From Bacteroidota bacterium (GTDB lineage: Bacteria > Bacteroidota > Bacteroidia > UKL13-3), in contig CANJUD010000010.1 of the NCBI GenBank assembly GCA_947477885.1, positions 1 through 64,000 of the forward strand: 64,000 bases of DNA, in the 5' to 3' direction. The notes beneath the pieces are model-generated. The model was not told the origin of the DNA and did not search any database. It saw nothing but the letters and a program-made list of their open reading frames with translations. Of the stretch, positions 1-64,000 are shown piece by piece. The position numbers and the translations under genes were made by a program. Position 1 is the first letter of the stretch. Each line of letters begins with the position of its first letter.

Positions 1-498
<498 letters not shown>

Positions 499-614
499 TT
501 TTTATACCTTAACGCAGTATAAGTATAATACTTCTTGCATTTTCTTCCTTTTCATGTCAATATTTCGAAAAACTGAATTCATTTTCAGTCTCGAATAAGA
601 ATTTTTAAGATCTT

Positions 615-726
<112 letters not shown>

Positions 727-731
727 TATTT

Positions 732-764
732 AAAGCCCCGCTCGCAAGAGTGGGGCTTTTTTTT
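732..764 (+). terminator. Intrinsic terminator of the rRNA operon
   Basis: A 12-bp stem (732-743 with 748-759, one G-U pair) closes a GCAA tetraloop and is followed by an uninterrupted T-run. It stands 6 nt after the 5S end, so it most likely ends rrn transcription. Confidence 0.93.
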
Positions 765-999
765 AAAAAAATATTTGATGATACTTGGGGTCACATTAAA
801 TTTAACGGGAGGGAATTAAAAAAGTCTTAATTTTCGCTCCCAAAAGATGGGGCTAGAAAAAGAGACATTGGCCTTGATTTTTAAATAGGAATTATTGGTA
901 CATTTTTAAATTGTGTTATCACATGAGCCTGGCCATTTTAAGGCAAAGGAAGATTATATAGAAGTTGTATTTGAAGAGAAGATTATTTTGCCGTCATTT

Positions 1000-1577
1000 G
1001 TAGCTTATGCGCTTACTTCCAATACAACAGGGAATAATAATACCGCTTTGGCCTATAGTGCCGATGTTGGCTACAGCAATATAAAAAATGCTATCGTAAT
1101 AGGCTATAATGCCTCCGTGAATGCCACCAATAATATGTCTTTTGGAAATACAAATGTTGCTGCTTGGTATTTTGGTTGAACATCTACTAGTTCGGGTTGT
1201 TTTCAGGTGGGAACTACTTCCTCTAATGGTGCGCACCTTAATGGTGGGGGATCATGGACGAACGCCTCAGCTGTCAACTTAAAGGAAAATATTACGGCAC
1301 TTAATAGCAATGAAGTTTTGAATAAAATCAATTTGCTAAATATAACCCGTTGGATGTACAGAGGAACAGTAGGTGAATATCATATTGCTCCCAGGGCCCA
1401 ACAGTTTTATCAGTTATTTAATACTGGAATTAATAGTACTTCAATAAGTACTATCGACCCTGCGGGAGTTGCTCTGACTGGGGTTCAGGAACTCAGCAAA
1501 CAAGCAGAGGAACCTAAAAAAATGTAGCCGAACAGGACAAGCAGATACAGTTATTGCTTAAAAGTAATTCGAAATAA
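1000..1577 (+). pseudogene. Decayed C-terminal part of an S74-chaperone surface fibre gene
   Basis: The reading frame starts in a repeat of the SNTTGNNNTA type, the unit found many times in the intact gene at 18287-20911. It runs into an intramolecular chaperone (peptidase S74, endosialidase type) region with the matching WTNASAVNLKENI segment. The frame is broken twice. An in-frame TGA stands at 1177-1179, with clear homology continuing behind it. A shift in the A-run near 1515-1522 follows, after which the next frame encodes VAEQDKQIQLLL and stops at 1575-1577. That tail is almost the same as the intact protein's C-terminus. There is no signal peptide or start, so the 5' part is lost. I read it as a dead relative of the intact fibre gene, perhaps left after recombination beside the rRNA operon. 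Confidence 0.8.
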
Positions 1578-1578
1578 A

Positions 1579-2463
1579 CTATTCAACTATTATTTTCTGA
1601 ACATTAGAAAACCCTTCACCTTGCAATTTCAATAAGTAAATTCCAGAACTCAAATTTGAATTATTGATATTATAGTTTTGATTACCAGAATCAAATTTTT
1701 GCTTGGTATTATATACTGTTTTCCCATTCAAATCTACAATAGCAAAATCTACATATTGAGCAGTTGCAAGTTGAAAAGATATATTGATATTATCTTTTAC
1801 AGGATTTGGGTATACTGGTAAAGCTGATATGTTATTAGTAGATGCAGCGAGTCCCACATTTTTATAGGGAGTAATTACAAGTTTGGTATAATAAGATTGG
1901 TCATCTTTATCATTTGTACCATCGCTGTTGGCTGCCAAATAGCAAGCATAAAATGTAATATCTCCTATATTGGTAGTTGGTGCTTTCCATTTGTAGGTCC
2001 ACTCGCCTGTATTGGCTGATACAGCAGAGGTGCCCGCAATTTTGTGCATCACATACCAGCGGTCTTGATACGAACCCCAAGTTGGTCTTTGCATTCTGGT
2101 TTTTGAGGTGTCAATTAAGGTGATTGTTCCTGTATTTTTATTGTCACTATTGCGAATAGATACAATCTGGAATCCAAATTTATTTAGAGATGGATGTGTA
2201 ATGCGAGGTTTAACTATATAAGTTTGACCGGGAACATATGTTGTATTCCCATTGTCGAATATGATAGAAACGGTAGCTGACCCAGAATTATCAGCTGCTC
2301 CACCGCTATGGCAAGCGTTAGGACTTTCAGCACCACTGCACGATTTTTCTCCAGGTGCTTTGGTATTGTAAGGAGGACCGCCATCGCCTTTGCCTATTAA
2401 TGTATAACTAAAAAAAGACACTATGCTGAGAGAGACAAATGCTATAATTTGTAATTTTTTCAT
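1579..2463 (-). CDS. Secreted choice-of-anchor V (Reeler-like) protein with T9SS sorting domain
   Basis: A 294-residue protein with an N-terminal hydrophobic signal (residues 4-22). A cysteine-rich segment follows, with C42 and C51-H52, separated by eight residues. Then comes a beta-rich domain with the W-x-Y-x-W-x-AP signature of choice-of-anchor V/Reeler-type domains (WTYKWKAPTTNIG). The C-terminus is a type A T9SS sorting domain: PVYPNPVKDNI, then LSSGIYLLKL near the end. The protein should be exported and passed to the outer surface by T9SS. The gene is 8 bp downstream of its paralogue at 2472-3338 and probably shares its transcript. Function is unknown. The C..CH motif resembles a haem c site with widened spacing, but haem binding is not shown. 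Confidence 0.85.
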   Translation of the reverse strand: MKKLQIIAFVSLSIVSFFSYTLIGKGDGGPPYNTKAPGEKSCSGAESPNACHSGGAADNSGSATVSIIFDNGNTTYVPGQTYIVKPRITHPSLNKFGFQIVSIRNSDNKNTGTITLIDTSKTRMQRPTWGSYQDRWYVMHKIAGTSAVSANTGEWTYKWKAPTTNIGDITFYACYLAANSDGTNDKDDQSYYTKLVITPYKNVGLAASTNNISALPVYPNPVKDNINISFQLATAQYVDFAIVDLNGKTVYNTKQKFDSGNQNYNINNSNLSSGIYLLKLQGEGFSNVQKIIVE

Positions 2464-2471
2464 ATTATATA

Positions 2472-3338
2472 TTAATTAAAAATAATAATTTTTTTGAATG
2501 CACTTTTATTACCAGTATTTAATTTGATAAAATATATACCTGCTTCATATTCTTTCATGAAATCTAACTCCGTACTTTGCCTACCATATGTGGCTTTGGA
2601 AGAAAGTTGTTGAAGTTTGTTGCCTTGTAAATCATATAGTTCTATTTGCACAGTGCTTGGTTTTTCTATCTCATATGATATTGCAATTTTTCCCTTTGTA
2701 GGATTTGGATATACGTCCAGTTTGAAATTATTCTCAATTTCATTATTAAGTGCCAATGGGGAGGAGTTTAAACTCAATGATTTTGTATAGCAATAGTCTC
2801 CCAAATCACTGCCATTATCATCGGCAGCTATAGTTGCAAGATAGAATGTGATTTTCCCTTCATCGCTTGATGGAGCTGTCCAATTGAACTGCCATTTATT
2901 ACTTCCTTTTGATAAAGCAGTGCTGCCATCAAAAGTATAAGTCATATAGTTTCTACTTGCTAGTTTGTTGTCACCCTTAATTATCTGCGTTCTAGATTGC
3001 TCAGTGCAATTAAGCGTTCCCACATTGCTACTGTCTTTATCTTTTATTGCGACTAACTGAAATCCAAACCTGTTTAAATTGGGGAAAGTAGTTTCAGCTA
3101 CAATAGTATATGTTTTTGAAGGAATATAACTAGTTGCTCCATTCTCGATAATGATAGTTGCAGCACCCTGTCCGCTATTTAAAGCGAAAGATTCATGGCA
3201 GCCACTGGTGGTGCAATCCGCTTCGCCCGGTGCACCGGATGACGATGCGGGGGCACTATTGCTAAGCGTATCAGCCAAGGCACTTGTGAATGCAATGGCG
3301 AAGAGGCAATAGATAATACGTTTGTAGTTTTTAATCAT
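2472..3338 (-). CDS. Secreted choice-of-anchor V (Reeler-like) protein with T9SS sorting domain, tandem paralogue
   Basis: I chose the ATG at 3336-3338 because it is followed by a normal signal peptide (MIKNYKRIIYCLFAIAF) and preceded by an AT-rich TTAATTAAT-like stretch also seen before the neighbouring paralogue; an upstream start nine codons earlier is possible. The 288-residue protein has C42 and C47-H48 (spacing four), the WQFNWTAP signature and a C-terminal T9SS sorting domain beginning at DVYPNPTKGKI. Overall order equals that of the gene directly downstream, so the two arose by tandem duplication and diverged strongly. Likely a surface-exposed or released protein of unknown role. Confidence 0.83.
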   Translation of the reverse strand: MIKNYKRIIYCLFAIAFTSALADTLSNSAPASSSGAPGEADCTTSGCHESFALNSGQGAATIIIENGATSYIPSKTYTIVAETTFPNLNRFGFQLVAIKDKDSSNVGTLNCTEQSRTQIIKGDNKLASRNYMTYTFDGSTALSKGSNKWQFNWTAPSSDEGKITFYLATIAADDNGSDLGDYCYTKSLSLNSSPLALNNEIENNFKLDVYPNPTKGKIAISYEIEKPSTVQIELYDLQGNKLQQLSSKATYGRQSTELDFMKEYEAGIYFIKLNTGNKSAFKKIIIFN

Positions 3339-3480
3339 ATTAATTAATAATAAAAATTTAACCACAATAATAAGACATATTTGTATGTTTATAAGCTAAT
3401 TACAAAGTTTTGTTACGCAGAGCCTAATTCTATAAAAAAGCTTTTCACTTTCGTTTTTCACTCTTTATCTTCGCCCCACT

Positions 3481-4233
3481 ATGTTGAAAAAAGTAGCATT
3501 CATTTTCTTGGTTTGCGTAGCTAGTTTCAATGGCAAATCCCAATCAATTTTTTGTCCTTGGAATCCGGGTGTGCTGAGTTTTGGATTGGGCGTTACCAAT
3601 GTGTCGATTGATACAGGTATATGGTCTTGGAAAAACAAAAACCCCGGCTTTCAGATTCACAGTGTGCAGAAGAAACAGTTTTCGCATTTATCTATCCCCA
3701 TTAGAATGGATGTACCGGGGAAGTATGCTTATGCCAATTTTGCAATACCTTTGGATTTTAATGCAGCTCCTCAGGGTTATACGGGTCACTTGAATCAATC
3801 ACTTTCTTTCCGATTGGGTATAGGTATATGCTTATTGAAAAAGCTTATTATCATGCCCACAGCACAGTTTGAAACTTCCAATATGCATATAAACGGGCCA
3901 GGTATTGATGCTCGCAGCTCACTCGGTAATGGTGTAGACATACATTATTATGCATACATGGGAACATTGTATAGTGGTTTCGGTTTCACTTCCTATGGCA
4001 GTATTACAAAAGATACAGGATTTAGAATCGGGTACCAAAAAAACAATATACAATATGCCGATAACAATGGCAATACCGAACGGTACTATGCGGGTCCTAG
4101 AAAGATTTGGGATTTTGCCTTGTTTGAAAAAAAAATCCCAGGCATTAAAAAAAATTGTTCGATTGCATTACACTATAATAGTATAACACAGCTTATAAAT
4201 GCATGGAATATGCTGGACAATAAACCCGGATAA
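3481..4233 (+). CDS. Secreted or outer-membrane protein of unknown function, possibly frameshifted near its end
   Basis: A 250-residue protein with a signal peptide (MLKKVAFIFLVCVAS, ending near residue 20). The rest has alternating polar/apolar stretches compatible with a beta-barrel, but I recognise no family. The frame stops at 4231-4233. In another frame, open from 4230 to a stop at 4335-4337, the sequence reads on through GYRPGANIHATRFF and FIEFSTEIGMIM. That looks like a natural final barrel strand. The true C-terminus may therefore have been lost by a small indel near 4225-4232. A TATCTTCG box stands 7 nt before the ATG. Confidence 0.6.
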   Translation: MLKKVAFIFLVCVASFNGKSQSIFCPWNPGVLSFGLGVTNVSIDTGIWSWKNKNPGFQIHSVQKKQFSHLSIPIRMDVPGKYAYANFAIPLDFNAAPQGYTGHLNQSLSFRLGIGICLLKKLIIMPTAQFETSNMHINGPGIDARSSLGNGVDIHYYAYMGTLYSGFGFTSYGSITKDTGFRIGYQKNNIQYADNNGNTERYYAGPRKIWDFALFEKKIPGIKKNCSIALHYNSITQLINAWNMLDNKPG

Positions 4234-4340
4234 GGCCTAGGAATGGGTATAGACCCGGTGCCAATATTCATGCAACACGATTTTTCATCGAGTTCAGCAC
4301 AGAAATAGGTATGATAATGAAAGCGAATCCGAAGTAGTAA

Positions 4341-4438
4341 AAAGTATATAGTATAAAGACAAAACAATAATAGTAAATCTGGCGTAAGCCATTAACCATT
4401 ATCAGTTGCCAACCCCTGAATCCCGAATCCCGAAAATG
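4341..4438. repeat. Heptanucleotide-period array before miaE
   Basis: Fourteen in-register 7-mers fill the spacer up to the miaE start codon. Similar neighbours include AAAGTAT/ATAGTAT at 4341-4354, CATTAAC/CATTATC at 4390-4403, and two identical GAATCCC at 4418-4431. A GGCGTAAGCC core is at 4381-4390. The last 7-mer, GAAAATG, contains the ATG. Confidence 0.7.
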
Positions 4439-5017
4439 TTAAAACTAAAACTAGCCACCGACCCACGCTGGGCAAACATAGCCGAAAAAAGCCTTGGTGA
4501 AATATTGACCGACCATGCCTATTGCGAACAAAAAGCAGCAACATCGGGAATTAATATGATAAACTTTTGTCCCTGGCACCCACGATTGGTTAGTGAAATG
4601 GCGGCATTGGTAGCAGAAGAGTGGGGGCATTTTAGAAAAGTATTAAAAGAATTGGAAAAACGCAATTTACCACTCGGCCATAAACGGAAAGATGAATATG
4701 TAATACAATTATTAAAGCTAAAATTTGGTGGGGGGAATAGGAGTAATAATACTTGCGAAAATCTATTAATTAATGCCATGATAGAAGCAAGAAGTTGTGA
4801 AAGGTTTCGAGTATTATCGTTAAATATGGAAGACAAATATTTTCGTGAATTCTATCATGAATTTATGATTTCGGAAGCGGGACATTATGCGATGTATATA
4901 GATTTGGCCAAAGATTTTATGCCCGAAAAGTATGTGAATGAAAGATGGGAAGAAATATTGGAAGGCGAAGCGAAGATATTGGCGGGATTGGAGCTGAGAG
5001 GGGATAGGGTGCATTAA
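4436..5017 (+). CDS. miaE: tRNA-(ms2io6A)-hydroxylase MiaE-like
   Basis: The protein (193 residues from the ATG at 4436) resembles MiaE, a non-haem di-iron ferritin-like monooxygenase. That enzyme hydroxylates the isopentenyl side chain of ms2i6A at position 37 of tRNAs. Visible ligand-type motifs are EEWGHF, the EARSCERF helix and SEAGHYAMY, matching the paired E..ExxH pattern of the four-helix bundle. An upstream in-frame TTG at 4406 would add ten residues encoded by heptamer-repeat DNA, so the ATG is preferred. Length is normal for the family. It stands alone between unrelated genes and converges on the ArsC/Spx-like gene with only 8 bp between stops. Confidence 0.9.
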   Translation: MLKLKLATDPRWANIAEKSLGEILTDHAYCEQKAATSGINMINFCPWHPRLVSEMAALVAEEWGHFRKVLKELEKRNLPLGHKRKDEYVIQLLKLKFGGGNRSNNTCENLLINAMIEARSCERFRVLSLNMEDKYFREFYHEFMISEAGHYAMYIDLAKDFMPEKYVNERWEEILEGEAKILAGLELRGDRVH

Positions 5018-5025
5018 TCTACCCT

Positions 5026-5373
5026 CTATTCCAACTCCTTCTCCCACTTCTCTTCATCAAATCCGATTATATATTTCCCATCTATATCCAAAATTGGCCT
5101 TTTAAGAATTGAAGGATTTTCTTGTATAATAGTTATAGTTTTTGCAGTATTCAATACATCAGTTTTGTAGTGAGCAGAAAGGTTTTTATAAGTGGTTGAT
5201 CGTGTATTCACCAATGTTATAATTGGGATTTGTTTAAGCCATTCTTTTATCATAGCATCACTTGGCGGAGCTATTTTATAATCGTAAAAACTATATTTTA
5301 TTTTACGTGTATCAAGCCATTTAAAAGCTTTCTGCATGGTATCGCAATTTTTTATTCCGTGAATAGTAATCAT
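5026..5373 (-). CDS. ArsC/Spx-family (YffB-like) thioredoxin-fold protein
   Basis: A 115-residue protein starting MITIHGIKNCDTMQKA. The N-terminal beta strand followed by NCDT is the single-cysteine active site region of the ArsC/Spx family. The C-terminal ILKRPILDIDGKYIIGF block is also typical and contains the conserved R-P turn. Such YffB-like proteins are annotated as arsenate reductase-related, but their usual role is uncertain, so I do not assign arsenic resistance. The ATG at 5371-5373 was chosen because further upstream the frame is made of short GTGTGAGTGT-type repeats with no family similarity. Confidence 0.82.
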   Translation of the reverse strand: MITIHGIKNCDTMQKAFKWLDTRKIKYSFYDYKIAPPSDAMIKEWLKQIPIITLVNTRSTTYKNLSAHYKTDVLNTAKTITIIQENPSILKRPILDIDGKYIIGFDEEKWEKELE

Positions 5374-5579
5374 CAGTGTGAGTGTAAAGTGTGAGTGTGA
5401 CAGAAAAATAGTGTGTGCTTCGCACTCCACACTCAAACCGGCACTGTTTTATTTGGTTTCTAATTGTTTGATTAAAGCAAATAGTATTTTTGATAATTCT
5501 TCTAATTGCTGATAATACATTGTGTGCGTTTCTGTATTTATATATTGGATGTTCAGAAGGAAATCGAGGACAGCTGTAA

Positions 5580-5607
5580 TAAAAAAAGCCCTGAAAATCA
5601 GAGCTTT
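5580..5607 (-). terminator. Intrinsic terminator after tRNA-Leu
   Basis: On the minus strand a 9-bp stem (AAAGCTCTG with CAGGGCTTT, one G-U pair) with a 5-nt loop is followed by a T-run. It begins about 9 nt after the tRNA-Leu 3' end. Confidence 0.85.
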
Positions 5608-5615
5608 AAATGATG

Positions 5616-5699
5616 TACCCGGGGCGGGACTTGAACCCGCACAGCCGTAAAGCCACAGGATTTTAAGTCCTGCGTGTCTACCAATTTCACCACCCGGGC
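5616..5699 (-). tRNA. tRNA-Leu (anticodon TAA)
   Basis: The minus strand folds as an 84-nt class II tRNA. The acceptor stem is GCCCGGG with CCCGGGT, the anticodon loop CTTAAAA carries TAA, there is a long variable arm, and the T loop is GTTCAAG. The discriminator is A, as leucyl-tRNA synthetase requires. CCA is not encoded. Confidence 0.96.
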
Positions 5700-5728
5700 A
5701 TATATTCAAATAACTTTTGTACTCTAAC

Positions 5729-5766
5729 AAAAAAGGTGTCGATGTGAATCACACTAACACCTTTTT
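5729..5766 (-). terminator. Intrinsic terminator between tRNA-Gly and tRNA-Leu
   Basis: On the minus strand AAAAAGGTGT pairs with ACACCTTTTT, enclosing a smaller hairpin, and ends in a T-run. It separates the two tRNA genes, implying that they are not one transcript. Confidence 0.75.
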
Positions 5767-5771
5767 GATTG

Positions 5772-5844
5772 AGCGAGAGACGAGACTCGAACCCGCGACC
5801 CTCACCTTGGCAAGGTGATGCTCTACCAACTGAGCTACTCTCGC
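5772..5844 (-). tRNA. tRNA-Gly (anticodon GCC)
   Basis: A 73-nt cloverleaf on the minus strand. The acceptor stem is GCGAGAG with CTCTCGC, the anticodon loop TTGCCAA carries GCC, the T loop is GTTCGAG, and the discriminator is T. It has its own promoter and terminator. Confidence 0.96.
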
Positions 5845-5855
5845 TTATCGGGCTG

Positions 5856-5886
5856 CAAATATAGGCAGAGAGGTATTTTAGGCAAA
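5856..5886 (-). promoter_or_regulatory. Bacteroidota-type promoter of tRNA-Gly
   Basis: Read on the minus strand, TTTG (5886-5883) and TATATTTG (5863-5856) are separated by 19 nt, an exact match to the Bacteroidota housekeeping consensus TTTG-N19-21-TAnnTTTG. The tRNA begins 12 nt after the -7 box. Confidence 0.82.
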
Positions 5887-5924
5887 AATATTTTTTAAAA
5901 TTTGTACCTATGCTTTCCAAGCAC

Positions 5925-7556
5925 TTACAAATTATAGGAAGCAACTATCGGCAAAAACCGTCCGATTCCGAACGCTCTGGGGGATATTCTTAAGATAGGT
6001 GGTGTTTGTTTTCTTTTATACTCGCTGCTGTTTACCAAATGCAGAATCTTCTTCACGATATCAGCATCAAAGCCCTTTTCAATAATCTGTCGGGCACTTT
6101 GGTTTTCTTCGCAGTACAGTTTCAGTATCGCATCCAATATATTATAGTCGGGCAGTGAGTCGCTGTCTTTTTGGTCGGGACGTAGTTCAGCTGATGGGGC
6201 TTTGGTGAGTATATTGGCTGGGATAATTTCCTGGTCACGATTTATATAATCGCATAATTCATAAACTTGCGTTTTATATAAATCGCCAATTACAGATAAG
6301 CCGCCACACATATCGCCATATAAGGTTCCGTAACCTGCAGCCAATTCGCTTTTGTTGCTGGTGTTAAGTAATATATGTCCGTGTTTGTTGCTCATGGCCA
6401 TAAGAAGCAAACCTCTAATTCTCGATTGAATATTCTCTTCGGCAGTATTGGCTGGCTTATTTTGGAAATGAGGTTCGAGTATTTCAATGAACTGATCATA
6501 AATATCTTTGATGCCAATAGTTGTATTTTTAATTCCAAGGTTGTGGCAAAGCAATTCTGAATCGGAAATGGAGTGATCTGACGAATATTGCGAGGGCATC
6601 ATTACCGGCAACACATTTTCAGGACCTAAAGCTTTTGAGGCGAGATATAAAACCAAAGCTGAATCCACACCGCCTGATAATCCCAAAATACCTTTGGTAA
6701 AACCTGATTTCTGGAAATAATCTTTGATGCCAAGTATGAGTGCATCATGAATAAGTTCATATTGTGTACTTTCTGTTTTTGCAAAACTTTGAACAGAATC
6801 AAACAGCGTTTCTGTAGAAACAAAAGACAGTGATTCTTCAAATTCGTTCAATGTTAAAACATGATTCCCATTTGTGGCAATCGCCATGGAGCCACCGTCA
6901 AATATAAGTTCTGTATGCGCACCACATTGGTTCACATAGATGATGGGCATTTTATATTTGTGTACATTCGCTTCCAAAATTTGCGAGCGAAGATTTGGTT
7001 GGGCATAGGAAAAAGGCGAAGCTGAAATGTTTACCATTAAATCAGCATCTGCCAATTGCGACATCGGGTTTTGTGTATATAATGAGTCATTCGACACGTT
7101 CCAAATATCTTCGCAAATGGTGAGAGCTATCTTTATTCCCTCATGATTAATTGTGCTGAATAATCTGTTAGGTTCAAAATATCGGTACTCGTCAAACACA
7201 TCATAAGTGGGCAATAAGGTTTTGTGGACTATTTGCTTTACCTCGCCTTGGTGTATGTAATAAGCCGAATTATATAAATCCTTTCCGTCATTATTATTAA
7301 CAGAAGGACCGCCAACAATAATTCCTATATTGTGTGAATATAATGCAAGTTCTGTTACTGCATCTTTGCAGCTTTTTACAAAATCATCGAAATATAATAA
7401 ATCAAGGGGAGGGTAGCCGCATATTGCAAGCTCAGGAAATACTACCAAAGAAGCACCCTGTGTGGCCGCATCTTTAGTATATAATATAATTTTATCGAGG
7501 TTTGACCTGATGTTTCCCACATGGGGATTAATCTGAGCCAGGGCTATTTTTGGCAC
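5925..7556 (-). CDS. nadE: NAD+ synthase, glutamine-hydrolysing
   Basis: A 543-residue two-domain enzyme. Residues 1 to about 250 are a nitrilase-fold glutaminase with E42 in FPELAICGYPP, the HKTLLPTYDVFDE lysine segment and the TICEDIW cysteine segment (E-K-C triad). Residues from about 270 form the ATP-dependent synthetase with the SGGVDSAL pyrophosphate loop near residue 291 and NTSNKSELAAGYGT. It converts deamido-NAD+ to NAD+ with ammonia taken from glutamine, the last step of NAD synthesis. Length is normal. In Flavobacterium relatives nadE and gldB are often close together, and gldB is about 1 kb away here. Confidence 0.95.
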   Translation of the reverse strand: MPKIALAQINPHVGNIRSNLDKIILYTKDAATQGASLVVFPELAICGYPPLDLLYFDDFVKSCKDAVTELALYSHNIGIIVGGPSVNNNDGKDLYNSAYYIHQGEVKQIVHKTLLPTYDVFDEYRYFEPNRLFSTINHEGIKIALTICEDIWNVSNDSLYTQNPMSQLADADLMVNISASPFSYAQPNLRSQILEANVHKYKMPIIYVNQCGAHTELIFDGGSMAIATNGNHVLTLNEFEESLSFVSTETLFDSVQSFAKTESTQYELIHDALILGIKDYFQKSGFTKGILGLSGGVDSALVLYLASKALGPENVLPVMMPSQYSSDHSISDSELLCHNLGIKNTTIGIKDIYDQFIEILEPHFQNKPANTAEENIQSRIRGLLLMAMSNKHGHILLNTSNKSELAAGYGTLYGDMCGGLSVIGDLYKTQVYELCDYINRDQEIIPANILTKAPSAELRPDQKDSDSLPDYNILDAILKLYCEENQSARQIIEKGFDADIVKKILHLVNSSEYKRKQTPPILRISPRAFGIGRFLPIVASYNL

Positions 7557-7622
7557 GGAGAAGAAATTATCTTTAGCTAATATAAGAATTTAAAATCATT
7601 TTTCACTCCTCAACATTGATAA

Positions 7623-7640
7623 GCTGAGCGAAGTCGAAGC
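7623..7640. repeat. Dispersed GAGCGAAGTCGAAG motif
   Basis: One of several copies of an 18-bp intergenic motif, GCTGAGCGAAGTCGAAGC. Others are at 12341-12360 and 33677-33694 (inverted), and at 12369-12387, 15671-15687, 15826-15843 and 46501-46518. It always lies outside genes. Similar motifs are common in Bacteroidota intergenic DNA. Confidence 0.7.
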
Positions 7641-7654
7641 TCACTTTTAACCTA

Positions 7655-8389
7655 CTAGAATAAGATACCTACACTTAAAGCGAAGTAATTGGTGCGGAAT
7701 GCGTCGTACCCTGTAAATTTGTTTACTCTGAAAAGCCCATTGCTATACCTAAGATTGCCTACCACAGAAACATCTTTGGTTAACGCATATTCAACGCCAG
7801 CACCCATTACAAATCCCATTCTGAAAAAATTGATATCATCAGTAGTTGATACATAATCATCAGGGCGATTAGAATTTAATTTGCCAGTGGCAAGTTCTTT
7901 TGTGGTACCTATGGAATCCTTATAATTAATAGTTGCATTTTGTGACAATAAAAATGCGGGGGTTAGCCCGCCTTGGAAAGTATAGGTCATATAACCGATC
8001 TCACTAGTTTTGCCAATAAATGAAAAAGGGATCTCTATATAATTCAACTTCATGTTATATGAAGCTTTATTGGTCATAATGGTATCGGCAGGGGTAATGC
8101 GTTTAAAAGTTTGCATGTAATTATTTGAAAGCCTTCCATCAATTCTCGATACGTCCATTCCTACTTCGTACCAAAGGGTTTTGTTTAATTTTTCTTGGTA
8201 ATTGAAACCATAGCTACCAGTTAATGCCATGCCATCATTTACTAAATTTTTGTCGGTAGATTTTATCCAACATAAATTGCCAGATGCACGGAAACCAAAA
8301 CGCTGGGCTTTAGGAGTACTTTTGCCAGATTGAGAAAATGAGGTGCTATAAATAGCAAGCATGATCAATACAGTTGAAAACTTTTTCAT
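7655..8389 (-). CDS. Outer-membrane beta-barrel protein (porin-family/PorT-like fold)
   Basis: A 244-residue protein with a signal peptide (MKKFSTVLIMLAIYSTSFSQS). Amphipathic strands follow: GFRASGNLCWI, YEVGMDVSRIDG, NYIEIPFSFIG, FRMGFVMGAGVEYAL and a final strand ending TNYFALSVGILF. A terminal aromatic residue is typical of barrels inserted by the BAM complex. The layout matches the general outer-membrane beta-barrel family of Bacteroidota. Function cannot be read from sequence. The gene is divergent from gldB with 86 bp between starts. Confidence 0.78.
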   Translation of the reverse strand: MKKFSTVLIMLAIYSTSFSQSGKSTPKAQRFGFRASGNLCWIKSTDKNLVNDGMALTGSYGFNYQEKLNKTLWYEVGMDVSRIDGRLSNNYMQTFKRITPADTIMTNKASYNMKLNYIEIPFSFIGKTSEIGYMTYTFQGGLTPAFLLSQNATINYKDSIGTTKELATGKLNSNRPDDYVSTTDDINFFRMGFVMGAGVEYALTKDVSVVGNLRYSNGLFRVNKFTGYDAFRTNYFALSVGILF

Positions 8390-8475
8390 ATATAATAATT
8401 TAGAGGTTTATACGTTAGGTGTATGTTTGTGGGCTTTTTCACCCACTAATTTATTAAAGTGCAAATTTGTAACTT

Positions 8476-9504
8476 ATGAACCTTAAAACAAAGAGAAATA
8501 TTTCAACCCTTTGTCTGCTAACGCTTTTTATTTGCAATTGTAAAAACGATAGGCTCGATATTAGGGTGGATGAAGAAGCCTATAAACCAACCATAGTGCG
8601 GCTCGACGAGCGTATATGGAATATGAAGGAAGCAGATTTTTTTAAGTTCACCGATAGTTTAAAAAAAGCAGACCCGAATTTTTTTTATGGCTGGGCATCG
8701 CAAGTTGTGCTTAGTCAAAATCCAGATATGCCCCAAGCTTTGGTGCTCGATTCATTCAAACATTTCTATTTTCATAATTACCCCATGCGTAATTTGATGA
8801 AGGACGTGCATGAGAAGTTTAAAGACCTGAAACAACTAGACAAAGTAGGAGCAGCAGTATATAGCAGGTTCAAATACTATTTTCCACAAGGCCAACTCCC
8901 AGCCCTTATCACTGTAGTTAATGGAATGAGAGCTTATGGAGGCGTGTTCGAAAAAGCTATCTGTTTTAGCCTCGACCATTTCCTAGGTGCCGACCATCCT
9001 CTTTATAAAGCCTTGCCCGATTTGCCCAAGTACTTATACCAAAAATATAGCCCAGAATATTTCGGCAAACGGATTGCAGATGGCTTGTTTGAATTTACTT
9101 TTGGTGGAGTTGGGCAAAGCCCTGTATTTATGCAACAAATGATTTTGAGCGGAATGCAACAATATTATATAGATGCAATGTTGCCCAATGAACATGACAG
9201 TATTAGAAGAGAATACGCAGCAATGCAATTAAAGTGGTTGCAGCAAAATGAGAAGCAGGTTTGGGAACATTTCGCCTCTCAAAAATTATTCTATAGCAAC
9301 GACAAAGAAAAAACCGAACGCTATTTTGCCGATGGCCCATTCACCCAAGGATTGCCCAATGAGTCAGCCCCACGACTTGGAATTTGGGTGGGCTATAAAA
9401 TTGTGAAAAAGTATATGGATACCCATGAGGATGTGACCTTGGAAATGTTGCTGAAAGAGAAAGATTACAATAAAATATTTACGGAATCGGGGTATAAGCC
9501 TTAG
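8476..9504 (+). CDS. gldB: Gliding motility lipoprotein GldB
   Basis: A 342-residue lipoprotein precursor with a short hydrophobic signal ending in FICNC (C20 or C22 could be lipidated). The body carries the GldB pattern: a LITVVNGMRAYGG strand, LDHFLGADHPLY, LPKYLYQKYSPEYF, and near the C-terminus PNESAPRLGIWVGYKIVKKYM and an SGYKP-type end. GldB is needed for gliding in Flavobacterium and is thought to support function of the T9SS/gliding apparatus. The usual neighbour gldC is not next to it. A 7-bp-period array begins at the stop codon. Confidence 0.9.
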   Translation: MNLKTKRNISTLCLLTLFICNCKNDRLDIRVDEEAYKPTIVRLDERIWNMKEADFFKFTDSLKKADPNFFYGWASQVVLSQNPDMPQALVLDSFKHFYFHNYPMRNLMKDVHEKFKDLKQLDKVGAAVYSRFKYYFPQGQLPALITVVNGMRAYGGVFEKAICFSLDHFLGADHPLYKALPDLPKYLYQKYSPEYFGKRIADGLFEFTFGGVGQSPVFMQQMILSGMQQYYIDAMLPNEHDSIRREYAAMQLKWLQQNEKQVWEHFASQKLFYSNDKEKTERYFADGPFTQGLPNESAPRLGIWVGYKIVKKYMDTHEDVTLEMLLKEKDYNKIFTESGYKP

Positions 9505-9747
9505 TATAAAGTATCAAGTAGCTAGTATCTAGTATCAAGTAGAAGGAATAAAGACCAAAGACCAAATACAAATGATGAATGATGAAAGATGAATGGGCTG
9601 ACGCCAGATTTAATAAATATAGGAGAGAGACAAAAGACAAAAATGAATAAGGAGTAAGGACTAAGGAATATCAGGCGTCAGCACTTACTCCTTAGTCCTT
9701 AGTCCTTACCACTAAATACTTACCACTAATAACTAATGACTAAAAAA
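9503..9747. repeat. 35-unit heptanucleotide-period array filling the gldB-dxr spacer
   Basis: From the gldB stop (9502-9504) into the first codons of dxr, the sequence can be cut into 35 consecutive 7-mers without a slip. Adjacent units repeat or differ by one to three bases: AGTATCA and AGTATCT, then two AGACCAA, two TGATGAA, two GACAAAA, AGGAGTA and AGGACTA, two TTAGTCC, and TTACCAC twice. TGGGCTGACGCC is at 9594-9605 and its inverted form CAGGCGTCAGC at 9672-9682. TAAGGACTAAGGA (9655-9667) and TCCTTAGTCCTTA (9689-9701) form a perfect 13-bp inverted pair around the second core. The dxr ATG sits in the unit TAATGAC. Confidence 0.85.
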
Positions 9748-10890
9748 AAACATATAGCAATCCTTGGCAGCACAGGTTCAATTGGAACACAGGCTTTGGA
9801 AGTAATGCGGGAGCAGGAACATTTGTTCGAGGTGGAGGTACTTACTGCGGGTAGCAATGCCGATTTGCTGATTGAGCAAGCTATCGAGTTTCAGCCCAAT
9901 GCGGTGGTGATAGGAGATGCTACAAAATATCAACAGGTAAAGGATGCATTGAAACTGCAAGCTATAAAAGTATATAGTGGGAGTGATGCCATTGAGCAAG
10001 TAGTGCAAATGGAAACAATTGATATGGTGCTTACTGCCATGGTTGGTTTCTCAGGTTTAAAACCTACCATCGCAGCTATCAATGCAAAAAAGAATATAGC
10101 TTTAGCAAACAAAGAAACATTGGTAGTTGCTGGAAGTATTATAAGTAAACTGGCTATTGAAAATAAGGTTTCAATTATACCTGTTGATTCGGAGCACTCT
10201 GCTATTTTTCAGTGTTTGGTGGGCGAACCTCTGGAGCAAATTGAGAAAGTAATATTAACTGCGTCAGGCGGACCTTTTAGGGGAAAGGATAGGGAGTTTC
10301 TGGCTACTGTTACTAAGGCCCAAGCACTGAAACACCCCAACTGGACCATGGGTGCAAAGATTACAATCGACTCGGCCACACTAATGAATAAAGGATTGGA
10401 GTATATAGAAGCGAAGTGGTTATTTGGTTTGCAAAATAATCAAATTGATATTATAGTCCATCCGCAATCTATTATACATAGTTTGGTGCAGTTTGTTGAC
10501 GGAAGTTTGAAAGCCCAGATGGGTTTGCCAGATATGAAACTGCCCATACAATACGCTTTGGGATTCCCACAAAGATTGAAGAATGATTTCCCCCGATTTG
10601 ATTTTGCAAACTTCTCTTCGCTCAATTTTGAGAAACCGGATTATCATACATTCACCAATCTGCAACTCGCAATTGATGCTTGTGCAAAGGGAGGCAATGC
10701 AGCGTGTGTGCTCAATGCAGCCAATGAAGTAGTGGTCGATGCTTTTTTGCATGACAAGATTGGGTTTATACAAATGAGTGATATTATATCTGAGTGTTTG
10801 CAGAAAATCACATTCATATCAAGCCCCACTTTAAGTGATTTGTATCACACGGATGCCGAGTCCAGGATTCTTGCATCTGAACTGTGTTAG
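9736..10890 (+). CDS. dxr: 1-deoxy-D-xylulose 5-phosphate reductoisomerase
   Basis: A 384-residue enzyme of the MEP isoprenoid pathway that converts DXP to MEP with NADPH. The Rossmann motif GSTGSIG is at residues 11-17. The metal/substrate region PVDSEHSAIFQ, the flexible-loop segment SGGPFRG, HPNWTMGAKITID and MNKGLEYIEA are all present. Full length. The start ATG lies inside the heptamer array, with no Shine-Dalgarno-like sequence. It is followed by rseP in the same direction after 119 bp, a common Bacteroidota pairing. Confidence 0.96.
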   Translation: MTKKKHIAILGSTGSIGTQALEVMREQEHLFEVEVLTAGSNADLLIEQAIEFQPNAVVIGDATKYQQVKDALKLQAIKVYSGSDAIEQVVQMETIDMVLTAMVGFSGLKPTIAAINAKKNIALANKETLVVAGSIISKLAIENKVSIIPVDSEHSAIFQCLVGEPLEQIEKVILTASGGPFRGKDREFLATVTKAQALKHPNWTMGAKITIDSATLMNKGLEYIEAKWLFGLQNNQIDIIVHPQSIIHSLVQFVDGSLKAQMGLPDMKLPIQYALGFPQRLKNDFPRFDFANFSSLNFEKPDYHTFTNLQLAIDACAKGGNAACVLNAANEVVVDAFLHDKIGFIQMSDIISECLQKITFISSPTLSDLYHTDAESRILASELC

Positions 10891-11009
10891 TACCGAAACG
10901 TAGATTTTTTTACTTCAAAAGGAGATATTACAAATTGTTCATTGGAGGCAATGCCCTAATTTCGTGCATTAATTTTTGCAATAAAAATAACAATATAAAT
11001 ATATAAAAA

Positions 11010-12338
11010 ATGAATTATTTAATAATGGCTTCCCAAATGTTATTAGGATTATCAATCTTAATTGTATTACATGAGTTGGGGCATTTTTTGGCGGCGAGAG
11101 CATTTGGAATTAAAGTAGAAAAGTTTTATTTATTTTTCGATGCATGGGGATTCAAATTGTTTTCTTTCAAACGTGGCGATACAGAATATGGAATGGGTTG
11201 GTTGCCCCTAGGCGGCTATGTGAAAATAGCAGGAATGATAGATGAAAGCATGGACAAAGAAGCCATGAAAAAACCTGCTGAACCATGGGAGTTTCGCTCT
11301 AAACCAGCTTGGCAAAGACTGATTGTAATGCTAGGTGGCGTAACAGTAAACTTTGTGTTGGGTATCTTTATTTTTTGGATGCTGTTTTATGTGAATGGAG
11401 ATAATCACCTGCCAATGAAGAATATGAAGCACGGTATCGTTGCTGAAAAACTTGGAAAAGAATTAGGTTTCAAAACAGGAGATATGATTACTGGCGTGCA
11501 GGGCAGAAACATCAAATATTATGATGAGCTTTTCAAAACAGATTTATTGTATGGCGACGCTAGTATTATTGTGAGCATCTATCGTGATGGTAAGGATACT
11601 GCGATAACACTTCCCAAAGATTTTCTTAACAAACTTACCGAAAGTACTAAAGGTGGTTTTATACATCCCCGCTCTGCATTTAAAGTGGGCGAGTTAGTTG
11701 ATGGCGAATATGCTAAAAAAGCTGGAATTGAAAAAGGAGATGTTATACTAAAAGTAGCAAGCGATACTATTATATATGATGATCATTTTGTAACAGCATT
11801 AGCCAAATACAAAGACAAAACCGTGGACTTGCTTGTGCTTAGAAATGGTAAACAGATTACCTTGCCCTGTAAAGTAGATGCAGAAGGCAAGATTGGGATT
11901 ATGCGTGAATTTGAAGAATTTGAGCAAGATCACATTGAATATAATTTGGCCGAATCATTCACGGCAAGTGTAACCAAAGGTGTTTCCACTATTACTGATA
12001 ATCTTAAAGGATTTGGTAAAATATTCTCAGGCGAAGTATCTGCATCAAACTCAGTACAAGGCCCAATTGGTATCATGAAATTTTATGGCGATGCTTGGGA
12101 CTGGACAAAGTTCTGGTCACTCACCGCTATGATATCTATGGTGCTTGCATTTATGAACTTACTTCCCATACCTGCACTTGATGGGGGCCATGTAGTGTTC
12201 CTATTAATAGAAATGATTATCCGCCGCCCGTTAAGCGAAAAGATTTTGGAAAGAGCACAAGTAATCGGTATGATTATTCTGCTCACACTAATGGTGTTGA
12301 TATTTGGGAATGATATCTGGAAAACGTTTATAAAATAG
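11010..12338 (+). CDS. rseP: RIP metalloprotease RseP (site-2 protease)
   Basis: A 442-residue integral membrane zinc protease. HELGH (residues 21-25) supplies two zinc ligands and the catalytic Glu, and the C-terminal NLLPIPALDGGHV motif supplies the Asp ligand. One or two PDZ-like regions lie between about residues 110 and 290. Transmembrane segments are visible near the N-terminus, at about 105-130 and in the last 100 residues. It probably cleaves anti-sigma factors or signal-peptide remnants inside the membrane. A strong terminator follows at 12397. Confidence 0.95.
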   Translation: MNYLIMASQMLLGLSILIVLHELGHFLAARAFGIKVEKFYLFFDAWGFKLFSFKRGDTEYGMGWLPLGGYVKIAGMIDESMDKEAMKKPAEPWEFRSKPAWQRLIVMLGGVTVNFVLGIFIFWMLFYVNGDNHLPMKNMKHGIVAEKLGKELGFKTGDMITGVQGRNIKYYDELFKTDLLYGDASIIVSIYRDGKDTAITLPKDFLNKLTESTKGGFIHPRSAFKVGELVDGEYAKKAGIEKGDVILKVASDTIIYDDHFVTALAKYKDKTVDLLVLRNGKQITLPCKVDAEGKIGIMREFEEFEQDHIEYNLAESFTASVTKGVSTITDNLKGFGKIFSGEVSASNSVQGPIGIMKFYGDAWDWTKFWSLTAMISMVLAFMNLLPIPALDGGHVVFLLIEMIIRRPLSEKILERAQVIGMIILLTLMVLIFGNDIWKTFIK

Positions 12339-12340
12339 TT

Positions 12341-12387
12341 GACTTCGGCTCCGCTCAGTCACCACCTGGCTTAGCGAAGTCGACGCC
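12341..12387. repeat. Pair of GAGCGGAG-type dispersed motifs in inverted orientation
   Basis: Two copies of the GAGCGAAGTCGAAG-type motif, one inverted (12341-12360) and one direct (12369-12387), stand head to head just behind rseP and could form a hairpin upstream of the true terminator. Confidence 0.55.
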
Positions 12388-12396
12388 AGCATATAT

Positions 12397-12452
12397 AATA
12401 AAGGCTAACTGTAATACAATTTGTGTATATATAGTTAGCCTTTATTGTTTTT
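12397..12452 (+). terminator. Intrinsic terminator after rseP
   Basis: AATAAAGGCTAACT (12397-12410) pairs perfectly with AGTTAGCCTTTATT (12433-12446), a 14-bp stem followed by a T-rich tail. The near-symmetrical arms could also work on the other strand. Confidence 0.88.
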
Positions 12453-12493
12453 AGTAAATAGGCAATTCAAATAGGCTGCATATATTTGCAGGG

Positions 12494-12570
12494 AATAGTA
12501 TTGAGTAGCTAGTATCTAGTAAATCATGCGTCAGCCCATTAATCATTAACCATTAACCATTAAAACTATG
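12494..12570. repeat. Heptanucleotide-period array before the CBS-type gene
   Basis: Eleven in-register 7-mers, including TTGAGTA, GCTAGTA and TCTAGTA, then CCATTAA, TCATTAA and two more CCATTAA. The inverted core GCGTCAGCCCA is at 12528-12538. The last unit AACTATG ends exactly with the start codon of the next gene. Confidence 0.78.
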
Positions 12571-13929
12571 TGGTATAACAATATTTTAGGAACAATCGGT
12601 AATACACCGTTGGTAAAATTAAATAAAATAGTAGCGGGTGTTCCGGGAACCATACTTGCAAAGGTTGAAACTTTCAATCCGGGCAATTCCATTAAAGACC
12701 GAATGGCTGTGAAAATGATTGAAGATGCAGAGAAAAGTGGGGTGTTAAAACCTGGCGGAACAATAGTAGAAGGAACAAGTGGAAACACGGGAATGGGACT
12801 GGCAATTGCAGCTGTTATCAAAGGCTATAAATGTATATTTGCTACTACTGATAAACAGTCGAAAGAGAAAACAGATATGTTAAAGGCTGTAGGTGCCGAA
12901 GTGATTGTTTGTCCAACCAATGTGGAACCTTCCGATCCGCGTTCTTATTATTCAGTTTCAAGAAGATTGGCTACTGAAATTCCGAATGGTTGGTATGTAA
13001 ATCAATATGATAATATGAGTAATACCGCCGCTCATTACGAACAAACGGGTCCCGAAATATGGGAGCAGACTGAGGGTAAAATCACACATTTATTAGTTGG
13101 TGTAGGAACGGGCGGAACAATATCAGGAACAGGAAAGTATTTAAAAGAAAAAAATCCTACTATTAAAGTTTGGGGTATCGATACCTATGGTTCAGTTTTG
13201 AAAAAATATAAAGACACAGGCATTTTTGACGAAGAAGAAATATATCCATATATAACAGAAGGAATAGGAGAGGATTTTTTGCCCAAAAATGTAGATTTTG
13301 AAGTGATAGATCTTTTTGAAAAAGTTACTGATATGGATGGGTTGATTATGACAAGAAGGATTGCTAAAGAGGAAGGTATCCTGGTGGGAAACTCTGCAGG
13401 TAGTGCAGTTGCTGGCTTATTACAATTAAAACATTTATTGAAGCCCAGCGATGTAGTTGTTATTATATTCCACGACCATGCAAGTCGTTATATGGGCAAA
13501 CCATTTAACGATGATTGGATGCGGGAACGTGGATTTTTGGATGAAGGAGTTCTCACAGCAAAAAGTATTATAGTACATAAAGATTTAAAACAATTTGTTA
13601 CTATAGGAAAAGATGCAATTTTGCAAGATGCAGTCAAACAAATGAAGGAATTGGACATCTCGCAAATTCCCGTGACCCATGGCGATGATATAGTGGGAAG
13701 TATTAGTGAAAGTATAGTATTAAGTCAGATATTGGATAATCCATATAATATAAATAATGCGGTTGAAAAAGTAATGGGCAAGCCATTCCCTGTAGTCGAT
13801 TTGAATACGCCCGCTGCGAAAATTTCGGGTATGATAAACAAGAAAAATTCGGCAGTATTGGTTAAGGATACAATTGGCCAAATGCATATCATCACCGAAT
13901 ACGATTTGATTAGAGCGATAGCAAATTAA
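12568..13929 (+). CDS. Cystathionine beta-synthase-type PLP enzyme with CBS domain pair
   Basis: A 453-residue protein. Residues 1-320 form a fold-type II PLP enzyme with K43 in NPGNSIKDRMA as the likely Schiff-base lysine, EGTSGNTG for substrate carboxylate binding, and GVGTGGTISGTG for the PLP phosphate. Residues from about 335 to 453 form two CBS motifs (Bateman module), as in cystathionine beta-synthase rather than plain cysteine synthase. It probably joins serine (or O-acetylserine) with homocysteine or sulfide. The exact substrate cannot be read from sequence. It is 32 bp upstream of an ECF sigma gene and may be co-transcribed with it. Confidence 0.88.
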   Translation: MWYNNILGTIGNTPLVKLNKIVAGVPGTILAKVETFNPGNSIKDRMAVKMIEDAEKSGVLKPGGTIVEGTSGNTGMGLAIAAVIKGYKCIFATTDKQSKEKTDMLKAVGAEVIVCPTNVEPSDPRSYYSVSRRLATEIPNGWYVNQYDNMSNTAAHYEQTGPEIWEQTEGKITHLLVGVGTGGTISGTGKYLKEKNPTIKVWGIDTYGSVLKKYKDTGIFDEEEIYPYITEGIGEDFLPKNVDFEVIDLFEKVTDMDGLIMTRRIAKEEGILVGNSAGSAVAGLLQLKHLLKPSDVVVIIFHDHASRYMGKPFNDDWMRERGFLDEGVLTAKSIIVHKDLKQFVTIGKDAILQDAVKQMKELDISQIPVTHGDDIVGSISESIVLSQILDNPYNINNAVEKVMGKPFPVVDLNTPAAKISGMINKKNSAVLVKDTIGQMHIITEYDLIRAIAN

Positions 13930-13961
13930 ATTCTTGTATTTACTTTTCGTCACTAGCAAAC

Positions 13962-14528
13962 ATGCAACCATCAAAACCACTTACGGACCAAGACCTTCTG
14001 GCAATGATGAAGACGGGCAATCAGCAAGCTTTGATAGAGTTGTATAAAATGTGTTACGAAAGCGTTAGAAACTATATTTTAAAAAACAACGGCAGCGATG
14101 ACGATGTTAAAGATACCGTGCAAGATGCATTGGTTATCACTTGGCAAAAATCGTTACAACCTGATTTCGAATTAACAGCAAAATATACCACTTATATATA
14201 TTCGGTTGCCAAGAATTTGTGGTGGAATAAACTGCGTAAAATGAACCGGGAAACTGGCTTGGATGACTTAGCTATAGAGCCTTCTGAGCAAGAGAGTGAG
14301 ACCAAGAAAATAGATTATAAGATATTGAAAAATTGCATGGACGAAATAGGAGATACCTGCAAGAAATTATTGGGATATTTTTATTTTGACGGTTATAATA
14401 TGAATGAAGTGGCCAAACTGATGGAGTTTGCAAATTCGGATACTGCTAAAGCAAAAAAATATCAGTGTTTAAAAAAATTAGAAGTAGTAGTTAAATCAAA
14501 AATTCGTAAAGAAGATATATTATATTAA
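13962..14528 (+). CDS. ECF-type RNA polymerase sigma factor
   Basis: A 188-residue sigma-70 family protein with only the two ECF modules. Region 2 covers about residues 25-95 and includes DDVKDTVQDALVITWQ (core binding and -10 recognition). Region 4 lies at about 115-175 as a helix-turn-helix (CKKLLGYFYFDGYNMNEVAKLM). A second gene starts one base after its stop and encodes a membrane protein with the layout of an anti-sigma factor, the usual arrangement for signal-controlled ECF systems. Target genes are unknown. Confidence 0.88.
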   Translation: MQPSKPLTDQDLLAMMKTGNQQALIELYKMCYESVRNYILKNNGSDDDVKDTVQDALVITWQKSLQPDFELTAKYTTYIYSVAKNLWWNKLRKMNRETGLDDLAIEPSEQESETKKIDYKILKNCMDEIGDTCKKLLGYFYFDGYNMNEVAKLMEFANSDTAKAKKYQCLKKLEVVVKSKIRKEDILY

Positions 14529-14529
14529 T

Positions 14530-15555
14530 TTGGAAAGTAAAGAACCAAATATTGAAGAAATAGAAAAATACGTTACTGGGCAGATGAGTGCATTCGATGC
14601 GGGCTTGTTCGAGGTAAGGATGAGCAACGACGAAATTTTGCGGGAGCAAACAGAATCACTGCGTATGGCTATAGAAGTCTCCAAACAATACAGAGCTCAT
14701 GAATTAAAACTATATATACAAAAGCATGCTCCAAAAGAATATAAAAATACTTTTTGGCAAACCACTATTATATATGCTGTTGCCGCATCTTTGGTTTTAT
14801 TATCAGTAAGTTATGGTATATTATTATACTTCGATAAAGACCTGAAACAAGTGGCACAGGGAGTAAAACTAAAGGATGGTTCGAAGCATGATAGTCCCAG
14901 CCGTTTGAACAGAAATAGGGAATTCAATAAAAATGAGATTGATTCGATAAGAGAAATTGATAATAATGTGATAGCTACTGAAAAGCCTGATTTTGCAAAT
15001 GATTCAATGGCAATATATGATAGTAAAGCTGAATTAGCCAATACGACCACTGTAAGTAAAGATATGGCGGGTAAAATGGTGGAAGATGTTCCTGCCAGTG
15101 TTGAAGCAGGGGATAACTTTAAAGTGCAAAGCGATGAATTGGTTTTGGATACAAACATTACTACCTATTTCGCAATGGAAGTAGTAAATCTGGAAAAGAA
15201 AGCTCTGAAAAAGAAAAGTATGACGCTTCCACAACAAAGCAATAATACTTATAAAGGTAATAATCAAAGTCCTTCATCAAACAGAGCGGATAATAACAAT
15301 GAATCTGATAAATCGATTGAGTACAAACCACAACAGATGCTCAATGTAGAGTTTTGGAAATCGCCAGTAAACTATAAAGGTTATCGTTATAATACAAAAA
15401 AATTGATTGTATACGGAATGAAAACTTCCGATTTTACACTGATAAAAGTGAAGGGAGTATTATATATAAAATCAGCTGGATTCTATTATAAGATTGAAGA
15501 AAATGACCGCTTCAATAATTTCTGGCCTGAGGCAATTTCGCCGGCGGAGGAATAA
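14530..15555 (+). CDS. Putative membrane anti-sigma factor or signal partner of the ECF sigma factor
   Basis: The gene begins at a TTG one base after the sigma stop; no ATG is near, and the reading MESKEPNIEEIEKYVTGQM looks like a genuine N-terminus. The 341-residue protein has a short cytoplasmic N-terminal region (about 1-75), one transmembrane helix at about 78-100, and a long low-complexity outer region rich in N, K and S. A more ordered end follows (VEFWKSPVNYKGYRYNTKKL). The size and topology fit an anti-sigma factor, but there is no clear zinc-binding HxxxCxxC motif. The assignment rests mainly on its position. Confidence 0.6.
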   Translation: MESKEPNIEEIEKYVTGQMSAFDAGLFEVRMSNDEILREQTESLRMAIEVSKQYRAHELKLYIQKHAPKEYKNTFWQTTIIYAVAASLVLLSVSYGILLYFDKDLKQVAQGVKLKDGSKHDSPSRLNRNREFNKNEIDSIREIDNNVIATEKPDFANDSMAIYDSKAELANTTTVSKDMAGKMVEDVPASVEAGDNFKVQSDELVLDTNITTYFAMEVVNLEKKALKKKSMTLPQQSNNTYKGNNQSPSSNRADNNNESDKSIEYKPQQMLNVEFWKSPVNYKGYRYNTKKLIVYGMKTSDFTLIKVKGVLYIKSAGFYYKIEENDRFNNFWPEAISPAEE

Positions 15556-15978
15556 TTATTTACGATTTATTTTTTGTCAGGTTGAGCGTTCCCGAATAAA
15601 TCCGAATCTTATTCGGATCGGGAGAAACATACGATATACGATTGGCTGTCGCCTGCTTACGCTTGTTATCCTGAGCGGAGTCGAAGCATTCTAACGCCTT
15701 ATTTTACTTACTGCCTGTGGTTGTGTCTTGTGACCAACCACAACTAGTAGGCAGATTTATTTAGGAACAAGGATTGCCGAAGCGGCGAACGGGGTTTAAC
15801 GAATGCAGATTTATAAAGTTGGTATGCTGAGCGAAGTCGAAGCATGCTTACGCCAAATAGCGGTACAAAATAATCGTAATTCGCAGTGATTCCGCTGCGG
15901 CGGATATCGAGGGGCGACAATCTAAGATACACATCGGTTCTTCTAGCCGTCTTCGATAAACTCAGACTGACAGCTTGC
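15556..15978. other. Gene-free region rich in dispersed repeats
   Basis: No credible coding sequence was found between the anti-sigma-like gene and the heptamer array before recG. The region holds a CCCGAAT palindrome, two TACGATW 7-mers, a CTGAGCGGAGTCGAAGC motif (15671-15687), a second copy at 15826-15843, and a hairpin at 15710-15754 with arms CTGCCT..GTGGTTG and CAACCAC..AGGCAG. A CTTCGATAAACTCAG motif near 15951 is of a type common in Bacteroidota spacers. Confidence 0.6.
15588..15621. repeat. Dispersed CCCGAAT...ATTCGGG palindrome
   Basis: An imperfect palindrome with arms TCCCGAAT and ATTCGG-at-CGGGA. The same element occurs as a perfect hairpin at 39800-39817 and inside the ABC-F gene at 48827-48847. 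Confidence 0.6.
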
Positions 15979-16027
15979 ACGAATTAATTCGTAATTCGTA
16001 ATTGATAATTCGTAATTTTGCCTAGCA
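15979..16027. repeat. Heptanucleotide-period array before recG
   Basis: Seven in-register 7-mers end at the recG ATG. They include AATTCGT three times, AATTGAT and AATTTTG. The last of these forms the -7-like box TAATTTTG at 16013-16020. Confidence 0.78.
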
Positions 16028-18136
16028 ATGGCAAACACATACCGCAATTTCCTGCAAACAGAAATCGAGTTCCTCAAAGGGGTAGGGCCTGCCCGTGCTG
16101 ATTTGCTGAAGAAGGAATTGAATATTTTTACGTATCGCGATTTGCTGATGCACTTCCCTTTTCGCTATGTCGATCGTTCTAAAATTTGGGCAATTCGTGA
16201 CCTCGATGACCAGATGCCTTATATACAAGTAAAGGGCGTTTTGCAGAATTATAAGAAGGAAGGAATAGGGAAGAGTATGCGAGCGAAAGCTACGCTAAAT
16301 GATGGCACAGGGCATATAGAATTGGTCTGGTTTCAGGGATTAAAATGGTTGGACGATTTTGTGAAAAATGGACAAACTTATATAGCTTTTGGTAAACCAT
16401 CTGTGTTCAGAAATATTATATCAATTACGCATCCCGAATTGTCGTTGCCTGAAAGGGAAAAGTTTGAAACCGGCATACAGCCTGTATATTCAATTACCGA
16501 AAAAATGCGCGCACGCAATTTTGATAGCAGAGCCATCGCCAAAGTTTGTCATACTTTGGTGCATCATCCAGAGTTTTATATACAAGAAAATTTACCCGAT
16601 TCTATATTAGATAATCTGCAATTGGTAAACAGGAAAATGGCATTGAAAAATATACATTTTCCTGAGAATATTGATATGGCAAATGCGGCAATTGATAGAC
16701 TGAAATTTGAAGAATTATTTTTTCTGCAATTAAAAATCCTGCATTATAAACAACAAGTAAGTTCGCAAAAAACAAATATAATAGTTACACAAATAGGGGA
16801 GCAGTTTAATAATTTCTATAATACCAAATTGCCTTTTGAACTTACTGATGCGCAAAAGAAAGTATTAAAAGAAATACGTACCGATTTGGGATTGGGCAAA
16901 CAGATGAACCGCTTGCTGCAAGGCGATGTGGGTAGCGGTAAAACCATTGTGGCCTTGCTTAGCATGCTTATGATGGCTGATAATAACTATCAATGTTGTT
17001 TAATGGCACCCACAGAAATTTTAGCTACCCAACATTATAAATCCATTAGTGAATTATTATATGATACTGGTATTACTTGTCGCTTGCTAACCGGTTCAAC
17101 TTCTAATAGTGTTCGAAAAGATATAGATGCTAATTTATTGAATGGAGAAATCCATATATTAATTGGTACGCATGCACTCATTGAAGATAAAGTTCAGTTC
17201 AGGAATTTGGGACTTGCTGTAATAGATGAGCAGCACAGATTTGGTGTGGCACAAAGATATAAACTATGGAAAAAAAACCAAGAGCCACCACACATATTAG
17301 TAATGACGGCTACTCCCATTCCGCGTACATTGGCAATGACCTTGTATGGCGATTTAGATATATCAGTTATTGATCAATTGCCACAAGGGCGCAAGCCTAT
17401 ACGCTCCGTACACCGCTACCTGCGTGGCTTGAGCGATGTATATACATTTATAAAAACACAAATTGCGGAAGGCCGACAAATATATATTGTATATCCACTA
17501 ATTGATGAATCGGAGAAGTTGGATTACGAACATTTGATGGGTGGCTATGAAGAGCTGAAACAAATTTTTCCTGAGCCACAATATACAATGGGAATGGTGC
17601 ATGGCAAAATGAAACCCAAGGAAAAGGAAAATGTAATGAGCCATTTTGCCAAGGGCGATATACATATTTTGGTTGCTACTACTGTGATAGAGGTGGGGGT
17701 GAATGTGCCCAATGCCAGCGTGATGATGCTAATGAGTGCCGAGCGTTTTGGGCTTTCACAAATGCACCAGTTGCGAGGCCGCGTGGGCCGTGGTGTCGAC
17801 CAAAGTTTTTGTATATTAGTTACGGGCGATAAGCTAGGTGCCGATACCCGCAAACGATTAAAAACTATGGTTGATACCACCGATGGATTTGTGATAGCCG
17901 AAGTGGATATGGAACTTCGTGGTCCTGGCGACCTAGAAGGCACCCGCCAATCGGGTATGTTGGATTTAAAATTGGCTTCTATTTCGGTCGACCATAAGTG
18001 GGTGGCCCTTTCACGCCAGCAGGCACAAGAACTATTAGTAATAGACCCTTTATTACAATTGCCCGAAAATAGTAATACGTCTAAATATTTTGAATTATAT
18101 AAACGACAAAATGGTGATTGGGGTAGGGTGAGTTAA
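16028..18136 (+). CDS. recG: ATP-dependent DNA helicase RecG
   Basis: A 702-residue protein with the RecG order. An N-terminal wedge/OB domain (about 1-250; GVGPARADLLKKELN at the start) is followed by helicase domain 1 with Walker A GDVGSGKT near residue 299 and the DEQH box near 399 (VIDEQHRFG). Motif III is TATPIPRTLAMT. Helicase domain 2 has QLRGRVGRGVDQS and the C-terminal GDLEGTRQSG element. It remodels stalled replication forks and Holliday junctions in the cytoplasm. It stands alone, with repeat-rich DNA upstream. Confidence 0.96.
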   Translation: MANTYRNFLQTEIEFLKGVGPARADLLKKELNIFTYRDLLMHFPFRYVDRSKIWAIRDLDDQMPYIQVKGVLQNYKKEGIGKSMRAKATLNDGTGHIELVWFQGLKWLDDFVKNGQTYIAFGKPSVFRNIISITHPELSLPEREKFETGIQPVYSITEKMRARNFDSRAIAKVCHTLVHHPEFYIQENLPDSILDNLQLVNRKMALKNIHFPENIDMANAAIDRLKFEELFFLQLKILHYKQQVSSQKTNIIVTQIGEQFNNFYNTKLPFELTDAQKKVLKEIRTDLGLGKQMNRLLQGDVGSGKTIVALLSMLMMADNNYQCCLMAPTEILATQHYKSISELLYDTGITCRLLTGSTSNSVRKDIDANLLNGEIHILIGTHALIEDKVQFRNLGLAVIDEQHRFGVAQRYKLWKKNQEPPHILVMTATPIPRTLAMTLYGDLDISVIDQLPQGRKPIRSVHRYLRGLSDVYTFIKTQIAEGRQIYIVYPLIDESEKLDYEHLMGGYEELKQIFPEPQYTMGMVHGKMKPKEKENVMSHFAKGDIHILVATTVIEVGVNVPNASVMMLMSAERFGLSQMHQLRGRVGRGVDQSFCILVTGDKLGADTRKRLKTMVDTTDGFVIAEVDMELRGPGDLEGTRQSGMLDLKLASISVDHKWVALSRQQAQELLVIDPLLQLPENSNTSKYFELYKRQNGDWGRVS

Positions 18137-18286
18137 TAACCTTGCGATAGCTCAGTGCAGGGAACTGTTGTTTTGCCATCAAGGCCCACTCTCCAAATTT
18201 AAGTTTCTTTATTCTTATAGCTTGCCGCGCTGCTAAGCGAACGCTTACGCGCAACGCCTAGCAAGGTTGTGAGGAAAGAATTAGAT

Positions 18287-20911
18287 TTATTTTGATCCTG
18301 TATTGTGCATAAGCAACAACTGTATCTGCTTATTTTGTTCAGCTACTAATTTTTTTAGTTCGTCTATTTGCAATTGCTGCTCTTGTACCGCATTCACCAA
18401 GGGAATCACAAAATCGCCATAGCGTATACCGTAGTTGTCCTTCTCGTTTTGTGGTTTGCAAAGCCCACTGAAATTTATACCCAATTCTGTCAAGGTTTTC
18501 TCCACCTCTTGTGCTATAAAACCATTATAGGTAGTGCCTGTATTGCTATTGGTATATATATATGAAACGGGGCGAAGTTTTGATATAAAATTCAATCCCA
18601 ATTTATAATCTCGTACATCGGTTTTATATCTCCCATCCGATATGGTAGTCCAACCTACTTGGCCGCCTATATAGCTCATAGATGAGTTGCCAATGACAGC
18701 TTTGTTGCTCGCACTTATTTTTACATTGTATCCCAGGGCTACTGTATTGGTTAAGTTGCTTGATGATACATCAGCACTGTCGCCAATAAGCGTGTTCCTG
18801 CTTCCGGTGGTATTAACACTGCCAGACAATGAACCAACAGCCACATTGCTGTAGCCGGTTGTATTGCCAGAAAGCGACTTAATTCCATTGGCAATGTTGT
18901 TGTCCCCGGTTGTATTTCCCAAAAGCGCCTGATAACCAGTGGCAACGCTGTAGGCACCTGTTGTATTATTAAAAAGCGCCTGATAACCAGTGGCAACGTT
19001 GTTGCCACCTGTTGCATTATTATAAAGCGACTGATAACCATAGGCAATATTGTTATAGCCGGTTGTATTTGAAGTTAGCGACATATGGCCAGTGGCAACG
19101 TTGTTTTTACCGGTTGTATTTGAAGCTAGCGACTGATGGCCAGTGGCAACGTTGTTGTTACCTGTAGTGTTTGAATAAAGCGCCTGATAACCAATGGCAA
19201 GGTTTTCGTTACCGGTTGTGTTATAATAAAGCGACATTGAACCAATAGCAACGTTGTTGCGACCTGTTGCATTATTATAAAGCGAATTATAACCATTGGC
19301 AACGTTGTTGTTACCTGTTGTATTTGAAGCCAGCGACTGATAGCCTGCAGCTGTATTATTATAGCCAGAGGTGTTGCTATACCCAGCACTATCTCCTGCA
19401 AATGTATTAAAATATCCAGTCGTGTTTTTATTGCCTGCATAATTGCCAATTGCGGTGTTGCTGTATCCTGTTGTATTATTAAAAAGCGCCTGATAACCAG
19501 TGGCAGTGTTGGCTATGCCAGTTGTATTAGCAAATAGCGACATATAACCAATGGCGGTGTTATTGCTCCCAGTTGTATTAACCGATAGCGCCGACGCACC
19601 AATGGCTACGTTGGAGTTTCCTGTTGTATTATAATAAAGCGCACCACCGGACCCAATGGCGGTGTTATTGCTCCCAGTTGTATTACGATAAAGCGCACCG
19701 GACCCAGTGGCAACGTTGTAATCACCTGTTGTATTATTAGAAAGCGCACCGTCCCCAATGGCATTGTTCATGGAACCTGTTGTATTATAATAAAGCGACA
19801 GAGAACCATTGGCAACGTTGCGGTAACCGGTTGTATTATTATAAAGCGCCATATAACCATTGGCAACGTTGTTGTAACCTGTTGTATTATAATAAAGCGA
19901 CAGAGGACCATTGGCAACGTTGCGGTAACCGGTTGTATTTGAAGCTAGCGACTGATAGCCTGTGGCTGTATTATTATTGCCAGAGGTGTTGCTATACCCA
20001 GCACTATCTCCTGCAAATGTATTAAAATATCCAGTCGTATTTTGATTGCCTGCATAATTGCCAATTGCGGTGTTGCTGTATCCCGTGGTATTTGAATAAA
20101 GCGACTGATAACCAGTGGCTACGTTGTTGTTCCCGGTTTTATTAAACAATAGCGCCGACGTACCAATGGCAATGTTGGAGTTCCCTGTTGTATTATAATA
20201 AAGCGCACCGGACCCAATGGCATTGTTCATGTAACCTGTTGTATTACGATAAAGCGCACCGTCCCCAATGGCATTGTTCATGAAACCTGTTGTATTATAA
20301 TAAAGCGCTATATAACCATTGGCAGTGTTCTGGTAACCGGTTGTATTATTGTAAAGCGACTGATTGCCATTGGCAACGTTGCGGTAACCTGTTGTATTAT
20401 AATAAAGCGAATTATAACCAGTGGCAACGTTGTATGAACCAGTTGTATTTGAAAAAAGCGTCTGATAACCAATGGCATTGTTCATGAAACCTGTGGTATT
20501 GCTATTTAGCACCTGATATCCAATCGCCGTATTTGTTGAAACTGAACTATTCCCAATGCCTACACGCATGCCATTGGCATATAAGTCTGCATTGAATGTT
20601 TTGGTGCCATTCACAGATTGGTTGCTCACAAGGTTTACAAAGTTTCCCTCACCAGCCGATACCCAAGAACTGCCATCGAAGATGTAAAGCCCCTTGGTGC
20701 TGTCTGTCTGATAGATAATTAACCCGCTTCGGGGTGAAGCAATTGCATTTTTTCTAGTAGCAGACATCCGTGGCGGAAGAAAACCTTTGGTTGTGTCTGC
20801 CAATTCAAGCACCGCCGATGCATGTGGCGTGTTGGTTCCAATTCCCACTTGGGCCTTTGTAATAGAACATGTGCTTACCACTATGGCAAGAGAAAGTAAA
20901 AACTTGTTCAT
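18287..20911 (-). CDS. Giant 17-residue-repeat surface fibre with C-terminal S74 self-cleaving chaperone
   Basis: An 874-residue secreted protein. The signal peptide ends near residue 20 (ITKAQ), followed by the common Bacteroidota head QVGIGTNTPHASAVLEL and TTKGFLPPRM. Residues from about 120 to 700 hold 34 tandem units of about 17 residues, consensus NTTGxNNxAxGYQSLYx (51 bp each). They probably stack as a trimeric beta-roll or beta-helix, as in YadA-type heads. The C-terminal 117 residues form an endosialidase-type intramolecular chaperone. S758 and K763 in SDGRYK are the expected self-cleavage dyad, and a coiled coil follows (VQEQQLQIDELKKLVAEQ). Units 9-11 recur almost unchanged as units 21-23, 615 bp away, so the array has grown by block duplication. 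Unit 17 has one extra Gly. No T9SS tail is present. Likely adhesin-like. Confidence 0.85.
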   Translation of the reverse strand: MNKFLLSLAIVVSTCSITKAQVGIGTNTPHASAVLELADTTKGFLPPRMSATRKNAIASPRSGLIIYQTDSTKGLYIFDGSSWVSAGEGNFVNLVSNQSVNGTKTFNADLYANGMRVGIGNSSVSTNTAIGYQVLNSNTTGFMNNAIGYQTLFSNTTGSYNVATGYNSLYYNTTGYRNVANGNQSLYNNTTGYQNTANGYIALYYNTTGFMNNAIGDGALYRNTTGYMNNAIGSGALYYNTTGNSNIAIGTSALLFNKTGNNNVATGYQSLYSNTTGYSNTAIGNYAGNQNTTGYFNTFAGDSAGYSNTSGNNNTATGYQSLASNTTGYRNVANGPLSLYYNTTGYNNVANGYMALYNNTTGYRNVANGSLSLYYNTTGSMNNAIGDGALSNNTTGDYNVATGSGALYRNTTGSNNTAIGSGGALYYNTTGNSNVAIGASALSVNTTGSNNTAIGYMSLFANTTGIANTATGYQALFNNTTGYSNTAIGNYAGNKNTTGYFNTFAGDSAGYSNTSGYNNTAAGYQSLASNTTGNNNVANGYNSLYNNATGRNNVAIGSMSLYYNTTGNENLAIGYQALYSNTTGNNNVATGHQSLASNTTGKNNVATGHMSLTSNTTGYNNIAYGYQSLYNNATGGNNVATGYQALFNNTTGAYSVATGYQALLGNTTGDNNIANGIKSLSGNTTGYSNVAVGSLSGSVNTTGSRNTLIGDSADVSSSNLTNTVALGYNVKISASNKAVIGNSSMSYIGGQVGWTTISDGRYKTDVRDYKLGLNFISKLRPVSYIYTNSNTGTTYNGFIAQEVEKTLTELGINFSGLCKPQNEKDNYGIRYGDFVIPLVNAVQEQQLQIDELKKLVAEQNKQIQLLLMHNTGSK

Positions 20912-20958
20912 AATTAACCTAAAAAATTACAGCCGCGAAGCCAACTAAAAGAAAAATA

Positions 20959-20966
20959 CAAAGATA
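20959..20966 (-). promoter_or_regulatory. Putative -7 box for the repeat fibre gene
   Basis: On the minus strand TATCTTTG matches TAnnTTTG, about 48 bp before the start codon. No clear TTTG is at the proper -33 distance, so confidence is limited. Confidence 0.4.
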
Positions 20967-20973
20967 AAAAAAA

Positions 20974-21396
20974 CAAAAAGAAACACTGTTAAAACGTTTC
21001 TTTTTATTAAACCGCAAATTTCGCTTTTTATTTTAATAGTCAATTTTAAGTTATTGTTAAGTTATTGTTAACTATCGTAGTGCTTTACGTTTCTATTTTT
21101 TATTATTTGATTGCAGGTGATTTGCATTGTAATGCGCATTGAGCCCCCCCCCTCACAATAGACCTATTATTAAAGGCTGGGTCACTTTAAGTAATTCAAC
21201 TAAAGAAGAAAATATAAATTGGTCTAGTTGCCGACCTACGAGTTTTCTCGTGCAGCCTGCATTGAGCGAAAGTAGAAGCGGAGTCGAACCATCGCCAGCC
21301 TGGTTATTTTCTTTGCTTTTTGATTTCTTTTGGTAGTCATTTTTAAGGGAATCTTCGTATCTTCAAAAAAAATATTGGTAATCAGAATATTTCGTT
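20974..21396. other. Gene-free spacer between fibre gene and rpsA
   Basis: AT-rich DNA with a doubled TAAGTTATTGTTAAGTTATTGTTAA stretch near 21048-21070 (12-bp direct repeat) and a degenerate GAGCGAAAG..GCGGAGTCGAA element near 21263-21288. I see no gene. Confidence 0.5.
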
Positions 21397-21404
21397 TAAA
21401 TTTG
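21397..21404 (+). promoter_or_regulatory. Putative -7 box for rpsA
   Basis: TAAATTTG fits the TAnnTTTG consensus and lies 30 bp before the rpsA ATG. A purine-rich AAAGGAGT follows at about 21416-21423, a possible but widely spaced ribosome binding site, unusual in this window. Confidence 0.5.
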
Positions 21405-21434
21405 CCCCCCCTAAGAAAGGAGTAACCCAAATTA

Positions 21435-23240
21435 ATGACAGAAAAAAACACCCCAAACACTGGATCAGCAGATTTTGATTGGTCTATGGACAAAGCCGGT
21501 TTCGGCAATTACACAGCAGATGAGCGTAAAAATTACGAATCAATCTACGAAAAAACCATTACCGTTATTACTGAACGCGAACTTGTGCAAGGCATTATTG
21601 TGGCTATTGGCGACAAAGATGTAGTGCTCAATATCGGTTTCAAATCAGATGGACTTATTTCACTTAACGAATTTCGCGATATGCCTAACCTTAAAGTGGG
21701 CGATAGCGTTGAAGTGCTTATAGAAAGTACCGAAGATTCGAGTGGGCAATTGTTACTTTCACGCCGTAAAGCCATTGGCGAACGTGCTTGGGAGAACATC
21801 ATTAAAGCCCACGAGAATGATGAAATAGTGGAAGGATTTGTGAAGTCGAGAACCAAAGGTGGTTTAGTTGTGGATGTTATGGGACTTGATGCATTTTTGC
21901 CAGGTTCTCAAATTGATGTGAAACCTATCCGCGATTACGATGTGTATGTTAACCAAACTATGCAGTTCAAAGTAGTGAAACTTAACATGCAATTTAAAAA
22001 TGTAGTTATATCTCACAAAATATTAATTGAAGACGATATACAAGCTCAGAAGAGCGATATATTGAGCAAACTAGAAAAAGGACAAGTATTAGAAGGTGTT
22101 GTAAAAGGCATGACTTCATTCGGTGCCTTTATCGACCTTGGTGGTCTAGATGGTTTGTTGCATATCACCGATATCTCTTGGGGCCGCATAAATCACCCAG
22201 AAGAATTATTGCAGATCGACCAAAAACTAAATGTAGTTATACTTGACCACGATACCGAAAAGAACCGTATTTCTTTAGGATTGAAGCAACTTACCCCACA
22301 TCCATGGGATACTATGACCGAAGGCCTAGCCGAAGGAAATCAAGTAAAAGGTAAAGTAGTAACCGTAGCCGATTATGGTGCATTTGTTGAACTTGCTCCT
22401 GGTATTGAAGGTTTGATACATGTATCTGAACTTTCGTGGAGCTCTCATCTTCGCAACCCACAAGATTTCTTGAAAGTGGGCGACGAAATTGAAGCAGTTA
22501 TATTAAACCTTGATAAAGAAGACCGCAAAATGAGTCTTGGTGTTAAACAACTTACACCGGATCCTTGGGGAACAATCGCTGAGAAATATCCTGTTGGTTC
22601 AAAGCATAAAGGAATCGTTCGTAACCTAACCAATTATGGTTTGTTTGTAGAAATGGAACCAGGTGTTGACGGACTTGTTCACGTTTCCGATTTATCATGG
22701 ACCAAGAAAATTAAGCACCCTGGTGAGTTTGTGAAGAAAGACCAAGAGATGGACGTAATCGTACTTGAAGTAGATTCAGAAAATCGTCGCTTGAGTTTAG
22801 GACACAAACAATTAGAAGATAATCCATGGGAAACTTTCGAATCAATATTCCCAGTTGGTAGCGATCATGAAGCTACAGTTCTTAAAATCCAAGACAAAGC
22901 TGCAACCCTTGCTTTACCTTACGGTGTAGAAGGTTACGCTACTTTGAAACAAATGCAGAAAGAAGACAAGAGCACTGCCAAAGAAGATGAAATCATTGTT
23001 GTAAGAGTAATTGAATTCAACAAAGAAGGCAAACGCATTGTAGTTTCGCATACTGCTGCTTGGAAAGAAGAAGAACCCAAAAAGAAAGAAGAAGTTGAAG
23101 TTAAACGCCGTCGCAACGATGAGGCAGCAACCAAAGCCGTTAAAACAATCAATGCCAAAGTAGAACGCTCTACCCTTGGTGATATGGATGCCTTGGTAAA
23201 TCTAAAAGCTGAAATGAACGAAACAGATAAGTCTGAATAA
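21435..23240 (+). CDS. rpsA: 30S ribosomal protein S1
   Basis: A 601-residue protein made of consecutive S1 RNA-binding domains. Internal repeats are easy to see: VVKGMTSFGAFIDLGGLDGLLHITDISW, split here as GAFIDLGG and LLHITDISW, then GAFVELAPGIEGLIHVSELSW-like and GLFVEMEPGVDGLVHVSDLSW-like blocks, each followed by LGLKQL or LGVKQL. The first two domains bind the ribosome and the later ones mRNA. The tail (about 545-601) is charged, rich in E, K and R. Standard length for Bacteroidota. A strong terminator follows. Confidence 0.95.
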   Translation: MTEKNTPNTGSADFDWSMDKAGFGNYTADERKNYESIYEKTITVITERELVQGIIVAIGDKDVVLNIGFKSDGLISLNEFRDMPNLKVGDSVEVLIESTEDSSGQLLLSRRKAIGERAWENIIKAHENDEIVEGFVKSRTKGGLVVDVMGLDAFLPGSQIDVKPIRDYDVYVNQTMQFKVVKLNMQFKNVVISHKILIEDDIQAQKSDILSKLEKGQVLEGVVKGMTSFGAFIDLGGLDGLLHITDISWGRINHPEELLQIDQKLNVVILDHDTEKNRISLGLKQLTPHPWDTMTEGLAEGNQVKGKVVTVADYGAFVELAPGIEGLIHVSELSWSSHLRNPQDFLKVGDEIEAVILNLDKEDRKMSLGVKQLTPDPWGTIAEKYPVGSKHKGIVRNLTNYGLFVEMEPGVDGLVHVSDLSWTKKIKHPGEFVKKDQEMDVIVLEVDSENRRLSLGHKQLEDNPWETFESIFPVGSDHEATVLKIQDKAATLALPYGVEGYATLKQMQKEDKSTAKEDEIIVVRVIEFNKEGKRIVVSHTAAWKEEEPKKKEEVEVKRRRNDEAATKAVKTINAKVERSTLGDMDALVNLKAEMNETDKSE

Positions 23241-23266
23241 GGCTTTTTCTAAATCTTATAGCGAAG

Positions 23267-23300
23267 ACCCTGTTCCAGTTTTGGAATGGGGTTTTTTGTT
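23267..23300 (+). terminator. Intrinsic terminator after rpsA
   Basis: ACCCTGTTCCA pairs with TGGAATGGGGT (11 bp with two G-U pairs) and is followed by TTTTT. It stands 26 bp after the rpsA stop. Confidence 0.88.
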
Positions 23301-23301
23301 T

Positions 23302-23336
23302 TAATAGTAGTTAGTAGTCAGTAGTCAGTAGTCAGT
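23302..23336. repeat. Short inverted arm of heptamer repeats
   Basis: Units TAATAGT, AGTTAGT and three AGTCAGT in register. They are the reverse complement of the CTGACTA units in the large array starting at 23383. The 46-bp stretch between (23337-23382) is the only non-repeat DNA and contains GCCGCCGAATGGC. Confidence 0.8.
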
Positions 23337-23382
23337 GAAATCCAGTTTGCTACGCAAATTGTGGAGCTGCCGCCGAATGGCA

Positions 23383-23669
23383 CTGACTACTGATCACTGA
23401 CTACTGCTTACTGACTACTGATCACTGACCACTGTTTACTGACTACTGACTACTGACTACTGACTACTGATCACTGCTTACTGACTACTGACTACTGTTT
23501 ACTGACTACTGACTACTGTTTACTGATTACTGATCACTGACCACTGACTACTGACTACTGTTTACTGACCACTGACTACTGACCACTGACTACTGACTAC
23601 TGACCACTGACTACTGACTACTGATCACTGACTACTGTTTACTGACCACTGACTACTAACTTTGCCCCA
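23383..23669. repeat. 41-unit heptanucleotide array (CTGnnnA) ending at the EamA gene start
   Basis: Thirty-nine units of CTGnnnA follow each other without a single register slip, then CTAACTT and TGCCCCA, then the ATG at 23670. Variants are CTGACTA (most), CTGATCA, CTGACCA, CTGTTTA, CTGCTTA and CTGATTA. Positions 1-3 and 7 never change while 4-6 vary. The final degenerate units create a TAACTTTG box (23657-23664) five bases before the ATG. Confidence 0.95.
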
Positions 23670-24563
23670 ATGTTTTACCTCCTCATCAGTATTCTTTTTT
23701 CGGCCGGCATGGTGCTTCTGTTCAAGGCTTTCGAGGTTTTTAAGATTGAGAATTTGCATGCGTTGTTAGTTAATTATATTACGGCTTCTATATTGTGCAA
23801 TACATTTTCATCAAATGAACCTATTTTATTCACACACTTTTGGCAGCATGATTGGTTTCCGTTGACGCTGTTTTTGGGTATTTTATTTATCAGCATATTT
23901 TATGCGTCAGCTATCACAGCTCAAAAAATAGCAGTATCAGTAAGTATTGTTTCATCTAAGATGAGTGTGATGATTCCGGTACTATTTGCTTATTATTATA
24001 TGGATGGTAAACTAAATTATATTACTATCATAGGAATCGTAGGATCGCTATTGGCCGTGTATTTTACAGTGAAACGTGAAGAGAAAAGCAGGTTAAGTGG
24101 CATGGGGAATATATTGTTTCCGTTGGCGGTATTTTTAGGTAGTGGAATTGTTGATTCAAGCTTGAATTATTTACAGCACACTTATATGGACACATCAGAT
24201 GTGAACGACCAGTTGGGGCTTATCTTCGGCATAGCTGGTGTAACAGGATTGGTTGTATATATAGTGCAAATTATCACAAAAAAACAAAAGTCATTCTATA
24301 CAAAATCAATAATTGGCGGAATAGCTTTGGGTAGTTTTAATTATATAAGTACCATATGTTTAATGAAAGCATTGAATGAGAAATTTATTGAAAAAACAGT
24401 GTTGTTCCCCGTGGCTAACGTAGCAATAGTAGCACTAACTACAATTTTGTCTGTTATATTATTCAAAGAAAAACTGAGCAAGCAAAATTGGGTAGGTATT
24501 ATACTGTGTTTGGTTTTTATATTATTGATTTCACAATCGGATGCTATTTACAGATACTTATAG
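23670..24563 (+). CDS. EamA/DMT-superfamily permease
   Basis: A 297-residue, highly hydrophobic protein with about ten predicted membrane helices in two similar halves. The N-half reads MFYLLISILFSAGMVLLF then repeated helices, and the C-half ends with VALTTILSVILFKEKLSKQNWVGIILCLVFILL. The KEKLSKQNWVGI turn near the end is typical of EamA domains. Such proteins export or import small metabolites, and the substrate is not predictable. The gene starts directly after the large heptamer array and overlaps the next gene by 23 bp. Confidence 0.8.
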   Translation: MFYLLISILFSAGMVLLFKAFEVFKIENLHALLVNYITASILCNTFSSNEPILFTHFWQHDWFPLTLFLGILFISIFYASAITAQKIAVSVSIVSSKMSVMIPVLFAYYYMDGKLNYITIIGIVGSLLAVYFTVKREEKSRLSGMGNILFPLAVFLGSGIVDSSLNYLQHTYMDTSDVNDQLGLIFGIAGVTGLVVYIVQIITKKQKSFYTKSIIGGIALGSFNYISTICLMKALNEKFIEKTVLFPVANVAIVALTTILSVILFKEKLSKQNWVGIILCLVFILLISQSDAIYRYL

Positions 24564-25155
24564 TACCATTGAAGCTCCAGTTCAGTCAAGCTTCCGCGAT
24601 AGGGGGAGTAAATTTGTGGGCTATGCATTTCCCGCAAAGAATGAAGAAGAAGTGAAAATTCATCTCGCAAAAATTAAGAAAGAATTTCATGATGCTACGC
24701 ACCATTGTTATGCATATATAATAGGTCCGAATGCAGAAGCACAGCGGGCAAATGATGATGGCGAGCCCGCGAATACCGCAGGCAAACCTATACAGCGTTC
24801 AATACATGCAAAGGGATTAACAAATATATTGGTGGTGGTAGTTCGTTATTTCGGAGGCAAACTTTTGGGCGTGCCTGGCTTGATAAATGCATATGGAAAA
24901 ACTGCCGAAGAAACCCTGAGAGAAGCTATTATTATTGAGAAAATTGTGGAAGAAGTACATCTAGTTACTTTTAATTATGAAGAAGAAAATGCAGCGTTCA
25001 AAATTCTGAAAAACTATGATGCTAAAATTTTGCAAATAGACAAATTAGAAACATGTTCGATTATATTTGCAATTAGGATGTCAAATTCTGTGAAGTTGGG
25101 CAACGCTTTAAAAGAATTGTCGTCTCTAAATTTAAAGTATTTATATGTACAGTAA
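24541..25155 (+). CDS. YigZ/IMPACT family protein
   Basis: A 204-residue protein of the UPF0029/IMPACT family. The signature block runs from RGSKFVGYAFP through ATHHCYAYIIG, DDGEPANTAGKPI and VVVVRYFGGKLLG to TAEETL. The C-terminal part is the small ferredoxin-like DUF1949-type domain. The family is widespread. Eukaryotic IMPACT acts on translation control, and the bacterial role is unclear. It overlaps both neighbours (23 bp upstream, 11 bp downstream), so translation is probably coupled. Confidence 0.9.
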   Translation: MLFTDTYSTIEAPVQSSFRDRGSKFVGYAFPAKNEEEVKIHLAKIKKEFHDATHHCYAYIIGPNAEAQRANDDGEPANTAGKPIQRSIHAKGLTNILVVVVRYFGGKLLGVPGLINAYGKTAEETLREAIIIEKIVEEVHLVTFNYEEENAAFKILKNYDAKILQIDKLETCSIIFAIRMSNSVKLGNALKELSSLNLKYLYVQ

Positions 25156-26890
25156 AAAAATCAATCTGATTTATTATACAAAAGAAATTTTATGTAGTTG
25201 TATGGTTTTGTTTTTTACCCAGCGAATACAAGCACAACGAATAGAAAACATAAATTCATACTATTCGAAAAGGCAGGCTATTGTTGAGTTTGACAAGGGA
25301 TTTATAGTAAACAACGAGGATATAGTTTTAAATACTAAACTATATATAAATAAAATTTTCGCCAACTACGAACTGAAGTTTCAATCTATCAGAAAATCAC
25401 CATTTTCAATTCATCTTTTATTCCAACAGTATGATAATTTATTGCCAGTATATCAGAGTTCTATAATGGTGAATATTGCTAATAGTGGTAGGGTGTTGAG
25501 CGTGATAAATAATTTAATTGATTTAAAAAATACCAAATCAATTGAAACAAATTTACCTGCAAATCAAATATTTTTCGATGGAGAAAAATCGCTTGCAGTG
25601 TTCGTAGATAGTTTGATAAATGACGTTGGTTTGATAGAACGCGTTCATTTTAATAATCAACTTATATATACAAATGTTCTCAGTAGTTATCTTAATCCAA
25701 TTGATACAACAGTTAAAGCAAAAGTATTTAATCCCGACCCAATAACTGCAGCCAACGTGGCTTACGGAGGGAATTATAGTGATATGAATGATTCCGATTT
25801 GATAGAATTAAATAATCAAATGCAATTTAAATATTTGAAACTGAAGTATGATAGTGGCTTTTTTATTTTTGAAAATGACCGCGTAAAAATTGTAAGAATA
25901 TCGCCCGTTGTATATTATGATACTGCGGTAAAAAATACGGTACCTGTATATGGAAGAGGTAATAAAAATTTTGAAGGATTGAATTGCATTTATCATATTA
26001 CACAGGCAAATGATTACATAAATAAGCTTAGTTTTAATTTGGGCAATCACCAAATATGGGTCGACCCACATGGACGAAGTGATGACAATTCTGCTTTTAC
26101 CAATAATGGCCAAAGTCGTTATCTTAAATTTGGAGATGGCGGAATAGATGATGCCGAAGATGCGGATCCTATCATTCACGAATATCATCATGATATTTTT
26201 GATGATGCTTCTCAAGGAGGGAATGTAGGGCTTTACCGCAAGTCGATAGAGGAGGGAAGTTGCGATTTTGCAGCTGCCTCCTACTCCAAAAGTATTACTA
26301 CAAACCAGTGGCAAAAAGTATATAATTGGGATGGAAATAATTCCCCAATATGGCTTGGTAGAACAGTTCAATCGAGTAAGAAATATCCGCAAGATTTAAA
26401 TTCAAATATATATAATAATGGTGAAATGTGGTCTACATTTTTGATGGATTTGGAGGGAAGTTTGGGTAGGGATTATTTACATAAACTATTATATCAATCA
26501 TTTTATTCAGCAGGTATAAATATTAATGATACTAATATGGCTATGCTACTCTTACAAAGTGATACACTCATTAATGGAGCAGCTAATTGTTGGAAAATAT
26601 GTATGCACTTAACCCAAAGTAATAGATGGAATTGCGGTACACCTGTTCAGCAAATTGACAAGCAAAATTTTGATATTATCAATACAGACCAATTCGTTTC
26701 TGTAAACAACACGACAGAAAAAATGCTCAATCTAAGCCTGTTTAGTATTGATGGCAAACTTATTTCGCAACAATATATAGCTGTCAATGCCTTGTTCTTA
26801 CTAAGTAAATTAGAATTGTCAAAAGGGGTTTATATACTTCATATTAGCAATCAAGATATTAATTATACAAAGAAGTTTACAGTTTATTGA
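25145..26890 (+). CDS. Secreted zinc metalloprotease (gluzincin, M36/M4-like) with T9SS-type tail
   Basis: A 581-residue protein. The N-terminus (MYSKKINLIYYTKEILCSCMVLFF) is a long, rather poor signal peptide. Residues 40-200 look like a propeptide (FTP/PepSY-like). The catalytic motif is H345-E346-x-x-H349 in IIHEYHHDIFDD. The third zinc ligand is probably E370 in the EEGSCDF segment, as in the EGWSDF of fungalysins. The last 75 residues (MLNLSLFSIDGKLI ... LELSKGVYILHISN) resemble a T9SS type A domain. The usual YPNP-type opening is not evident, so sorting by T9SS is likely but not certain. Probably an extracellular protease. Confidence 0.75.
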   Translation: MYSKKINLIYYTKEILCSCMVLFFTQRIQAQRIENINSYYSKRQAIVEFDKGFIVNNEDIVLNTKLYINKIFANYELKFQSIRKSPFSIHLLFQQYDNLLPVYQSSIMVNIANSGRVLSVINNLIDLKNTKSIETNLPANQIFFDGEKSLAVFVDSLINDVGLIERVHFNNQLIYTNVLSSYLNPIDTTVKAKVFNPDPITAANVAYGGNYSDMNDSDLIELNNQMQFKYLKLKYDSGFFIFENDRVKIVRISPVVYYDTAVKNTVPVYGRGNKNFEGLNCIYHITQANDYINKLSFNLGNHQIWVDPHGRSDDNSAFTNNGQSRYLKFGDGGIDDAEDADPIIHEYHHDIFDDASQGGNVGLYRKSIEEGSCDFAAASYSKSITTNQWQKVYNWDGNNSPIWLGRTVQSSKKYPQDLNSNIYNNGEMWSTFLMDLEGSLGRDYLHKLLYQSFYSAGININDTNMAMLLLQSDTLINGAANCWKICMHLTQSNRWNCGTPVQQIDKQNFDIINTDQFVSVNNTTEKMLNLSLFSIDGKLISQQYIAVNALFLLSKLELSKGVYILHISNQDINYTKKFTVY

Positions 26891-26941
26891 TTTTTTAACA
26901 TAAATTTACACAAAAATTAACTCCATTTGCAAATGTTTTGT

Positions 26942-26949
26942 TAATTTTG
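26942..26949 (+). promoter_or_regulatory. Putative -7 box next to the aminotransferase start
   Basis: TAATTTTG fits TAnnTTTG and lies 9 nt before the ATG at 26959, so a transcript from it would have almost no 5' leader. A TTTG at 26926-26929 is too close to be the -33 element. Confidence 0.4.
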
Positions 26950-26958
26950 TAAAATATT

Positions 26959-28194
26959 ATGATACCATTTTCGCCACCCCGCATCGATGAGAAGATTATT
27001 GACGAAGTAGTTGATACTCTTAAATCTGGCTGGATTACCACCGGACCCAAAACAAAATTATTCGAAAAAAAACTTACCGAATACACTGGATGTAAAGCAA
27101 CTTTATGCCTTAACTCAGCTACTGCTGGATTGGAATTGATGTTGCGTTGGTTTGGAATCGGGCGTGGCGATGAAGTAATTTTACCTGCCTACACCTACTC
27201 AGCTACTGCCAATGTGATTGTGCATTGCGGTGCCAAGCCAGTGTTTGTGGATGTAGGCAACGATTTTAATATTACCGTCGACAATATTCGAAGGGCCATT
27301 ACCGAACGCACCAAAGTAGTGATGCCCGTTGATTTTGGCGGACTCCCCTGTGACTATAATGCAATCAATGCCTTGGTGAAAGAACCCATGGTAAAAGCTT
27401 TGTTCCAAGCCCAAACTGAAGAACAAAAACAGTTGGGGCGTGTCATGATTTTGAGTGATGCTGCCCATTCAATAGGAGGCCGCCTAGATGGCAAAAAAGT
27501 AGGAAGCCTTACCGATATTTCAGTGATATCATTTCATGCAGTCAAAAATTTAACTACTGCTGAAGGTGGCTGTGTTTGTCTTAATTTGCCCGATGGATTT
27601 AATAACGAAGAAGTATATAAATTATTATGTGTTAAATCGCTACACGGGCAGAACAAAGATGCATTGGCCAAAACCAAACCCGGTAATTGGAAATATGATA
27701 TTATTGATGCTGGATACAAATGCAATATGACCGATATCATGGCATCTATAGGGTTGGTTGAATTGGAGAGATATGATAGTGAATCATTGGTGAAGAGAAG
27801 ACAAATAGTAGAGTATTATAATAATTTTTTCAAAAATAAATTTTGGGCTGAGCTGCCCGCAATATCTGATTCTCGCAGAGAATCATCATATCACTTATAT
27901 GCATTAAAAATAAAAGGAATTACAGAGAGCGAACGCGATGATATGATACAGTTGATTGCCATGCAAGGTGTGTCAGTTAATGTGCATTTCATACCTGTGC
28001 CCATGATGACGTTTTATAAAAATATGGGTTATAGTATTACACATTATCCCAATACATTCAACTTGTATAGCCGCGAAATATCATTGCCTGTGTTTTTTGA
28101 TTTAACTATGGAGCAAGCCCGCACAGTGTGCGAAGCAGTTCAAGAATCTGTTGAGCAAGTGATTAATAGAAAAGGAAGTTTTGTCAATATTTAA
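26959..28194 (+). CDS. DegT/DnrJ/EryC1-family sugar aminotransferase
   Basis: A 411-residue PLP enzyme of the sugar aminotransferase family. K196 in SFHAVKNLTTAEGG is the Schiff-base lysine, LSDAAHSIGG supplies the pyridine-contacting Asp, and the N-terminal PPRIDEKIIDEVVDTLKSGW is family-typical. It should transfer an amino group to a nucleotide 4-keto sugar. It is 9 bp upstream of a sugar transferase, with a CapD-like dehydratase next. Dehydratase, aminotransferase and transferase together match the PglF-PglE-PglC logic for making and loading an amino sugar such as N-acetylbacillosamine. No acetyltransferase is nearby. Confidence 0.9.
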   Translation: MIPFSPPRIDEKIIDEVVDTLKSGWITTGPKTKLFEKKLTEYTGCKATLCLNSATAGLELMLRWFGIGRGDEVILPAYTYSATANVIVHCGAKPVFVDVGNDFNITVDNIRRAITERTKVVMPVDFGGLPCDYNAINALVKEPMVKALFQAQTEEQKQLGRVMILSDAAHSIGGRLDGKKVGSLTDISVISFHAVKNLTTAEGGCVCLNLPDGFNNEEVYKLLCVKSLHGQNKDALAKTKPGNWKYDIIDAGYKCNMTDIMASIGLVELERYDSESLVKRRQIVEYYNNFFKNKFWAELPAISDSRRESSYHLYALKIKGITESERDDMIQLIAMQGVSVNVHFIPVPMMTFYKNMGYSITHYPNTFNLYSREISLPVFFDLTMEQARTVCEAVQESVEQVINRKGSFVNI

Positions 28195-28203
28195 TTACTG
28201 TTT

Positions 28204-28794
28204 ATGGTAAAAAGAATGTTTGATTTTATAGGGTCATTTATTGGATTAATAATCCTGTTTCCATTCTTTATTATTATAGCAATATTAATTAAATTGAATT
28301 CTAAAGGGCCAGTGTTTTATAAACAGCAAAGAGTTGGATTGAATAATACTAATTTCGGACTCTATAAATTTAGAAGTATGTATATAAATGCGGATAAAAA
28401 AGGTTTACTTACTGTGGGGGGCAGAGATTCGAGAATTACTTCTATGGGCTATTTTTTGCGTAAATATAAAATCGATGAATTGCCTCAACTTATCAATGTG
28501 CTATTAGGTGAAATGAGTTTGGTTGGCCCCAGACCCGAAGTACGCAAATATGTAGACTATTATAATGCCGAACAAATGAGGGTGCTATCAGTGAAGCCCG
28601 GTATTACAGACAATGCTTCCATTGCTTTTATCGACGAAAATGTATTGCTGGCCCAAGCTGCCGACCCAGAGAAGTACTATATAGAAACACTGATACCGCA
28701 AAAAACTGCTATATATTTAGAATATGTAGATACACGAAATCTCTGGAAAGATATAAAAATAATATTCAAAACTATTTTTAACGTTTTTAGATAA
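28204..28794 (+). CDS. Initiating undecaprenyl-phosphate sugar phosphotransferase (PglC-like)
   Basis: A 196-residue protein, the short monotopic form of the bacterial sugar transferase family. One N-terminal membrane segment (about residues 8-32) is followed by the conserved KFRSMYINAD region and KIDELPQLINVL, EMSLVGPRPE. It transfers a phospho-sugar from a nucleotide sugar to undecaprenyl phosphate at the inner face of the membrane, beginning a polysaccharide or glycan chain. Its place between the aminotransferase and the dehydratase suggests an amino-sugar substrate. Confidence 0.92.
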   Translation: MVKRMFDFIGSFIGLIILFPFFIIIAILIKLNSKGPVFYKQQRVGLNNTNFGLYKFRSMYINADKKGLLTVGGRDSRITSMGYFLRKYKIDELPQLINVLLGEMSLVGPRPEVRKYVDYYNAEQMRVLSVKPGITDNASIAFIDENVLLAQAADPEKYYIETLIPQKTAIYLEYVDTRNLWKDIKIIFKTIFNVFR

Positions 28795-28801
28795 TTATAT
28801 T

Positions 28802-30730
28802 ATGATAAACTGGGATAGACTCTTTTTGAAAAAAGGCAAAAGCATACCGCGTTGGGTAATCTTTATGCTCGATTTATTGATATGCACTTTTTCGTTAGCC
28901 TTGTCATATCTGCTCCGCTACAATTTTCATTTTAATGAAATGTTTGAAAAAGAACAAAATATAATGACCTCTTTGGTAATTCTACTATTCTTTAGGGTGA
29001 TTGCATTTTATATTACACAAACCTATGCAGGTATTATCAGATACACAAGTAGTCAGGATGCTGTGAGGATAGCTTTGGCTGTGGTTAGTAGCTCTATGGT
29101 GATGCTGGTATTGAATTTGGTCTATCAATATTATACGCAGATATCGATTTTGCCCAATTCGGTTATTATTATCGATATGTTTATCACTGTAATGATAATG
29201 GCATCAGTTAGGCTGGGTTATAAGCTGATTTTCCAACAAGTAAAAAATGCATCTATAAGTCGTACCAATGTTATAATATATGGAGCTGGGCAACTAGGGA
29301 TGATTACCAAACGGACGTTGGATCATGACCATAATTTAAGCTATAAAGTGGTGGGTTTTCTAGAGAATGATCGTAGTAAAGTAAATAAATATTTAGAAGG
29401 AGTAAAAATATATCATGAGGATGAACTGGATAATTTATTATCAAAAGGAAATACACAACAGGTTATTATATCCATCCAAAATTTTACGATAGAGGCTAAG
29501 CGTAATGTTATTGAAATTTGCCTCGACCACAACGTGAAGGTGCTCAGCGTTCCGCCCGTAAATAAGTGGATTAATGGGGAGTTGAATATTAAACAAATTA
29601 AAAATGTAAAAATTGAAGATTTGTTAGGACGTGATGCTATTGAATTGGATAATGAATTGGTGAATCAAGAATTGCGAAATAAAGTAATACTGGTTACAGG
29701 TGCAGCGGGTTCTATTGGGTCAGAGATATCGAGGCAGCTCATGTCTTTGCAACCAGATTTGTTGATTATGGTAGACCAAGCTGAAACTCCATTATATGAA
29801 TTGGAGTATGAGTTTAAAAATGATATAAAATTTGAAAATATACGACATGCTGTATTTGTAGTGGGCGATATACGTAACGAGAATACCATGCGTGAAGTAT
29901 TTAGAAAATATAAACCTTCCAAAGTATTCCATGCCGCAGCATATAAGCATGTGCCACTTATGGAAGCAAACCCTGCCGAAGCATTAAAAAATAATGTATT
30001 GGGCACACGTAATCTTGCAGATTTATCAGTAGAATTTGGGGTGAATAAATTTGTGATGATTTCTACCGATAAAGCTGTGAACCCAACAAATGTGATGGGA
30101 GCATCCAAACGCATTGCCGAAATATATGTGCAGTCGTTAAACAGATATTTGAAAAATAAATCGCCCCAAAATCATACACGTTTTATCACTACACGTTTTG
30201 GAAATGTATTAGGTTCTAATGGTTCCGTAATACCTTTATTTAAAAAACAAATTGAAAACGGAGGACCTGTTACCATTACCCACCAAGATATTACCCGCTA
30301 TTTTATGACCATACCCGAGGCATGCCAATTGGTATTAGAAGCAGGTGCTATGGGCAAAGGAGGAGAGATATTTATATTTGATATGGGTGAACCCGTTCGC
30401 ATTGTAGACCTAGCCAAAAAGATGGTTAAACTCTCTGGACTTGAATTAGAAAAAGATATACATATTACTTATACAGGTTTGCGACCCGGCGAAAAAATAC
30501 AAGAAGAACTTTTGAACGATAGCGAAAATACAATGGCTACGCACCACCCTAAAATTTTGATTGCTAAAGTGAGAGAATATACTTACGAGCAGGTGAATGA
30601 TCAAATAAACGATATAATAATCACTGCACATACCAATATCAACGATGAAGATGTAGTAAGGCATATGAAACAATTGGTGCCTGAATTTTTGAGCAATAAT
30701 TCTGTATTCTCTGTGCTTGATGAGATATAA
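28802..30730 (+). CDS. CapD/PglF-like membrane nucleotide-sugar dehydratase
   Basis: A 642-residue protein. Four membrane helices occupy about residues 15-135. A first Rossmann-like region has IYGAGQLG near 155, and the catalytic SDR domain starts with VTGAAGSIGSEI near 298. Further motifs are the FHAAAYKHVPLME block and MISTDKAVNPTNVMG with the ASKR that replaces the usual YxxxK. This is the long form of UDP-GlcNAc 4,6-dehydratase (PglF, CapD, WbpM). The product is a 4-keto-6-deoxy sugar, a fitting substrate for the aminotransferase two genes upstream. The last 14 bases overlap a possible earlier start of the next gene. Confidence 0.92.
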   Translation: MINWDRLFLKKGKSIPRWVIFMLDLLICTFSLALSYLLRYNFHFNEMFEKEQNIMTSLVILLFFRVIAFYITQTYAGIIRYTSSQDAVRIALAVVSSSMVMLVLNLVYQYYTQISILPNSVIIIDMFITVMIMASVRLGYKLIFQQVKNASISRTNVIIYGAGQLGMITKRTLDHDHNLSYKVVGFLENDRSKVNKYLEGVKIYHEDELDNLLSKGNTQQVIISIQNFTIEAKRNVIEICLDHNVKVLSVPPVNKWINGELNIKQIKNVKIEDLLGRDAIELDNELVNQELRNKVILVTGAAGSIGSEISRQLMSLQPDLLIMVDQAETPLYELEYEFKNDIKFENIRHAVFVVGDIRNENTMREVFRKYKPSKVFHAAAYKHVPLMEANPAEALKNNVLGTRNLADLSVEFGVNKFVMISTDKAVNPTNVMGASKRIAEIYVQSLNRYLKNKSPQNHTRFITTRFGNVLGSNGSVIPLFKKQIENGGPVTITHQDITRYFMTIPEACQLVLEAGAMGKGGEIFIFDMGEPVRIVDLAKKMVKLSGLELEKDIHITYTGLRPGEKIQEELLNDSENTMATHHPKILIAKVREYTYEQVNDQINDIIITAHTNINDEDVVRHMKQLVPEFLSNNSVFSVLDEI

Positions 30731-30737
30731 TAGTTGT

Positions 30738-31220
30738 ATGAAAATAGGATTCACTATTACATATTTATTTTTATTGTCATATAATGTATTTGCGAATGAT
30801 GAGGAGCAAACCAAAAGAAAAAAACTAATAACCAACAAGCATCAAGGAGTTGCATTTGGACTGCTTGCTGGCAAATATGTATATGCAGATTTGGCGTACT
30901 ATAAAACCAAATATGTTGTTTTAACTACTATCAAACACTCCTATGGGCTTGAGGTTGGACTTTATGGCAATCAAATAGTAGTTGCACCCAAGGCTTCTCT
31001 ACATTTTAAATTTTTTAGATACCTTCAAGTTGGCGAACAGGCATTGTTTTATTATAACTTTAATGAAGTTGCCCCCGCACTAAGAACAGAAGTGGGATAT
31101 ATAATCAATAAAAAATTTGAAACACGCGCAGCTGTGTATACTTATATTTGGAACAATGACCTCACCAATCATTTAAACAAATACCATATTTCATTACTCT
31201 ATTTTTTAAAACTTAAATGA
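30738..31220 (+). CDS. Small secreted protein of unknown function
   Basis: From the ATG at 30738 (chosen because a signal peptide MKIGFTITYLFLLSYNVFAND follows at once) the protein has 160 residues. The mature part alternates hydrophobic and polar residues (VVLTTIKHSYGLEVGLYGN, VAPKASLHFKFFRYLQVGE) and may be a small beta-barrel or periplasmic beta protein. I recognise no family. Its stop overlaps the dapF ATG by 4 bp (ATGA), so the two are translationally coupled. Confidence 0.65.
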   Translation: MKIGFTITYLFLLSYNVFANDEEQTKRKKLITNKHQGVAFGLLAGKYVYADLAYYKTKYVVLTTIKHSYGLEVGLYGNQIVVAPKASLHFKFFRYLQVGEQALFYYNFNEVAPALRTEVGYIINKKFETRAAVYTYIWNNDLTNHLNKYHISLLYFLKLK

Positions 31221-31993
31221 TTAAATTCTATAAATACCAAGGCACAGGTAACGATTTTATTATCATAGATAACCGTGAGGATGTCTTTGATAAAAGCAAT
31301 TACAATGCTATTGAAAAGCTTTGCGACCGTAGGTTTGGCATAGGTGCTGATGGTTTGATATTGTTAGAACTAGTAAATAAGGTGCCGTTAATGGTATATT
31401 ATAACTCCGATGGAAAACAGAGTAGTATGTGCGGAAATGGAGGACGATGTTTTGCAGCTTTTTGTAAGCGGTTTGGCTTGTCAGAAAATAATAAAATGAT
31501 TTTTGAGGCCGTTGATGGAGTCCATGAAGTTTTATTTGAAGCAAATAAAGTAAAACTAAAAATGCATGATGTCTCTGAAATCAAAACCATTCATTCAGAT
31601 TATGAATTGAATACTGGTTCGCCTCATTATATAATTTTTGACAAGAATATAGATGATGTAAATATCATAGAGAGAGCACACCAAATAAGATATAATGATA
31701 TATATAAAGCGGATGGAATCAATGTGAACTTTGTGGAGCAAACGCATAACGGAATATATGTACGCACCTACGAACGTGGCGTTGAAGACGAGACTTATTC
31801 TTGCGGTACAGGCGTTACTGCGGCTGCATTAGCATTCCATCATAGGCATATAATGAGCCTAGGAAATTATATAGTAGACGTTAAAACCAAAGGCGGAAAT
31901 CTCGCCGTGGCTTTTAATTTCGATAAGGTATATAATGATATTTGGTTGATCGGTCCAGCAGAATTTGTATATGATGGGGGAATTGCTATTTGA
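31217..31993 (+). CDS. dapF: Diaminopimelate epimerase
   Basis: A 258-residue enzyme that interconverts LL- and meso-diaminopimelate for lysine and peptidoglycan synthesis. The two catalytic cysteines are visible: C72 in MCGNGGRC and C196 in YSCGTGVTA. The N-terminal FYKYQGTGNDFIIID motif is also diagnostic. Slightly short but complete. It overlaps both neighbours by 4 bp. Confidence 0.95.
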   Translation: MIKFYKYQGTGNDFIIIDNREDVFDKSNYNAIEKLCDRRFGIGADGLILLELVNKVPLMVYYNSDGKQSSMCGNGGRCFAAFCKRFGLSENNKMIFEAVDGVHEVLFEANKVKLKMHDVSEIKTIHSDYELNTGSPHYIIFDKNIDDVNIIERAHQIRYNDIYKADGINVNFVEQTHNGIYVRTYERGVEDETYSCGTGVTAAALAFHHRHIMSLGNYIVDVKTKGGNLAVAFNFDKVYNDIWLIGPAEFVYDGGIAI

Positions 31994-33630
31994 AAAAAGT
32001 AACTATATATTGTGTAGTTTTCTTATTCTCCATTTCACTTGCAAATGCTGCAAGTTATTTTGTTAGTTTCACCGATAAAGGGGCAAGCACATTATTAAAA
32101 CCTTCCCAATTCCTGAGTCAAAAATCTATTGACCGACGTGTAAAATCGAAAGTAGAAATTGATGAGACTGATTTCCCAGTTTACCAAGAATATATACAAA
32201 AAATAGCAACCCATTCGGAATATATATATTTAAGTTCTAAATGGCTAAATGCCATGGTAATAGAGGCAAGCAGCGAACAAATAAGCAAGATTAGTCAATA
32301 TGTTTTTGTGAAAGATATTAGAGAGCTCACACACAAAAAAAGTGTTATTGCGTTATTAAAAAACACCGCAAGCAATATAGGATTTTGTCCCACAGACTTT
32401 GCATTGCCGCAGTTGGATATGCTGAATGCAACTTTGCTACATCATAATGGATATACAGGAAAAGGAATCCTGATATGCCTGATGGATGATGGATTTAACA
32501 CGGTGAATACTATGAGTACATTTGCTCATTTATATATTAACCAACAGATATTATCAACTTGGAATTTTGAAACCAATAATCCCAATTTATATAATGTGGG
32601 AGGCCATGGAACTGCCGTATTGTCGCAAATAGCAGGCAAAGCAGAAGGTCTGCTAAGAGGTACTGGGCCTGATGCAAATTTTCTGCTCACTAAAACTGAA
32701 AATGAAAAAGAAAATCCCATTGAAATGTATCAATGGGTAGCTGCAGCTGAATGGGCTGATAGCATAGGGGCAGACATATTTAGCACCTCGCTGGGCTATA
32801 CACAATTCGATAACCCCAAGTACGATTATTATTATGCCGATATGGATGGACATACCACACCCATTAGCAAAGCGGCAGTGCTTGCCGCACGTAAAGGCAT
32901 TTTGGTAGTAAACAGTGCAGGTAATGAAGGTTGGAGCCCTTGGCATTATATATCAGCACCAGCCGATGCGGATAGTATATTAACAGTGGGAGCAGTGGAT
33001 GTAAATGGATATTATATAGGTTTTAGTTCGCACGGGCCTACTTGGGATGGTCGGATAAAACCTGATGTAGTTACAATGGGTCACCGCAATATAGTGGCAA
33101 CTACAAATGATATATTAATCAATTCATCGGGTACTTCTTTTTCATGCCCAATCATGAGTGGACTCGCAGCCTGCATCTGGCAAGCAGATACCACATTGAG
33201 CAGTTTTCAAATTCGTGATATTATAAAGCAAACTGCTAGCCGTGCATCGCATCCCGATAATGATTATGGATGGGGAATTCCCGACGCAGCTTTGGCTATA
33301 GAACAAATTACAGGCAAAAAACTATTATATCCAGTCGATTGCAGTCGGCTCGATCCAAATGGGTTTTTGATAACGCCCAATCCGTATTTTAAAAATGATA
33401 TTTTATCTATTTCTATTTGGGAAAAAAATATGCCCACCAATTATACGGTAGACTTTTATACTGCCGATGGACGATTAATATATACTTCGAATCTTAATAC
33501 TGCGTTGGGTTTAAACAGATACCCTATTGATATCGCCAATGATATGCAAGCAGGATTGTATTATATAAAAATTTTGCAAGCAGGGGAGGTGTTGAAAGTG
33601 GAAAAGCTGATTGTAATGGTTAATTATTAA
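31990..33630 (+). CDS. Subtilisin-like S8 serine protease with T9SS sorting domain
   Basis: A 546-residue secreted protease beginning at a TTG that overlaps the dapF stop; the signal peptide (MKKVTIYCVVFLFSISLANA) starts exactly there, which supports the TTG. A propeptide covers about residues 21-130. The catalytic triad is D166 (LMDDGF), H206 (GGHGTAV) and S383 (GTSFSCP). The oxyanion Asn is in VVNSAGNEG. The C-terminal 80 residues form a T9SS type A domain (FLITPNPYFKND ... MQAGLYYIKILQAGE). Likely an extracellular or surface protease. The last codons (MVNY) lie in heptamer-repeat DNA. Confidence 0.92.
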   Translation: MKKVTIYCVVFLFSISLANAASYFVSFTDKGASTLLKPSQFLSQKSIDRRVKSKVEIDETDFPVYQEYIQKIATHSEYIYLSSKWLNAMVIEASSEQISKISQYVFVKDIRELTHKKSVIALLKNTASNIGFCPTDFALPQLDMLNATLLHHNGYTGKGILICLMDDGFNTVNTMSTFAHLYINQQILSTWNFETNNPNLYNVGGHGTAVLSQIAGKAEGLLRGTGPDANFLLTKTENEKENPIEMYQWVAAAEWADSIGADIFSTSLGYTQFDNPKYDYYYADMDGHTTPISKAAVLAARKGILVVNSAGNEGWSPWHYISAPADADSILTVGAVDVNGYYIGFSSHGPTWDGRIKPDVVTMGHRNIVATTNDILINSSGTSFSCPIMSGLAACIWQADTTLSSFQIRDIIKQTASRASHPDNDYGWGIPDAALAIEQITGKKLLYPVDCSRLDPNGFLITPNPYFKNDILSISIWEKNMPTNYTVDFYTADGRLIYTSNLNTALGLNRYPIDIANDMQAGLYYIKILQAGEVLKVEKLIVMVNY

Positions 33631-33747
33631 TGTTTAATGGCCTTACGTTTGATAATGCTGAATAGAGCTTAAATATGCTTCGACTCCGCTCAGCATACCA
33701 ACCTCAAAAAAAATCAGGCGTCAATAATCGTACCTCGTACCTCATAA
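33615..33747. repeat. Heptanucleotide-period spacer overlapping the protease 3' end
   Basis: AATGGTT, AATTATT, AATGTTT and AATGGCC (33615-33642) run across the stop codon of the S8 protease. After a GCTTCGACTCCGCTCAGC motif (33677-33694) the core CAGGCGTCA and the units ATCGTAC, CTCGTAC and CTCATAA follow in the same register (33713-33747). Confidence 0.65.
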
Positions 33748-33777
33748 ATTGTCCTTTTTTTAATTCCTATTCTCCCG

Positions 33778-33785
33778 TATTTTTG
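33778..33785 (+). promoter_or_regulatory. -7 box of tRNA-Cys
   Basis: TATTTTTG matches TAnnTTTG and is 12 nt before the tRNA. A good -33 TTTG is not visible. Confidence 0.5.
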
Positions 33786-33797
33786 CAACGCAATTAA

Positions 33798-33868
33798 GGC
33801 ATCGTGGCCGAGTGGCTAGGCTCAGCTCTGCAAAAGCTGCTACAGCGGTTCGAATCCGCTCGATGCCT
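33798..33868 (+). tRNA. tRNA-Cys (anticodon GCA)
   Basis: A 71-nt cloverleaf. The acceptor is GGCATCG with CGATGCC, the anticodon loop CTGCAAA carries GCA, the T loop is GTTCGAA, and the discriminator is T, as expected for cysteine. Confidence 0.95.
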
Positions 33869-33924
33869 CAAAAACTAAATCCCCTTCGTTTATTCGTTGG
33901 GGCTTTTTTTTAGTTGCATCCCCT

Positions 33925-33932
33925 TATTTTTG
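33925..33932 (+). promoter_or_regulatory. Putative -7 box directly before the MBL hydrolase gene
   Basis: TATTTTTG lies 6 nt before the ATG at 33939. Transcription from it would begin at or near the start codon. Confidence 0.4.
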
Positions 33933-33938
33933 CAGCCC

Positions 33939-34703
33939 ATGGAAATCACATTTTTAGGTACTGGCACATCGCAGGGCGTTCCCATCATAGGTTGCAAGTG
34001 TGAGGTATGCACCTCGCCCGACCCAAGAGATAGCAGGTTGCGCACCTCAGTGCATATAAAAGTGGGAGGCTTTGATTTGGTGATAGATTCAGGCCCCGAT
34101 TTTCGCCAGCAGATGTTGCGTCACAATATTAATAAGTTGGATGGTTTGATTTTTACACACGGACACAAAGATCATGTAGCAGGTTTAGATGATATAAGAG
34201 CATATAATTATATACATAATAAAGAAGTTGATGTGTATGCAGATGAACGTGTAGAGCGGACATTGCGAAAAGAATTCTCCTATATATTTGAAGATGAAAA
34301 ATATCCAGGTGTTCCCGAAATACATTTGCATCATATCGATAACAATCCATTTTACATACATCAACATCTTATAACACCCATTGAAGTAATGCATTATCGC
34401 TTGCCAGTAATGGGTTTTAGAATTGGAGGTTTTACTTATATAACAGATGCGAATTATATATCAGAAACAGAAATTGAAAAAGTAAAAGGCAGTAAAATTG
34501 TAGTATTAAATGCTCTGCGTCGTGAAAAACATATATCACATTTTACCTTGGATGAAGCAGTAGAAATGGCAAATAGAATGGGAGCGGAGATGACTTATTT
34601 TACGCATATCAGTCACCAGTTGGGATTGCATGAGGAGGTAAATAAAGAGTTGCCTGAGAATATAAGATTGGCCTTTGATGGGCTTGTGGTAGCTAGTATC
34701 TAG
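33939..34703 (+). CDS. MBL-fold metallo-hydrolase (PhnP-like)
   Basis: From the ATG at 33939 the protein (254 residues) starts MEITFLGTGTSQGVP, the usual opening of PhnP-type beta-lactamase-fold hydrolases. An earlier in-frame TTG would add non-conserved residues. The metal motif THGHKDHVAGLDD (HxHxDH) and later VMHYRLPVMGFRIG, TYITDAN and LNALRREKHISHFT, FTHISHQLGLHEE give the remaining ligands. A cysteine pair CKCEVC follows the first loop, as in PhnP where it holds a structural zinc. Probably a phosphodiesterase with a cyclic phosphate substrate. The last codons fall in a heptamer array. Confidence 0.87.
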   Translation: MEITFLGTGTSQGVPIIGCKCEVCTSPDPRDSRLRTSVHIKVGGFDLVIDSGPDFRQQMLRHNINKLDGLIFTHGHKDHVAGLDDIRAYNYIHNKEVDVYADERVERTLRKEFSYIFEDEKYPGVPEIHLHHIDNNPFYIHQHLITPIEVMHYRLPVMGFRIGGFTYITDANYISETEIEKVKGSKIVVLNALRREKHISHFTLDEAVEMANRMGAEMTYFTHISHQLGLHEEVNKELPENIRLAFDGLVVASI

Positions 34704-34730
34704 TATCAAGTATCGGGTATGAGGATATTA
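34689..34730. repeat. Heptanucleotide-period tract over the MBL gene stop
   Basis: Six units in register: GTAGCTA, GTATCTA, GTATCAA, GTATCGG, GTATGAG and GATATTA. The stop codon TAG is inside the tract (34701-34703), so the final residues VVASI are encoded by repeat DNA. Confidence 0.75.
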
Positions 34731-34868
34731 GTTGCTGTATGGTTGATACTTGGCATTAGTTCTTTAGCCATTCCAGCTATCTATCAATAGCATAAAAATA
34801 AATAAACCAATAAAAGTCATTCCAGCATAAAGTTCTCCGACTTTATTTTTTTTAATAATAAAATATAT

Positions 34869-35099
34869 CTAAAAAGTTAGAACTAAAAATAAAATAAGAG
34901 CCCAAATGGAATTGTAAATTACATATGTTTGTTGGGTTTTATAAATCCAAGGTAATAGTTCAGAATCCCAATCATATTTTGTTCCGTTAAATAAAATTGT
35001 ATAGATTTCATATTGGGAACAAATAATCCATATCAGATTAATTAGTGTTATAGTTCCCGCAATGATCCAAAACAAAATGCTTTTTGTTTTTTGATTCAT
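34869..35099 (-). CDS. Possible small membrane protein
   Basis: From the ATG at 35097-35099 the frame encodes 76 residues with two hydrophobic segments (ILFWIIAGTITLINLIWII and VIYNSIWALILFLVLTF) and a charged loop with KYDWDSELLPW between them. The residue pattern looks protein-like rather than random AT-rich DNA, but I recognise no family and see no promoter. Confidence 0.4.
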   Translation of the reverse strand: MNQKTKSILFWIIAGTITLINLIWIICSQYEIYTILFNGTKYDWDSELLPWIYKTQQTYVIYNSIWALILFLVLTF

Positions 35100-35202
35100 A
35101 AACTTAACTATTGATTTTATCTCCACACCCAAATATCTATCGAAAGCAGCTACAAAATCTTGCTAGTGCAGGGCCATTAATTTTCATATTGCAATTTATA
35201 AC

Positions 35203-35231
35203 TAAAAAGCCCCAGAAAAAACTGAGGCTTT
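35203..35231 (-). terminator. Intrinsic terminator after tRNA-His
   Basis: On the minus strand AAAGCCTCAG pairs with CTGGGGCTTT (10 bp, one G-U pair) and is followed by T residues. Confidence 0.85.
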
Positions 35232-35240
35232 ACAACTAAG

Positions 35241-35314
35241 GGTAATCGACGGGGCTCGAACCCGCGACAACCAGAATCACAATCTGGGACTCTACCAACT
35301 GAGCTACGACTACC
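35241..35314 (-). tRNA. tRNA-His (anticodon GTG)
   Basis: A 74-nt cloverleaf on the minus strand. The anticodon loop TTGTGAT carries GTG, the T loop is GTTCGAG, and an extra G at position -1 pairs with C73. That is the histidine identity element. Confidence 0.95.
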
Positions 35315-35326
35315 GTGTTGAGGGTG

Positions 35327-35334
35327 CAAATATA
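35327..35334 (-). promoter_or_regulatory. -7 box of tRNA-His
   Basis: On the minus strand TATATTTG matches TAnnTTTG, 12 nt before the tRNA, the same distance as for tRNA-Cys and almost the same as for tRNA-Gly. Confidence 0.55.
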
Positions 35335-35364
35335 ATATAGGAATATTTTGGAGGCTTAGTTTTT

Positions 35365-38004
35365 TTAAAAATTCTTGTTGTAGAATTCTATATAACCCTC
35401 ATAGTCTTTGGTATTGAACAATTCCAAAAAGTTTTCGTCGCTAATAATGAAGTGTTTCACTTCTTTAATCCCAACTTCGTTCAGCATGGTTTGTTTGCCA
35501 TCAATTTCAAGCAAGTATTTCAATGCCGATCCCTTGTCTTTAAATTCATTAATACGGAACAATTGATAGGTAGTATTAAACTCCATTAACTTGCTTTCAA
35601 GCCCTTCCAGTGTGTGTGTGGTAGAATTAAGATCAGAGAATTTTATTTTCAACTCCTCAGTATTCGGGATGGTTCTAGGCACCAACAATATATAAAAATA
35701 GCGTGATGAATATTTGCTTTGGTAACTCCCTTTTTTAAGAGACTTGTCCTTGTCCTTTTCTTTCTCATCAGCACTGTCCTTTTTTATGCCCGATTCATCA
35801 CCCATGTCAATCTCCCCTTTTTTCATCTTCTCTAAAGCTCTTAGCAACCCTTCCGCTTTTAGCGATTCGGGGGTATTGGGATATTTACTTTCTACCAATT
35901 TGAGTTTGCTTTCGTAATTGGCGAGGTTTTTTGTTTTGGCTTCAATCAATGCATCAATCAAATCAAATTTGGGTTTGATGGACGTACCCGGAAATTTCTT
36001 ATCTACATCGGCCAGTTGCGTTTTCGCATTACTATAATCAGCTTTTACATATGCTTGGTATATATTATTATAATAGGTTACTACTTCGGAACTGGTTTCT
36101 TTGGGCTTGTAATTTTTGTGAGGGCTGGTCAATAGCAGGGTGTATGGACTCTTTGGGAATTTCTCAATAAGCCATTTTTTGTATTTTTCTGCTTGCGTTG
36201 AATCGGATTGTGTATTGCTAATTTTATAAAGTTTATATAATACTTTGTCCAGTTTTTCATAACTGGTATATCTATCTATTAAGGTAAGGTAGCTTTCTTT
36301 AGCCTCGCCAATATCATTCAGTTTGTCATAATATATATCTCCATTGCCAGCATATGCTTCACAAATTTTGTTGGTGGCCGTTTTCTTTGCAGCATCAGTA
36401 AAAGGTATTTGCACCAGCATTCTTTTCATTTCGGGCGATGCCTTGGTGGCAAGCGGCATATTGTTTTTAATGGTATCGATAGCTGCGGAGTTTTCGTTAT
36501 CGACATTGTTGCTTTGTATCTCAGATAGCTCCCGTGCTTTGGCCGCTACCCGCCAGAAATCTGTATTTTTACGCTGTCCCCACTTGCGGTTGAATTCTGT
36601 AATACCGGCTCCAACCAAAGATGAATTGCTAAAAAAAAATCCGTTGCCACCTGAGTTTGCAGCATTATTAATAGCCAGATTTATGTTATTGTTATCATTG
36701 TTCAATTCTTCTTTCTGAGCTTTTTTTTCTTCAATACTTTTCTCTAAATATTTATATAGTTTATTCGTGTCCATTGCAGCCAGTTTCAATAAACTGTCTT
36801 GGAGTTTAATCGTGGTAATATTGTGAACCAATTCGCCCAATACATTTTTTTTCTCCATGATTAAATCATAGTCCTTATTTTCTTTTGGGATAAATAAAGC
36901 AGTACTATCATAATATGCTTGGGCATTCTTATAATCGGGTTTTGCAAAATAAATATCGGCCAAAGCGAGGTACGACAATGACTTCTGCGTATTGTTTTTC
37001 TGGCTACTGAGTGCTGATAGTTTATAATAATTGATGGCGGCAAGTAAATTTTTTGCCTTCTCTTCTATATGGCCCAACTCATAATATATCTGATCGAAAT
37101 AACTAATGTTTTTATCATCACGCAACAAATTTTTCATCAGGCGTTTGGCTTGGTTCTTTTTAGTTGGGTCACTTAAATTTGCTGATTTAGCAATGTTCAT
37201 TTTAGCACTGAAAGCCATATCATAATTGGGATTGTACTTAATACATTTTTTAAAAAAGTAAGTCGCTGAATCACCACGGTCAGTTTCTTGATATAGCTGA
37301 CCCAATATAAAACTATATCGTGCTTTTAATGATTTGGTATTGGTTTTATAAAATGCATCACGCATGCGATTGATAGCGGGTTTATACTTCTCTTGCCTAA
37401 TATATATATCGCCCAAAATGGCACTTAGTTCTGCCTGGTATTTTTCTGGCCATTTGCCTTCTGTTTTATAATAACCCATTATAGCTTCAGCTTCATCAGC
37501 CCTGCCAGCATATACATAGCTTTTCATAATCCATATGGCTGAAAGGTAACGCAATTCGCTGGTTTTATATTTGGCGTTCAGGTATTGAAATGTTTCGATG
37601 GCGGCATAATAATCATTTTTCAAAAATTGTGATTCGCCTAACAAGTAAAAGCAATCATCCACCCATTTACTAATTTTATGGTCCGCAATTACTTTCGAAC
37701 ATTTTTTCATCACTTCCTCCATCTCAGGAGCCAAAACTTTTCGCTGTTCGGCAGATCCGTAAGGGAATACAGGTAGAATTTTTTCGAAATTGTCGCCATT
37801 TTGGGTTTGCATCAATTCAAATGAAGCTTTCACTTTTTCATTGGCATGGAACCAAATATTGTCGCGAGCAATCAAATTATGCCACGCAATCTTAAGCTTA
37901 TTATCGTCGCTCAGATTGCACGATGTGGCTACTAACAAGGCAAAAAACAAGAATGTGTTTATAGCCTTTCCCCACTTTATTTTCTTAAAGAAATTGAAAA
38001 TCAA
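35365..38004 (-). CDS. sprE: T9SS/gliding lipoprotein SprE (PorW-like), TPR-rich
   Basis: An 879-residue lipoprotein precursor with signal FFALLVATSCNLSDD (probable lipidated Cys). The first 420 residues are a row of tetratricopeptide-like helices (YLLGESQFLKNDYYAAIETF, SLSYLALADIYFAKPDYKNAQAYY, each shown in part). A low-complexity N/K-rich linker follows, then a second TPR region (about 540-720). The C-terminal ordered domain has FYILLVPRTIPNTEELKIKF-like sequence. This matches SprE/PorW, a periplasmic outer-membrane-anchored component required for T9SS and gliding. It is divergent from an M23 peptidase gene, a neighbour I believe recurs in this phylum. Confidence 0.87.
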   Translation of the reverse strand: MIFNFFKKIKWGKAINTFLFFALLVATSCNLSDDNKLKIAWHNLIARDNIWFHANEKVKASFELMQTQNGDNFEKILPVFPYGSAEQRKVLAPEMEEVMKKCSKVIADHKISKWVDDCFYLLGESQFLKNDYYAAIETFQYLNAKYKTSELRYLSAIWIMKSYVYAGRADEAEAIMGYYKTEGKWPEKYQAELSAILGDIYIRQEKYKPAINRMRDAFYKTNTKSLKARYSFILGQLYQETDRGDSATYFFKKCIKYNPNYDMAFSAKMNIAKSANLSDPTKKNQAKRLMKNLLRDDKNISYFDQIYYELGHIEEKAKNLLAAINYYKLSALSSQKNNTQKSLSYLALADIYFAKPDYKNAQAYYDSTALFIPKENKDYDLIMEKKNVLGELVHNITTIKLQDSLLKLAAMDTNKLYKYLEKSIEEKKAQKEELNNDNNNINLAINNAANSGGNGFFFSNSSLVGAGITEFNRKWGQRKNTDFWRVAAKARELSEIQSNNVDNENSAAIDTIKNNMPLATKASPEMKRMLVQIPFTDAAKKTATNKICEAYAGNGDIYYDKLNDIGEAKESYLTLIDRYTSYEKLDKVLYKLYKISNTQSDSTQAEKYKKWLIEKFPKSPYTLLLTSPHKNYKPKETSSEVVTYYNNIYQAYVKADYSNAKTQLADVDKKFPGTSIKPKFDLIDALIEAKTKNLANYESKLKLVESKYPNTPESLKAEGLLRALEKMKKGEIDMGDESGIKKDSADEKEKDKDKSLKKGSYQSKYSSRYFYILLVPRTIPNTEELKIKFSDLNSTTHTLEGLESKLMEFNTTYQLFRINEFKDKGSALKYLLEIDGKQTMLNEVGIKEVKHFIISDENFLELFNTKDYEGYIEFYNKNF

Positions 38005-38139
38005 AATATTACTTTGTTTAAGTAAAAATATACTGCTGCTTTTTTGTCATTAAATTTGCAAGCAAAAATAGGGAATCTATTTTAATACCAACCATAAGAC
38101 CAATTTCAACTAAGATTGGTTGCATATCCAACAAATAAA

Positions 38140-38988
38140 ATGGAAGAAAAAAAACCAAAACAGAAGCTGATCAAAAAGCTAAAAGTACGTTATCGCTTGG
38201 TACTAATGACGGAAAATACTTTTGAAGAGCGATACTCGGTGCACTTAACACCGATGAATTTGTTTATTGGCATTAGTGCAGGAATAGTTTTGTTCACCCT
38301 TATTGTAGTGTCGCTAATAGCTTTTACACCCGTGCGAGAGTACATACCAGGTTACGCCAATTCTAAAAAATTTGAGCGTTTATATAAAAACCAATCACTC
38401 GCCCTCGATTCGATGAGCAATGTGGTTAATTCAATGCAATTTAAGTCGAAGATTTTAAAAGATATTATAGATGGAAAAACACCTAGCGATAGTACCATGC
38501 GATTAATGAACGACTCAGCTATTGGAGTAATTCAAAAAATGATAGATGACAGGCTGATGGCTTTTGATAACAGAGAATATTTCAGAAAAGAATTAGAAAC
38601 CAATCCAACAGTCCCCGATAATTTCATGTTCATCGCACCTGTAAAAGGATTTGTTACCGAAAAATTTTCGCCCGATGCAAACCATTCAGCTGTAGATGTG
38701 GTGGCCAAACCAGATGAGGCGGTGAAATCGACATTGGCGGGCACGGTTGTATTCTCGTCATGGACTCCCGATGCCGGGCATGTAATAGGAATACAACATC
38801 CAAATAATATATTTTCAGTATATAAACACAACTCCGTATTGTTAAAAAATGCAGGGGCTTATGTAAATGCAGGCGATGCAATTGCTATTGTGGGTAACAG
38901 CGGCGAGCTAACTACAGGGCCGCATTTGCATTTCGAACTTTGGCATAATGGTTCTCCGTTGAACCCAGAAGATTTCATGAAATTCTAA
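38140..38988 (+). CDS. M23-family peptidoglycan metallopeptidase, membrane anchored
   Basis: From the ATG at 38140 the protein has 282 residues; an upstream TTG would add eight. It has a short basic cytoplasmic N-terminus, one transmembrane helix (LFIGISAGIVLFTLIVVSLIA), a coiled-coil-like spacer, and an LytM/M23 domain in the C-terminal 120 residues. Zinc ligand motifs are HSAVDV (HxxxD) and HLHFEL (HxH), both intact, so it should be an active D,D-endopeptidase of the periplasm. It is divergent from sprE and 7 bp upstream of a J-domain gene. Confidence 0.9.
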   Translation: MEEKKPKQKLIKKLKVRYRLVLMTENTFEERYSVHLTPMNLFIGISAGIVLFTLIVVSLIAFTPVREYIPGYANSKKFERLYKNQSLALDSMSNVVNSMQFKSKILKDIIDGKTPSDSTMRLMNDSAIGVIQKMIDDRLMAFDNREYFRKELETNPTVPDNFMFIAPVKGFVTEKFSPDANHSAVDVVAKPDEAVKSTLAGTVVFSSWTPDAGHVIGIQHPNNIFSVYKHNSVLLKNAGAYVNAGDAIAIVGNSGELTTGPHLHFELWHNGSPLNPEDFMKF

Positions 38989-38995
38989 TTTTGTT

Positions 38996-39709
38996 TTGAC
39001 AATTAATGAAGCTATACAAATACTCGGCCTTGAGCAGCCAGTTAGTTTAGTAAAAATAAAACAGCATTACCGAGCCAAAGCACGTGAGTATCACCCAGAT
39101 GCAAGTGGAGAAGAAAGCACAGATGAGTTTGTACAAGTAAAATTAGCTTACGAAACACTCAAGGACAAAACAGAATTTGAACTCAATAATCAAATTTTTA
39201 AAGCAAGGGTCGATTATTCTCAAAAGCATAAACCTTATGATACTAGAGGGTTTTATCAATTACCCAATACATTTTTAATGCAGGATATTAAAAATGCAAT
39301 TTACTTTTTTTATAAATATTTTAAAATTAATTGGGTCGATATTTTTTATCATATCTATACAAAAGCTGGTAAAGGAAATAATACAAGTAAACCCGTAAAA
39401 TATTTACAAGCAATATTGTTGGTATTTGTAATTTTAATTGGATTACCTTTATTATTTGCGGTTATATTTTGTAGCAGTATATTCTATTTGTTGCACATTG
39501 CTTTATTCACAAGCAATGAAAAATTTAAGCACCATCCTTATTATGATATATTCAGGCAAGTTTGGTTATGTTTAATGGCGGTATTGTTTTTTCATATAAT
39601 ATATATCACGCTGCCTTTGTTGATTGCGATAGGTTTATTAGTTTTTACTTTGCCCGCTCTATGCTTGGTCCAAATTAGTTTGTTATATAGTTTTTTTAGT
39701 AGGAATTAG
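38996..39709 (+). CDS. J-domain protein with membrane segments
   Basis: The gene uses a TTG start at 38996; no usable ATG lies before the J domain, which begins at once (INEAIQILGLEQPVSLVKIK). HPD is at residues 33-35 and the helix III region EFVQVKLAYETLKDK follows. After about 130 residues the protein turns into two or three membrane segments (AILLVFVILIGLPLLFAVIF and LCLMAVLFFHIIYITLPLLI). The J domain should recruit DnaK to a membrane site. The partner is unknown. The last codons run into a heptamer array. Confidence 0.8.
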   Translation: MTINEAIQILGLEQPVSLVKIKQHYRAKAREYHPDASGEESTDEFVQVKLAYETLKDKTEFELNNQIFKARVDYSQKHKPYDTRGFYQLPNTFLMQDIKNAIYFFYKYFKINWVDIFYHIYTKAGKGNNTSKPVKYLQAILLVFVILIGLPLLFAVIFCSSIFYLLHIALFTSNEKFKHHPYYDIFRQVWLCLMAVLFFHIIYITLPLLIAIGLLVFTLPALCLVQISLLYSFFSRN

Positions 39710-39892
39710 GAATTATAAATGATTAATTGTTAATTGTTAATGGGCTGACGCCTGAAAATGATCAATGAAGAATGATGAATCAGGCCTCAGCCATAGTTCT
39801 CCCGAATCTTATTCGGGACCGCTCACCAAGGCATCGGTAATCAGGCGTAAGCAAACATTGTAAATCGTATGTCGTACATCGTAAATAAAAAA
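39697..39892. repeat. 28-unit heptanucleotide-period array with embedded palindromes
   Basis: The 196 bp from the J-domain gene's stop to near the SRP RNA promoter keep one 7-base register. Units include AATTAGG and AATTATA, two AATTGTT, GAAGAAT and GATGAAT, then TTGTAAA, TCGTATG, TCGTACA and TCGTAAA. Inside lie a GGGCTGACGCCTGA core (39742-39755), an inverted CAGGCCTCAGCC (39781-39792), a TCCCGAAT..ATTCGGGA hairpin (39800-39817) and CAGGCGTAAGC (39842-39852). Confidence 0.75.
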
Positions 39893-39897
39893 TAGAT

Positions 39898-39929
39898 TTT
39901 GAGCCAAACGTATTTCTATATTACCTTTG
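39898..39929 (+). promoter_or_regulatory. Bacteroidota-type promoter of the SRP RNA gene
   Basis: TTTG at 39898-39901 and TACCTTTG at 39922-39929, with 20 nt between them, match the consensus TTTG-N19-21-TAnnTTTG exactly. Transcription would begin near 39934-39937. Confidence 0.85.
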
Positions 39930-39933
39930 CCCG

Positions 39934-40029
39934 TGACAGGAGCCACACGACTTGCTCCCTCTGAATCCCCCAGGGTAGGAATACAGCAAGGGCAGGAGGT
40001 CGTAGCGGTGCGATGTGGTAAACCTGTCA
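39934..40029 (+). ncRNA. ffs: Signal recognition particle RNA, small bacterial (4.5S) type
   Basis: The diagnostic helix 8 is present near 39971-39991: CAGG, a GTA stem closed by a GGAA tetraloop, TAC, then AGCA. The outer ends pair as TGACAGG (39934-39940) with CCTGTCA (40023-40029), and inner CCACA with TGTGG, giving one long hairpin of about 96 nt. A T-run follows directly. With Ffh it would form the SRP that targets ribosomes to FtsY, whose gene is 5.5 kb downstream. Confidence 0.9.
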
Positions 40030-40038
40030 TTTTTTTTG
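40029..40038 (+). terminator. T-run terminator of SRP RNA
   Basis: The terminal SRP RNA helix is followed without a gap by eight or nine T residues, so the RNA's own hairpin can serve as the terminator. The queE start is only about 17 bp further on. Confidence 0.65.
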
Positions 40039-40054
40039 CAAATTTTTTAGCATA

Positions 40055-40669
40055 GTGGAGCAATTTCTATCTTACCAATACCCAGTGATGGAGCACTTCT
40101 ACACCCTACAGGGTGAAGGATTCCATACGGGCAAGCCTGCCTATTTTGTGAGGCTGGCAGGTTGCGATGTGGGATGTGTGTGGTGTGACGTGAAAGAGAG
40201 TTGGCATGCAGAAGGCCATCCTATATTGACCGTAAAAGATATATTAGCTACCATACAAAATACGCATGCAAAAATTGTTGTAATAACCGGTGGCGAACCT
40301 TTAATGCATGATTTAAATCCATTAACAACGGTACTAAAAAATGCAGGATTGAAATTGCATATTGAAACTTCTGGCTCGAGCCCCATGAGCGGAGACTGGG
40401 ACTGGATATGCCTTTCGCCTAAAAAATTTAAAGAACCTTTAGCCGAGTCTATTATAGCAGCTCACGAGTTAAAAAGTATTATATATAATAAATACGATTT
40501 TGAATGGGCCAATAAATTTGCACCACTCGTAAATGAAAAATGTATATTATACTTGCAACCTGAATGGAGCAAACGCAAAGAAGTGGAAACAATGATTATT
40601 GAATATATCAAACAATCTCCGCTGTGGCAGTTAAGTTTGCAAACGCATAAATATTTAGAAATACCTTAA
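40055..40669 (+). CDS. queE: 7-carboxy-7-deazaguanine synthase QueE
   Basis: A 204-residue radical SAM enzyme that contracts CPH4 to CDG in queuosine/7-deazaguanine synthesis. The cluster cysteines are C37-x3-C41-x2-C44 in AGCDVGCVWCD, and GGEP is present (VITGGEPLMHD). A GTG start at 40055 gives the N-terminal EQFLSYQYPVMEHFYTLQGEG seen in relatives. An ATG at 40088 would cut into the conserved region. Other que genes are not in the window. Ends 10 bp before a glycosyltransferase gene. Confidence 0.92.
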   Translation: MEQFLSYQYPVMEHFYTLQGEGFHTGKPAYFVRLAGCDVGCVWCDVKESWHAEGHPILTVKDILATIQNTHAKIVVITGGEPLMHDLNPLTTVLKNAGLKLHIETSGSSPMSGDWDWICLSPKKFKEPLAESIIAAHELKSIIYNKYDFEWANKFAPLVNEKCILYLQPEWSKRKEVETMIIEYIKQSPLWQLSLQTHKYLEIP

Positions 40670-40679
40670 AATTTACCCA

Positions 40680-41645
40680 ATGATTATCTCGGTAATTTGC
40701 CCTTGCTATAACGAAGAAAAATATATCAAACATGTATTAGACTTTTTTTTAGCGGCCAAACCTGATGATAAGGAATTGCTTATGGTGGACGGGATGTCGA
40801 CGGATGGCACCAGGGCAATTATCGAAGAGTATAGTTCAAAACATCCTCATATCAGGTTAATTGATAATTCCAATAAATATGTACCTTTTGGATTGAATAT
40901 AGCTATTAAACAAGCTAAAGGTGAATATATAGCGAGGGTAGATGCTCATACTGAATATCCAGCTAATTATTTCGAAAAATGTTATGAAAAAAGTATAGCT
41001 ACGCAAGCAGATAATGTGGGTGGTTATATATATTCAAAAGGTAGAACCAATATTGGAAAAGCTATTGCTGTAGCTATGAGCACCAAGTTCGGTGTGGGCA
41101 ATACAGAGTTTAGAACTGAGGCAGTGGATGCTTTTGTGCAAACAGTTCCTTTTGGTTTTTGGCATAAATCAGCATTTGAAAAATTTGGATATTTTGATGT
41201 GGAGATGATGCGAAACCAAGACGATGAATTTAATTATCGTACCATTAAATTGGGTGGAAAAATATATCAATCGTCGCAGATACAATCATCATATTATGTT
41301 AGGGATAGTTATAAAGCTATGGCCAAACAGTATTATCAATATGGAGTATATAAGCCTTTGGTGTTTAAAAAATTGAATAATGCGGGTATGCGGCTTAGAC
41401 ATATTATACCGGGATTTTTTGCATTGTATATTATTTCGACTCCCTTTGCATTTTTGTTTGGGATCATGTTTGGAATGTTCTGTATAGTTCCCTTTATATT
41501 ATATATGTTGCTTAATATATATTTTTCTCTCTCTCAAAGGAATAACCTAATTGTAAAATTATTGACCATTCCAGCTTATACATTATTGCATTTGTCCTAT
41601 GGAATTGGAATGCTAGTTGGTCTTTGGAAGTGGCGTAAACGCTAG
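40680..41645 (+). CDS. Family 2 glycosyltransferase, ExoA-like, membrane anchored
   Basis: A 321-residue protein. The GT-A domain opens with ISVICPCYNEEKYI, continues with the nucleotide-binding VDGMSTDGT, and has DAHTEYP as the DxD-like metal motif. The acceptor helix region shows NQDDEFNYR (catalytic D/ED). The last 90 residues form two or three membrane helices. The form resembles ExoA-type transferases that extend lipid-linked sugar chains. It begins a second surface-glycan group that continues to 45.5 kb, interrupted by a gene on the other strand. Confidence 0.87.
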   Translation: MIISVICPCYNEEKYIKHVLDFFLAAKPDDKELLMVDGMSTDGTRAIIEEYSSKHPHIRLIDNSNKYVPFGLNIAIKQAKGEYIARVDAHTEYPANYFEKCYEKSIATQADNVGGYIYSKGRTNIGKAIAVAMSTKFGVGNTEFRTEAVDAFVQTVPFGFWHKSAFEKFGYFDVEMMRNQDDEFNYRTIKLGGKIYQSSQIQSSYYVRDSYKAMAKQYYQYGVYKPLVFKKLNNAGMRLRHIIPGFFALYIISTPFAFLFGIMFGMFCIVPFILYMLLNIYFSLSQRNNLIVKLLTIPAYTLLHLSYGIGMLVGLWKWRKR

Positions 41646-41651
41646 AATTTA

Positions 41652-41761
41652 CGTCATTGCGAGGAGCAGTGCGTTTGGCATAAGCTTTGGGTGACGAAGC
41701 AATCTCTTTTGGGAATATTACTCCGCATGAGATTGCTTCGACGTTCCTAATCGCAATGACG
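41652..41761. repeat. REP-like palindromic element (CGTCATTGCGA...TCGCAATGACG)
   Basis: Two nested inverted pairs form one long hairpin: CGTCATTGCGA (41652-41662) with TCGCAATGACG (41751-41761), and GAAGCAATCTC (41696-41706) with GAGATTGCTTC (41729-41739). All pairs are perfect. It lies between converging genes and supplies the last codons of the one on the minus strand. Confidence 0.85.
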
Positions 41762-42923
41762 GGACGGAGAAATATTTTATATATATTATACTCCCCAAAT
41801 ACACCGTACAAAATATATACAATGGTGCAATGGGGGACATATAACGGCAAATAGAAAGTGTGCCCATTACTATAATATTGGTATATAAAATAATGAGTAA
41901 AAGTAAAAATATTTTAGGGTCTCGAAATTTTCTTATCAAATATAAGAGGAGTAAAATAATAAAAGCAAAGAGATGCAGGATTTGGAATATAAATATAAAA
42001 AGTTCATTTTCGCCGCTATCAGTGGCGTACCATGATTTTGCAAATTTTGTACTATATAATTTTATAAATGCAACTGGATTTTCCGTAGCTTGTAAAATAA
42101 GTTCGTCTTTAAAGGTTATTTGCCAATTTTCTTGATGTGGCCTAACACTATTATATAACTTATTTGCAATTGGATTCTTTTCAAATCTGCTAAGTCCATC
42201 AGCCACAGTGCGACGCAAGTATTTGGAACTTTCGCTTGAACTAATTGAAGTCAGTATGAAAAATGAAACTATGGAGAGCACGGTTAACCCAATTTTTTGT
42301 ACAATTTTTAGCTTAGCGAATACCAAGGCAAAAGCAAAAACTGGAATTAAGTATAAATTGATGGCTCTTGTTTCAATACTGATAATGAGTAAAAAGAGAC
42401 CGATAATATAAGGTAAAGAAGTTTTTGTAATGAGTGTAACTATATAAAAATAAATTGCTGCGATGGTTAAAAAGGAGAACAATGCCTCTGATAGATAAAG
42501 TCTGGGGATATTTATAAATAAAGGATTAACTACCATTAGCCACAAACTTAAATATATAATAACTTGATTGGAAGTAATTAACTCAAATATCTTTTTCGAG
42601 ATTAATAGGACTAATATCATTAATAATACATTGAGAAAAAAAATACTGTTGAGTCCGCCACCAAATATAATAATACCGGCTACTAAATAAGTATAAATTG
42701 GCGGGGTGTACCCAAATCGGTTAATGTCTCCGTCGGCAACATATTTTTTTCCATCAAGCGATTCAAATTGGCAACCTACTGGTTGGATATTGTTGGCATT
42801 ATTCCAAAAGTAGTATTTAAAGTCGTCGGCAGGTTTATCAAAATGTGCAAATTTGAATATAAGTTGTGTAATAATAAATACCATTATTACCGCATACTGC
42901 GAGAAAAATATTTTCTTTATCAA
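41718..42923 (-). CDS. Polytopic membrane glycosyltransferase-like protein (GT39/ArnT-like topology)
   Basis: A very hydrophobic protein with about ten membrane helices and an early acidic loop (FDKPADDFKYYFW) that could be the catalytic loop of a GT-C enzyme using lipid-linked sugars. The frame stays open to 43049, but starting there would overlap the divergent epimerase. I prefer a TTG at 42923, giving the natural-looking LIKKIFFSQYAVIMVFII, though an ATG at 42884 is also possible. The last 14 or so residues (PSLRLGTSKQSHAE) are encoded inside a REP-like element, so the native C-terminus has probably been replaced. Confidence 0.65.
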   Translation of the reverse strand: MIKKIFFSQYAVIMVFIITQLIFKFAHFDKPADDFKYYFWNNANNIQPVGCQFESLDGKKYVADGDINRFGYTPPIYTYLVAGIIIFGGGLNSIFFLNVLLMILVLLISKKIFELITSNQVIIYLSLWLMVVNPLFINIPRLYLSEALFSFLTIAAIYFYIVTLITKTSLPYIIGLFLLIISIETRAINLYLIPVFAFALVFAKLKIVQKIGLTVLSIVSFFILTSISSSESSKYLRRTVADGLSRFEKNPIANKLYNSVRPHQENWQITFKDELILQATENPVAFIKLYSTKFAKSWYATDSGENELFIFIFQILHLFAFIILLLLYLIRKFRDPKIFLLLLIILYTNIIVMGTLSICRYMSPIAPLYIFCTVYLGSIIYIKYFSVPSLRLGTSKQSHAE

Positions 42924-43043
42924 GGTATTGATGGTTTGCAGGCAGTGGTTGAAATTTGCTTGCAATATTAGGAGAAAATGGTTTGTTTTTTTATTCCTTG
43001 TTAAAAGGCTAAATTTGCAGCTATTAGGTTTCAATAGATTTAC

Positions 43044-43979
43044 ATGCAAAGAAAAATACTTATCACAGGCGGGGCAGGATTTATCCCAAGTTCATTATCC
43101 GACAAGTTAATTCAAAATCCCGACAACTATGTGGTGGCAGTTGATAATTTCCTTACTGGGTCAATCAATAATTTGCCACAAACTAAACTTCCCAATTACC
43201 AATTTATAAAAGCTGATGCAAATTCATACGAAGAGATGTCAGCTATTATGGTATCTAATAAGTTTGATTATGTTTTTCACTATGCTGCGGTGGTTGGGGT
43301 ACAGCGGACACTTATGAATCCATTATTGGTGCTGAATGACCTGCGTGGAATCGACAATATTTTGCAACTGGCAAAAAATACTGGTGTAAAACGTATATTC
43401 TTTTCAAGTTCATCCGAAGTATATGGTGAGCCTGTAGAATTTCCTCAAAATGAAGATACCACACCCCTTAATTCTAAATTACCTTATGCTATTGTGAAAA
43501 ATGTGGGCGAAGCATTTCTAAAATCTTATTATAGAGAGCATGGTTTGGAGTATACAATTTTTAGATTTTTCAATACATACGGCCCCAAGCAAAGCAGCGA
43601 TTTTGTGATGAGTCGTTTTATAAAAGCAGCACTTAACAACGAACCTATTACTATCAATGGCGATGGGATGCAAACACGAACTTTCTGCCATATTGATGAT
43701 AATATAGATGCTACGATGATTATATTGGACCAAGGAAAGTGTATTAACGATGTAATCAATTTAGGTTCCGATATAGAATTCCCTATCCTAGAACTTGCCC
43801 GAATGATTATTGCACAAACCAAATCAAAATCAGAAATCATACATTTGCCCGCACTCACTGAAGGCGACATGACCCGTCGCATGCCCGAGAATAGTAAAAT
43901 GAAAACATTGTTAGGGCGTGATTTATTGCCAGTAGAAGCCGGTATTGAAAAAATATTACCATATTTTGTAAATGCATAA
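43044..43979 (+). CDS. NAD-dependent sugar epimerase/dehydratase (extended SDR)
   Basis: A 311-residue extended SDR. The dinucleotide loop reads TGGAGFIPSSL, with Pro where most relatives have Gly (GGAGFIGSH). The catalytic pair is Y-x-x-x-K in LPYAIVKNVGEA, with SSSSEVYG before it. Further family motifs are FRFFNTYGPKQ and TFCHIDDNIDA. It probably makes or modifies a UDP- or TDP-sugar for the adjacent glycosyltransferases. The exact reaction cannot be set. Confidence 0.87.
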   Translation: MQRKILITGGAGFIPSSLSDKLIQNPDNYVVAVDNFLTGSINNLPQTKLPNYQFIKADANSYEEMSAIMVSNKFDYVFHYAAVVGVQRTLMNPLLVLNDLRGIDNILQLAKNTGVKRIFFSSSSEVYGEPVEFPQNEDTTPLNSKLPYAIVKNVGEAFLKSYYREHGLEYTIFRFFNTYGPKQSSDFVMSRFIKAALNNEPITINGDGMQTRTFCHIDDNIDATMIILDQGKCINDVINLGSDIEFPILELARMIIAQTKSKSEIIHLPALTEGDMTRRMPENSKMKTLLGRDLLPVEAGIEKILPYFVNA

Positions 43980-44005
43980 TCACTATAAACTTTAATATAT
44001 AATTA

Positions 44006-44719
44006 ATGAAACTTTCTATCATCGTACCAGCATATAACGAAGAGAATACCGTAAAGAATATGTTGTCAAAAATATTCTCATTCGATTTAATTAATGGTAT
44101 TGAAAAGGAAGTAGTGGTGGTAAATGATTGTTCGACAGATAATACAGATCAACAAATTTTAGTGTTTATAGCCGAGCATCCACAACATCAAATTATATAT
44201 TCAAAACACGAGGTGAACCAGGGTAAAGGTGCTGCCCTGCGAACAGGAATTAAAAGTGCAACTGGCGATTATATTATCATACAAGATGCCGACCTGGAAT
44301 TGGATCCCGAAGAAATTAATAACCTATTGGTTCCTGTAGTGAAAGTAGGTGCTGACGTGGTATATGGTTCCCGATTTGCAGGAGGAAAAAACCCAAGAAG
44401 TATATTAACTTTCTGGCATGGATTCGCAAATAAATTCTTAACTTCTTTATCCAATTTATTTAATAATATCAATATTACCGATATGGAAATCTGTTATAAA
44501 TTGGTGAGAGCTGATATAATGAAAGGGCTAAAACTAAAAGAAAATCGATTTGGCTTTGAACCTGAAATTACCGCTAAACTGGCCCGCATCCGCGATTTGA
44601 AAATGTATGAAGTAGGAATTTCTTTTTTTGCACGTGGCCATAAAGATGGGAAAAAAATTGGTTGGAAAGATGCAATCAGAGCCATGTACTGTATTGTAAA
44701 ATATCGTTTTTTTGATTAA
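44006..44719 (+). CDS. Family 2 glycosyltransferase, dolichol-phosphate-mannose synthase type
   Basis: A 237-residue soluble GT-A enzyme. [14 protein letters not shown] opens the fold, [11 protein letters not shown] and [13 protein letters not shown] give the nucleotide and DxD sites, and [16 protein letters not shown] is the usual acceptor-region signature of the DPM1/polyprenyl-phosphate sugar transferase group. It should load a sugar on a polyprenyl phosphate. It has no membrane helix of its own. A close paralogue follows 9 bp downstream. Confidence 0.9.
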
Positions 44720-44727
44720 TATATATA

Positions 44728-45453
44728 ATGACTACTATATCTAAACTTTCTATTATAATTCCAGCCTATAACGAAGGCCGTACGATACATTTCATATTGG
44801 ATAAAATTCAACATGTAAAATTATTAAATGATATAAAAAAGGAAATTGTAATAGTGAACGATTGCTCAACCGACAACACGGAAGAAGCAATTCAAGAATA
44901 TATACAATCAAATCCAGCTTTAGATATACAGTATTATAAACAGCCTTATAATATGGGCAAAGGTGCTGCATTGCATCGCGGCATTAAAGAAGCAACAGGC
45001 GAATACCTGATTATACAAGATGCCGATTTGGAATACGATCCTGCGGAATATAATATATTGTTAAAACCAATACAAGATGGATTTGCAGATGTAGTATATG
45101 GCAGCCGTTTTATGGGGGGGAGTCCTCACCGTGTGCTTTTCTTTTGGCACACACTAGGTAATAAATTTCTTACTTTCCTAAGCAATGCCATGTCCAATCT
45201 CAATTTAACAGATATGGAAACTTGCTATAAATTGTTCAATACAGAAATATTGAAAACTATAGAACTGAAGGAAAAACGGTTTGGCTTTGAACCAGAAGTA
45301 ACCGCTAAAATTTCAAGGATTCCCAATATTAGAATATATGAAGTAGGCATTTCATATTATGGTCGTACTTATGAAGAAGGGAAGAAGATTAGTTGGAAAG
45401 ATGGTTTTAGGGCTATCTTTTGTATTATAAAGTACGGATTTTTCCGTCGGTAA
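44728..45453 (+). CDS. Family 2 glycosyltransferase, tandem paralogue
   Basis: A 241-residue protein collinear with the preceding gene over its full length: [53 protein letters not shown] and [17 protein letters not shown]. The pair is a tandem duplication, with each copy keeping the catalytic residues. They may load different sugars or act in series. The gene ends 20 bp before the converging ftsY stop. Confidence 0.9.
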
Positions 45454-45473
45454 TTATATATAATACTTCAATC

Positions 45474-46424
45474 TCAACTAAACAACGAATCAACAAACTC
45501 GTGCTTGTTGAAAATCTGAAGATCGTTTATTCCTTCGCCCACTCCTATATATTTCACAGGAATTTTAAATTCGTTGGAGATGCCAATCACCACGCCACCT
45601 TTGGCGGTTCCATCAAGTTTGGTTAAGGCCAAAGTATTGATATCAGTTGCTGCCATAAAATGACGTGCTTGTTCAAATGCATTCTGTCCAGTTGATGCAT
45701 CCAGAACCAATAATATTTCGTGAGGAGCATCGGGTATTACTTTTTGCATTACGCGTTTTATTTTGCTCAACTCGTTCATCAAATTTAATTTATTATGGAG
45801 TCTTCCTGCAGTATCAATGATGGCTACATCGGCCCCCATTTCTACTGCTTTTGCTACTGTATCATAAGCAACGGCACTTGGGTCTATATTCATTCCTAAT
45901 GCAACCACGGGAACATCTACCCGCTGACCCCAAATTTTGAGTTGGTCAACTGCGGCAGCTCTAAAAGTATCTGCAGCACCTAGCACTACTTTTTTATTTG
46001 CTTGTTTAAATTGGTGAGCAAGTTTGCCTATGGTGGTTGTTTTGCCTACACCGTTTACACCTACTACCATTATTATATATGGTTTCTTTACGCCCTCCAA
46101 ATTAAAATTTATTTGGGCTGTTGGTGCTTTTTCATCGAGCAATAAACTTATTTCATCTTTCAAAAGTTTATTGAGTTCTGTTTCGCCAAAATACTTTTCT
46201 TCAGCGGCACGTTTTTCTATTCGCTCAATTATTTCGAGTGTGGTTTTTACGCCTACATCACTGCTGATGAGAATCTCTTCAAGCTCATCTAAAAAGGCAG
46301 CATCTACCTTGCTTTTGCCAAGTAGTGCTTTACTAATGCGGCCAAACAAATTGGTCTTGGTTTTTTCCAAGCCTTTGTTTAGTTGTTCTTTTTTTTCTTT
46401 ATTTAAAAAATCAAAAAATCCCAA
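45474..46424 (-). CDS. ftsY: Signal recognition particle receptor FtsY
   Basis: A 316-residue SRP GTPase. The N domain covers about 1-100. The G domain has the P-loop GVNGVGKTT (122-130), DTFRAAA, DTAGR and TKLDGTAKGG, and ends with IGVGEGINDLQIFN. It receives SRP-ribosome complexes at the inner membrane. The start is a TTG at 46424 (TTG GGA TTT), giving MGFFDFLNKEKK, typical of Bacteroidota FtsY, and no ATG precedes it in frame. A terminator upstream separates it from the ribosomal protein genes. Confidence 0.94.
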   Translation of the reverse strand: MGFFDFLNKEKKEQLNKGLEKTKTNLFGRISKALLGKSKVDAAFLDELEEILISSDVGVKTTLEIIERIEKRAAEEKYFGETELNKLLKDEISLLLDEKAPTAQINFNLEGVKKPYIIMVVGVNGVGKTTTIGKLAHQFKQANKKVVLGAADTFRAAAVDQLKIWGQRVDVPVVALGMNIDPSAVAYDTVAKAVEMGADVAIIDTAGRLHNKLNLMNELSKIKRVMQKVIPDAPHEILLVLDASTGQNAFEQARHFMAATDINTLALTKLDGTAKGGVVIGISNEFKIPVKYIGVGEGINDLQIFNKHEFVDSLFS

Positions 46425-46427
46425 AGT

Positions 46428-46476
46428 AATGATGAATTATAAATGATGAATTATAAATGGGCTGACGCCTGATTGC
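46428..46476. repeat. Heptanucleotide-period tract next to ftsY with GGGCTGACGCCTGA core
   Basis: Units AATGATG, AATTATA, AATGATG, AATTATA and AATGGGC follow each other, so the period is 7 inside a larger 14. The core GGGCTGACGCCTGAT is at 46459-46473. The tract begins 3 bp from the ftsY start codon. Confidence 0.75.
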
Positions 46477-46523
46477 TGTAATTTGCAGTGTTGATTGTTA
46501 TGCTGATCGGAGTCGAAGTAAAC

Positions 46524-46559
46524 AAAAAAGCCACCCGTGAATTACACAGATAGCTTTTT
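46524..46559 (-). terminator. Intrinsic terminator after the DUF4295 gene
   Basis: On the minus strand AAAAAGCTATCTGTG pairs with CACGGGTGGCTTTTT through a 5-nt loop (G-U pairs included), and a T-run follows. Confidence 0.83.
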
Positions 46560-46580
46560 AATATTTTTTTAGAACGAATA

Positions 46581-46730
46581 CTATTTAAAGTATTGTTTGA
46601 TATTGTCATTCGGAACCATCTCTTCCTTAAAAGTATAGGCACCAGTTTTAGGAGACCTTACTGCTCTGATAATCTTAGCATATTCTTTACCAGCTCCTGT
46701 TTTTAGTGTAGCAACAACTTTCTTAGCCAT
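46581..46730 (-). CDS. DUF4295 small ribosome-associated family protein
   Basis: A 49-residue basic protein, MAKKVVATLKTGAGKEYAK through IKQYFK. It matches the DUF4295 family, a Bacteroidota-specific small protein nearly always found next to rpmG and rpmB. The context suggests a role in the ribosome or its assembly, which is an inference. It stands 15 bp downstream of rpmG and is followed by a terminator. Confidence 0.85.
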   Translation of the reverse strand: MAKKVVATLKTGAGKEYAKIIRAVRSPKTGAYTFKEEMVPNDNIKQYFK

Positions 46731-46745
46731 AGTAGTATTATATTA

Positions 46746-46931
46746 TTATTTAATTTCTTTATGAACAGTAACCTTTCTTAGGATACGATTATATTTTTTA
46801 ACCTCCAATCTTTCGGTGGTGTTCTTTTTATTTTTGGTGGTGATATAACGGCTAGTACCCGGTACGCCCGAAGTTTTATGTTCGGTACATTCCAATATCA
46901 CTTGTATACGATTTCCTTTTTTTGATGCCAT
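46746..46931 (-). CDS. rpmG: 50S ribosomal protein L33
   Basis: A 61-residue basic protein with the L33 pattern ([38 protein letters not shown]). It lacks the CxxC pairs of the zinc form, so it is the zinc-independent type. It is 14 bp downstream of rpmB and in one operon with it. Confidence 0.95.
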
Positions 46932-46945
46932 GATACTTTAGAAGG

Positions 46946-47176
46946 TTAAATTTTTCCGTCTTTGATTAAATTGTTCAGGCACGCATTGATGCCTTTTTTG
47001 TTGATGGTACGCATGGCTGAAGTAGATACTTTCAAAGTTATCCATGCATTTTCTTCGGGTATGAAGAATTTTTTGGTATGCAAGTTAGGGTAGAACCTAC
47101 GCTTGGTTTTCTTGTTAGAAAACGAAACGTTGTTACCTTTCATTGCTTTTTTTCCGGTTAAATCACAAACTCTCAT
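46946..47176 (-). CDS. rpmB: 50S ribosomal protein L28
   Basis: A 76-residue basic protein starting MRVCDLTGKKAMKGNNVS, with the L28 core KTKRRFYPNLHTKKFFIP and STSAMRTINKKGI. First gene of the rpmB-rpmG-DUF4295 operon. Confidence 0.95.
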   Translation of the reverse strand: MRVCDLTGKKAMKGNNVSFSNKKTKRRFYPNLHTKKFFIPEENAWITLKVSTSAMRTINKKGINACLNNLIKDGKI

Positions 47177-47248
47177 TGATATAAAAAATTGGAGTGCAAA
47201 AGTAAGACTTATTTCGTAAAGAACAAACTTCTTACAAAAAATATCTTT

Positions 47249-48547
47249 TTACCTGCCTGCGTTAGTCGAGCTGAAATTTTGAGCACCAATTAGTTCGTCG
47301 TAATTATAGATCAAATTTTTGTAGTAAAAATAAACGGTGTAGGCATTTTCTGTCTCCATGTGGTTGCCTTCTATCAAAGTTTCGTCAGCTACTGTGGTTG
47401 CGGGGTCTTGGGCCACATACATATAATTATAGACTCCTTGTTTCAATTTGGTTTTACATTCATATCGAAATAGGTCTTTGTTATAAATCATCTTAAATTC
47501 GGGTTTCATTTGCCAGTCGGTGAGTTCGCCAAACACATAAATATCCTGCTTATATGGATCAACACTGCTCAGGCTAAAATGAACATAAGCATAGTCAGGA
47601 TCATTGGAAACACCTTCATTATTGGCAATGGAGCGACGGCCATCGAAATCGATTACCTGCATATACTGCAGTGCTGCCCTGCTTTCATCCACATTAAGCA
47701 AGCAATGATAAATGGTATCGAAATATTTGCGTGCTACATTTTGGCTATAGGTTCTCAATGTTCTGATATCAAACATCCTAAATTCACTACCCCCATTAAA
47801 TAAATTAACATCCTCAAAATTATAATCAAGTTTGCCTCCGTTAATAAAGCGGGGTTTCATCGCGCTAATGGCATTGTCCCAACGATTATTTTGGGTAATC
47901 ACAATTTTGGCATCAGCATAGGGGTTGGGCATATTGTATCCTAAATTGTCGACAATTACATCCATTTCCTGTTTGCTGAATCGATATTTTGCATCGGTAG
48001 CTGGTTTTATTGTGGCAGTAAAGCTCACTTTTTGGTTACATACCATAAACCTCCTTGTAATAATGGGAACCTCTGCGTTATCTGTTCTACACACCTTTAA
48101 TATATAATTACCAGCATAAAGGAATTTGAAATTATTGCTGGGGAAATCAAAAGTATAATGGACATATTTTTGATATGCATTGGATGAGAATTTCCAATTT
48201 TCTATATTTGTATATTGAAGACCCTGTGCGTATGCATTGAAATCATATTCAGTGTATGCATTCCAATTAGCATCGCAAAAAATAAATGAATATTGATAAT
48301 AGGTATTGTTAACGCCCAGCTGGTCAAAATCCATTCTTAATACATCATCGCTATTCATATTGATAATAGTAAGCGGATCTCCATCGGTTTGTTTCAACTC
48401 AACCGTTTTGATGGAACTATCATAAATATAGTTTTCGCAACGAAGAGAAGTTTGGGCTTTGCTACTTTGTGGAAAAAGGAGTAGGCAAAAAATAGAAAAA
48501 ATGCTACCTATATATATAAGGTGTAAAAAGGATTTGTTTTTGCTCAT
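47249..48547 (-). CDS. DUF5103 / type IX secretion system plug-like protein
   Basis: A 432-residue secreted protein with a signal peptide (LIYIGSIFSIFCLLLFPQSSKAQ). The family signature includes LRCENYIYDSSIKTVEL, YYQYSFIFCDANWNAY, FPSNNFKFLYAGNYILKV and ITRRFMV. DUF5103 proteins correspond to the Plug protein that closes the SprA translocon pore of T9SS on its periplasmic side. The gene is 10 bp downstream of the ABC-F gene and may be co-transcribed. Confidence 0.85.
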   Translation of the reverse strand: MSKNKSFLHLIYIGSIFSIFCLLLFPQSSKAQTSLRCENYIYDSSIKTVELKQTDGDPLTIINMNSDDVLRMDFDQLGVNNTYYQYSFIFCDANWNAYTEYDFNAYAQGLQYTNIENWKFSSNAYQKYVHYTFDFPSNNFKFLYAGNYILKVCRTDNAEVPIITRRFMVCNQKVSFTATIKPATDAKYRFSKQEMDVIVDNLGYNMPNPYADAKIVITQNNRWDNAISAMKPRFINGGKLDYNFEDVNLFNGGSEFRMFDIRTLRTYSQNVARKYFDTIYHCLLNVDESRAALQYMQVIDFDGRRSIANNEGVSNDPDYAYVHFSLSSVDPYKQDIYVFGELTDWQMKPEFKMIYNKDLFRYECKTKLKQGVYNYMYVAQDPATTVADETLIEGNHMETENAYTVYFYYKNLIYNYDELIGAQNFSSTNAGR

Positions 48548-48557
48548 AATAGATATT

Positions 48558-50489
48558 TTAATTTTCTTGAAGTATCATCATCTGCTCAAATAACGTTTCA
48601 AAGTTAAGGTTAAGCTGTTTAATAGTGCCTGACAATTTTTTATGTTGTTCGGTTGCCTCATTTAATTTTTTGGCATCGCTTGCAATATCGGGATTATTAT
48701 AGCTGTCTTCAATTTCTTTTAATTGTGCTTTATGTTGTTCTAGTTCCTGCTCCAATTTGTCCATATCTTTTTGCATCTGTATCAGTTTGTTTTTTGATAC
48801 TTGCTTTTTATCATGGTCATTTTTATCTCCCGAATTAGATTCGGGAGGTTTTTCTTCCTTATGCAATTGCTTTGCCACTGTTGGAGGAGGAACCACACGC
48901 TTATTATACCATTCTTCAAATTCGTCATAACCGCCCGGGTATTCTTTAATTTCATGGTTTTCGATGAACCATATTTTATCGGCCACCATACTTATAAAAT
49001 GTCTGTCGTGACTTACCAATAACATGGAACCATCATATTCCATTAATGCCTTGGCCAATATATTTACACTTTGCATATCTAAGTGATTGGTGGGCTCGTC
49101 CAATAACAAAAAGTTGGAGCGACTCACTACAGTTTTTGCCAATGCAACTCTACTTTTTTCGCCACCCGATAATACTTTTATTTTTTTGAAAACATCTTCA
49201 CCAGTAAATAAAAATGAACCTAATATAGTTCTTGCATCTTGCTCTTTTACCCAGGGTGCAAAATATTGAAGTTCGTCAACAATAGTTTTAGTATTGTCTA
49301 AAGTTTCACTTTGTTGTTGCGAGAAATATGACATGTGTACATTATGCCCCAAAGTAATTTTTCCTGTCGACTCTAATAGTCCATCTACAATTTTTAATAA
49401 GGTAGATTTGCCCAAACCATTTGCCCCAATTAATGCCACTTTATCGCCACGAATTATTTGTCCTTCGGCATGATTAAAAACTACAACATTTCCAAAATTT
49501 TTGCTGAGGTTTTCAATTTCCAAAGTTACTTTTCCACCTGCATGGTCCATTCCAAATCTTAAACCCATTGATGCAGTCTCACCTTCGGGGGCTTCAATTT
49601 TATCTAGCCTGTCGAGCATTTTTACACGACTTTGCACCGCTACCGATTTACTGGCTTTGGCACGAAAACGATTGATGAATTTCTCTTGGTCTTTTATATA
49701 TTGTTGCTGGTTACTAAACTGTCGTTGTTGTAATAACATGCGTTCTTCTTTTTGATCTATATAATCATCAAAGTTTCCTTCGAATATATTAAACTTGAGA
49801 TTGCTAATCTCAACAATTCTATTACATAAACGATTCAAAAAATATCTATCGTGACTTACCACTATTACAGAACCTGCATAAGTTCTTAAATAGTTTTCGA
49901 GCCATTGTATCGAAGGTAAATCCAAATGGTTTGTGGGCTCGTCCAGCATCAACAAATCGGGTTTGGTTAATAGCATTTGTGCAAGCAGTGCACGCATACG
50001 CCATCCTCCAGAAAATTGTTGCAAGGGTTTATCGAGTTGTTCGGTTTTAAAACCTAATCCCTCCAATACTTCAGCAGCACGATTGTGAATGGTATATCCA
50101 TCATGCATTTCATATTGATGTTGCAAATCGCCAAGCCGTTCCAATAATTTATCATTATAGTCGGTTTCCATTTTGGCGGTAATTTCATGCATCTGTTTTT
50201 CTATATCTAATAGTTCCTCGAATGCTTGCATAGTAACTTCCAAAACTGAGCCTTCTAAATTTTTATCTAAAAAATCTTGGGTAAGGAATCCAATTTTTAT
50301 ACCTCCCTGTTTTTGTATATTACCACCACTGATGGAATATTCACCCATCAATACCCGAAGCAAAGTTGATTTGCCTGTTCCGTTTTTACCAATAAGTCCG
50401 ATGCGTTCGCCTGGTTTTATTTGCCACGAGGCTTCTTTATATAAGTACCTGCCACCAAATTCAAATGAAATGTCTTGTAAGTCTATCAC
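48558..50489 (-). CDS. ABC-F family ATP-binding protein (Uup/EttA-like)
   Basis: A 643-residue soluble protein with two ABC cassettes and no membrane helices. The first has Walker A GKNGTGKST (34-42), FSGGWRMRALLAQ and LLMLDEPTNHLDLPS. A charged linker of about 80 residues follows, then a second cassette with GANGLGKST near 352 and VLSGGEKSRVALAK. ABC-F proteins act on ribosomes. A C-terminal coiled coil (about 570-640) suggests the Uup group. The start is GTG, overlapping the MFS stop by 4 bp. The linker before the coiled coil carries an in-frame palindromic repeat (48827-48847). Confidence 0.92.
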   Translation of the reverse strand: MIDLQDISFEFGGRYLYKEASWQIKPGERIGLIGKNGTGKSTLLRVLMGEYSISGGNIQKQGGIKIGFLTQDFLDKNLEGSVLEVTMQAFEELLDIEKQMHEITAKMETDYNDKLLERLGDLQHQYEMHDGYTIHNRAAEVLEGLGFKTEQLDKPLQQFSGGWRMRALLAQMLLTKPDLLMLDEPTNHLDLPSIQWLENYLRTYAGSVIVVSHDRYFLNRLCNRIVEISNLKFNIFEGNFDDYIDQKEERMLLQQRQFSNQQQYIKDQEKFINRFRAKASKSVAVQSRVKMLDRLDKIEAPEGETASMGLRFGMDHAGGKVTLEIENLSKNFGNVVVFNHAEGQIIRGDKVALIGANGLGKSTLLKIVDGLLESTGKITLGHNVHMSYFSQQQSETLDNTKTIVDELQYFAPWVKEQDARTILGSFLFTGEDVFKKIKVLSGGEKSRVALAKTVVSRSNFLLLDEPTNHLDMQSVNILAKALMEYDGSMLLVSHDRHFISMVADKIWFIENHEIKEYPGGYDEFEEWYNKRVVPPPTVAKQLHKEEKPPESNSGDKNDHDKKQVSKNKLIQMQKDMDKLEQELEQHKAQLKEIEDSYNNPDIASDAKKLNEATEQHKKLSGTIKQLNLNFETLFEQMMILQEN

Positions 50490-51829
50490 TGTTTATATGC
50501 TTTTAATCTGTTATCTTTTAAAGGTATGAGTAGTAAAAATCCGAGTATGAAAAATATCATCACAGCAAACAAAGAATTCTGCATACCATCAGAATGTTGT
50601 TCGATAAATGCGAAAGTAAATAGGCCGATAACCATGGCTAGTTTTTCTGTAATATCATAGAAACTAAAAAACGAAGCCGTATCGTGGGCACCTTCTGGGA
50701 TAAGTTTACTGTAGGTTGCTCTACTTAAACTTTGAATACCACCCATCACCAATCCCACAAAAAATGCCACTACATAAAAACCATTTTCCGATTTATACTC
50801 AGCCACAAACCAAGCACAAATACAAACAGCACTCCATATTAGTATAGCAATAGAAAGTGAAAGTTTGTTCCCCAACATTTTTGATAAATAAGAAAATAGG
50901 AAACTACCTGCTACACCCACAAATTGTATGGTGAGTATAGTTATTATGAGTTTGTCTTTGGGCAATCCCAATAATTTTGCACCAAAGTATACTGCAACTT
51001 GCATCACAGTTTGCACCCCCATATTAAAGAAGAAAAAGGAGGTCAAAAATGTTTTCATACTTTTGCTACCCATGGCTATTTTATATATATCGCGAAGTTT
51101 ATGAAATCCTTTAAAGATGGATGCTTTTACTTTGGTACCTATTTTTTGTTCGGGCACATTGTAAAATAATATTTGAGCAAATGATACCCACCAAACTGCC
51201 ACAGCCAAAAAACAAATTCTGGGAGCCAGCAATGCAGGGTAATCATATTTCCCCATTATGGTTATAAAAACAAGGCATAATATTAATAAGGTACTGCTGC
51301 CCAAATATCCCAATGAAAAACCACGGGCTGAAATTTTATCCATATCATCGTGTGATGCGATATCGGGCAAAAAAGAATTATAAAAAACCAAGCTTCCCCA
51401 AAAACCCACACTGGCCATTATCATACAAAAAACTCCCCAGCCAAGCAGGGCAGGTTGTTCATTATTAGTTCCGGGTTCCAAAAAATATAATCCCGCACAA
51501 GCGGCGGCCCCCATATAACAAAAGAATTTGAGAAACGATTTCTTATTGCCACGGGTATCGGCAATGGATGATAGGATAGGAGAGAGGATACACACTATTA
51601 AAAACGAAAACGAAAGTGCATACATACTTAATACGGTATTCTTAAATTCCATTCCCAAAAATGTGACGGTATCTTTTATAATATGTTTGTCAGCATCCTT
51701 TATTGAGGTTATCGACTCATAATATATAGGATAGATGGCCGAGCAAATTACAAGATTGTATACCGAGTTGGCCCAATCGTACATGCACCAACTGTTCACA
51801 ATTTTCTTGCTGAGGGTAATTTTAGACAT
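50486..51829 (-). CDS. MFS transporter, UMF1/Atg22-like family
   Basis: A 447-residue protein with about 12 membrane helices. The opening KKIVNSWCMYDWANSVYNLVI is characteristic of the Atg22/UMF1 branch, as are GFWGSLVFYNSFLPDIA, DKISARGFSLGYLGS and GLVMGGIQSLSRATYSKLIP. Yeast Atg22 exports amino acids from the vacuole. Bacterial substrates are not known with certainty. It is the first gene of a probable three-gene transcript with the ABC-F and plug genes. Confidence 0.9.
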   Translation of the reverse strand: MSKITLSKKIVNSWCMYDWANSVYNLVICSAIYPIYYESITSIKDADKHIIKDTVTFLGMEFKNTVLSMYALSFSFLIVCILSPILSSIADTRGNKKSFLKFFCYMGAAACAGLYFLEPGTNNEQPALLGWGVFCMIMASVGFWGSLVFYNSFLPDIASHDDMDKISARGFSLGYLGSSTLLILCLVFITIMGKYDYPALLAPRICFLAVAVWWVSFAQILFYNVPEQKIGTKVKASIFKGFHKLRDIYKIAMGSKSMKTFLTSFFFFNMGVQTVMQVAVYFGAKLLGLPKDKLIITILTIQFVGVAGSFLFSYLSKMLGNKLSLSIAILIWSAVCICAWFVAEYKSENGFYVVAFFVGLVMGGIQSLSRATYSKLIPEGAHDTASFFSFYDITEKLAMVIGLFTFAFIEQHSDGMQNSLFAVMIFFILGFLLLIPLKDNRLKAYKQ

Positions 51830-51834
51830 GTTAT

Positions 51835-52320
51835 ATAGTATAATTTAGGTGGGCTATTTAAAAATTATTCAGGTGTTAAAGGGTATAATTATAAATATTA
51901 ATAAAGGGTCTATATTTTTGTTGTTTTGCAAGTATTTGATTTTTAAATGAGTGAAATTATTCAAAGGGCTATAATATTGCAAAATTAAGCTATAATTCCA
52001 AAGTGAAATTATAAAGCTGTACACCGTTGTGAAAAAACAAAAAAATATAATTTCAATCACCATAATAATTTTGTAACTTCGCAAGCGATAAAAAAAAGAA
52101 AAATAGCCAGGCGGCAGTTACATGAAATTTTTATATAAACAACGATGTAAGCCTTACAGATATTGATAATCAGCGACTAAATTTTTACTAACTGATAATC
52201 AAATTTTTATAAAAAAAAATAAAAAAAAAGCCTCTGAAAGTCCACCCTGTTATTTTTCTATAAAAGTCAATAGAAATAAAATTTTTTTTTTAACATTATT
52301 AAGCACATCTTGCGAACTTA
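51835..52320. other. AT-rich gene-free region upstream of dnaA
   Basis: About 490 bp between divergent genes, with A- and T-runs near 52090-52100, 52205-52230 and 52275-52290. I found no TTATCCACA-type DnaA box, no convincing gene and no heptamer array. It could carry the dnaA promoter, but I cannot place it. Confidence 0.5.
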
Positions 52321-52325
52321 TTAAT

Positions 52326-53774
52326 ATGATAGCCCACGACACCTCAATTACCTGCGAATCAGCTTGGCACGAATGTTCCAAGATAATCAGTGATAATATC
52401 CCTGAGCAGAGTTTCAAAACATGGTTCCACCCCATAAAGCCTTTGAAGCTTGAAAATAAGATATTAACAATTCAAGTGCCTAGTCAGTTTTTTTATGAAT
52501 GGTTGGAAGAGCATTATGTTGATTTGTTACGCAAAACTTTGAAAACAGTTTTGGGCCCAGGTTCAAGATTAGAATATAACATAATAGTAGAAAATAGTAA
52601 AGGTAGTAGCTCTCCATATACAGTTAATATGCCCACCAGTAATGTGGGAAAGAATGACAATATCGGTGTTACCATGCCATTGAATATAGGCAATAATATA
52701 AAAAATCCTTTTATAATTCCCGGTCTTCGCAAAGTAAATATTGATTCAAACTTAAATTCAAATTATACATTCGATAATTTTATTGAAGGCGATTGCAATC
52801 GTTTAGCTCGCTCTGCTGGTTATGCTGTAGCTACCAAACCTGGTGGTACTGCATTTAATCCACTAATGATATTTGGTGGTGTAGGTTTGGGCAAAACACA
52901 TTTGGTACAAGCTATAGGCAACCAAATAAAAGTGAATAACAAAAACAAAGTAGTATTATATGTATCTGCTGAAAAATTCTTAAACCAATTTGTCGACTCA
53001 GTAAAAAATACAACCACCAATGATTTTGTAAATTTCTATAATTATGTTGATGTATTAATTATGGATGATGTTCAATTTTTTAGTGGACGTGGTAAAACTC
53101 AGGAAATATTTTTCCAGATATTTAATCAATTACACCAAACAGGAAAACAAATTATATTAACCAGCGACCGTGCTCCCAAAGATTTAAAAGATATAGAAGA
53201 GCGTTTGCTTACCCGTTTCAAATGGGGCCTCTCTGCTGATTTGGGAACTCCCGACTTCGATACACGCATTGCTATACTCGAACAAAAAATGTATAATGAA
53301 GGTGTTACCATGCCCAATGAAGTGGTAGAATATGTAGCACATAATATTAATACCAATATCCGTGAACTAGAAGGAGCGATGATTTCATTGTTGGCGCAAA
53401 GTAGCATGAATCGCAAAGAGATTGATTTGGATTTGGCCAAACAGATGATGAAGAATTTTGTGAAAAATTCTACCAAAGAAATTTCAATCGACTTTATACA
53501 AAAATTGGTTTGCGATTATTTTACTATTCCTGTTGAACATGTAAAATCGAAAACACGTAAACGTGAAGTGGTGCAAGCTAGGCAAATATCCATGTATTTT
53601 GCTAAGGACTTAACCAAAGCATCACTTAAAAATATAGGTTCCTATTTTGGAAACCGCGACCACAGTACGGTAATACATGCTTGTCAAACTGTGAACGACC
53701 TAATGGAAACCGACAAACGCTTTCGTGCCGATGTGGAAGAACTATCAAAACGAATTAAGATCAGTACCTTGTAA
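52326..53774 (+). CDS. dnaA: Chromosomal replication initiator protein DnaA
   Basis: A 482-residue protein with all DnaA domains. Domain I covers 1 to about 90 (QSFKTWFHPIKPL), followed by a short variable domain II. The AAA+ domain III has Walker A GGVGLGKTH near 184 and Walker B VLIMDDVQFF. Domain IV has the DnaA-box-binding helix-turn-helix with NRDHSTVIHAC. It opens the origin and starts replication. No dnaN or recF lies beside it, as is usual in Bacteroidota. Confidence 0.97.
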   Translation: MIAHDTSITCESAWHECSKIISDNIPEQSFKTWFHPIKPLKLENKILTIQVPSQFFYEWLEEHYVDLLRKTLKTVLGPGSRLEYNIIVENSKGSSSPYTVNMPTSNVGKNDNIGVTMPLNIGNNIKNPFIIPGLRKVNIDSNLNSNYTFDNFIEGDCNRLARSAGYAVATKPGGTAFNPLMIFGGVGLGKTHLVQAIGNQIKVNNKNKVVLYVSAEKFLNQFVDSVKNTTTNDFVNFYNYVDVLIMDDVQFFSGRGKTQEIFFQIFNQLHQTGKQIILTSDRAPKDLKDIEERLLTRFKWGLSADLGTPDFDTRIAILEQKMYNEGVTMPNEVVEYVAHNINTNIRELEGAMISLLAQSSMNRKEIDLDLAKQMMKNFVKNSTKEISIDFIQKLVCDYFTIPVEHVKSKTRKREVVQARQISMYFAKDLTKASLKNIGSYFGNRDHSTVIHACQTVNDLMETDKRFRADVEELSKRIKISTL

Positions 53775-53795
53775 TATATTAATATTTAGTAAAAT

Positions 53796-53832
53796 ATCCC
53801 CGCTATTTTCAAAAGATAGTGGGGATTTTTTT
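53796..53832 (+). terminator. Intrinsic terminator after dnaA
   Basis: ATCCCCGCTAT (53796-53806) pairs with ATAGTGGGGAT (53816-53826), 11 bp with one G-U pair, and a T-run follows. Confidence 0.9.
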
Positions 53833-53877
53833 ATTTAATGATTGAACGATTTAATGATTGATTTGCTAAAGCCCACC

Positions 53878-53898
53878 TGCGACCCCGACAGGGTCGCA
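53878..53898. repeat. Short perfect palindrome TGCGACCC...GGGTCGCA
   Basis: An 8-bp perfect stem with a 5-nt loop in the dnaA to DPP-IV spacer. The form is a common Bacteroidota intergenic motif. It has no T-run, so it is not a typical terminator. Confidence 0.6.
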
Positions 53899-53934
53899 CA
53901 TCTAATAGAAATTCATCTAACGCAAAAGGAGTGA

Positions 53935-54162
53935 GAATGTATTAGAGATTACTTTTTTTATAAAGCAAAAATATATAATGACACATGCACTGAGTATGCA
54001 AATTATATCATCAAAGCCAAATGGGGAGGGATTCAACACATGGTCAATGAAGGCCCTGTTTTTGCTGTACTTGAGTTTAAGGATGCCAATAAAAAATTGG
54101 ATGACTCAATTGACAATGAGAGTTTTTATTTTATAGAATGCTTTGGTGTGTGGAAGATTTAA
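53935..54162 (+). pseudogene. Coding remnant without a start codon
   Basis: One frame stays open for 75 codons and reads like real protein (YNDTCTEYANYIIKAKWGGI, then VFAVLEFKDANKKLDD and FYFIECFGVWKI) down to a TAA at 54160-54162. No sensible start lies in front of it, and a stop at 53932-53934 blocks extension upstream. I take it to be the 3' remnant of a lost gene. The family is unknown to me. Confidence 0.35.
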
Positions 54163-54321
54163 GTGAATTACGAATTTGGCGTTTGCCATAATTAATAATA
54201 GGTAATCAGGCGGCAACATCAATTAGGCATCCACAATTGACCCCCAATCCCGAATGCTGTTCTGAGACTTCAGAACCAGATTCTCAAATCCCAAAGTTTT
54301 CCTTAATTTCGCCCCTCAATT

Positions 54322-56541
54322 ATGCAATACACCAAACACATTTTAGCACTTTTATTGTGCGGTTTTTTCATCTCTAACATATATGCCCAGGACGAGCCAG
54401 ACACGGGGAAACTTGATTTGAAATTGGCTGATATATGGGAGACAGGAAGGTTTTCGCCCAAATATGTTAGTGGTTATCAGTCCATGAAAGATGGGGAATT
54501 TTTTAGTAAAGTTGATTACCATGAAGGTGATAAAAACTATTTGCTCAATCAGTATAGTTATAAAACCGGGAAATTGGCAGGAACCATTGCCGAGTCACGG
54601 AAAGTGAAACCTGATAAATATACTGGCGATGTAGATTTCGGGAATTACCAATTCACCAATGATGAAATGAAAATATTGTTCGAGGCGGAGCATCAACAAT
54701 TGTATCGCCATTCCTATACTGCCAAATATTTTATTTTCGACCGCAAAAGCAGGGTGAGCAAATTTATAAGCACCGCCAAAGGCATGAATGCCACATTTGG
54801 TCCCGATGATAAATATATAGCGATGGTGAGAGAAAATGATTTGTATTTGATTAATACAGAAAACAACATGGTTGAAACAAGAGTAACTAACGATGGCAAA
54901 AAGAATGAAATAATTAATGGAGCTGCCGATTGGGTATATGAAGAAGAATTTGCATTAACCTCTGGTTATTCATTTTCGCCCGATGGAAAATATATAGCAT
55001 ACTATCGTTTTGATGAAAGCAAAGTAAAATCATATTCAATGCCAGTATATAATGGTTTATATCCTGCTACTGAAACTTTCAAATATCCCAAAGCAGGAGA
55101 AGATAATTCTGTTGTTACAATTTGGGTTTATGATATTGCTGCAGGCAATCGTGTACAAATTGATTTGGGTGCAGACAAGGATATATATATTCCCCGAATC
55201 AGGTGGAACTATGATGGCAGCGAGCTATGTGTATTCCGAATGAATAGGTTGCAAAATAATTTGGACTTGCTGATGGTGAATCCCCATGATGGTGCTTCCC
55301 GTTTGATGCTGAACGAGAGCAGTGATACCTATCTTGAGGTGCCTGATGATTTGACATTTCTGGCCAAGGGCGAAGAATTTATTATGAGTAGCGAACGCGA
55401 TGGATATAAGCATCTGTATTTGTTCAAAACCAAAGATGGAAGTATGGTTAATCAAATTACAAAGGGCAAATGGGAGGTTGATCAGTTTATTGGATATGAT
55501 AAAAAATCAGGATATATATATATTAATTCAACAGAAATTAGTTTTAATGATCGTAATCTTTGGCGTGTAAAATTGGATGGTAGTGAAAAGAAACGTATCA
55601 CTATTCGTGATGGGAATAATGAAGTACATTTTAGCAGTAATTATAAATATTTTCTATGTGTATATTCGAATATTAATACACCCTATTTTATAAGTATATA
55701 TAATAATAATGGATACGAATTGAGAATAGTTGAAGATAATAAAAAACTGCGTACCAAACTAGAAAGATATCAGTTGAGTAATGTAGAATTTTTTGAATTC
55801 AATACCAATGAAATGCTCAACTTATATGGATATGTATTCCATCCCAAAGATTTTGACCAAAACAAAAAACACCCAGTATTGCAATATGTATATGGTGGCC
55901 CTGGTAACCAGCAGGTAATGGACCGTTGGATGGGAGCGTATTATTATTGGTTCCAATACCTAGCAGCAAATGGATATGTAGTAGTATGTGTAGATGGCCG
56001 CGGTACGGGCGGTAGAGGGTCATCGTTTAAGAAAATGACTTATAAGGAATTGGGACATTATGAAATTATAGACCAAATAGAGGTAGCCAAATGGTTAGCC
56101 GGACAGCCTTGGGCCGATGCCAGCAGAATTGGAATTTTCGGATGGAGTTATGGGGGCTATATGGCATCGTTAGGTATCACCAAAGGTGCTGCATGGTTTA
56201 AGACAGCGATAGCAGTTGCACCTGTTACCAATTGGCGTTATTATGATAATATATATACTGAGCGTTATTTGCAAAAACCACAGGATAATGCAGTAGGTTA
56301 CGATCAAAATTCGCCCATCAATTTTGTAGATAAAATAAAAGGGAACTATCTTATTATACATGGCACTTCTGATGACAATGTGCATTTCCAAAATTCAGCA
56401 GAAATGGTGAATGCAATGGTGAATAAAAATATACCTTTCGATTCAGAATATTATCCTAATAAAAATCACGGAATAAGAGGAGGTAAAGCCAGATTGCATT
56501 TATTTACAAAGATTAGTAAGTATATATTTGAGAAGTTATAG
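54322..56541 (+). CDS. Dipeptidyl peptidase IV-like S9 serine peptidase, secreted
   Basis: A 739-residue enzyme with a signal peptide (MQYTKHILALLLCGFFISNIYAQ). An N-terminal eight-bladed beta-propeller covers about 50-480, with the EEEFALTSGYSFSPDGKYIAYYRFDE stretch holding the Glu pair that binds the substrate N-terminus. The C-terminal alpha/beta-hydrolase has nucleophile S609 in GWSYGGY, Asp in HGTSDDNVH and His in NKNHGI. It should remove X-Pro dipeptides from peptides in the periplasm. A TAATTTCG box is 10 nt before the ATG. Confidence 0.94.
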   Translation: MQYTKHILALLLCGFFISNIYAQDEPDTGKLDLKLADIWETGRFSPKYVSGYQSMKDGEFFSKVDYHEGDKNYLLNQYSYKTGKLAGTIAESRKVKPDKYTGDVDFGNYQFTNDEMKILFEAEHQQLYRHSYTAKYFIFDRKSRVSKFISTAKGMNATFGPDDKYIAMVRENDLYLINTENNMVETRVTNDGKKNEIINGAADWVYEEEFALTSGYSFSPDGKYIAYYRFDESKVKSYSMPVYNGLYPATETFKYPKAGEDNSVVTIWVYDIAAGNRVQIDLGADKDIYIPRIRWNYDGSELCVFRMNRLQNNLDLLMVNPHDGASRLMLNESSDTYLEVPDDLTFLAKGEEFIMSSERDGYKHLYLFKTKDGSMVNQITKGKWEVDQFIGYDKKSGYIYINSTEISFNDRNLWRVKLDGSEKKRITIRDGNNEVHFSSNYKYFLCVYSNINTPYFISIYNNNGYELRIVEDNKKLRTKLERYQLSNVEFFEFNTNEMLNLYGYVFHPKDFDQNKKHPVLQYVYGGPGNQQVMDRWMGAYYYWFQYLAANGYVVVCVDGRGTGGRGSSFKKMTYKELGHYEIIDQIEVAKWLAGQPWADASRIGIFGWSYGGYMASLGITKGAAWFKTAIAVAPVTNWRYYDNIYTERYLQKPQDNAVGYDQNSPINFVDKIKGNYLIIHGTSDDNVHFQNSAEMVNAMVNKNIPFDSEYYPNKNHGIRGGKARLHLFTKISKYIFEKL

Positions 56542-56670
56542 AAGCACGAAGCCAGAAGCCCGAAGACGGAAGTTTGCTGACGCCGCTACCTAATGCCAAC
56601 TTCCGTCTTCCAACTACCAGCTTTGTTCTACCGTCTAAATCAGTCAATAATCAAATCGTTCAATCATTAA
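56538..56670. repeat. 19-unit heptanucleotide-period array between converging DPP-IV and radC
   Basis: The whole spacer, from the DPP-IV stop to the radC stop, keeps a 7-base period: ATAGAAG, CACGAAG, CCAGAAG, CCCGAAG and ACGGAAG, then TTCCGTC, TTCCAAC, TACCAGC and TACCGTC. GAAGACGGAAGTT (56562-56574) and AACTTCCGTCTTC (56598-56610) are a perfect 13-bp inverted pair with TGCTGACGCCGC between them. It could also act as a two-way terminator, though T-runs are lacking. Confidence 0.82.
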
Positions 56671-57357
56671 CTAAAACGTTCCCTCATCAGCGAAGCTATA
56701 ATACTTGCCTGCTGCAACTATTATATGGTCGAGTACCTGAATTTCCATAAGTTTACCTGCTTCTTTTAGCTTTTTTGTGAGGTCGATATCCGATTGGCTG
56801 GGTCTTAAATTTCCTGATGGATGGTTATGTGACAATATAATATAACATGCATCATTTTCAATCGCGGTTTTAAAAATTAATTTGGGGTCGGCCACGGTGC
56901 CAGTCATTCCTCCTTGACTTACTTTTTTAGCACTCAGAACTTTGTTGGCCCTGTTAAGTAGTAGTATCCAAAACTGTTCATGGTCTAAGTCGGCCATGTG
57001 GGGCCAAAGTTGGTCATAAGCATCTTTGCTCGATTGTATTTGAGGTTTTTCATGCCATTCAGTTTCTTTGCGTCTGCGTCCCAACTCGAGGGCAGCTGCA
57101 ATTGTAATAGCCTTTGCTTCACCAATGCCTTTTATTTTCATCAGGTCTTTTAGCGATAAGGATGCCAGTTCGTTTAAATTGTTTCTGCAAAGTGCGAGTA
57201 TTTTTCTTGCAAGTTCAACAGCACTTTCGTTTCGGGTGCCGCTTCCTATTAATATAGCGATGAGTTCACTATCGCTAAGTGCTTGACGTCCTTTGTGTAT
57301 TAGCTTCTCACGGGGCCTGTCGTCTTCATTCCATTGGTTGATTGGGGTATATTCCAT
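56671..57357 (-). CDS. radC: RadC family JAMM-domain protein
   Basis: A 228-residue protein. The N-terminal helix-hairpin-helix region includes LSDSELIAILIGSG and LMKIKGIGEAKAITIAAALELGRR. The C-terminal JAMM metalloprotease-like domain contains SHNHPSGNLRPSQSDID (HxH...D). It is called a DNA repair protein, but the original E. coli phenotype was assigned to another gene, so its role remains open. Full length. Confidence 0.93.
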   Translation of the reverse strand: MEYTPINQWNEDDRPREKLIHKGRQALSDSELIAILIGSGTRNESAVELARKILALCRNNLNELASLSLKDLMKIKGIGEAKAITIAAALELGRRRKETEWHEKPQIQSSKDAYDQLWPHMADLDHEQFWILLLNRANKVLSAKKVSQGGMTGTVADPKLIFKTAIENDACYIILSHNHPSGNLRPSQSDIDLTKKLKEAGKLMEIQVLDHIIVAAGKYYSFADEGTF

Positions 57358-57411
57358 TTGTAAAAAATTGAGGCTTCAAAAAAAAGCATAAAATTTTACA
57401 AAATGTTCCTA

Positions 57412-57419
57412 TACTTTTG
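57412..57419 (+). promoter_or_regulatory. Putative -7 box of the PKD/T9SS protein gene
   Basis: TACTTTTG fits TAnnTTTG, 29 bp before the ATG. No good -33 element is visible. Confidence 0.4.
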
Positions 57420-57448
57420 TCAAACAAAATTATTAAATTAAATAAATT

Positions 57449-60058
57449 ATGTCTAAATTTTTACCATCCAAAAAAATCATTTCGTTTGTTATACTTGTTG
57501 GCTTAATGGCTGTAAACTATATAGCACAAACGTACACTTCTGGCTACAGCGGAGCTTACACCCATGCACCTAACGAAGGCGACTGTACCAGTTGCCATTC
57601 AGGCACAGCATTGCAAACCAGCGGCAGCAATTGGAATACTATGTTGTTGGACAACGGATTTAGCAACAGCGAATATATTCCTGATACCACTTATGTAATG
57701 ACGCTCTCCTATAAAGAAAGTGGAAAAAGTAAATTTGGTTTTGAATTAACCGCTTTAGATTCTGCGACTAATAAACCAGCGATTGGAACATTTACAATTA
57801 CAAGCTCTTCAACAACACAAAAAACGACTTATACGGTAGGTGCAAATACACGCACTTGCGTTTATCATACATCAGGTGGTACTTCTGGAAGTAACGGAGC
57901 AATCAGTTGGTCATTTAAATGGACAGCACCATCAACCAATATCGGTACTATATTTTTCTACGCGGTTGTAAATTCTACCAATAATAATAACAGCGATAAT
58001 GGAGATGTGATTTATGCCAAAAAGTTTGCATTTAGACCCTCAAGTTTATTGCCAACAGCAAAAATATCTGCTACGCCTAATCCAGTATGTGTAGGCGATA
58101 CATTATATGCAAAAGGAACTGGGAATAATAGTCCTACATCATGGAAGTGGAGCTTTGCAACTGCTGCGAATATGAAGCCAAGTTCTTCAACAACACAAGA
58201 TCAAAATTTTGTATTTAGTGCATCAGGTACTTATAAAATGTATTTACAAACCACAAATAGTAAAGGCAAATCGAAATTAGATTCTTTTAATGTTTCAGTG
58301 AGTGCAGCACCCACTATTAGTATAACAGGGAACAGTACGATATGCAGTGGTAGTAGCTCGGTGCTAAGTGCTACTTATGCTGCTGGTACATCCTTAAAGT
58401 GGAGTACGGGCGACACAACTGATAAAATTAATGTAACACAGCCGGGCAGTTATACCTGCACTGCAACCAATGCAGCTGGCTGCAAAAAAACAAGTAATAC
58501 CATTACAATTTCGGTAGTTCAAAAACCTTCAATCAGTTTGAGTACAAATACCCAATCTGCCCTTTGTAGTAGTGATACTTTTAAACTTACTGTTTCACCT
58601 ACAGGCCTAACAAATTATTATATACTTGTTAATGGAAATAGCATAAATATTGGTACGAATAATATATATAATTTGCCTTATAGTGGAACCAATAATTTAA
58701 AAATTGAAGCTTTGGCCGATAGCAATGGATGCATGAGCGATACAAGTAATAATATATCATTAACTTATAATACAAAACTTGCTGCCCCCAATGTTACCTG
58801 CGACACTAATACAGGAAGTTCGATAACTTATAAATGGCAAGGCGTGGCCAATGCTCTTGGTTACCAAGTGAGCGAAGACAGCGGTGCCACATGGATTACG
58901 GCTTCAAGCGGCAGCACAGGACTTACCCATACAGTGAATGGTTTGGCCAATAATATATATATGAAACTTTGGGTACGGGCTACCGATAATGCTCCTTGTA
59001 ATATAGGTGATGCAGGCAGTGCAGTGTGCCATACCGGAAGCTGCACACCCATTGGATATAATACCAATAATTATAAAACAAGTCTATGCTCAGGCGATTC
59101 GTCTGTGCTTGATATTAATTTTACGGGTGCGGGCAAGTATTCAATTTCGTTGGATGGTGCAACCGCAAGCAGCCAAACAAATTATATATTTAAACCTACC
59201 AAAAACACGAGCTATACAATTGATATGATAGACTCAGCTCAATTAGCTTGCCCTAAAACTACATTTAAAGTTGATATTACCATACTTCCAGCGTTAAGCA
59301 ATATATCTTTACAGAGTGACAATGCAAATAATTCTTGGTGTACGGGCGAGGCATCTAAATTTACTTCTCCTGCTGTGTCAGGGTATACCTACGAGTTTTT
59401 TGTGAATGGTATCAGTATGCAAAAGGGCACTCAAAATGTATATACAACTTCTACTTTAACTAATGGAGATAAAGTAAAAGTATTGGCCACGAATTCGGGA
59501 GGTTGCTCAGGCACATCATCTGATATCACAGCTACTATTATTCCGGGCCCAGTTGCAAAAGCATTTAAGTATACTGATATTTCGAAAGGTGTAACTTATA
59601 CTTTTAATGATACCTTAGCTGCCAATGCAACCTATGCCCACACATGGGATTTTGGTGATGGGCAAACAGGATCAGGTACAACAGTTAATCATACTTATGC
59701 CCAGAATGGCACTTACACAGTTTGGATGATTATTAAGAATGGGACTTGCATCGATTCTATCTCCTCGCAATTAGCTGTTCAAAATACAGGTATATATAGT
59801 TTCGAAACTGATGGACAGTTAAATATTTGGCCCAATCCATTTACCAACGAAATTAATATTGGTTGGACCAGTGATAGCAAACCAGTGCTGATGGAATTGA
59901 ACAATGTGCAAGGTTCTAAAATTTTATCAGTTTCACAATTAGATATTTACAATATTTCTTCTACATCACTTGCAACCGAAAGCCTACCTTCAGGCATCTA
60001 TTGGTTAAAGGTGCTGATGCAGAACGGCCAAACCGTAAAACGTATCATCAAGCTTTAA
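57449..60058 (+). CDS. Large secreted choice-of-anchor V / PKD protein with T9SS sorting domain
   Basis: An 869-residue protein. After a signal segment (ISFVILVGLMAVNYIAQ) comes a choice-of-anchor V/Reeler-like domain. It carries a canonical CxxCH at C46-C49-H50 (GDCTSCHSG) and the WSFKWTAPSTNIG signature. Further on are a PKD-like domain (about 200-290), several Ig-like modules with paired cysteines, and a second PKD domain (HTWDFGDGQTGSG). The T9SS type A domain at the end reads LNIWPNPFTNEINIGW ... LPSGIYWLKVLM. It should be exposed on or released from the cell. Its first domain is shared with the two genes at 1579-3338, but here the haem-like motif has standard spacing. Confidence 0.87.
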   Translation: MSKFLPSKKIISFVILVGLMAVNYIAQTYTSGYSGAYTHAPNEGDCTSCHSGTALQTSGSNWNTMLLDNGFSNSEYIPDTTYVMTLSYKESGKSKFGFELTALDSATNKPAIGTFTITSSSTTQKTTYTVGANTRTCVYHTSGGTSGSNGAISWSFKWTAPSTNIGTIFFYAVVNSTNNNNSDNGDVIYAKKFAFRPSSLLPTAKISATPNPVCVGDTLYAKGTGNNSPTSWKWSFATAANMKPSSSTTQDQNFVFSASGTYKMYLQTTNSKGKSKLDSFNVSVSAAPTISITGNSTICSGSSSVLSATYAAGTSLKWSTGDTTDKINVTQPGSYTCTATNAAGCKKTSNTITISVVQKPSISLSTNTQSALCSSDTFKLTVSPTGLTNYYILVNGNSINIGTNNIYNLPYSGTNNLKIEALADSNGCMSDTSNNISLTYNTKLAAPNVTCDTNTGSSITYKWQGVANALGYQVSEDSGATWITASSGSTGLTHTVNGLANNIYMKLWVRATDNAPCNIGDAGSAVCHTGSCTPIGYNTNNYKTSLCSGDSSVLDINFTGAGKYSISLDGATASSQTNYIFKPTKNTSYTIDMIDSAQLACPKTTFKVDITILPALSNISLQSDNANNSWCTGEASKFTSPAVSGYTYEFFVNGISMQKGTQNVYTTSTLTNGDKVKVLATNSGGCSGTSSDITATIIPGPVAKAFKYTDISKGVTYTFNDTLAANATYAHTWDFGDGQTGSGTTVNHTYAQNGTYTVWMIIKNGTCIDSISSQLAVQNTGIYSFETDGQLNIWPNPFTNEINIGWTSDSKPVLMELNNVQGSKILSVSQLDIYNISSTSLATESLPSGIYWLKVLMQNGQTVKRIIKL

Positions 60059-60116
60059 TTTAGATTTGTATATCATTACAGATATAATTTCATAGGTTTT
60101 TGGTTAGACTTAAATG

Positions 60117-60145
60117 AAAGCTCCGAAAGGGGCTTTTGTTTTTAT
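60117..60145 (+). terminator. Intrinsic terminator after the PKD/T9SS gene
   Basis: AAAGCTCC pairs with GGGGCTTT around a GAAA loop (one G-U pair), with a T-rich tail. Confidence 0.85.
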
Positions 60146-60147
60146 AT

Positions 60148-60828
60148 CTAATTTGTCAATTCTTTAACTGCATTAATTTTATTTAACCAATTCATCTTAT
60201 CTGAATATTTAGAATCTAATATAGCCAGAACGCCAATTTTCCTCGCCTCTTCAGTATGGTGGTGACGATATGATATCCCGCTATTTGCTTCCATTTCCCC
60301 GCCATCAATATCACGTCCCATTTCAGTGGCTATGAGTAAAAGCACGCCTTCTTTATATAAATTGTTAGTATGTAAATATTGTTCAATATTTTGCGTATAT
60401 GCTTTGTACTTTTCTATAGTAGTATGATATAATTTATTATTATAGTGCCCCGCATCGCAACCAGTGAAACGTATGATAATTGTTTTGTCAGAATTGTTAT
60501 CTAAATAACTCGATGCATCAAACTTTTCATTCAATACATCAATATTTATAATAGTTGAATTATTTGCTGTGATATGTTTCATCGCATCATGATGCGAAGT
60601 AAGTTCGCCTTCATATCGTAAATTGAAATTACTTTTACCAACTAAATTCTGTGCATCGTGCTCATCAAAATAGTTTTTCAAATCTGATATATGGACTCCA
60701 TCGCCCCATATACAAAGAATTTTATTTCGGTAATTGGGGTCTGAATTTTGTGCAAAAATTTGATTGGGTTTTAAGATAGCAGCCCCGCCTATTAATGCCG
60801 AGTACTTGATAAATAATTTTCTATTCAT
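60148..60828 (-). CDS. Secreted protein of unknown function, possibly alkaline-phosphatase-like (DUF1501-type)
   Basis: A 226-residue protein whose N-terminus (MNRKLFIKYSALIGGAAIL) looks like a signal with the NRKLFIK basic start seen in twin-arginine-like DUF1501 proteins, but the RR pair is absent. The mature part has ILCIWGDGVHISDL, LTSHHDAM, IIRFTGCDAGHYNN and LLLIATEMGRD..GG. These loosely resemble the metal-site spacing of alkaline-phosphatase-superfamily proteins. This is a guess from pattern and could be wrong. Single gene between a terminator and a divergent neighbour. Confidence 0.5.
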   Translation of the reverse strand: MNRKLFIKYSALIGGAAILKPNQIFAQNSDPNYRNKILCIWGDGVHISDLKNYFDEHDAQNLVGKSNFNLRYEGELTSHHDAMKHITANNSTIINIDVLNEKFDASSYLDNNSDKTIIIRFTGCDAGHYNNKLYHTTIEKYKAYTQNIEQYLHTNNLYKEGVLLLIATEMGRDIDGGEMEANSGISYRHHHTEEARKIGVLAILDSKYSDKMNWLNKINAVKELTN

Positions 60829-60947
60829 AATACCTGCAAATTTAACCTGTCAAATATTTAATACCATTCAAAAATTACATACCACATTGTTTAAAAAAGT
60901 TATGCAAGAATTTGGTTTTATCAAAAAAATAGGTTTCATTTGACCCC

Positions 60948-62411
60948 ATGTCTAAGCTCAAATCTGTTATACAACAACTGCAAGAATCTGAATGCCAAGA
61001 GATTCAAGACAGGTTCAAACAAACTGGTGCCTGGAAGTATATGACCCTGTTTAATATGCTGCGTGAAGGCGTATTGAACGATGAAAAAATGCGTGAGGAA
61101 TTGGAGATGAACAACAGTGCATTCTATACTATCAAATCACGGCTGTTGGACAAAATTCAGGAGTATCTTTCAGCACAATTTATCAATCCATCAATAGATT
61201 CTTCTAGCAAAATTGAGGACATCCCTGAGTTATTATATAATACCCAACGCAACAAAGCTGTTGCCATTCTTAGTCAGCTAGAAGTAGATATGCAACAGCA
61301 GGACAATCCTTACAAATTGGCCAGCATATACAATGCTCTGAAGAAATTACATATCAATTCGCCCAAGTTTTACCATTATGCCCAAATGTATAACAGGCAT
61401 CTGGCCTATACTATTGCTTTGGATAAAGCCGAAGATTTATTAATTGACTTTTTTCGCAAGTTAGCCGATTATGAATTGTCCAAAACAAATATAAATCTGC
61501 AATTGCTTTCTCTTATTAAACAAGAATTGCATAATGTAGCCAAACTTTATGAATCGCATCACTTAACTATTTATAAAAATATTGTAGACATCTGTTCGGC
61601 TATATACTTGCCACAAGATGGTGATCATAAAGCACAGCAGCCCATTGAGTTGATGTTGAACCAAATGGAACAAATATTCAATCAAAACCGTAACGATAAA
61701 GATTATATGTACCTCAAGCTAGTACATCGTTATTTGGCTTTTGAGTATTATCACATTATTGGTTTACACAACAGGGAGGAAGAGTATTATAACCCTATCA
61801 ACGAAAATTTATCTTCATTTCTTAACTATAATCATTGCTGTTTCCCTTCTAAATTTTTGATTTCTAAAGCAGAGCGTATGATGCGAATCAATAAGGAGGA
61901 TACCATGTTGGACGAAATGAACGAGCTGCTCTCAGAATACGTTCCCGATATACAGGATGTGCCCAATTATATGTTGTATTGCTTGTATAAGTCTATTTGT
62001 AATTTCAATTTAGGTAAATACACTGAGGCTGCAGGGGTATTGGTAAGGATGAGCAACGAGGTGAGTTTTAAGAATTATTACTATGCTGAGATTGAGATTC
62101 GTTTGTTCCAAGCCTTGTGTTATTTGTTAGCAAGCGAAAAGGAATTGGTAATGACACATTTGCGTGGAGTATCCCGTAAGCTTAAAGAATTGGAAGAAGA
62201 TATTGGTTATGATAATGCCCGTGCTTTTTATCGATTGCTATATATGGTTGCAAATCCAACATCAAAAAATATGGCTGAAAAAATAAAGCAACATGCGGAT
62301 AGGTTTAAGTTCTTAAACCATGGAGAAAAGAAGATGCTTACCTATTTGAAGTTGGATGATAAATTGATAAACAAACTCAGTGAATTAGAGTTTGAAGAGG
62401 ATAAAATATAA
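60948..62411 (+). CDS. Conserved-looking helical protein of unknown function
   Basis: A 487-residue soluble protein without signal or membrane segments. It is almost wholly helical and rich in L, Y, E and K, with TPR-like stretches (YMLYCLYKSICNFNLGKYTEAAGVL, each helix partly conserved in spacing). The N-terminal part (KLKSVIQQLQESECQEIQ ... FYTIKSRLLDKIQEYL) resembles a DNA- or protein-binding helical bundle. I do not recognise the family. A single-domain response regulator gene converges on it with 5 bp between stops. Confidence 0.65.
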   Translation: MSKLKSVIQQLQESECQEIQDRFKQTGAWKYMTLFNMLREGVLNDEKMREELEMNNSAFYTIKSRLLDKIQEYLSAQFINPSIDSSSKIEDIPELLYNTQRNKAVAILSQLEVDMQQQDNPYKLASIYNALKKLHINSPKFYHYAQMYNRHLAYTIALDKAEDLLIDFFRKLADYELSKTNINLQLLSLIKQELHNVAKLYESHHLTIYKNIVDICSAIYLPQDGDHKAQQPIELMLNQMEQIFNQNRNDKDYMYLKLVHRYLAFEYYHIIGLHNREEEYYNPINENLSSFLNYNHCCFPSKFLISKAERMMRINKEDTMLDEMNELLSEYVPDIQDVPNYMLYCLYKSICNFNLGKYTEAAGVLVRMSNEVSFKNYYYAEIEIRLFQALCYLLASEKELVMTHLRGVSRKLKELEEDIGYDNARAFYRLLYMVANPTSKNMAEKIKQHADRFKFLNHGEKKMLTYLKLDDKLINKLSELEFEEDKI

Positions 62412-62416
62412 CTCGA

Positions 62417-62842
62417 TTATTTCTTCTTAGGATCCAAAGAAGTCAAATATTCTCTGGTTAAAGGTTTATTTACAAACGATACCCAATCGCCAAATGAGAG
62501 TGCACGTTCCTGATCCATTGGATTGATTGAGCTGGTGAGCAAATGAATGGTAACGCCTTGTCTAAATTGTACGCCTAGTTTTAAGAATTCTTCTATAAAC
62601 TGAAACCCATCCATAATGGGCATATTGATATCCAGAAATATTAATTGTGGTTTTATATCGGCAGGTAAGTCTTTGTTTCGTTGAATGTTTAGCAAAAATT
62701 CGAGGGCACTTTTGCTTGATGTGTGAACATATATTTTATTGGAGAGGTTGCATCCCTCTATCATTTTTTGATTGATGAAATTATCAATTTCGTTATCATC
62801 TATAAGCATTACCGAAGTGAATGCTGTCTCATTTTTCTTCAT
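62417..62842 (-). CDS. Single-domain response regulator (CheY-like)
   Basis: A 141-residue receiver domain without an output domain. D15-D16 form the acidic pair (MLIDDNE), D71 is the phosphorylation site (LIFLDINMPIMDG), and T/S and K follow in HLLTSS and FVNKPL. It would be phosphorylated by a histidine kinase not present in the window and act by binding a partner protein. It shares direction with the proline dehydrogenase gene upstream (63 bp gap). Confidence 0.92.
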   Translation of the reverse strand: MKKNETAFTSVMLIDDNEIDNFINQKMIEGCNLSNKIYVHTSSKSALEFLLNIQRNKDLPADIKPQLIFLDINMPIMDGFQFIEEFLKLGVQFRQGVTIHLLTSSINPMDQERALSFGDWVSFVNKPLTREYLTSLDPKKK

Positions 62843-62905
62843 ATTGATTTTCTTTAGGTTGGGTTACAGGGCAAATATTGGTACATTAATCTGTAAAAAC
62901 AAATT

Positions 62906-64000
62906 TTATTTAGCAATTTTCCTACGTTTCAATTCTTTTTCTATCAATTGTAATTCTCGCCCTGCCTGCCCCTTTGCTGAAGTATTCTCTTGTGCCCGCC
63001 TTATTAAGTAAGGTATCACTGACTTTACTGGGCCATATGGAACATATTTAGCCACTCTATAACCTGCAGCTGCCAGATTGAAACTGATATGATCACTCAT
63101 GCCTAGCAATTGCGAAAAGTATACACGTTCATCGTTCGCAGCAATATTATTTGCAGTCATCAAGTCTACTAACAGCATGGAACTTTGCTCGTTATGCGTG
63201 CCGGCACATATAAAAGTATTGGAGATGTGGTTTACACAGAATTTCAGAGATTCGTCATAATCTCTGTCGCTGCTTTCTTTATCGGGTTGAATAGGAGAGG
63301 GGTAGTTGTTTTGTTGGGCTCTTAATCGTTCTTTCTCCATGTAGGCACCACGAACTAATTTCACACCCATGTATATATTATATTCCACACTCATGGCGTG
63401 GAGTTTACCTAGATAATCAAGCCTGTCATGGCGGTATAGCTGTAAAGTGTTATATACTATTGCCGTGTCTTTATTATAGCGTTGCATCATGGTTTCAGCC
63501 AAGTGGTCAATGGCATTTTGAATCCAGCTCTCTTCTGCATCTATAAAAATTCTTACATGGTTATCATGGGCAGTTTTACAAATCAGGTCTACGCGGGCAG
63601 CGGCTTTTTCAAATTCTTGTGGGTTATAAGGTTTATTTTCGGTGTAGGCTTGGAGCAAATCGTGGGGGAATACACCTGTTACTTTAAATACGCTGAAAGG
63701 TATGGCCGCATTACCTTTGGCCCTAATTATTGTGGCAATAGTTTCGTTGGTGGTGTGCTCATACGATTCGTCATTACCTTCACCCTCAACTGAATAATCT
63801 AATATAGTACCTATATGGTATTTGTTGAGCACCTCGATAGCCTTTCCACATTCATTAATATTTTCGCCACCGCAGAACTGGGCAAATATGGTTTTTTTGA
63901 TAATGCCAGTAACAGGAATTCGCAAGGTAAAAGCAATTTTTAATAAGCTGGGGCCCATGTTCACAAGCCAATTGAGACCCATGGCACGAAATAATAGGTG
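62906..64000 (-). CDS. Proline dehydrogenase, N-terminus cut by window edge
   Basis: The visible 364 codons encode a monofunctional, FAD-dependent proline dehydrogenase. The TIM-barrel motifs include YSVEGEGND, FSVFKVTG, IFIDAEESW, YNTLQLYRHDRLD, GVKLVRGAYMEKER, AGTHNEQSS and FSQLLGMSDHISFNLA. The last of these and YLIRRAQENTS form the substrate and FAD pocket. It oxidises proline to pyrroline-5-carboxylate at the membrane. The frame is open up to base 64000 (HLLFRAM precedes the first internal Met), so the true start lies outside the window by a few tens of residues. Confidence 0.93.
   Translation of the reverse strand, partial: HLLFRAMGLNWLVNMGPSLLKIAFTLRIPVTGIIKKTIFAQFCGGENINECGKAIEVLNKYHIGTILDYSVEGEGNDESYEHTTNETIATIIRAKGNAAIPFSVFKVTGVFPHDLLQAYTENKPYNPQEFEKAAARVDLICKTAHDNHVRIFIDAEESWIQNAIDHLAETMMQRYNKDTAIVYNTLQLYRHDRLDYLGKLHAMSVEYNIYMGVKLVRGAYMEKERLRAQQNNYPSPIQPDKESSDRDYDESLKFCVNHISNTFICAGTHNEQSSMLLVDLMTANNIAANDERVYFSQLLGMSDHISFNLAAAGYRVAKYVPYGPVKSVIPYLIRRAQENTSAKGQAGRELQLIEKELKRRKIAK

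Follow-up and report, generated by a model that had tools for sequence, protein, structure and literature searches.

A tandem heptamer array between rpsA and an EamA-family gene in a Bacteroidota genome: very probably the expanded arm of an ORF-less foldback element related to intervening-sequence protein genes

The window (the whole stretch of DNA analysed, 64,000 nucleotides, positions 1-64000 of contig 10) belongs to a genome of 3.1 Mb, assigned to Bacteroidota from its relatives, gene content and promoter box, and carries, between rpsA and a gene encoding an EamA-family transporter, a long array of seven-base repeats. The features of this locus, and two further elements of the same class in the window, are listed below.

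21435 to 23240, plus strand: rpsA (30S ribosomal protein S1), the upstream neighbour, about 90% identical at orthologous sites
23263 to 23296, plus strand: rpsA intrinsic terminator, immediately before the element; its stem has 15 pairs and a T tail (expectation from shuffles 0.1)
23306 to 23336, plus strand: left arm, about 4.4 units of AGTAGTC (the CAGTNNN dialect)
23337 to 23382, plus strand: core of 46 bp, with a small hairpin (TTTGCTACGCAAA) at 23346-23358
23366 to 23381, plus strand: family core GCTGCCGCCGAATGGC within the 46-bp core, a variant of GCTGACGCCGAATGGC
23383 to 23655, plus strand: right arm, enlarged to 39 CTGNNNA units, of which the inner ones pair with the left arm
23656 to 23669, plus strand: outer end CTA and leader, holding the TAACTTTG box
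23657 to 23664, plus strand: TAACTTTG, a predicted -7 box of the Bacteroidota type, which two sister species also keep
23670 to 24563, plus strand: EamA-family transporter gene, the downstream neighbour, 87-88% identical in sister species
9648 to 9708, strand not assigned: second, compact element, AAGGA-dialect arms around the core CAGGCGTCAGC
56541 to 56637, strand not assigned: third element, GAAGNNN-dialect arms around TTTGCTGACGCCG; the orthologous site of one sister species (G002) has a different sequence

A preliminary description, made from the letters of the sequence, had reported 39 consecutive CTGnnnA units with six states of the variable triplet, and a recount of 23383-23655 agrees, with zero exceptions at the fixed C, T, G and A (triplets ACT 20, ACC 6, ATC 5, TTT 5, CTT 2, ATT 1). 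The inverted arm and 46-bp core of that description are both present, the arm beginning at 23306 and not at 23309, and the locus can fold as a hairpin, as had been supposed: the RNA fold of 23302-23420 has a predicted energy of -54.8 kcal/mol (z = -6.8 against dinucleotide shuffles). The array adjoins the EamA gene closely without running straight into its ATG (23670), since 14 nt (CTAACTTTGCCCCA) follow the last full unit. The suspected non-randomness of the variable triplets is strong in content, with pyrimidines at 98.6% of unit positions 5 and 6 in the element family (421 units), and weak in order (p 0.02 at a lag of 6 units and 0.007 at a lag of 9, without correction for the 12 lags tried); a coded triplet order was rejected on the weakness of that signal. 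Rfam covariance models gave zero matches to positions 22000-25000 up to E = 1.

The array had been taken for a single local feature and is instead a member of a genome-wide element family. The proposed search of the genome for CTGnnnA arrays revealed many copies, the four-unit pattern matching 475 times against 134 times for the reversed control pattern, and the stretch of arm, core and arm gave 257 blast matches as a query. Further counts come from sampled stretches of the genome (600 kb unbiased, and sets of 800 and 864 kb). Both arms are present at 29 loci in the 800 kb of sequence, and copies of the CAGTNNN dialect end consistently in TAGT...ACTA. An arm usually has 3-5 units; in some copies one arm is tens of units long, and such arms have often been enlarged by higher-order steps of 14 bp. 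Identical unit order at many unrelated loci had been proposed as the mark of a mobile copy as opposed to local growth; the element does recur at many loci, with a different order of units, and the long arrays grew locally.

Clusters were sought as any tetramer plus three free bases, repeated at least four times at a fixed step. In the unbiased 600 kb, period 7 gave 48 clusters, against 0-2 at periods 6, 8, 9 and 10; in the 864 kb, 105 clusters have period 7, whereas a shuffle has 0 and periods 5, 6 and 8-11 have 0-3, a result that upholds the earlier view that more than simple slippage is involved. The arms are written in several dialects, among them CAGTNNN, TACGNNN, AATTACG, TAATGGT, AAGGAGT and AGTATCA (more exist), and many of these share a core, GCTGACGCC/GCCGAATGGC. 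There are 31 inverted arm pairs in several dialects, and 34 of the 44 copies of GCTGACGCC lie at most 40 bp from period-7 arms, which make up 2.5% of the sequence. Two main kinds of core are found: one is GCTGACGCCGAATGGC, and in the other its halves are set apart, by about 100 bp at most. The element class thus defined has two inverted arms of tandem heptamers, each heptamer with four fixed and three variable bases, around a conserved core, and its full form carries a gene for a four-helix-bundle protein (PF05635) between the core half-sites.

Period-7 clusters are intergenic in 82 of 91 cases. The elements have no marked preference for gene orientation, their contexts (convergent gaps included) occurring in about the proportions of intergenic gaps generally, and a role as terminators was rejected on this distribution. 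Similarity between arms is 0.45 within one element and 0.38 between different elements (p 0.014); perfect pairing of the variable triplets between arms was rejected, the own arms being barely more alike than foreign ones. Two more short heptamer arrays were noted in the window, at 9503-9541 and 15985-16017 (AGTATCA and TAATTCG dialects).

PF05635 is the 23S rRNA intervening-sequence protein (IVP), an ORF of about 120 aa in known 23S intervening sequences (IVS; PMC4990558). All seven PF05635 genes of the host genome are bracketed by inverted heptamer arms, of differing dialects, and at two of them (L175, L176) the inner end of each arm is one half of the shared core. Eighty named IVP loci were then compared, chosen by protein similarity alone with a tightened alignment (the first one was too diverse) and drawn from Bacteroidota, Ignavibacteriae, Chloroflexi, Proteobacteria, Omnitrophota, SAR324, CPR, KSB1 and Planctomycetota. 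Inverted period-7 arms scoring at least 4 flank 52 of the 80, against 3 of 148 control positions, and arms scoring at least 5 flank 41, against none of the 148; the positive loci include Chloroflexi, Ignavibacteriae, Alphaproteobacteria, Omnitrophota, SAR324, CPR and Planctomycetota. Among 30 loci from other Bacteroidota, strict inverted period-7 arms are present at 17 (control 0 of 60). About a third of the IVP loci fall below the strict arm score; by eye, nearly all of the 30 loci from the phylum have a seven-base rhythm. Autocorrelation of IVP flanks at lag 7 is 0.656 versus 0.437, with clear peaks at lags 7 and 14 only. Arms of period 8 were seen at 9 of the 80 loci, for example as AAAGTTTC units at a Lambdaproteobacteria locus (L257).

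The repeat unit length seems to go with the gene family, because PF05635 flanks favour 7 and the flanks of a second family of common small ORFs, GxxExxY (PF13366), favour 9-10. GxxExxY genes also stand between inverted arms (exact inverted match of at least 12 at 11 of 30 loci, control 0 of 60), with period 7 at 1 of 30 and periods 9 and 10 favoured (5 and 9 of 30); lag autocorrelation supports the period of 9-10 weakly. At Bacteroidota loci of this PD-(D/E)XK-like family (L313-L342, L178, L167:13030-13600), the arms consist of CACAGAGNN words.

Of the 296 Bacteroidota genomes sampled, 232 carry PF05635. IVP gene number bears no simple relation to heptamer density (one genome, G022, has 9 IVP genes and 0 clusters in 80 kb), and since the one fails to predict the other, ORF-less copies were amplified at the level of the genus, through a separate cause. 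In six species (L187, L188, L191, L193, L195, L206) an IVP gene is found in one and the same gap, ahead of a gene resembling acetyl-CoA acetyltransferase, with differing arm dialects and with outer units that enter the coding ends of the host genes. Two other IVP elements (L179, L185) are enclosed by long genes whose sequences suggest DNA modification enzymes. Because the host frame stays open throughout, across the arms and the IVP gene, which uses another frame, such an element may be tolerated inside a protein.

The site between rpsA and the EamA gene was compared with its counterparts in two sister species (G001 and G002), and the three species have three elements there: CAGTNNN in the genome studied, CTGCCAA in G001 and GAAGTNN in G002. 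The sister arms are thus in other dialects (CTATCTTTG, CTATATTTG), while each sister, like the genome studied, has a TAnnTTTG box 5-7 nt ahead of the EamA start codon, and all three elements end against this box. The preliminary description had derived the TAACTTTG box from the degenerate last units of the array; this derivation fails, because the box is kept in sisters whose arms differ, and TAnnTTTG is best read as the -7 box of the EamA gene itself, which the element abuts. A change in unit number had also been thought able to alter promoter spacing or expression; the predicted -33 and -7 elements both lie within the last few units, and growth upstream would leave them as they are. Control of promoter spacing through the number of units was rejected on this ground and on the conservation of the -7 box whatever the arms. 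The element at EamA is probably a passenger, lodged behind the terminator of rpsA and in front of the promoter box that belongs to the EamA gene.

Other orthologous sites hold the element in different forms. At the L176 site the host has an ORF-bearing element with TTTACGA arms and G002 an ORF-less one with AATTACG arms; at the L177 site the host element contains the ORF, the G001 element is of the same dialect and has an arm longer than 200 bp, in which two contigs break, and G002 has no element. Elements with the ORF, without it and with an expanded arm are therefore states of one thing; among the sites compared, the ORF-bearing form was seen at L176 and L177, and none is known at the EamA site. 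At two further sites, CAGT arms in the host correspond to AAGGA arms in G001, around the same core in opposite orientation. Differing dialects around a kept, inverted core could mean turnover of the arms in place and not new insertions. Two G001 contigs (C6 and C148; L295:1-200, L297:1-100) end inside an expanded arm of TCTAATGTCTAAAT units, and because contigs end in this way, heptamer arrays, which break assemblies, are under-counted.

The copy between rpsA and the EamA gene has no PF05635 gene, its 46-bp core being without an ORF, and it can for this reason only be a non-autonomous relative of the IVS/IVP-type element. Its ends are of that type: the heptamer arms match exactly, and the core is a close variant (GCTGCCGCCGAATGGC) of the half-sites GCTGACGCC/GGCGTCAGC. 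The array is very probably the expanded arm of such an ORF-less foldback element. We consider it likely, with somewhat less confidence, that the element class is mobile; recognition of the heptamers by the IVP protein is a more tentative proposal, rather less likely to be right than wrong. In the mechanism that we envisage, the element would spread as a selfish insertion, and its arms would pair, as RNA or as single-stranded DNA, into a long stem. An oligomeric IVP protein would read this stem heptamer by heptamer, in cis or, for ORF-less copies, in trans, and would support insertion or maintenance of the element, which may tolerate transcription as an excisable or inert stem-loop in the manner of rRNA intervening sequences. 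Where the ORF was lost, the arms would remain, and one arm could gain whole units (7 or 14 bp at a time) through slippage or unequal recombination, here up to 39. Mobility is the weakest link of this explanation, because no DNA-cutting enzyme was identified: neither a transposase nor a nuclease could be linked to the element, the parent insertion sequence having been sought among Y1 transposases only, and its ends have no evident target-site duplication. Crystal structures of the PF05635 family number two (2gsc and 2rld), and a Xanthomonas IVP protein forms a homopentameric toroid, according to a citation in PMC4990558.

Structure-driven growth at each site would dispense with a mobile element: a terminator-like or REP-like hairpin would be enlarged by slippage and quasi-palindrome template switching, with the heptamer period and the IVP genes as by-products. 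Growth by whole units and 14-bp higher-order steps in the long arrays accords with this, as does the slightly greater likeness of an element's own arms, which copying from arm to arm predicts. Slippage, however, has no reason to pick 7 and shun 6, 8, 9 and 10, and neither the core shared across dialects nor the IVP association across phyla is explained, so that we regard this account as improbable. A somewhat smaller chance is given to a host regulatory array, in which the units would be binding sites in series or would act after transcription from their place ahead of the start codon, of the kind proposed for TAACTGA repeats of Beggiatoaceae, for which translational control has been suggested (MacGregor 2015, PMC4679880). 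The position just before a start codon and beside a conserved -7 box is as such a function would have it, and a further copy (L046) abuts the same TAACTTTGCCCCA leader, but copies occur in all gene contexts in about the proportions of intergenic gaps, and the sister species retain the gene and the box and not the arm sequence. Mobilisation in trans of a REP/REPIN-type palindrome by a Y1 (RAYT) transposase is very improbable: the element is a short interspersed intergenic palindrome in many copies and the genome has three full-length Y1 transposases, but the element is absent within about 1.5 kb of all Y1 loci, which have palindromes of their own, and REPs, as the available text of PMC3733652 describes them, are 20-40 bp long and lack heptamer arms. 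Assignment to REP/REPIN in the strict sense (a short palindrome that has a GTAG or CGTC tag and a link to a RAYT gene) was rejected, the three full-length Y1 loci being without the element. The palindromes that flank these Y1 genes (L061, L062 and L063: CCGTCGGTTGAAACCGACGG; CCCCGAAGGGGTGA; CCCACGATTGAAATCGTGGG) are apparently REP families of Bacteroidota.

Eukaryotic foldback transposons have long inverted arms of short tandem repeats, with variable arm length; the foldback element favoured here resembles them in arm architecture and differs in that organisms and proteins are unrelated. A close parallel is the 23S rRNA IVS of Coxiella burnetii, in which GACAGAT heptamers precede the S23p ORF in two or three sets according to strain and which was called a selfish element by authors who discuss transposition and a mobile origin (PMC4990558). 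The two have in common a PF05635 ORF between inverted ends and tandem heptamers, whereas known IVS interrupt helices of rRNA, from which RNase III removes them, and the present elements are intergenic, multi-copy and mostly ORF-less, with an arm reaching tens of units. A 23S rRNA intervening sequence in the strict sense was rejected for the array, which lies between rpsA and the EamA gene. Intergenic TAACTGA arrays were described in Beggiatoaceae, Cyanobacteria and Bacteroidetes with the comment, in the accessible text, that "no mechanism is evident" (MacGregor 2015, PMC4679880); they share the heptamer period, the intergenic position, often near start codons, copy numbers of up to 43 and a patchy distribution. 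That study searched for one word, and its accessible part describes no inverted arms, shared core or IVP link. REP, BIME and REPIN sequences with their RAYTs (PMC3733652, PMC2817692, PMC3116915) are likewise short interspersed intergenic palindromes without a gene of their own; as far as the available portions of these papers go, they lack heptamer arms, and the present element lacks a linked Y1 transposase. A MITE of Porphyromonas gingivalis (PMC4596501), also from the Bacteroidota and also with tandem repeats (a minisatellite), differs in that its repeats are internal, and heptamer arms and an IVP link go unmentioned in the available part of that paper. The pieces, namely the Coxiella IVS heptamers and the TAACTGA repeats, are known. 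Searches of an open-licence library found no paper that unites IVP genes, heptamer arms and ORF-less arrays; subscription papers lie outside this scope and priority is not certain.

It is an even question whether heptamer-armed IVP elements constitute a pan-bacterial class of foldback mobile elements, in which the encoded small protein would set the unit length (7 for PF05635, about 9-10 for GxxExxY/PF13366). The intergenic heptamer repeats of Bacteroidota, and perhaps those of Cyanobacteria and Beggiatoaceae, would then be the arms of ORF-less descendants, with an arm sequence that turns over fast and a period and inverted complementarity that are kept. PF05635 proteins have no assigned function and belong to the commoner kinds of uncharacterised small protein in Bacteroidota, often in many copies, and uniting them with the intergenic heptamer repeats gives both a frame: a small selfish element with a seven-base ruler in its arms. 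It can now be tested whether the pentameric four-helix-bundle protein binds, moves or excises heptamer stems, and why the arms change sequence in concert with the period kept. Heptamer arrays may also serve as hypervariable strain markers.

Elsewhere in the window, an ORF of 874 aa on the minus strand (18287-20911) contains about 30 degenerate 51-bp repeats (NNTTGxxN words), has a C-terminal part resembling endosialidase chaperones and probably encodes a surface adhesin or fibre protein.
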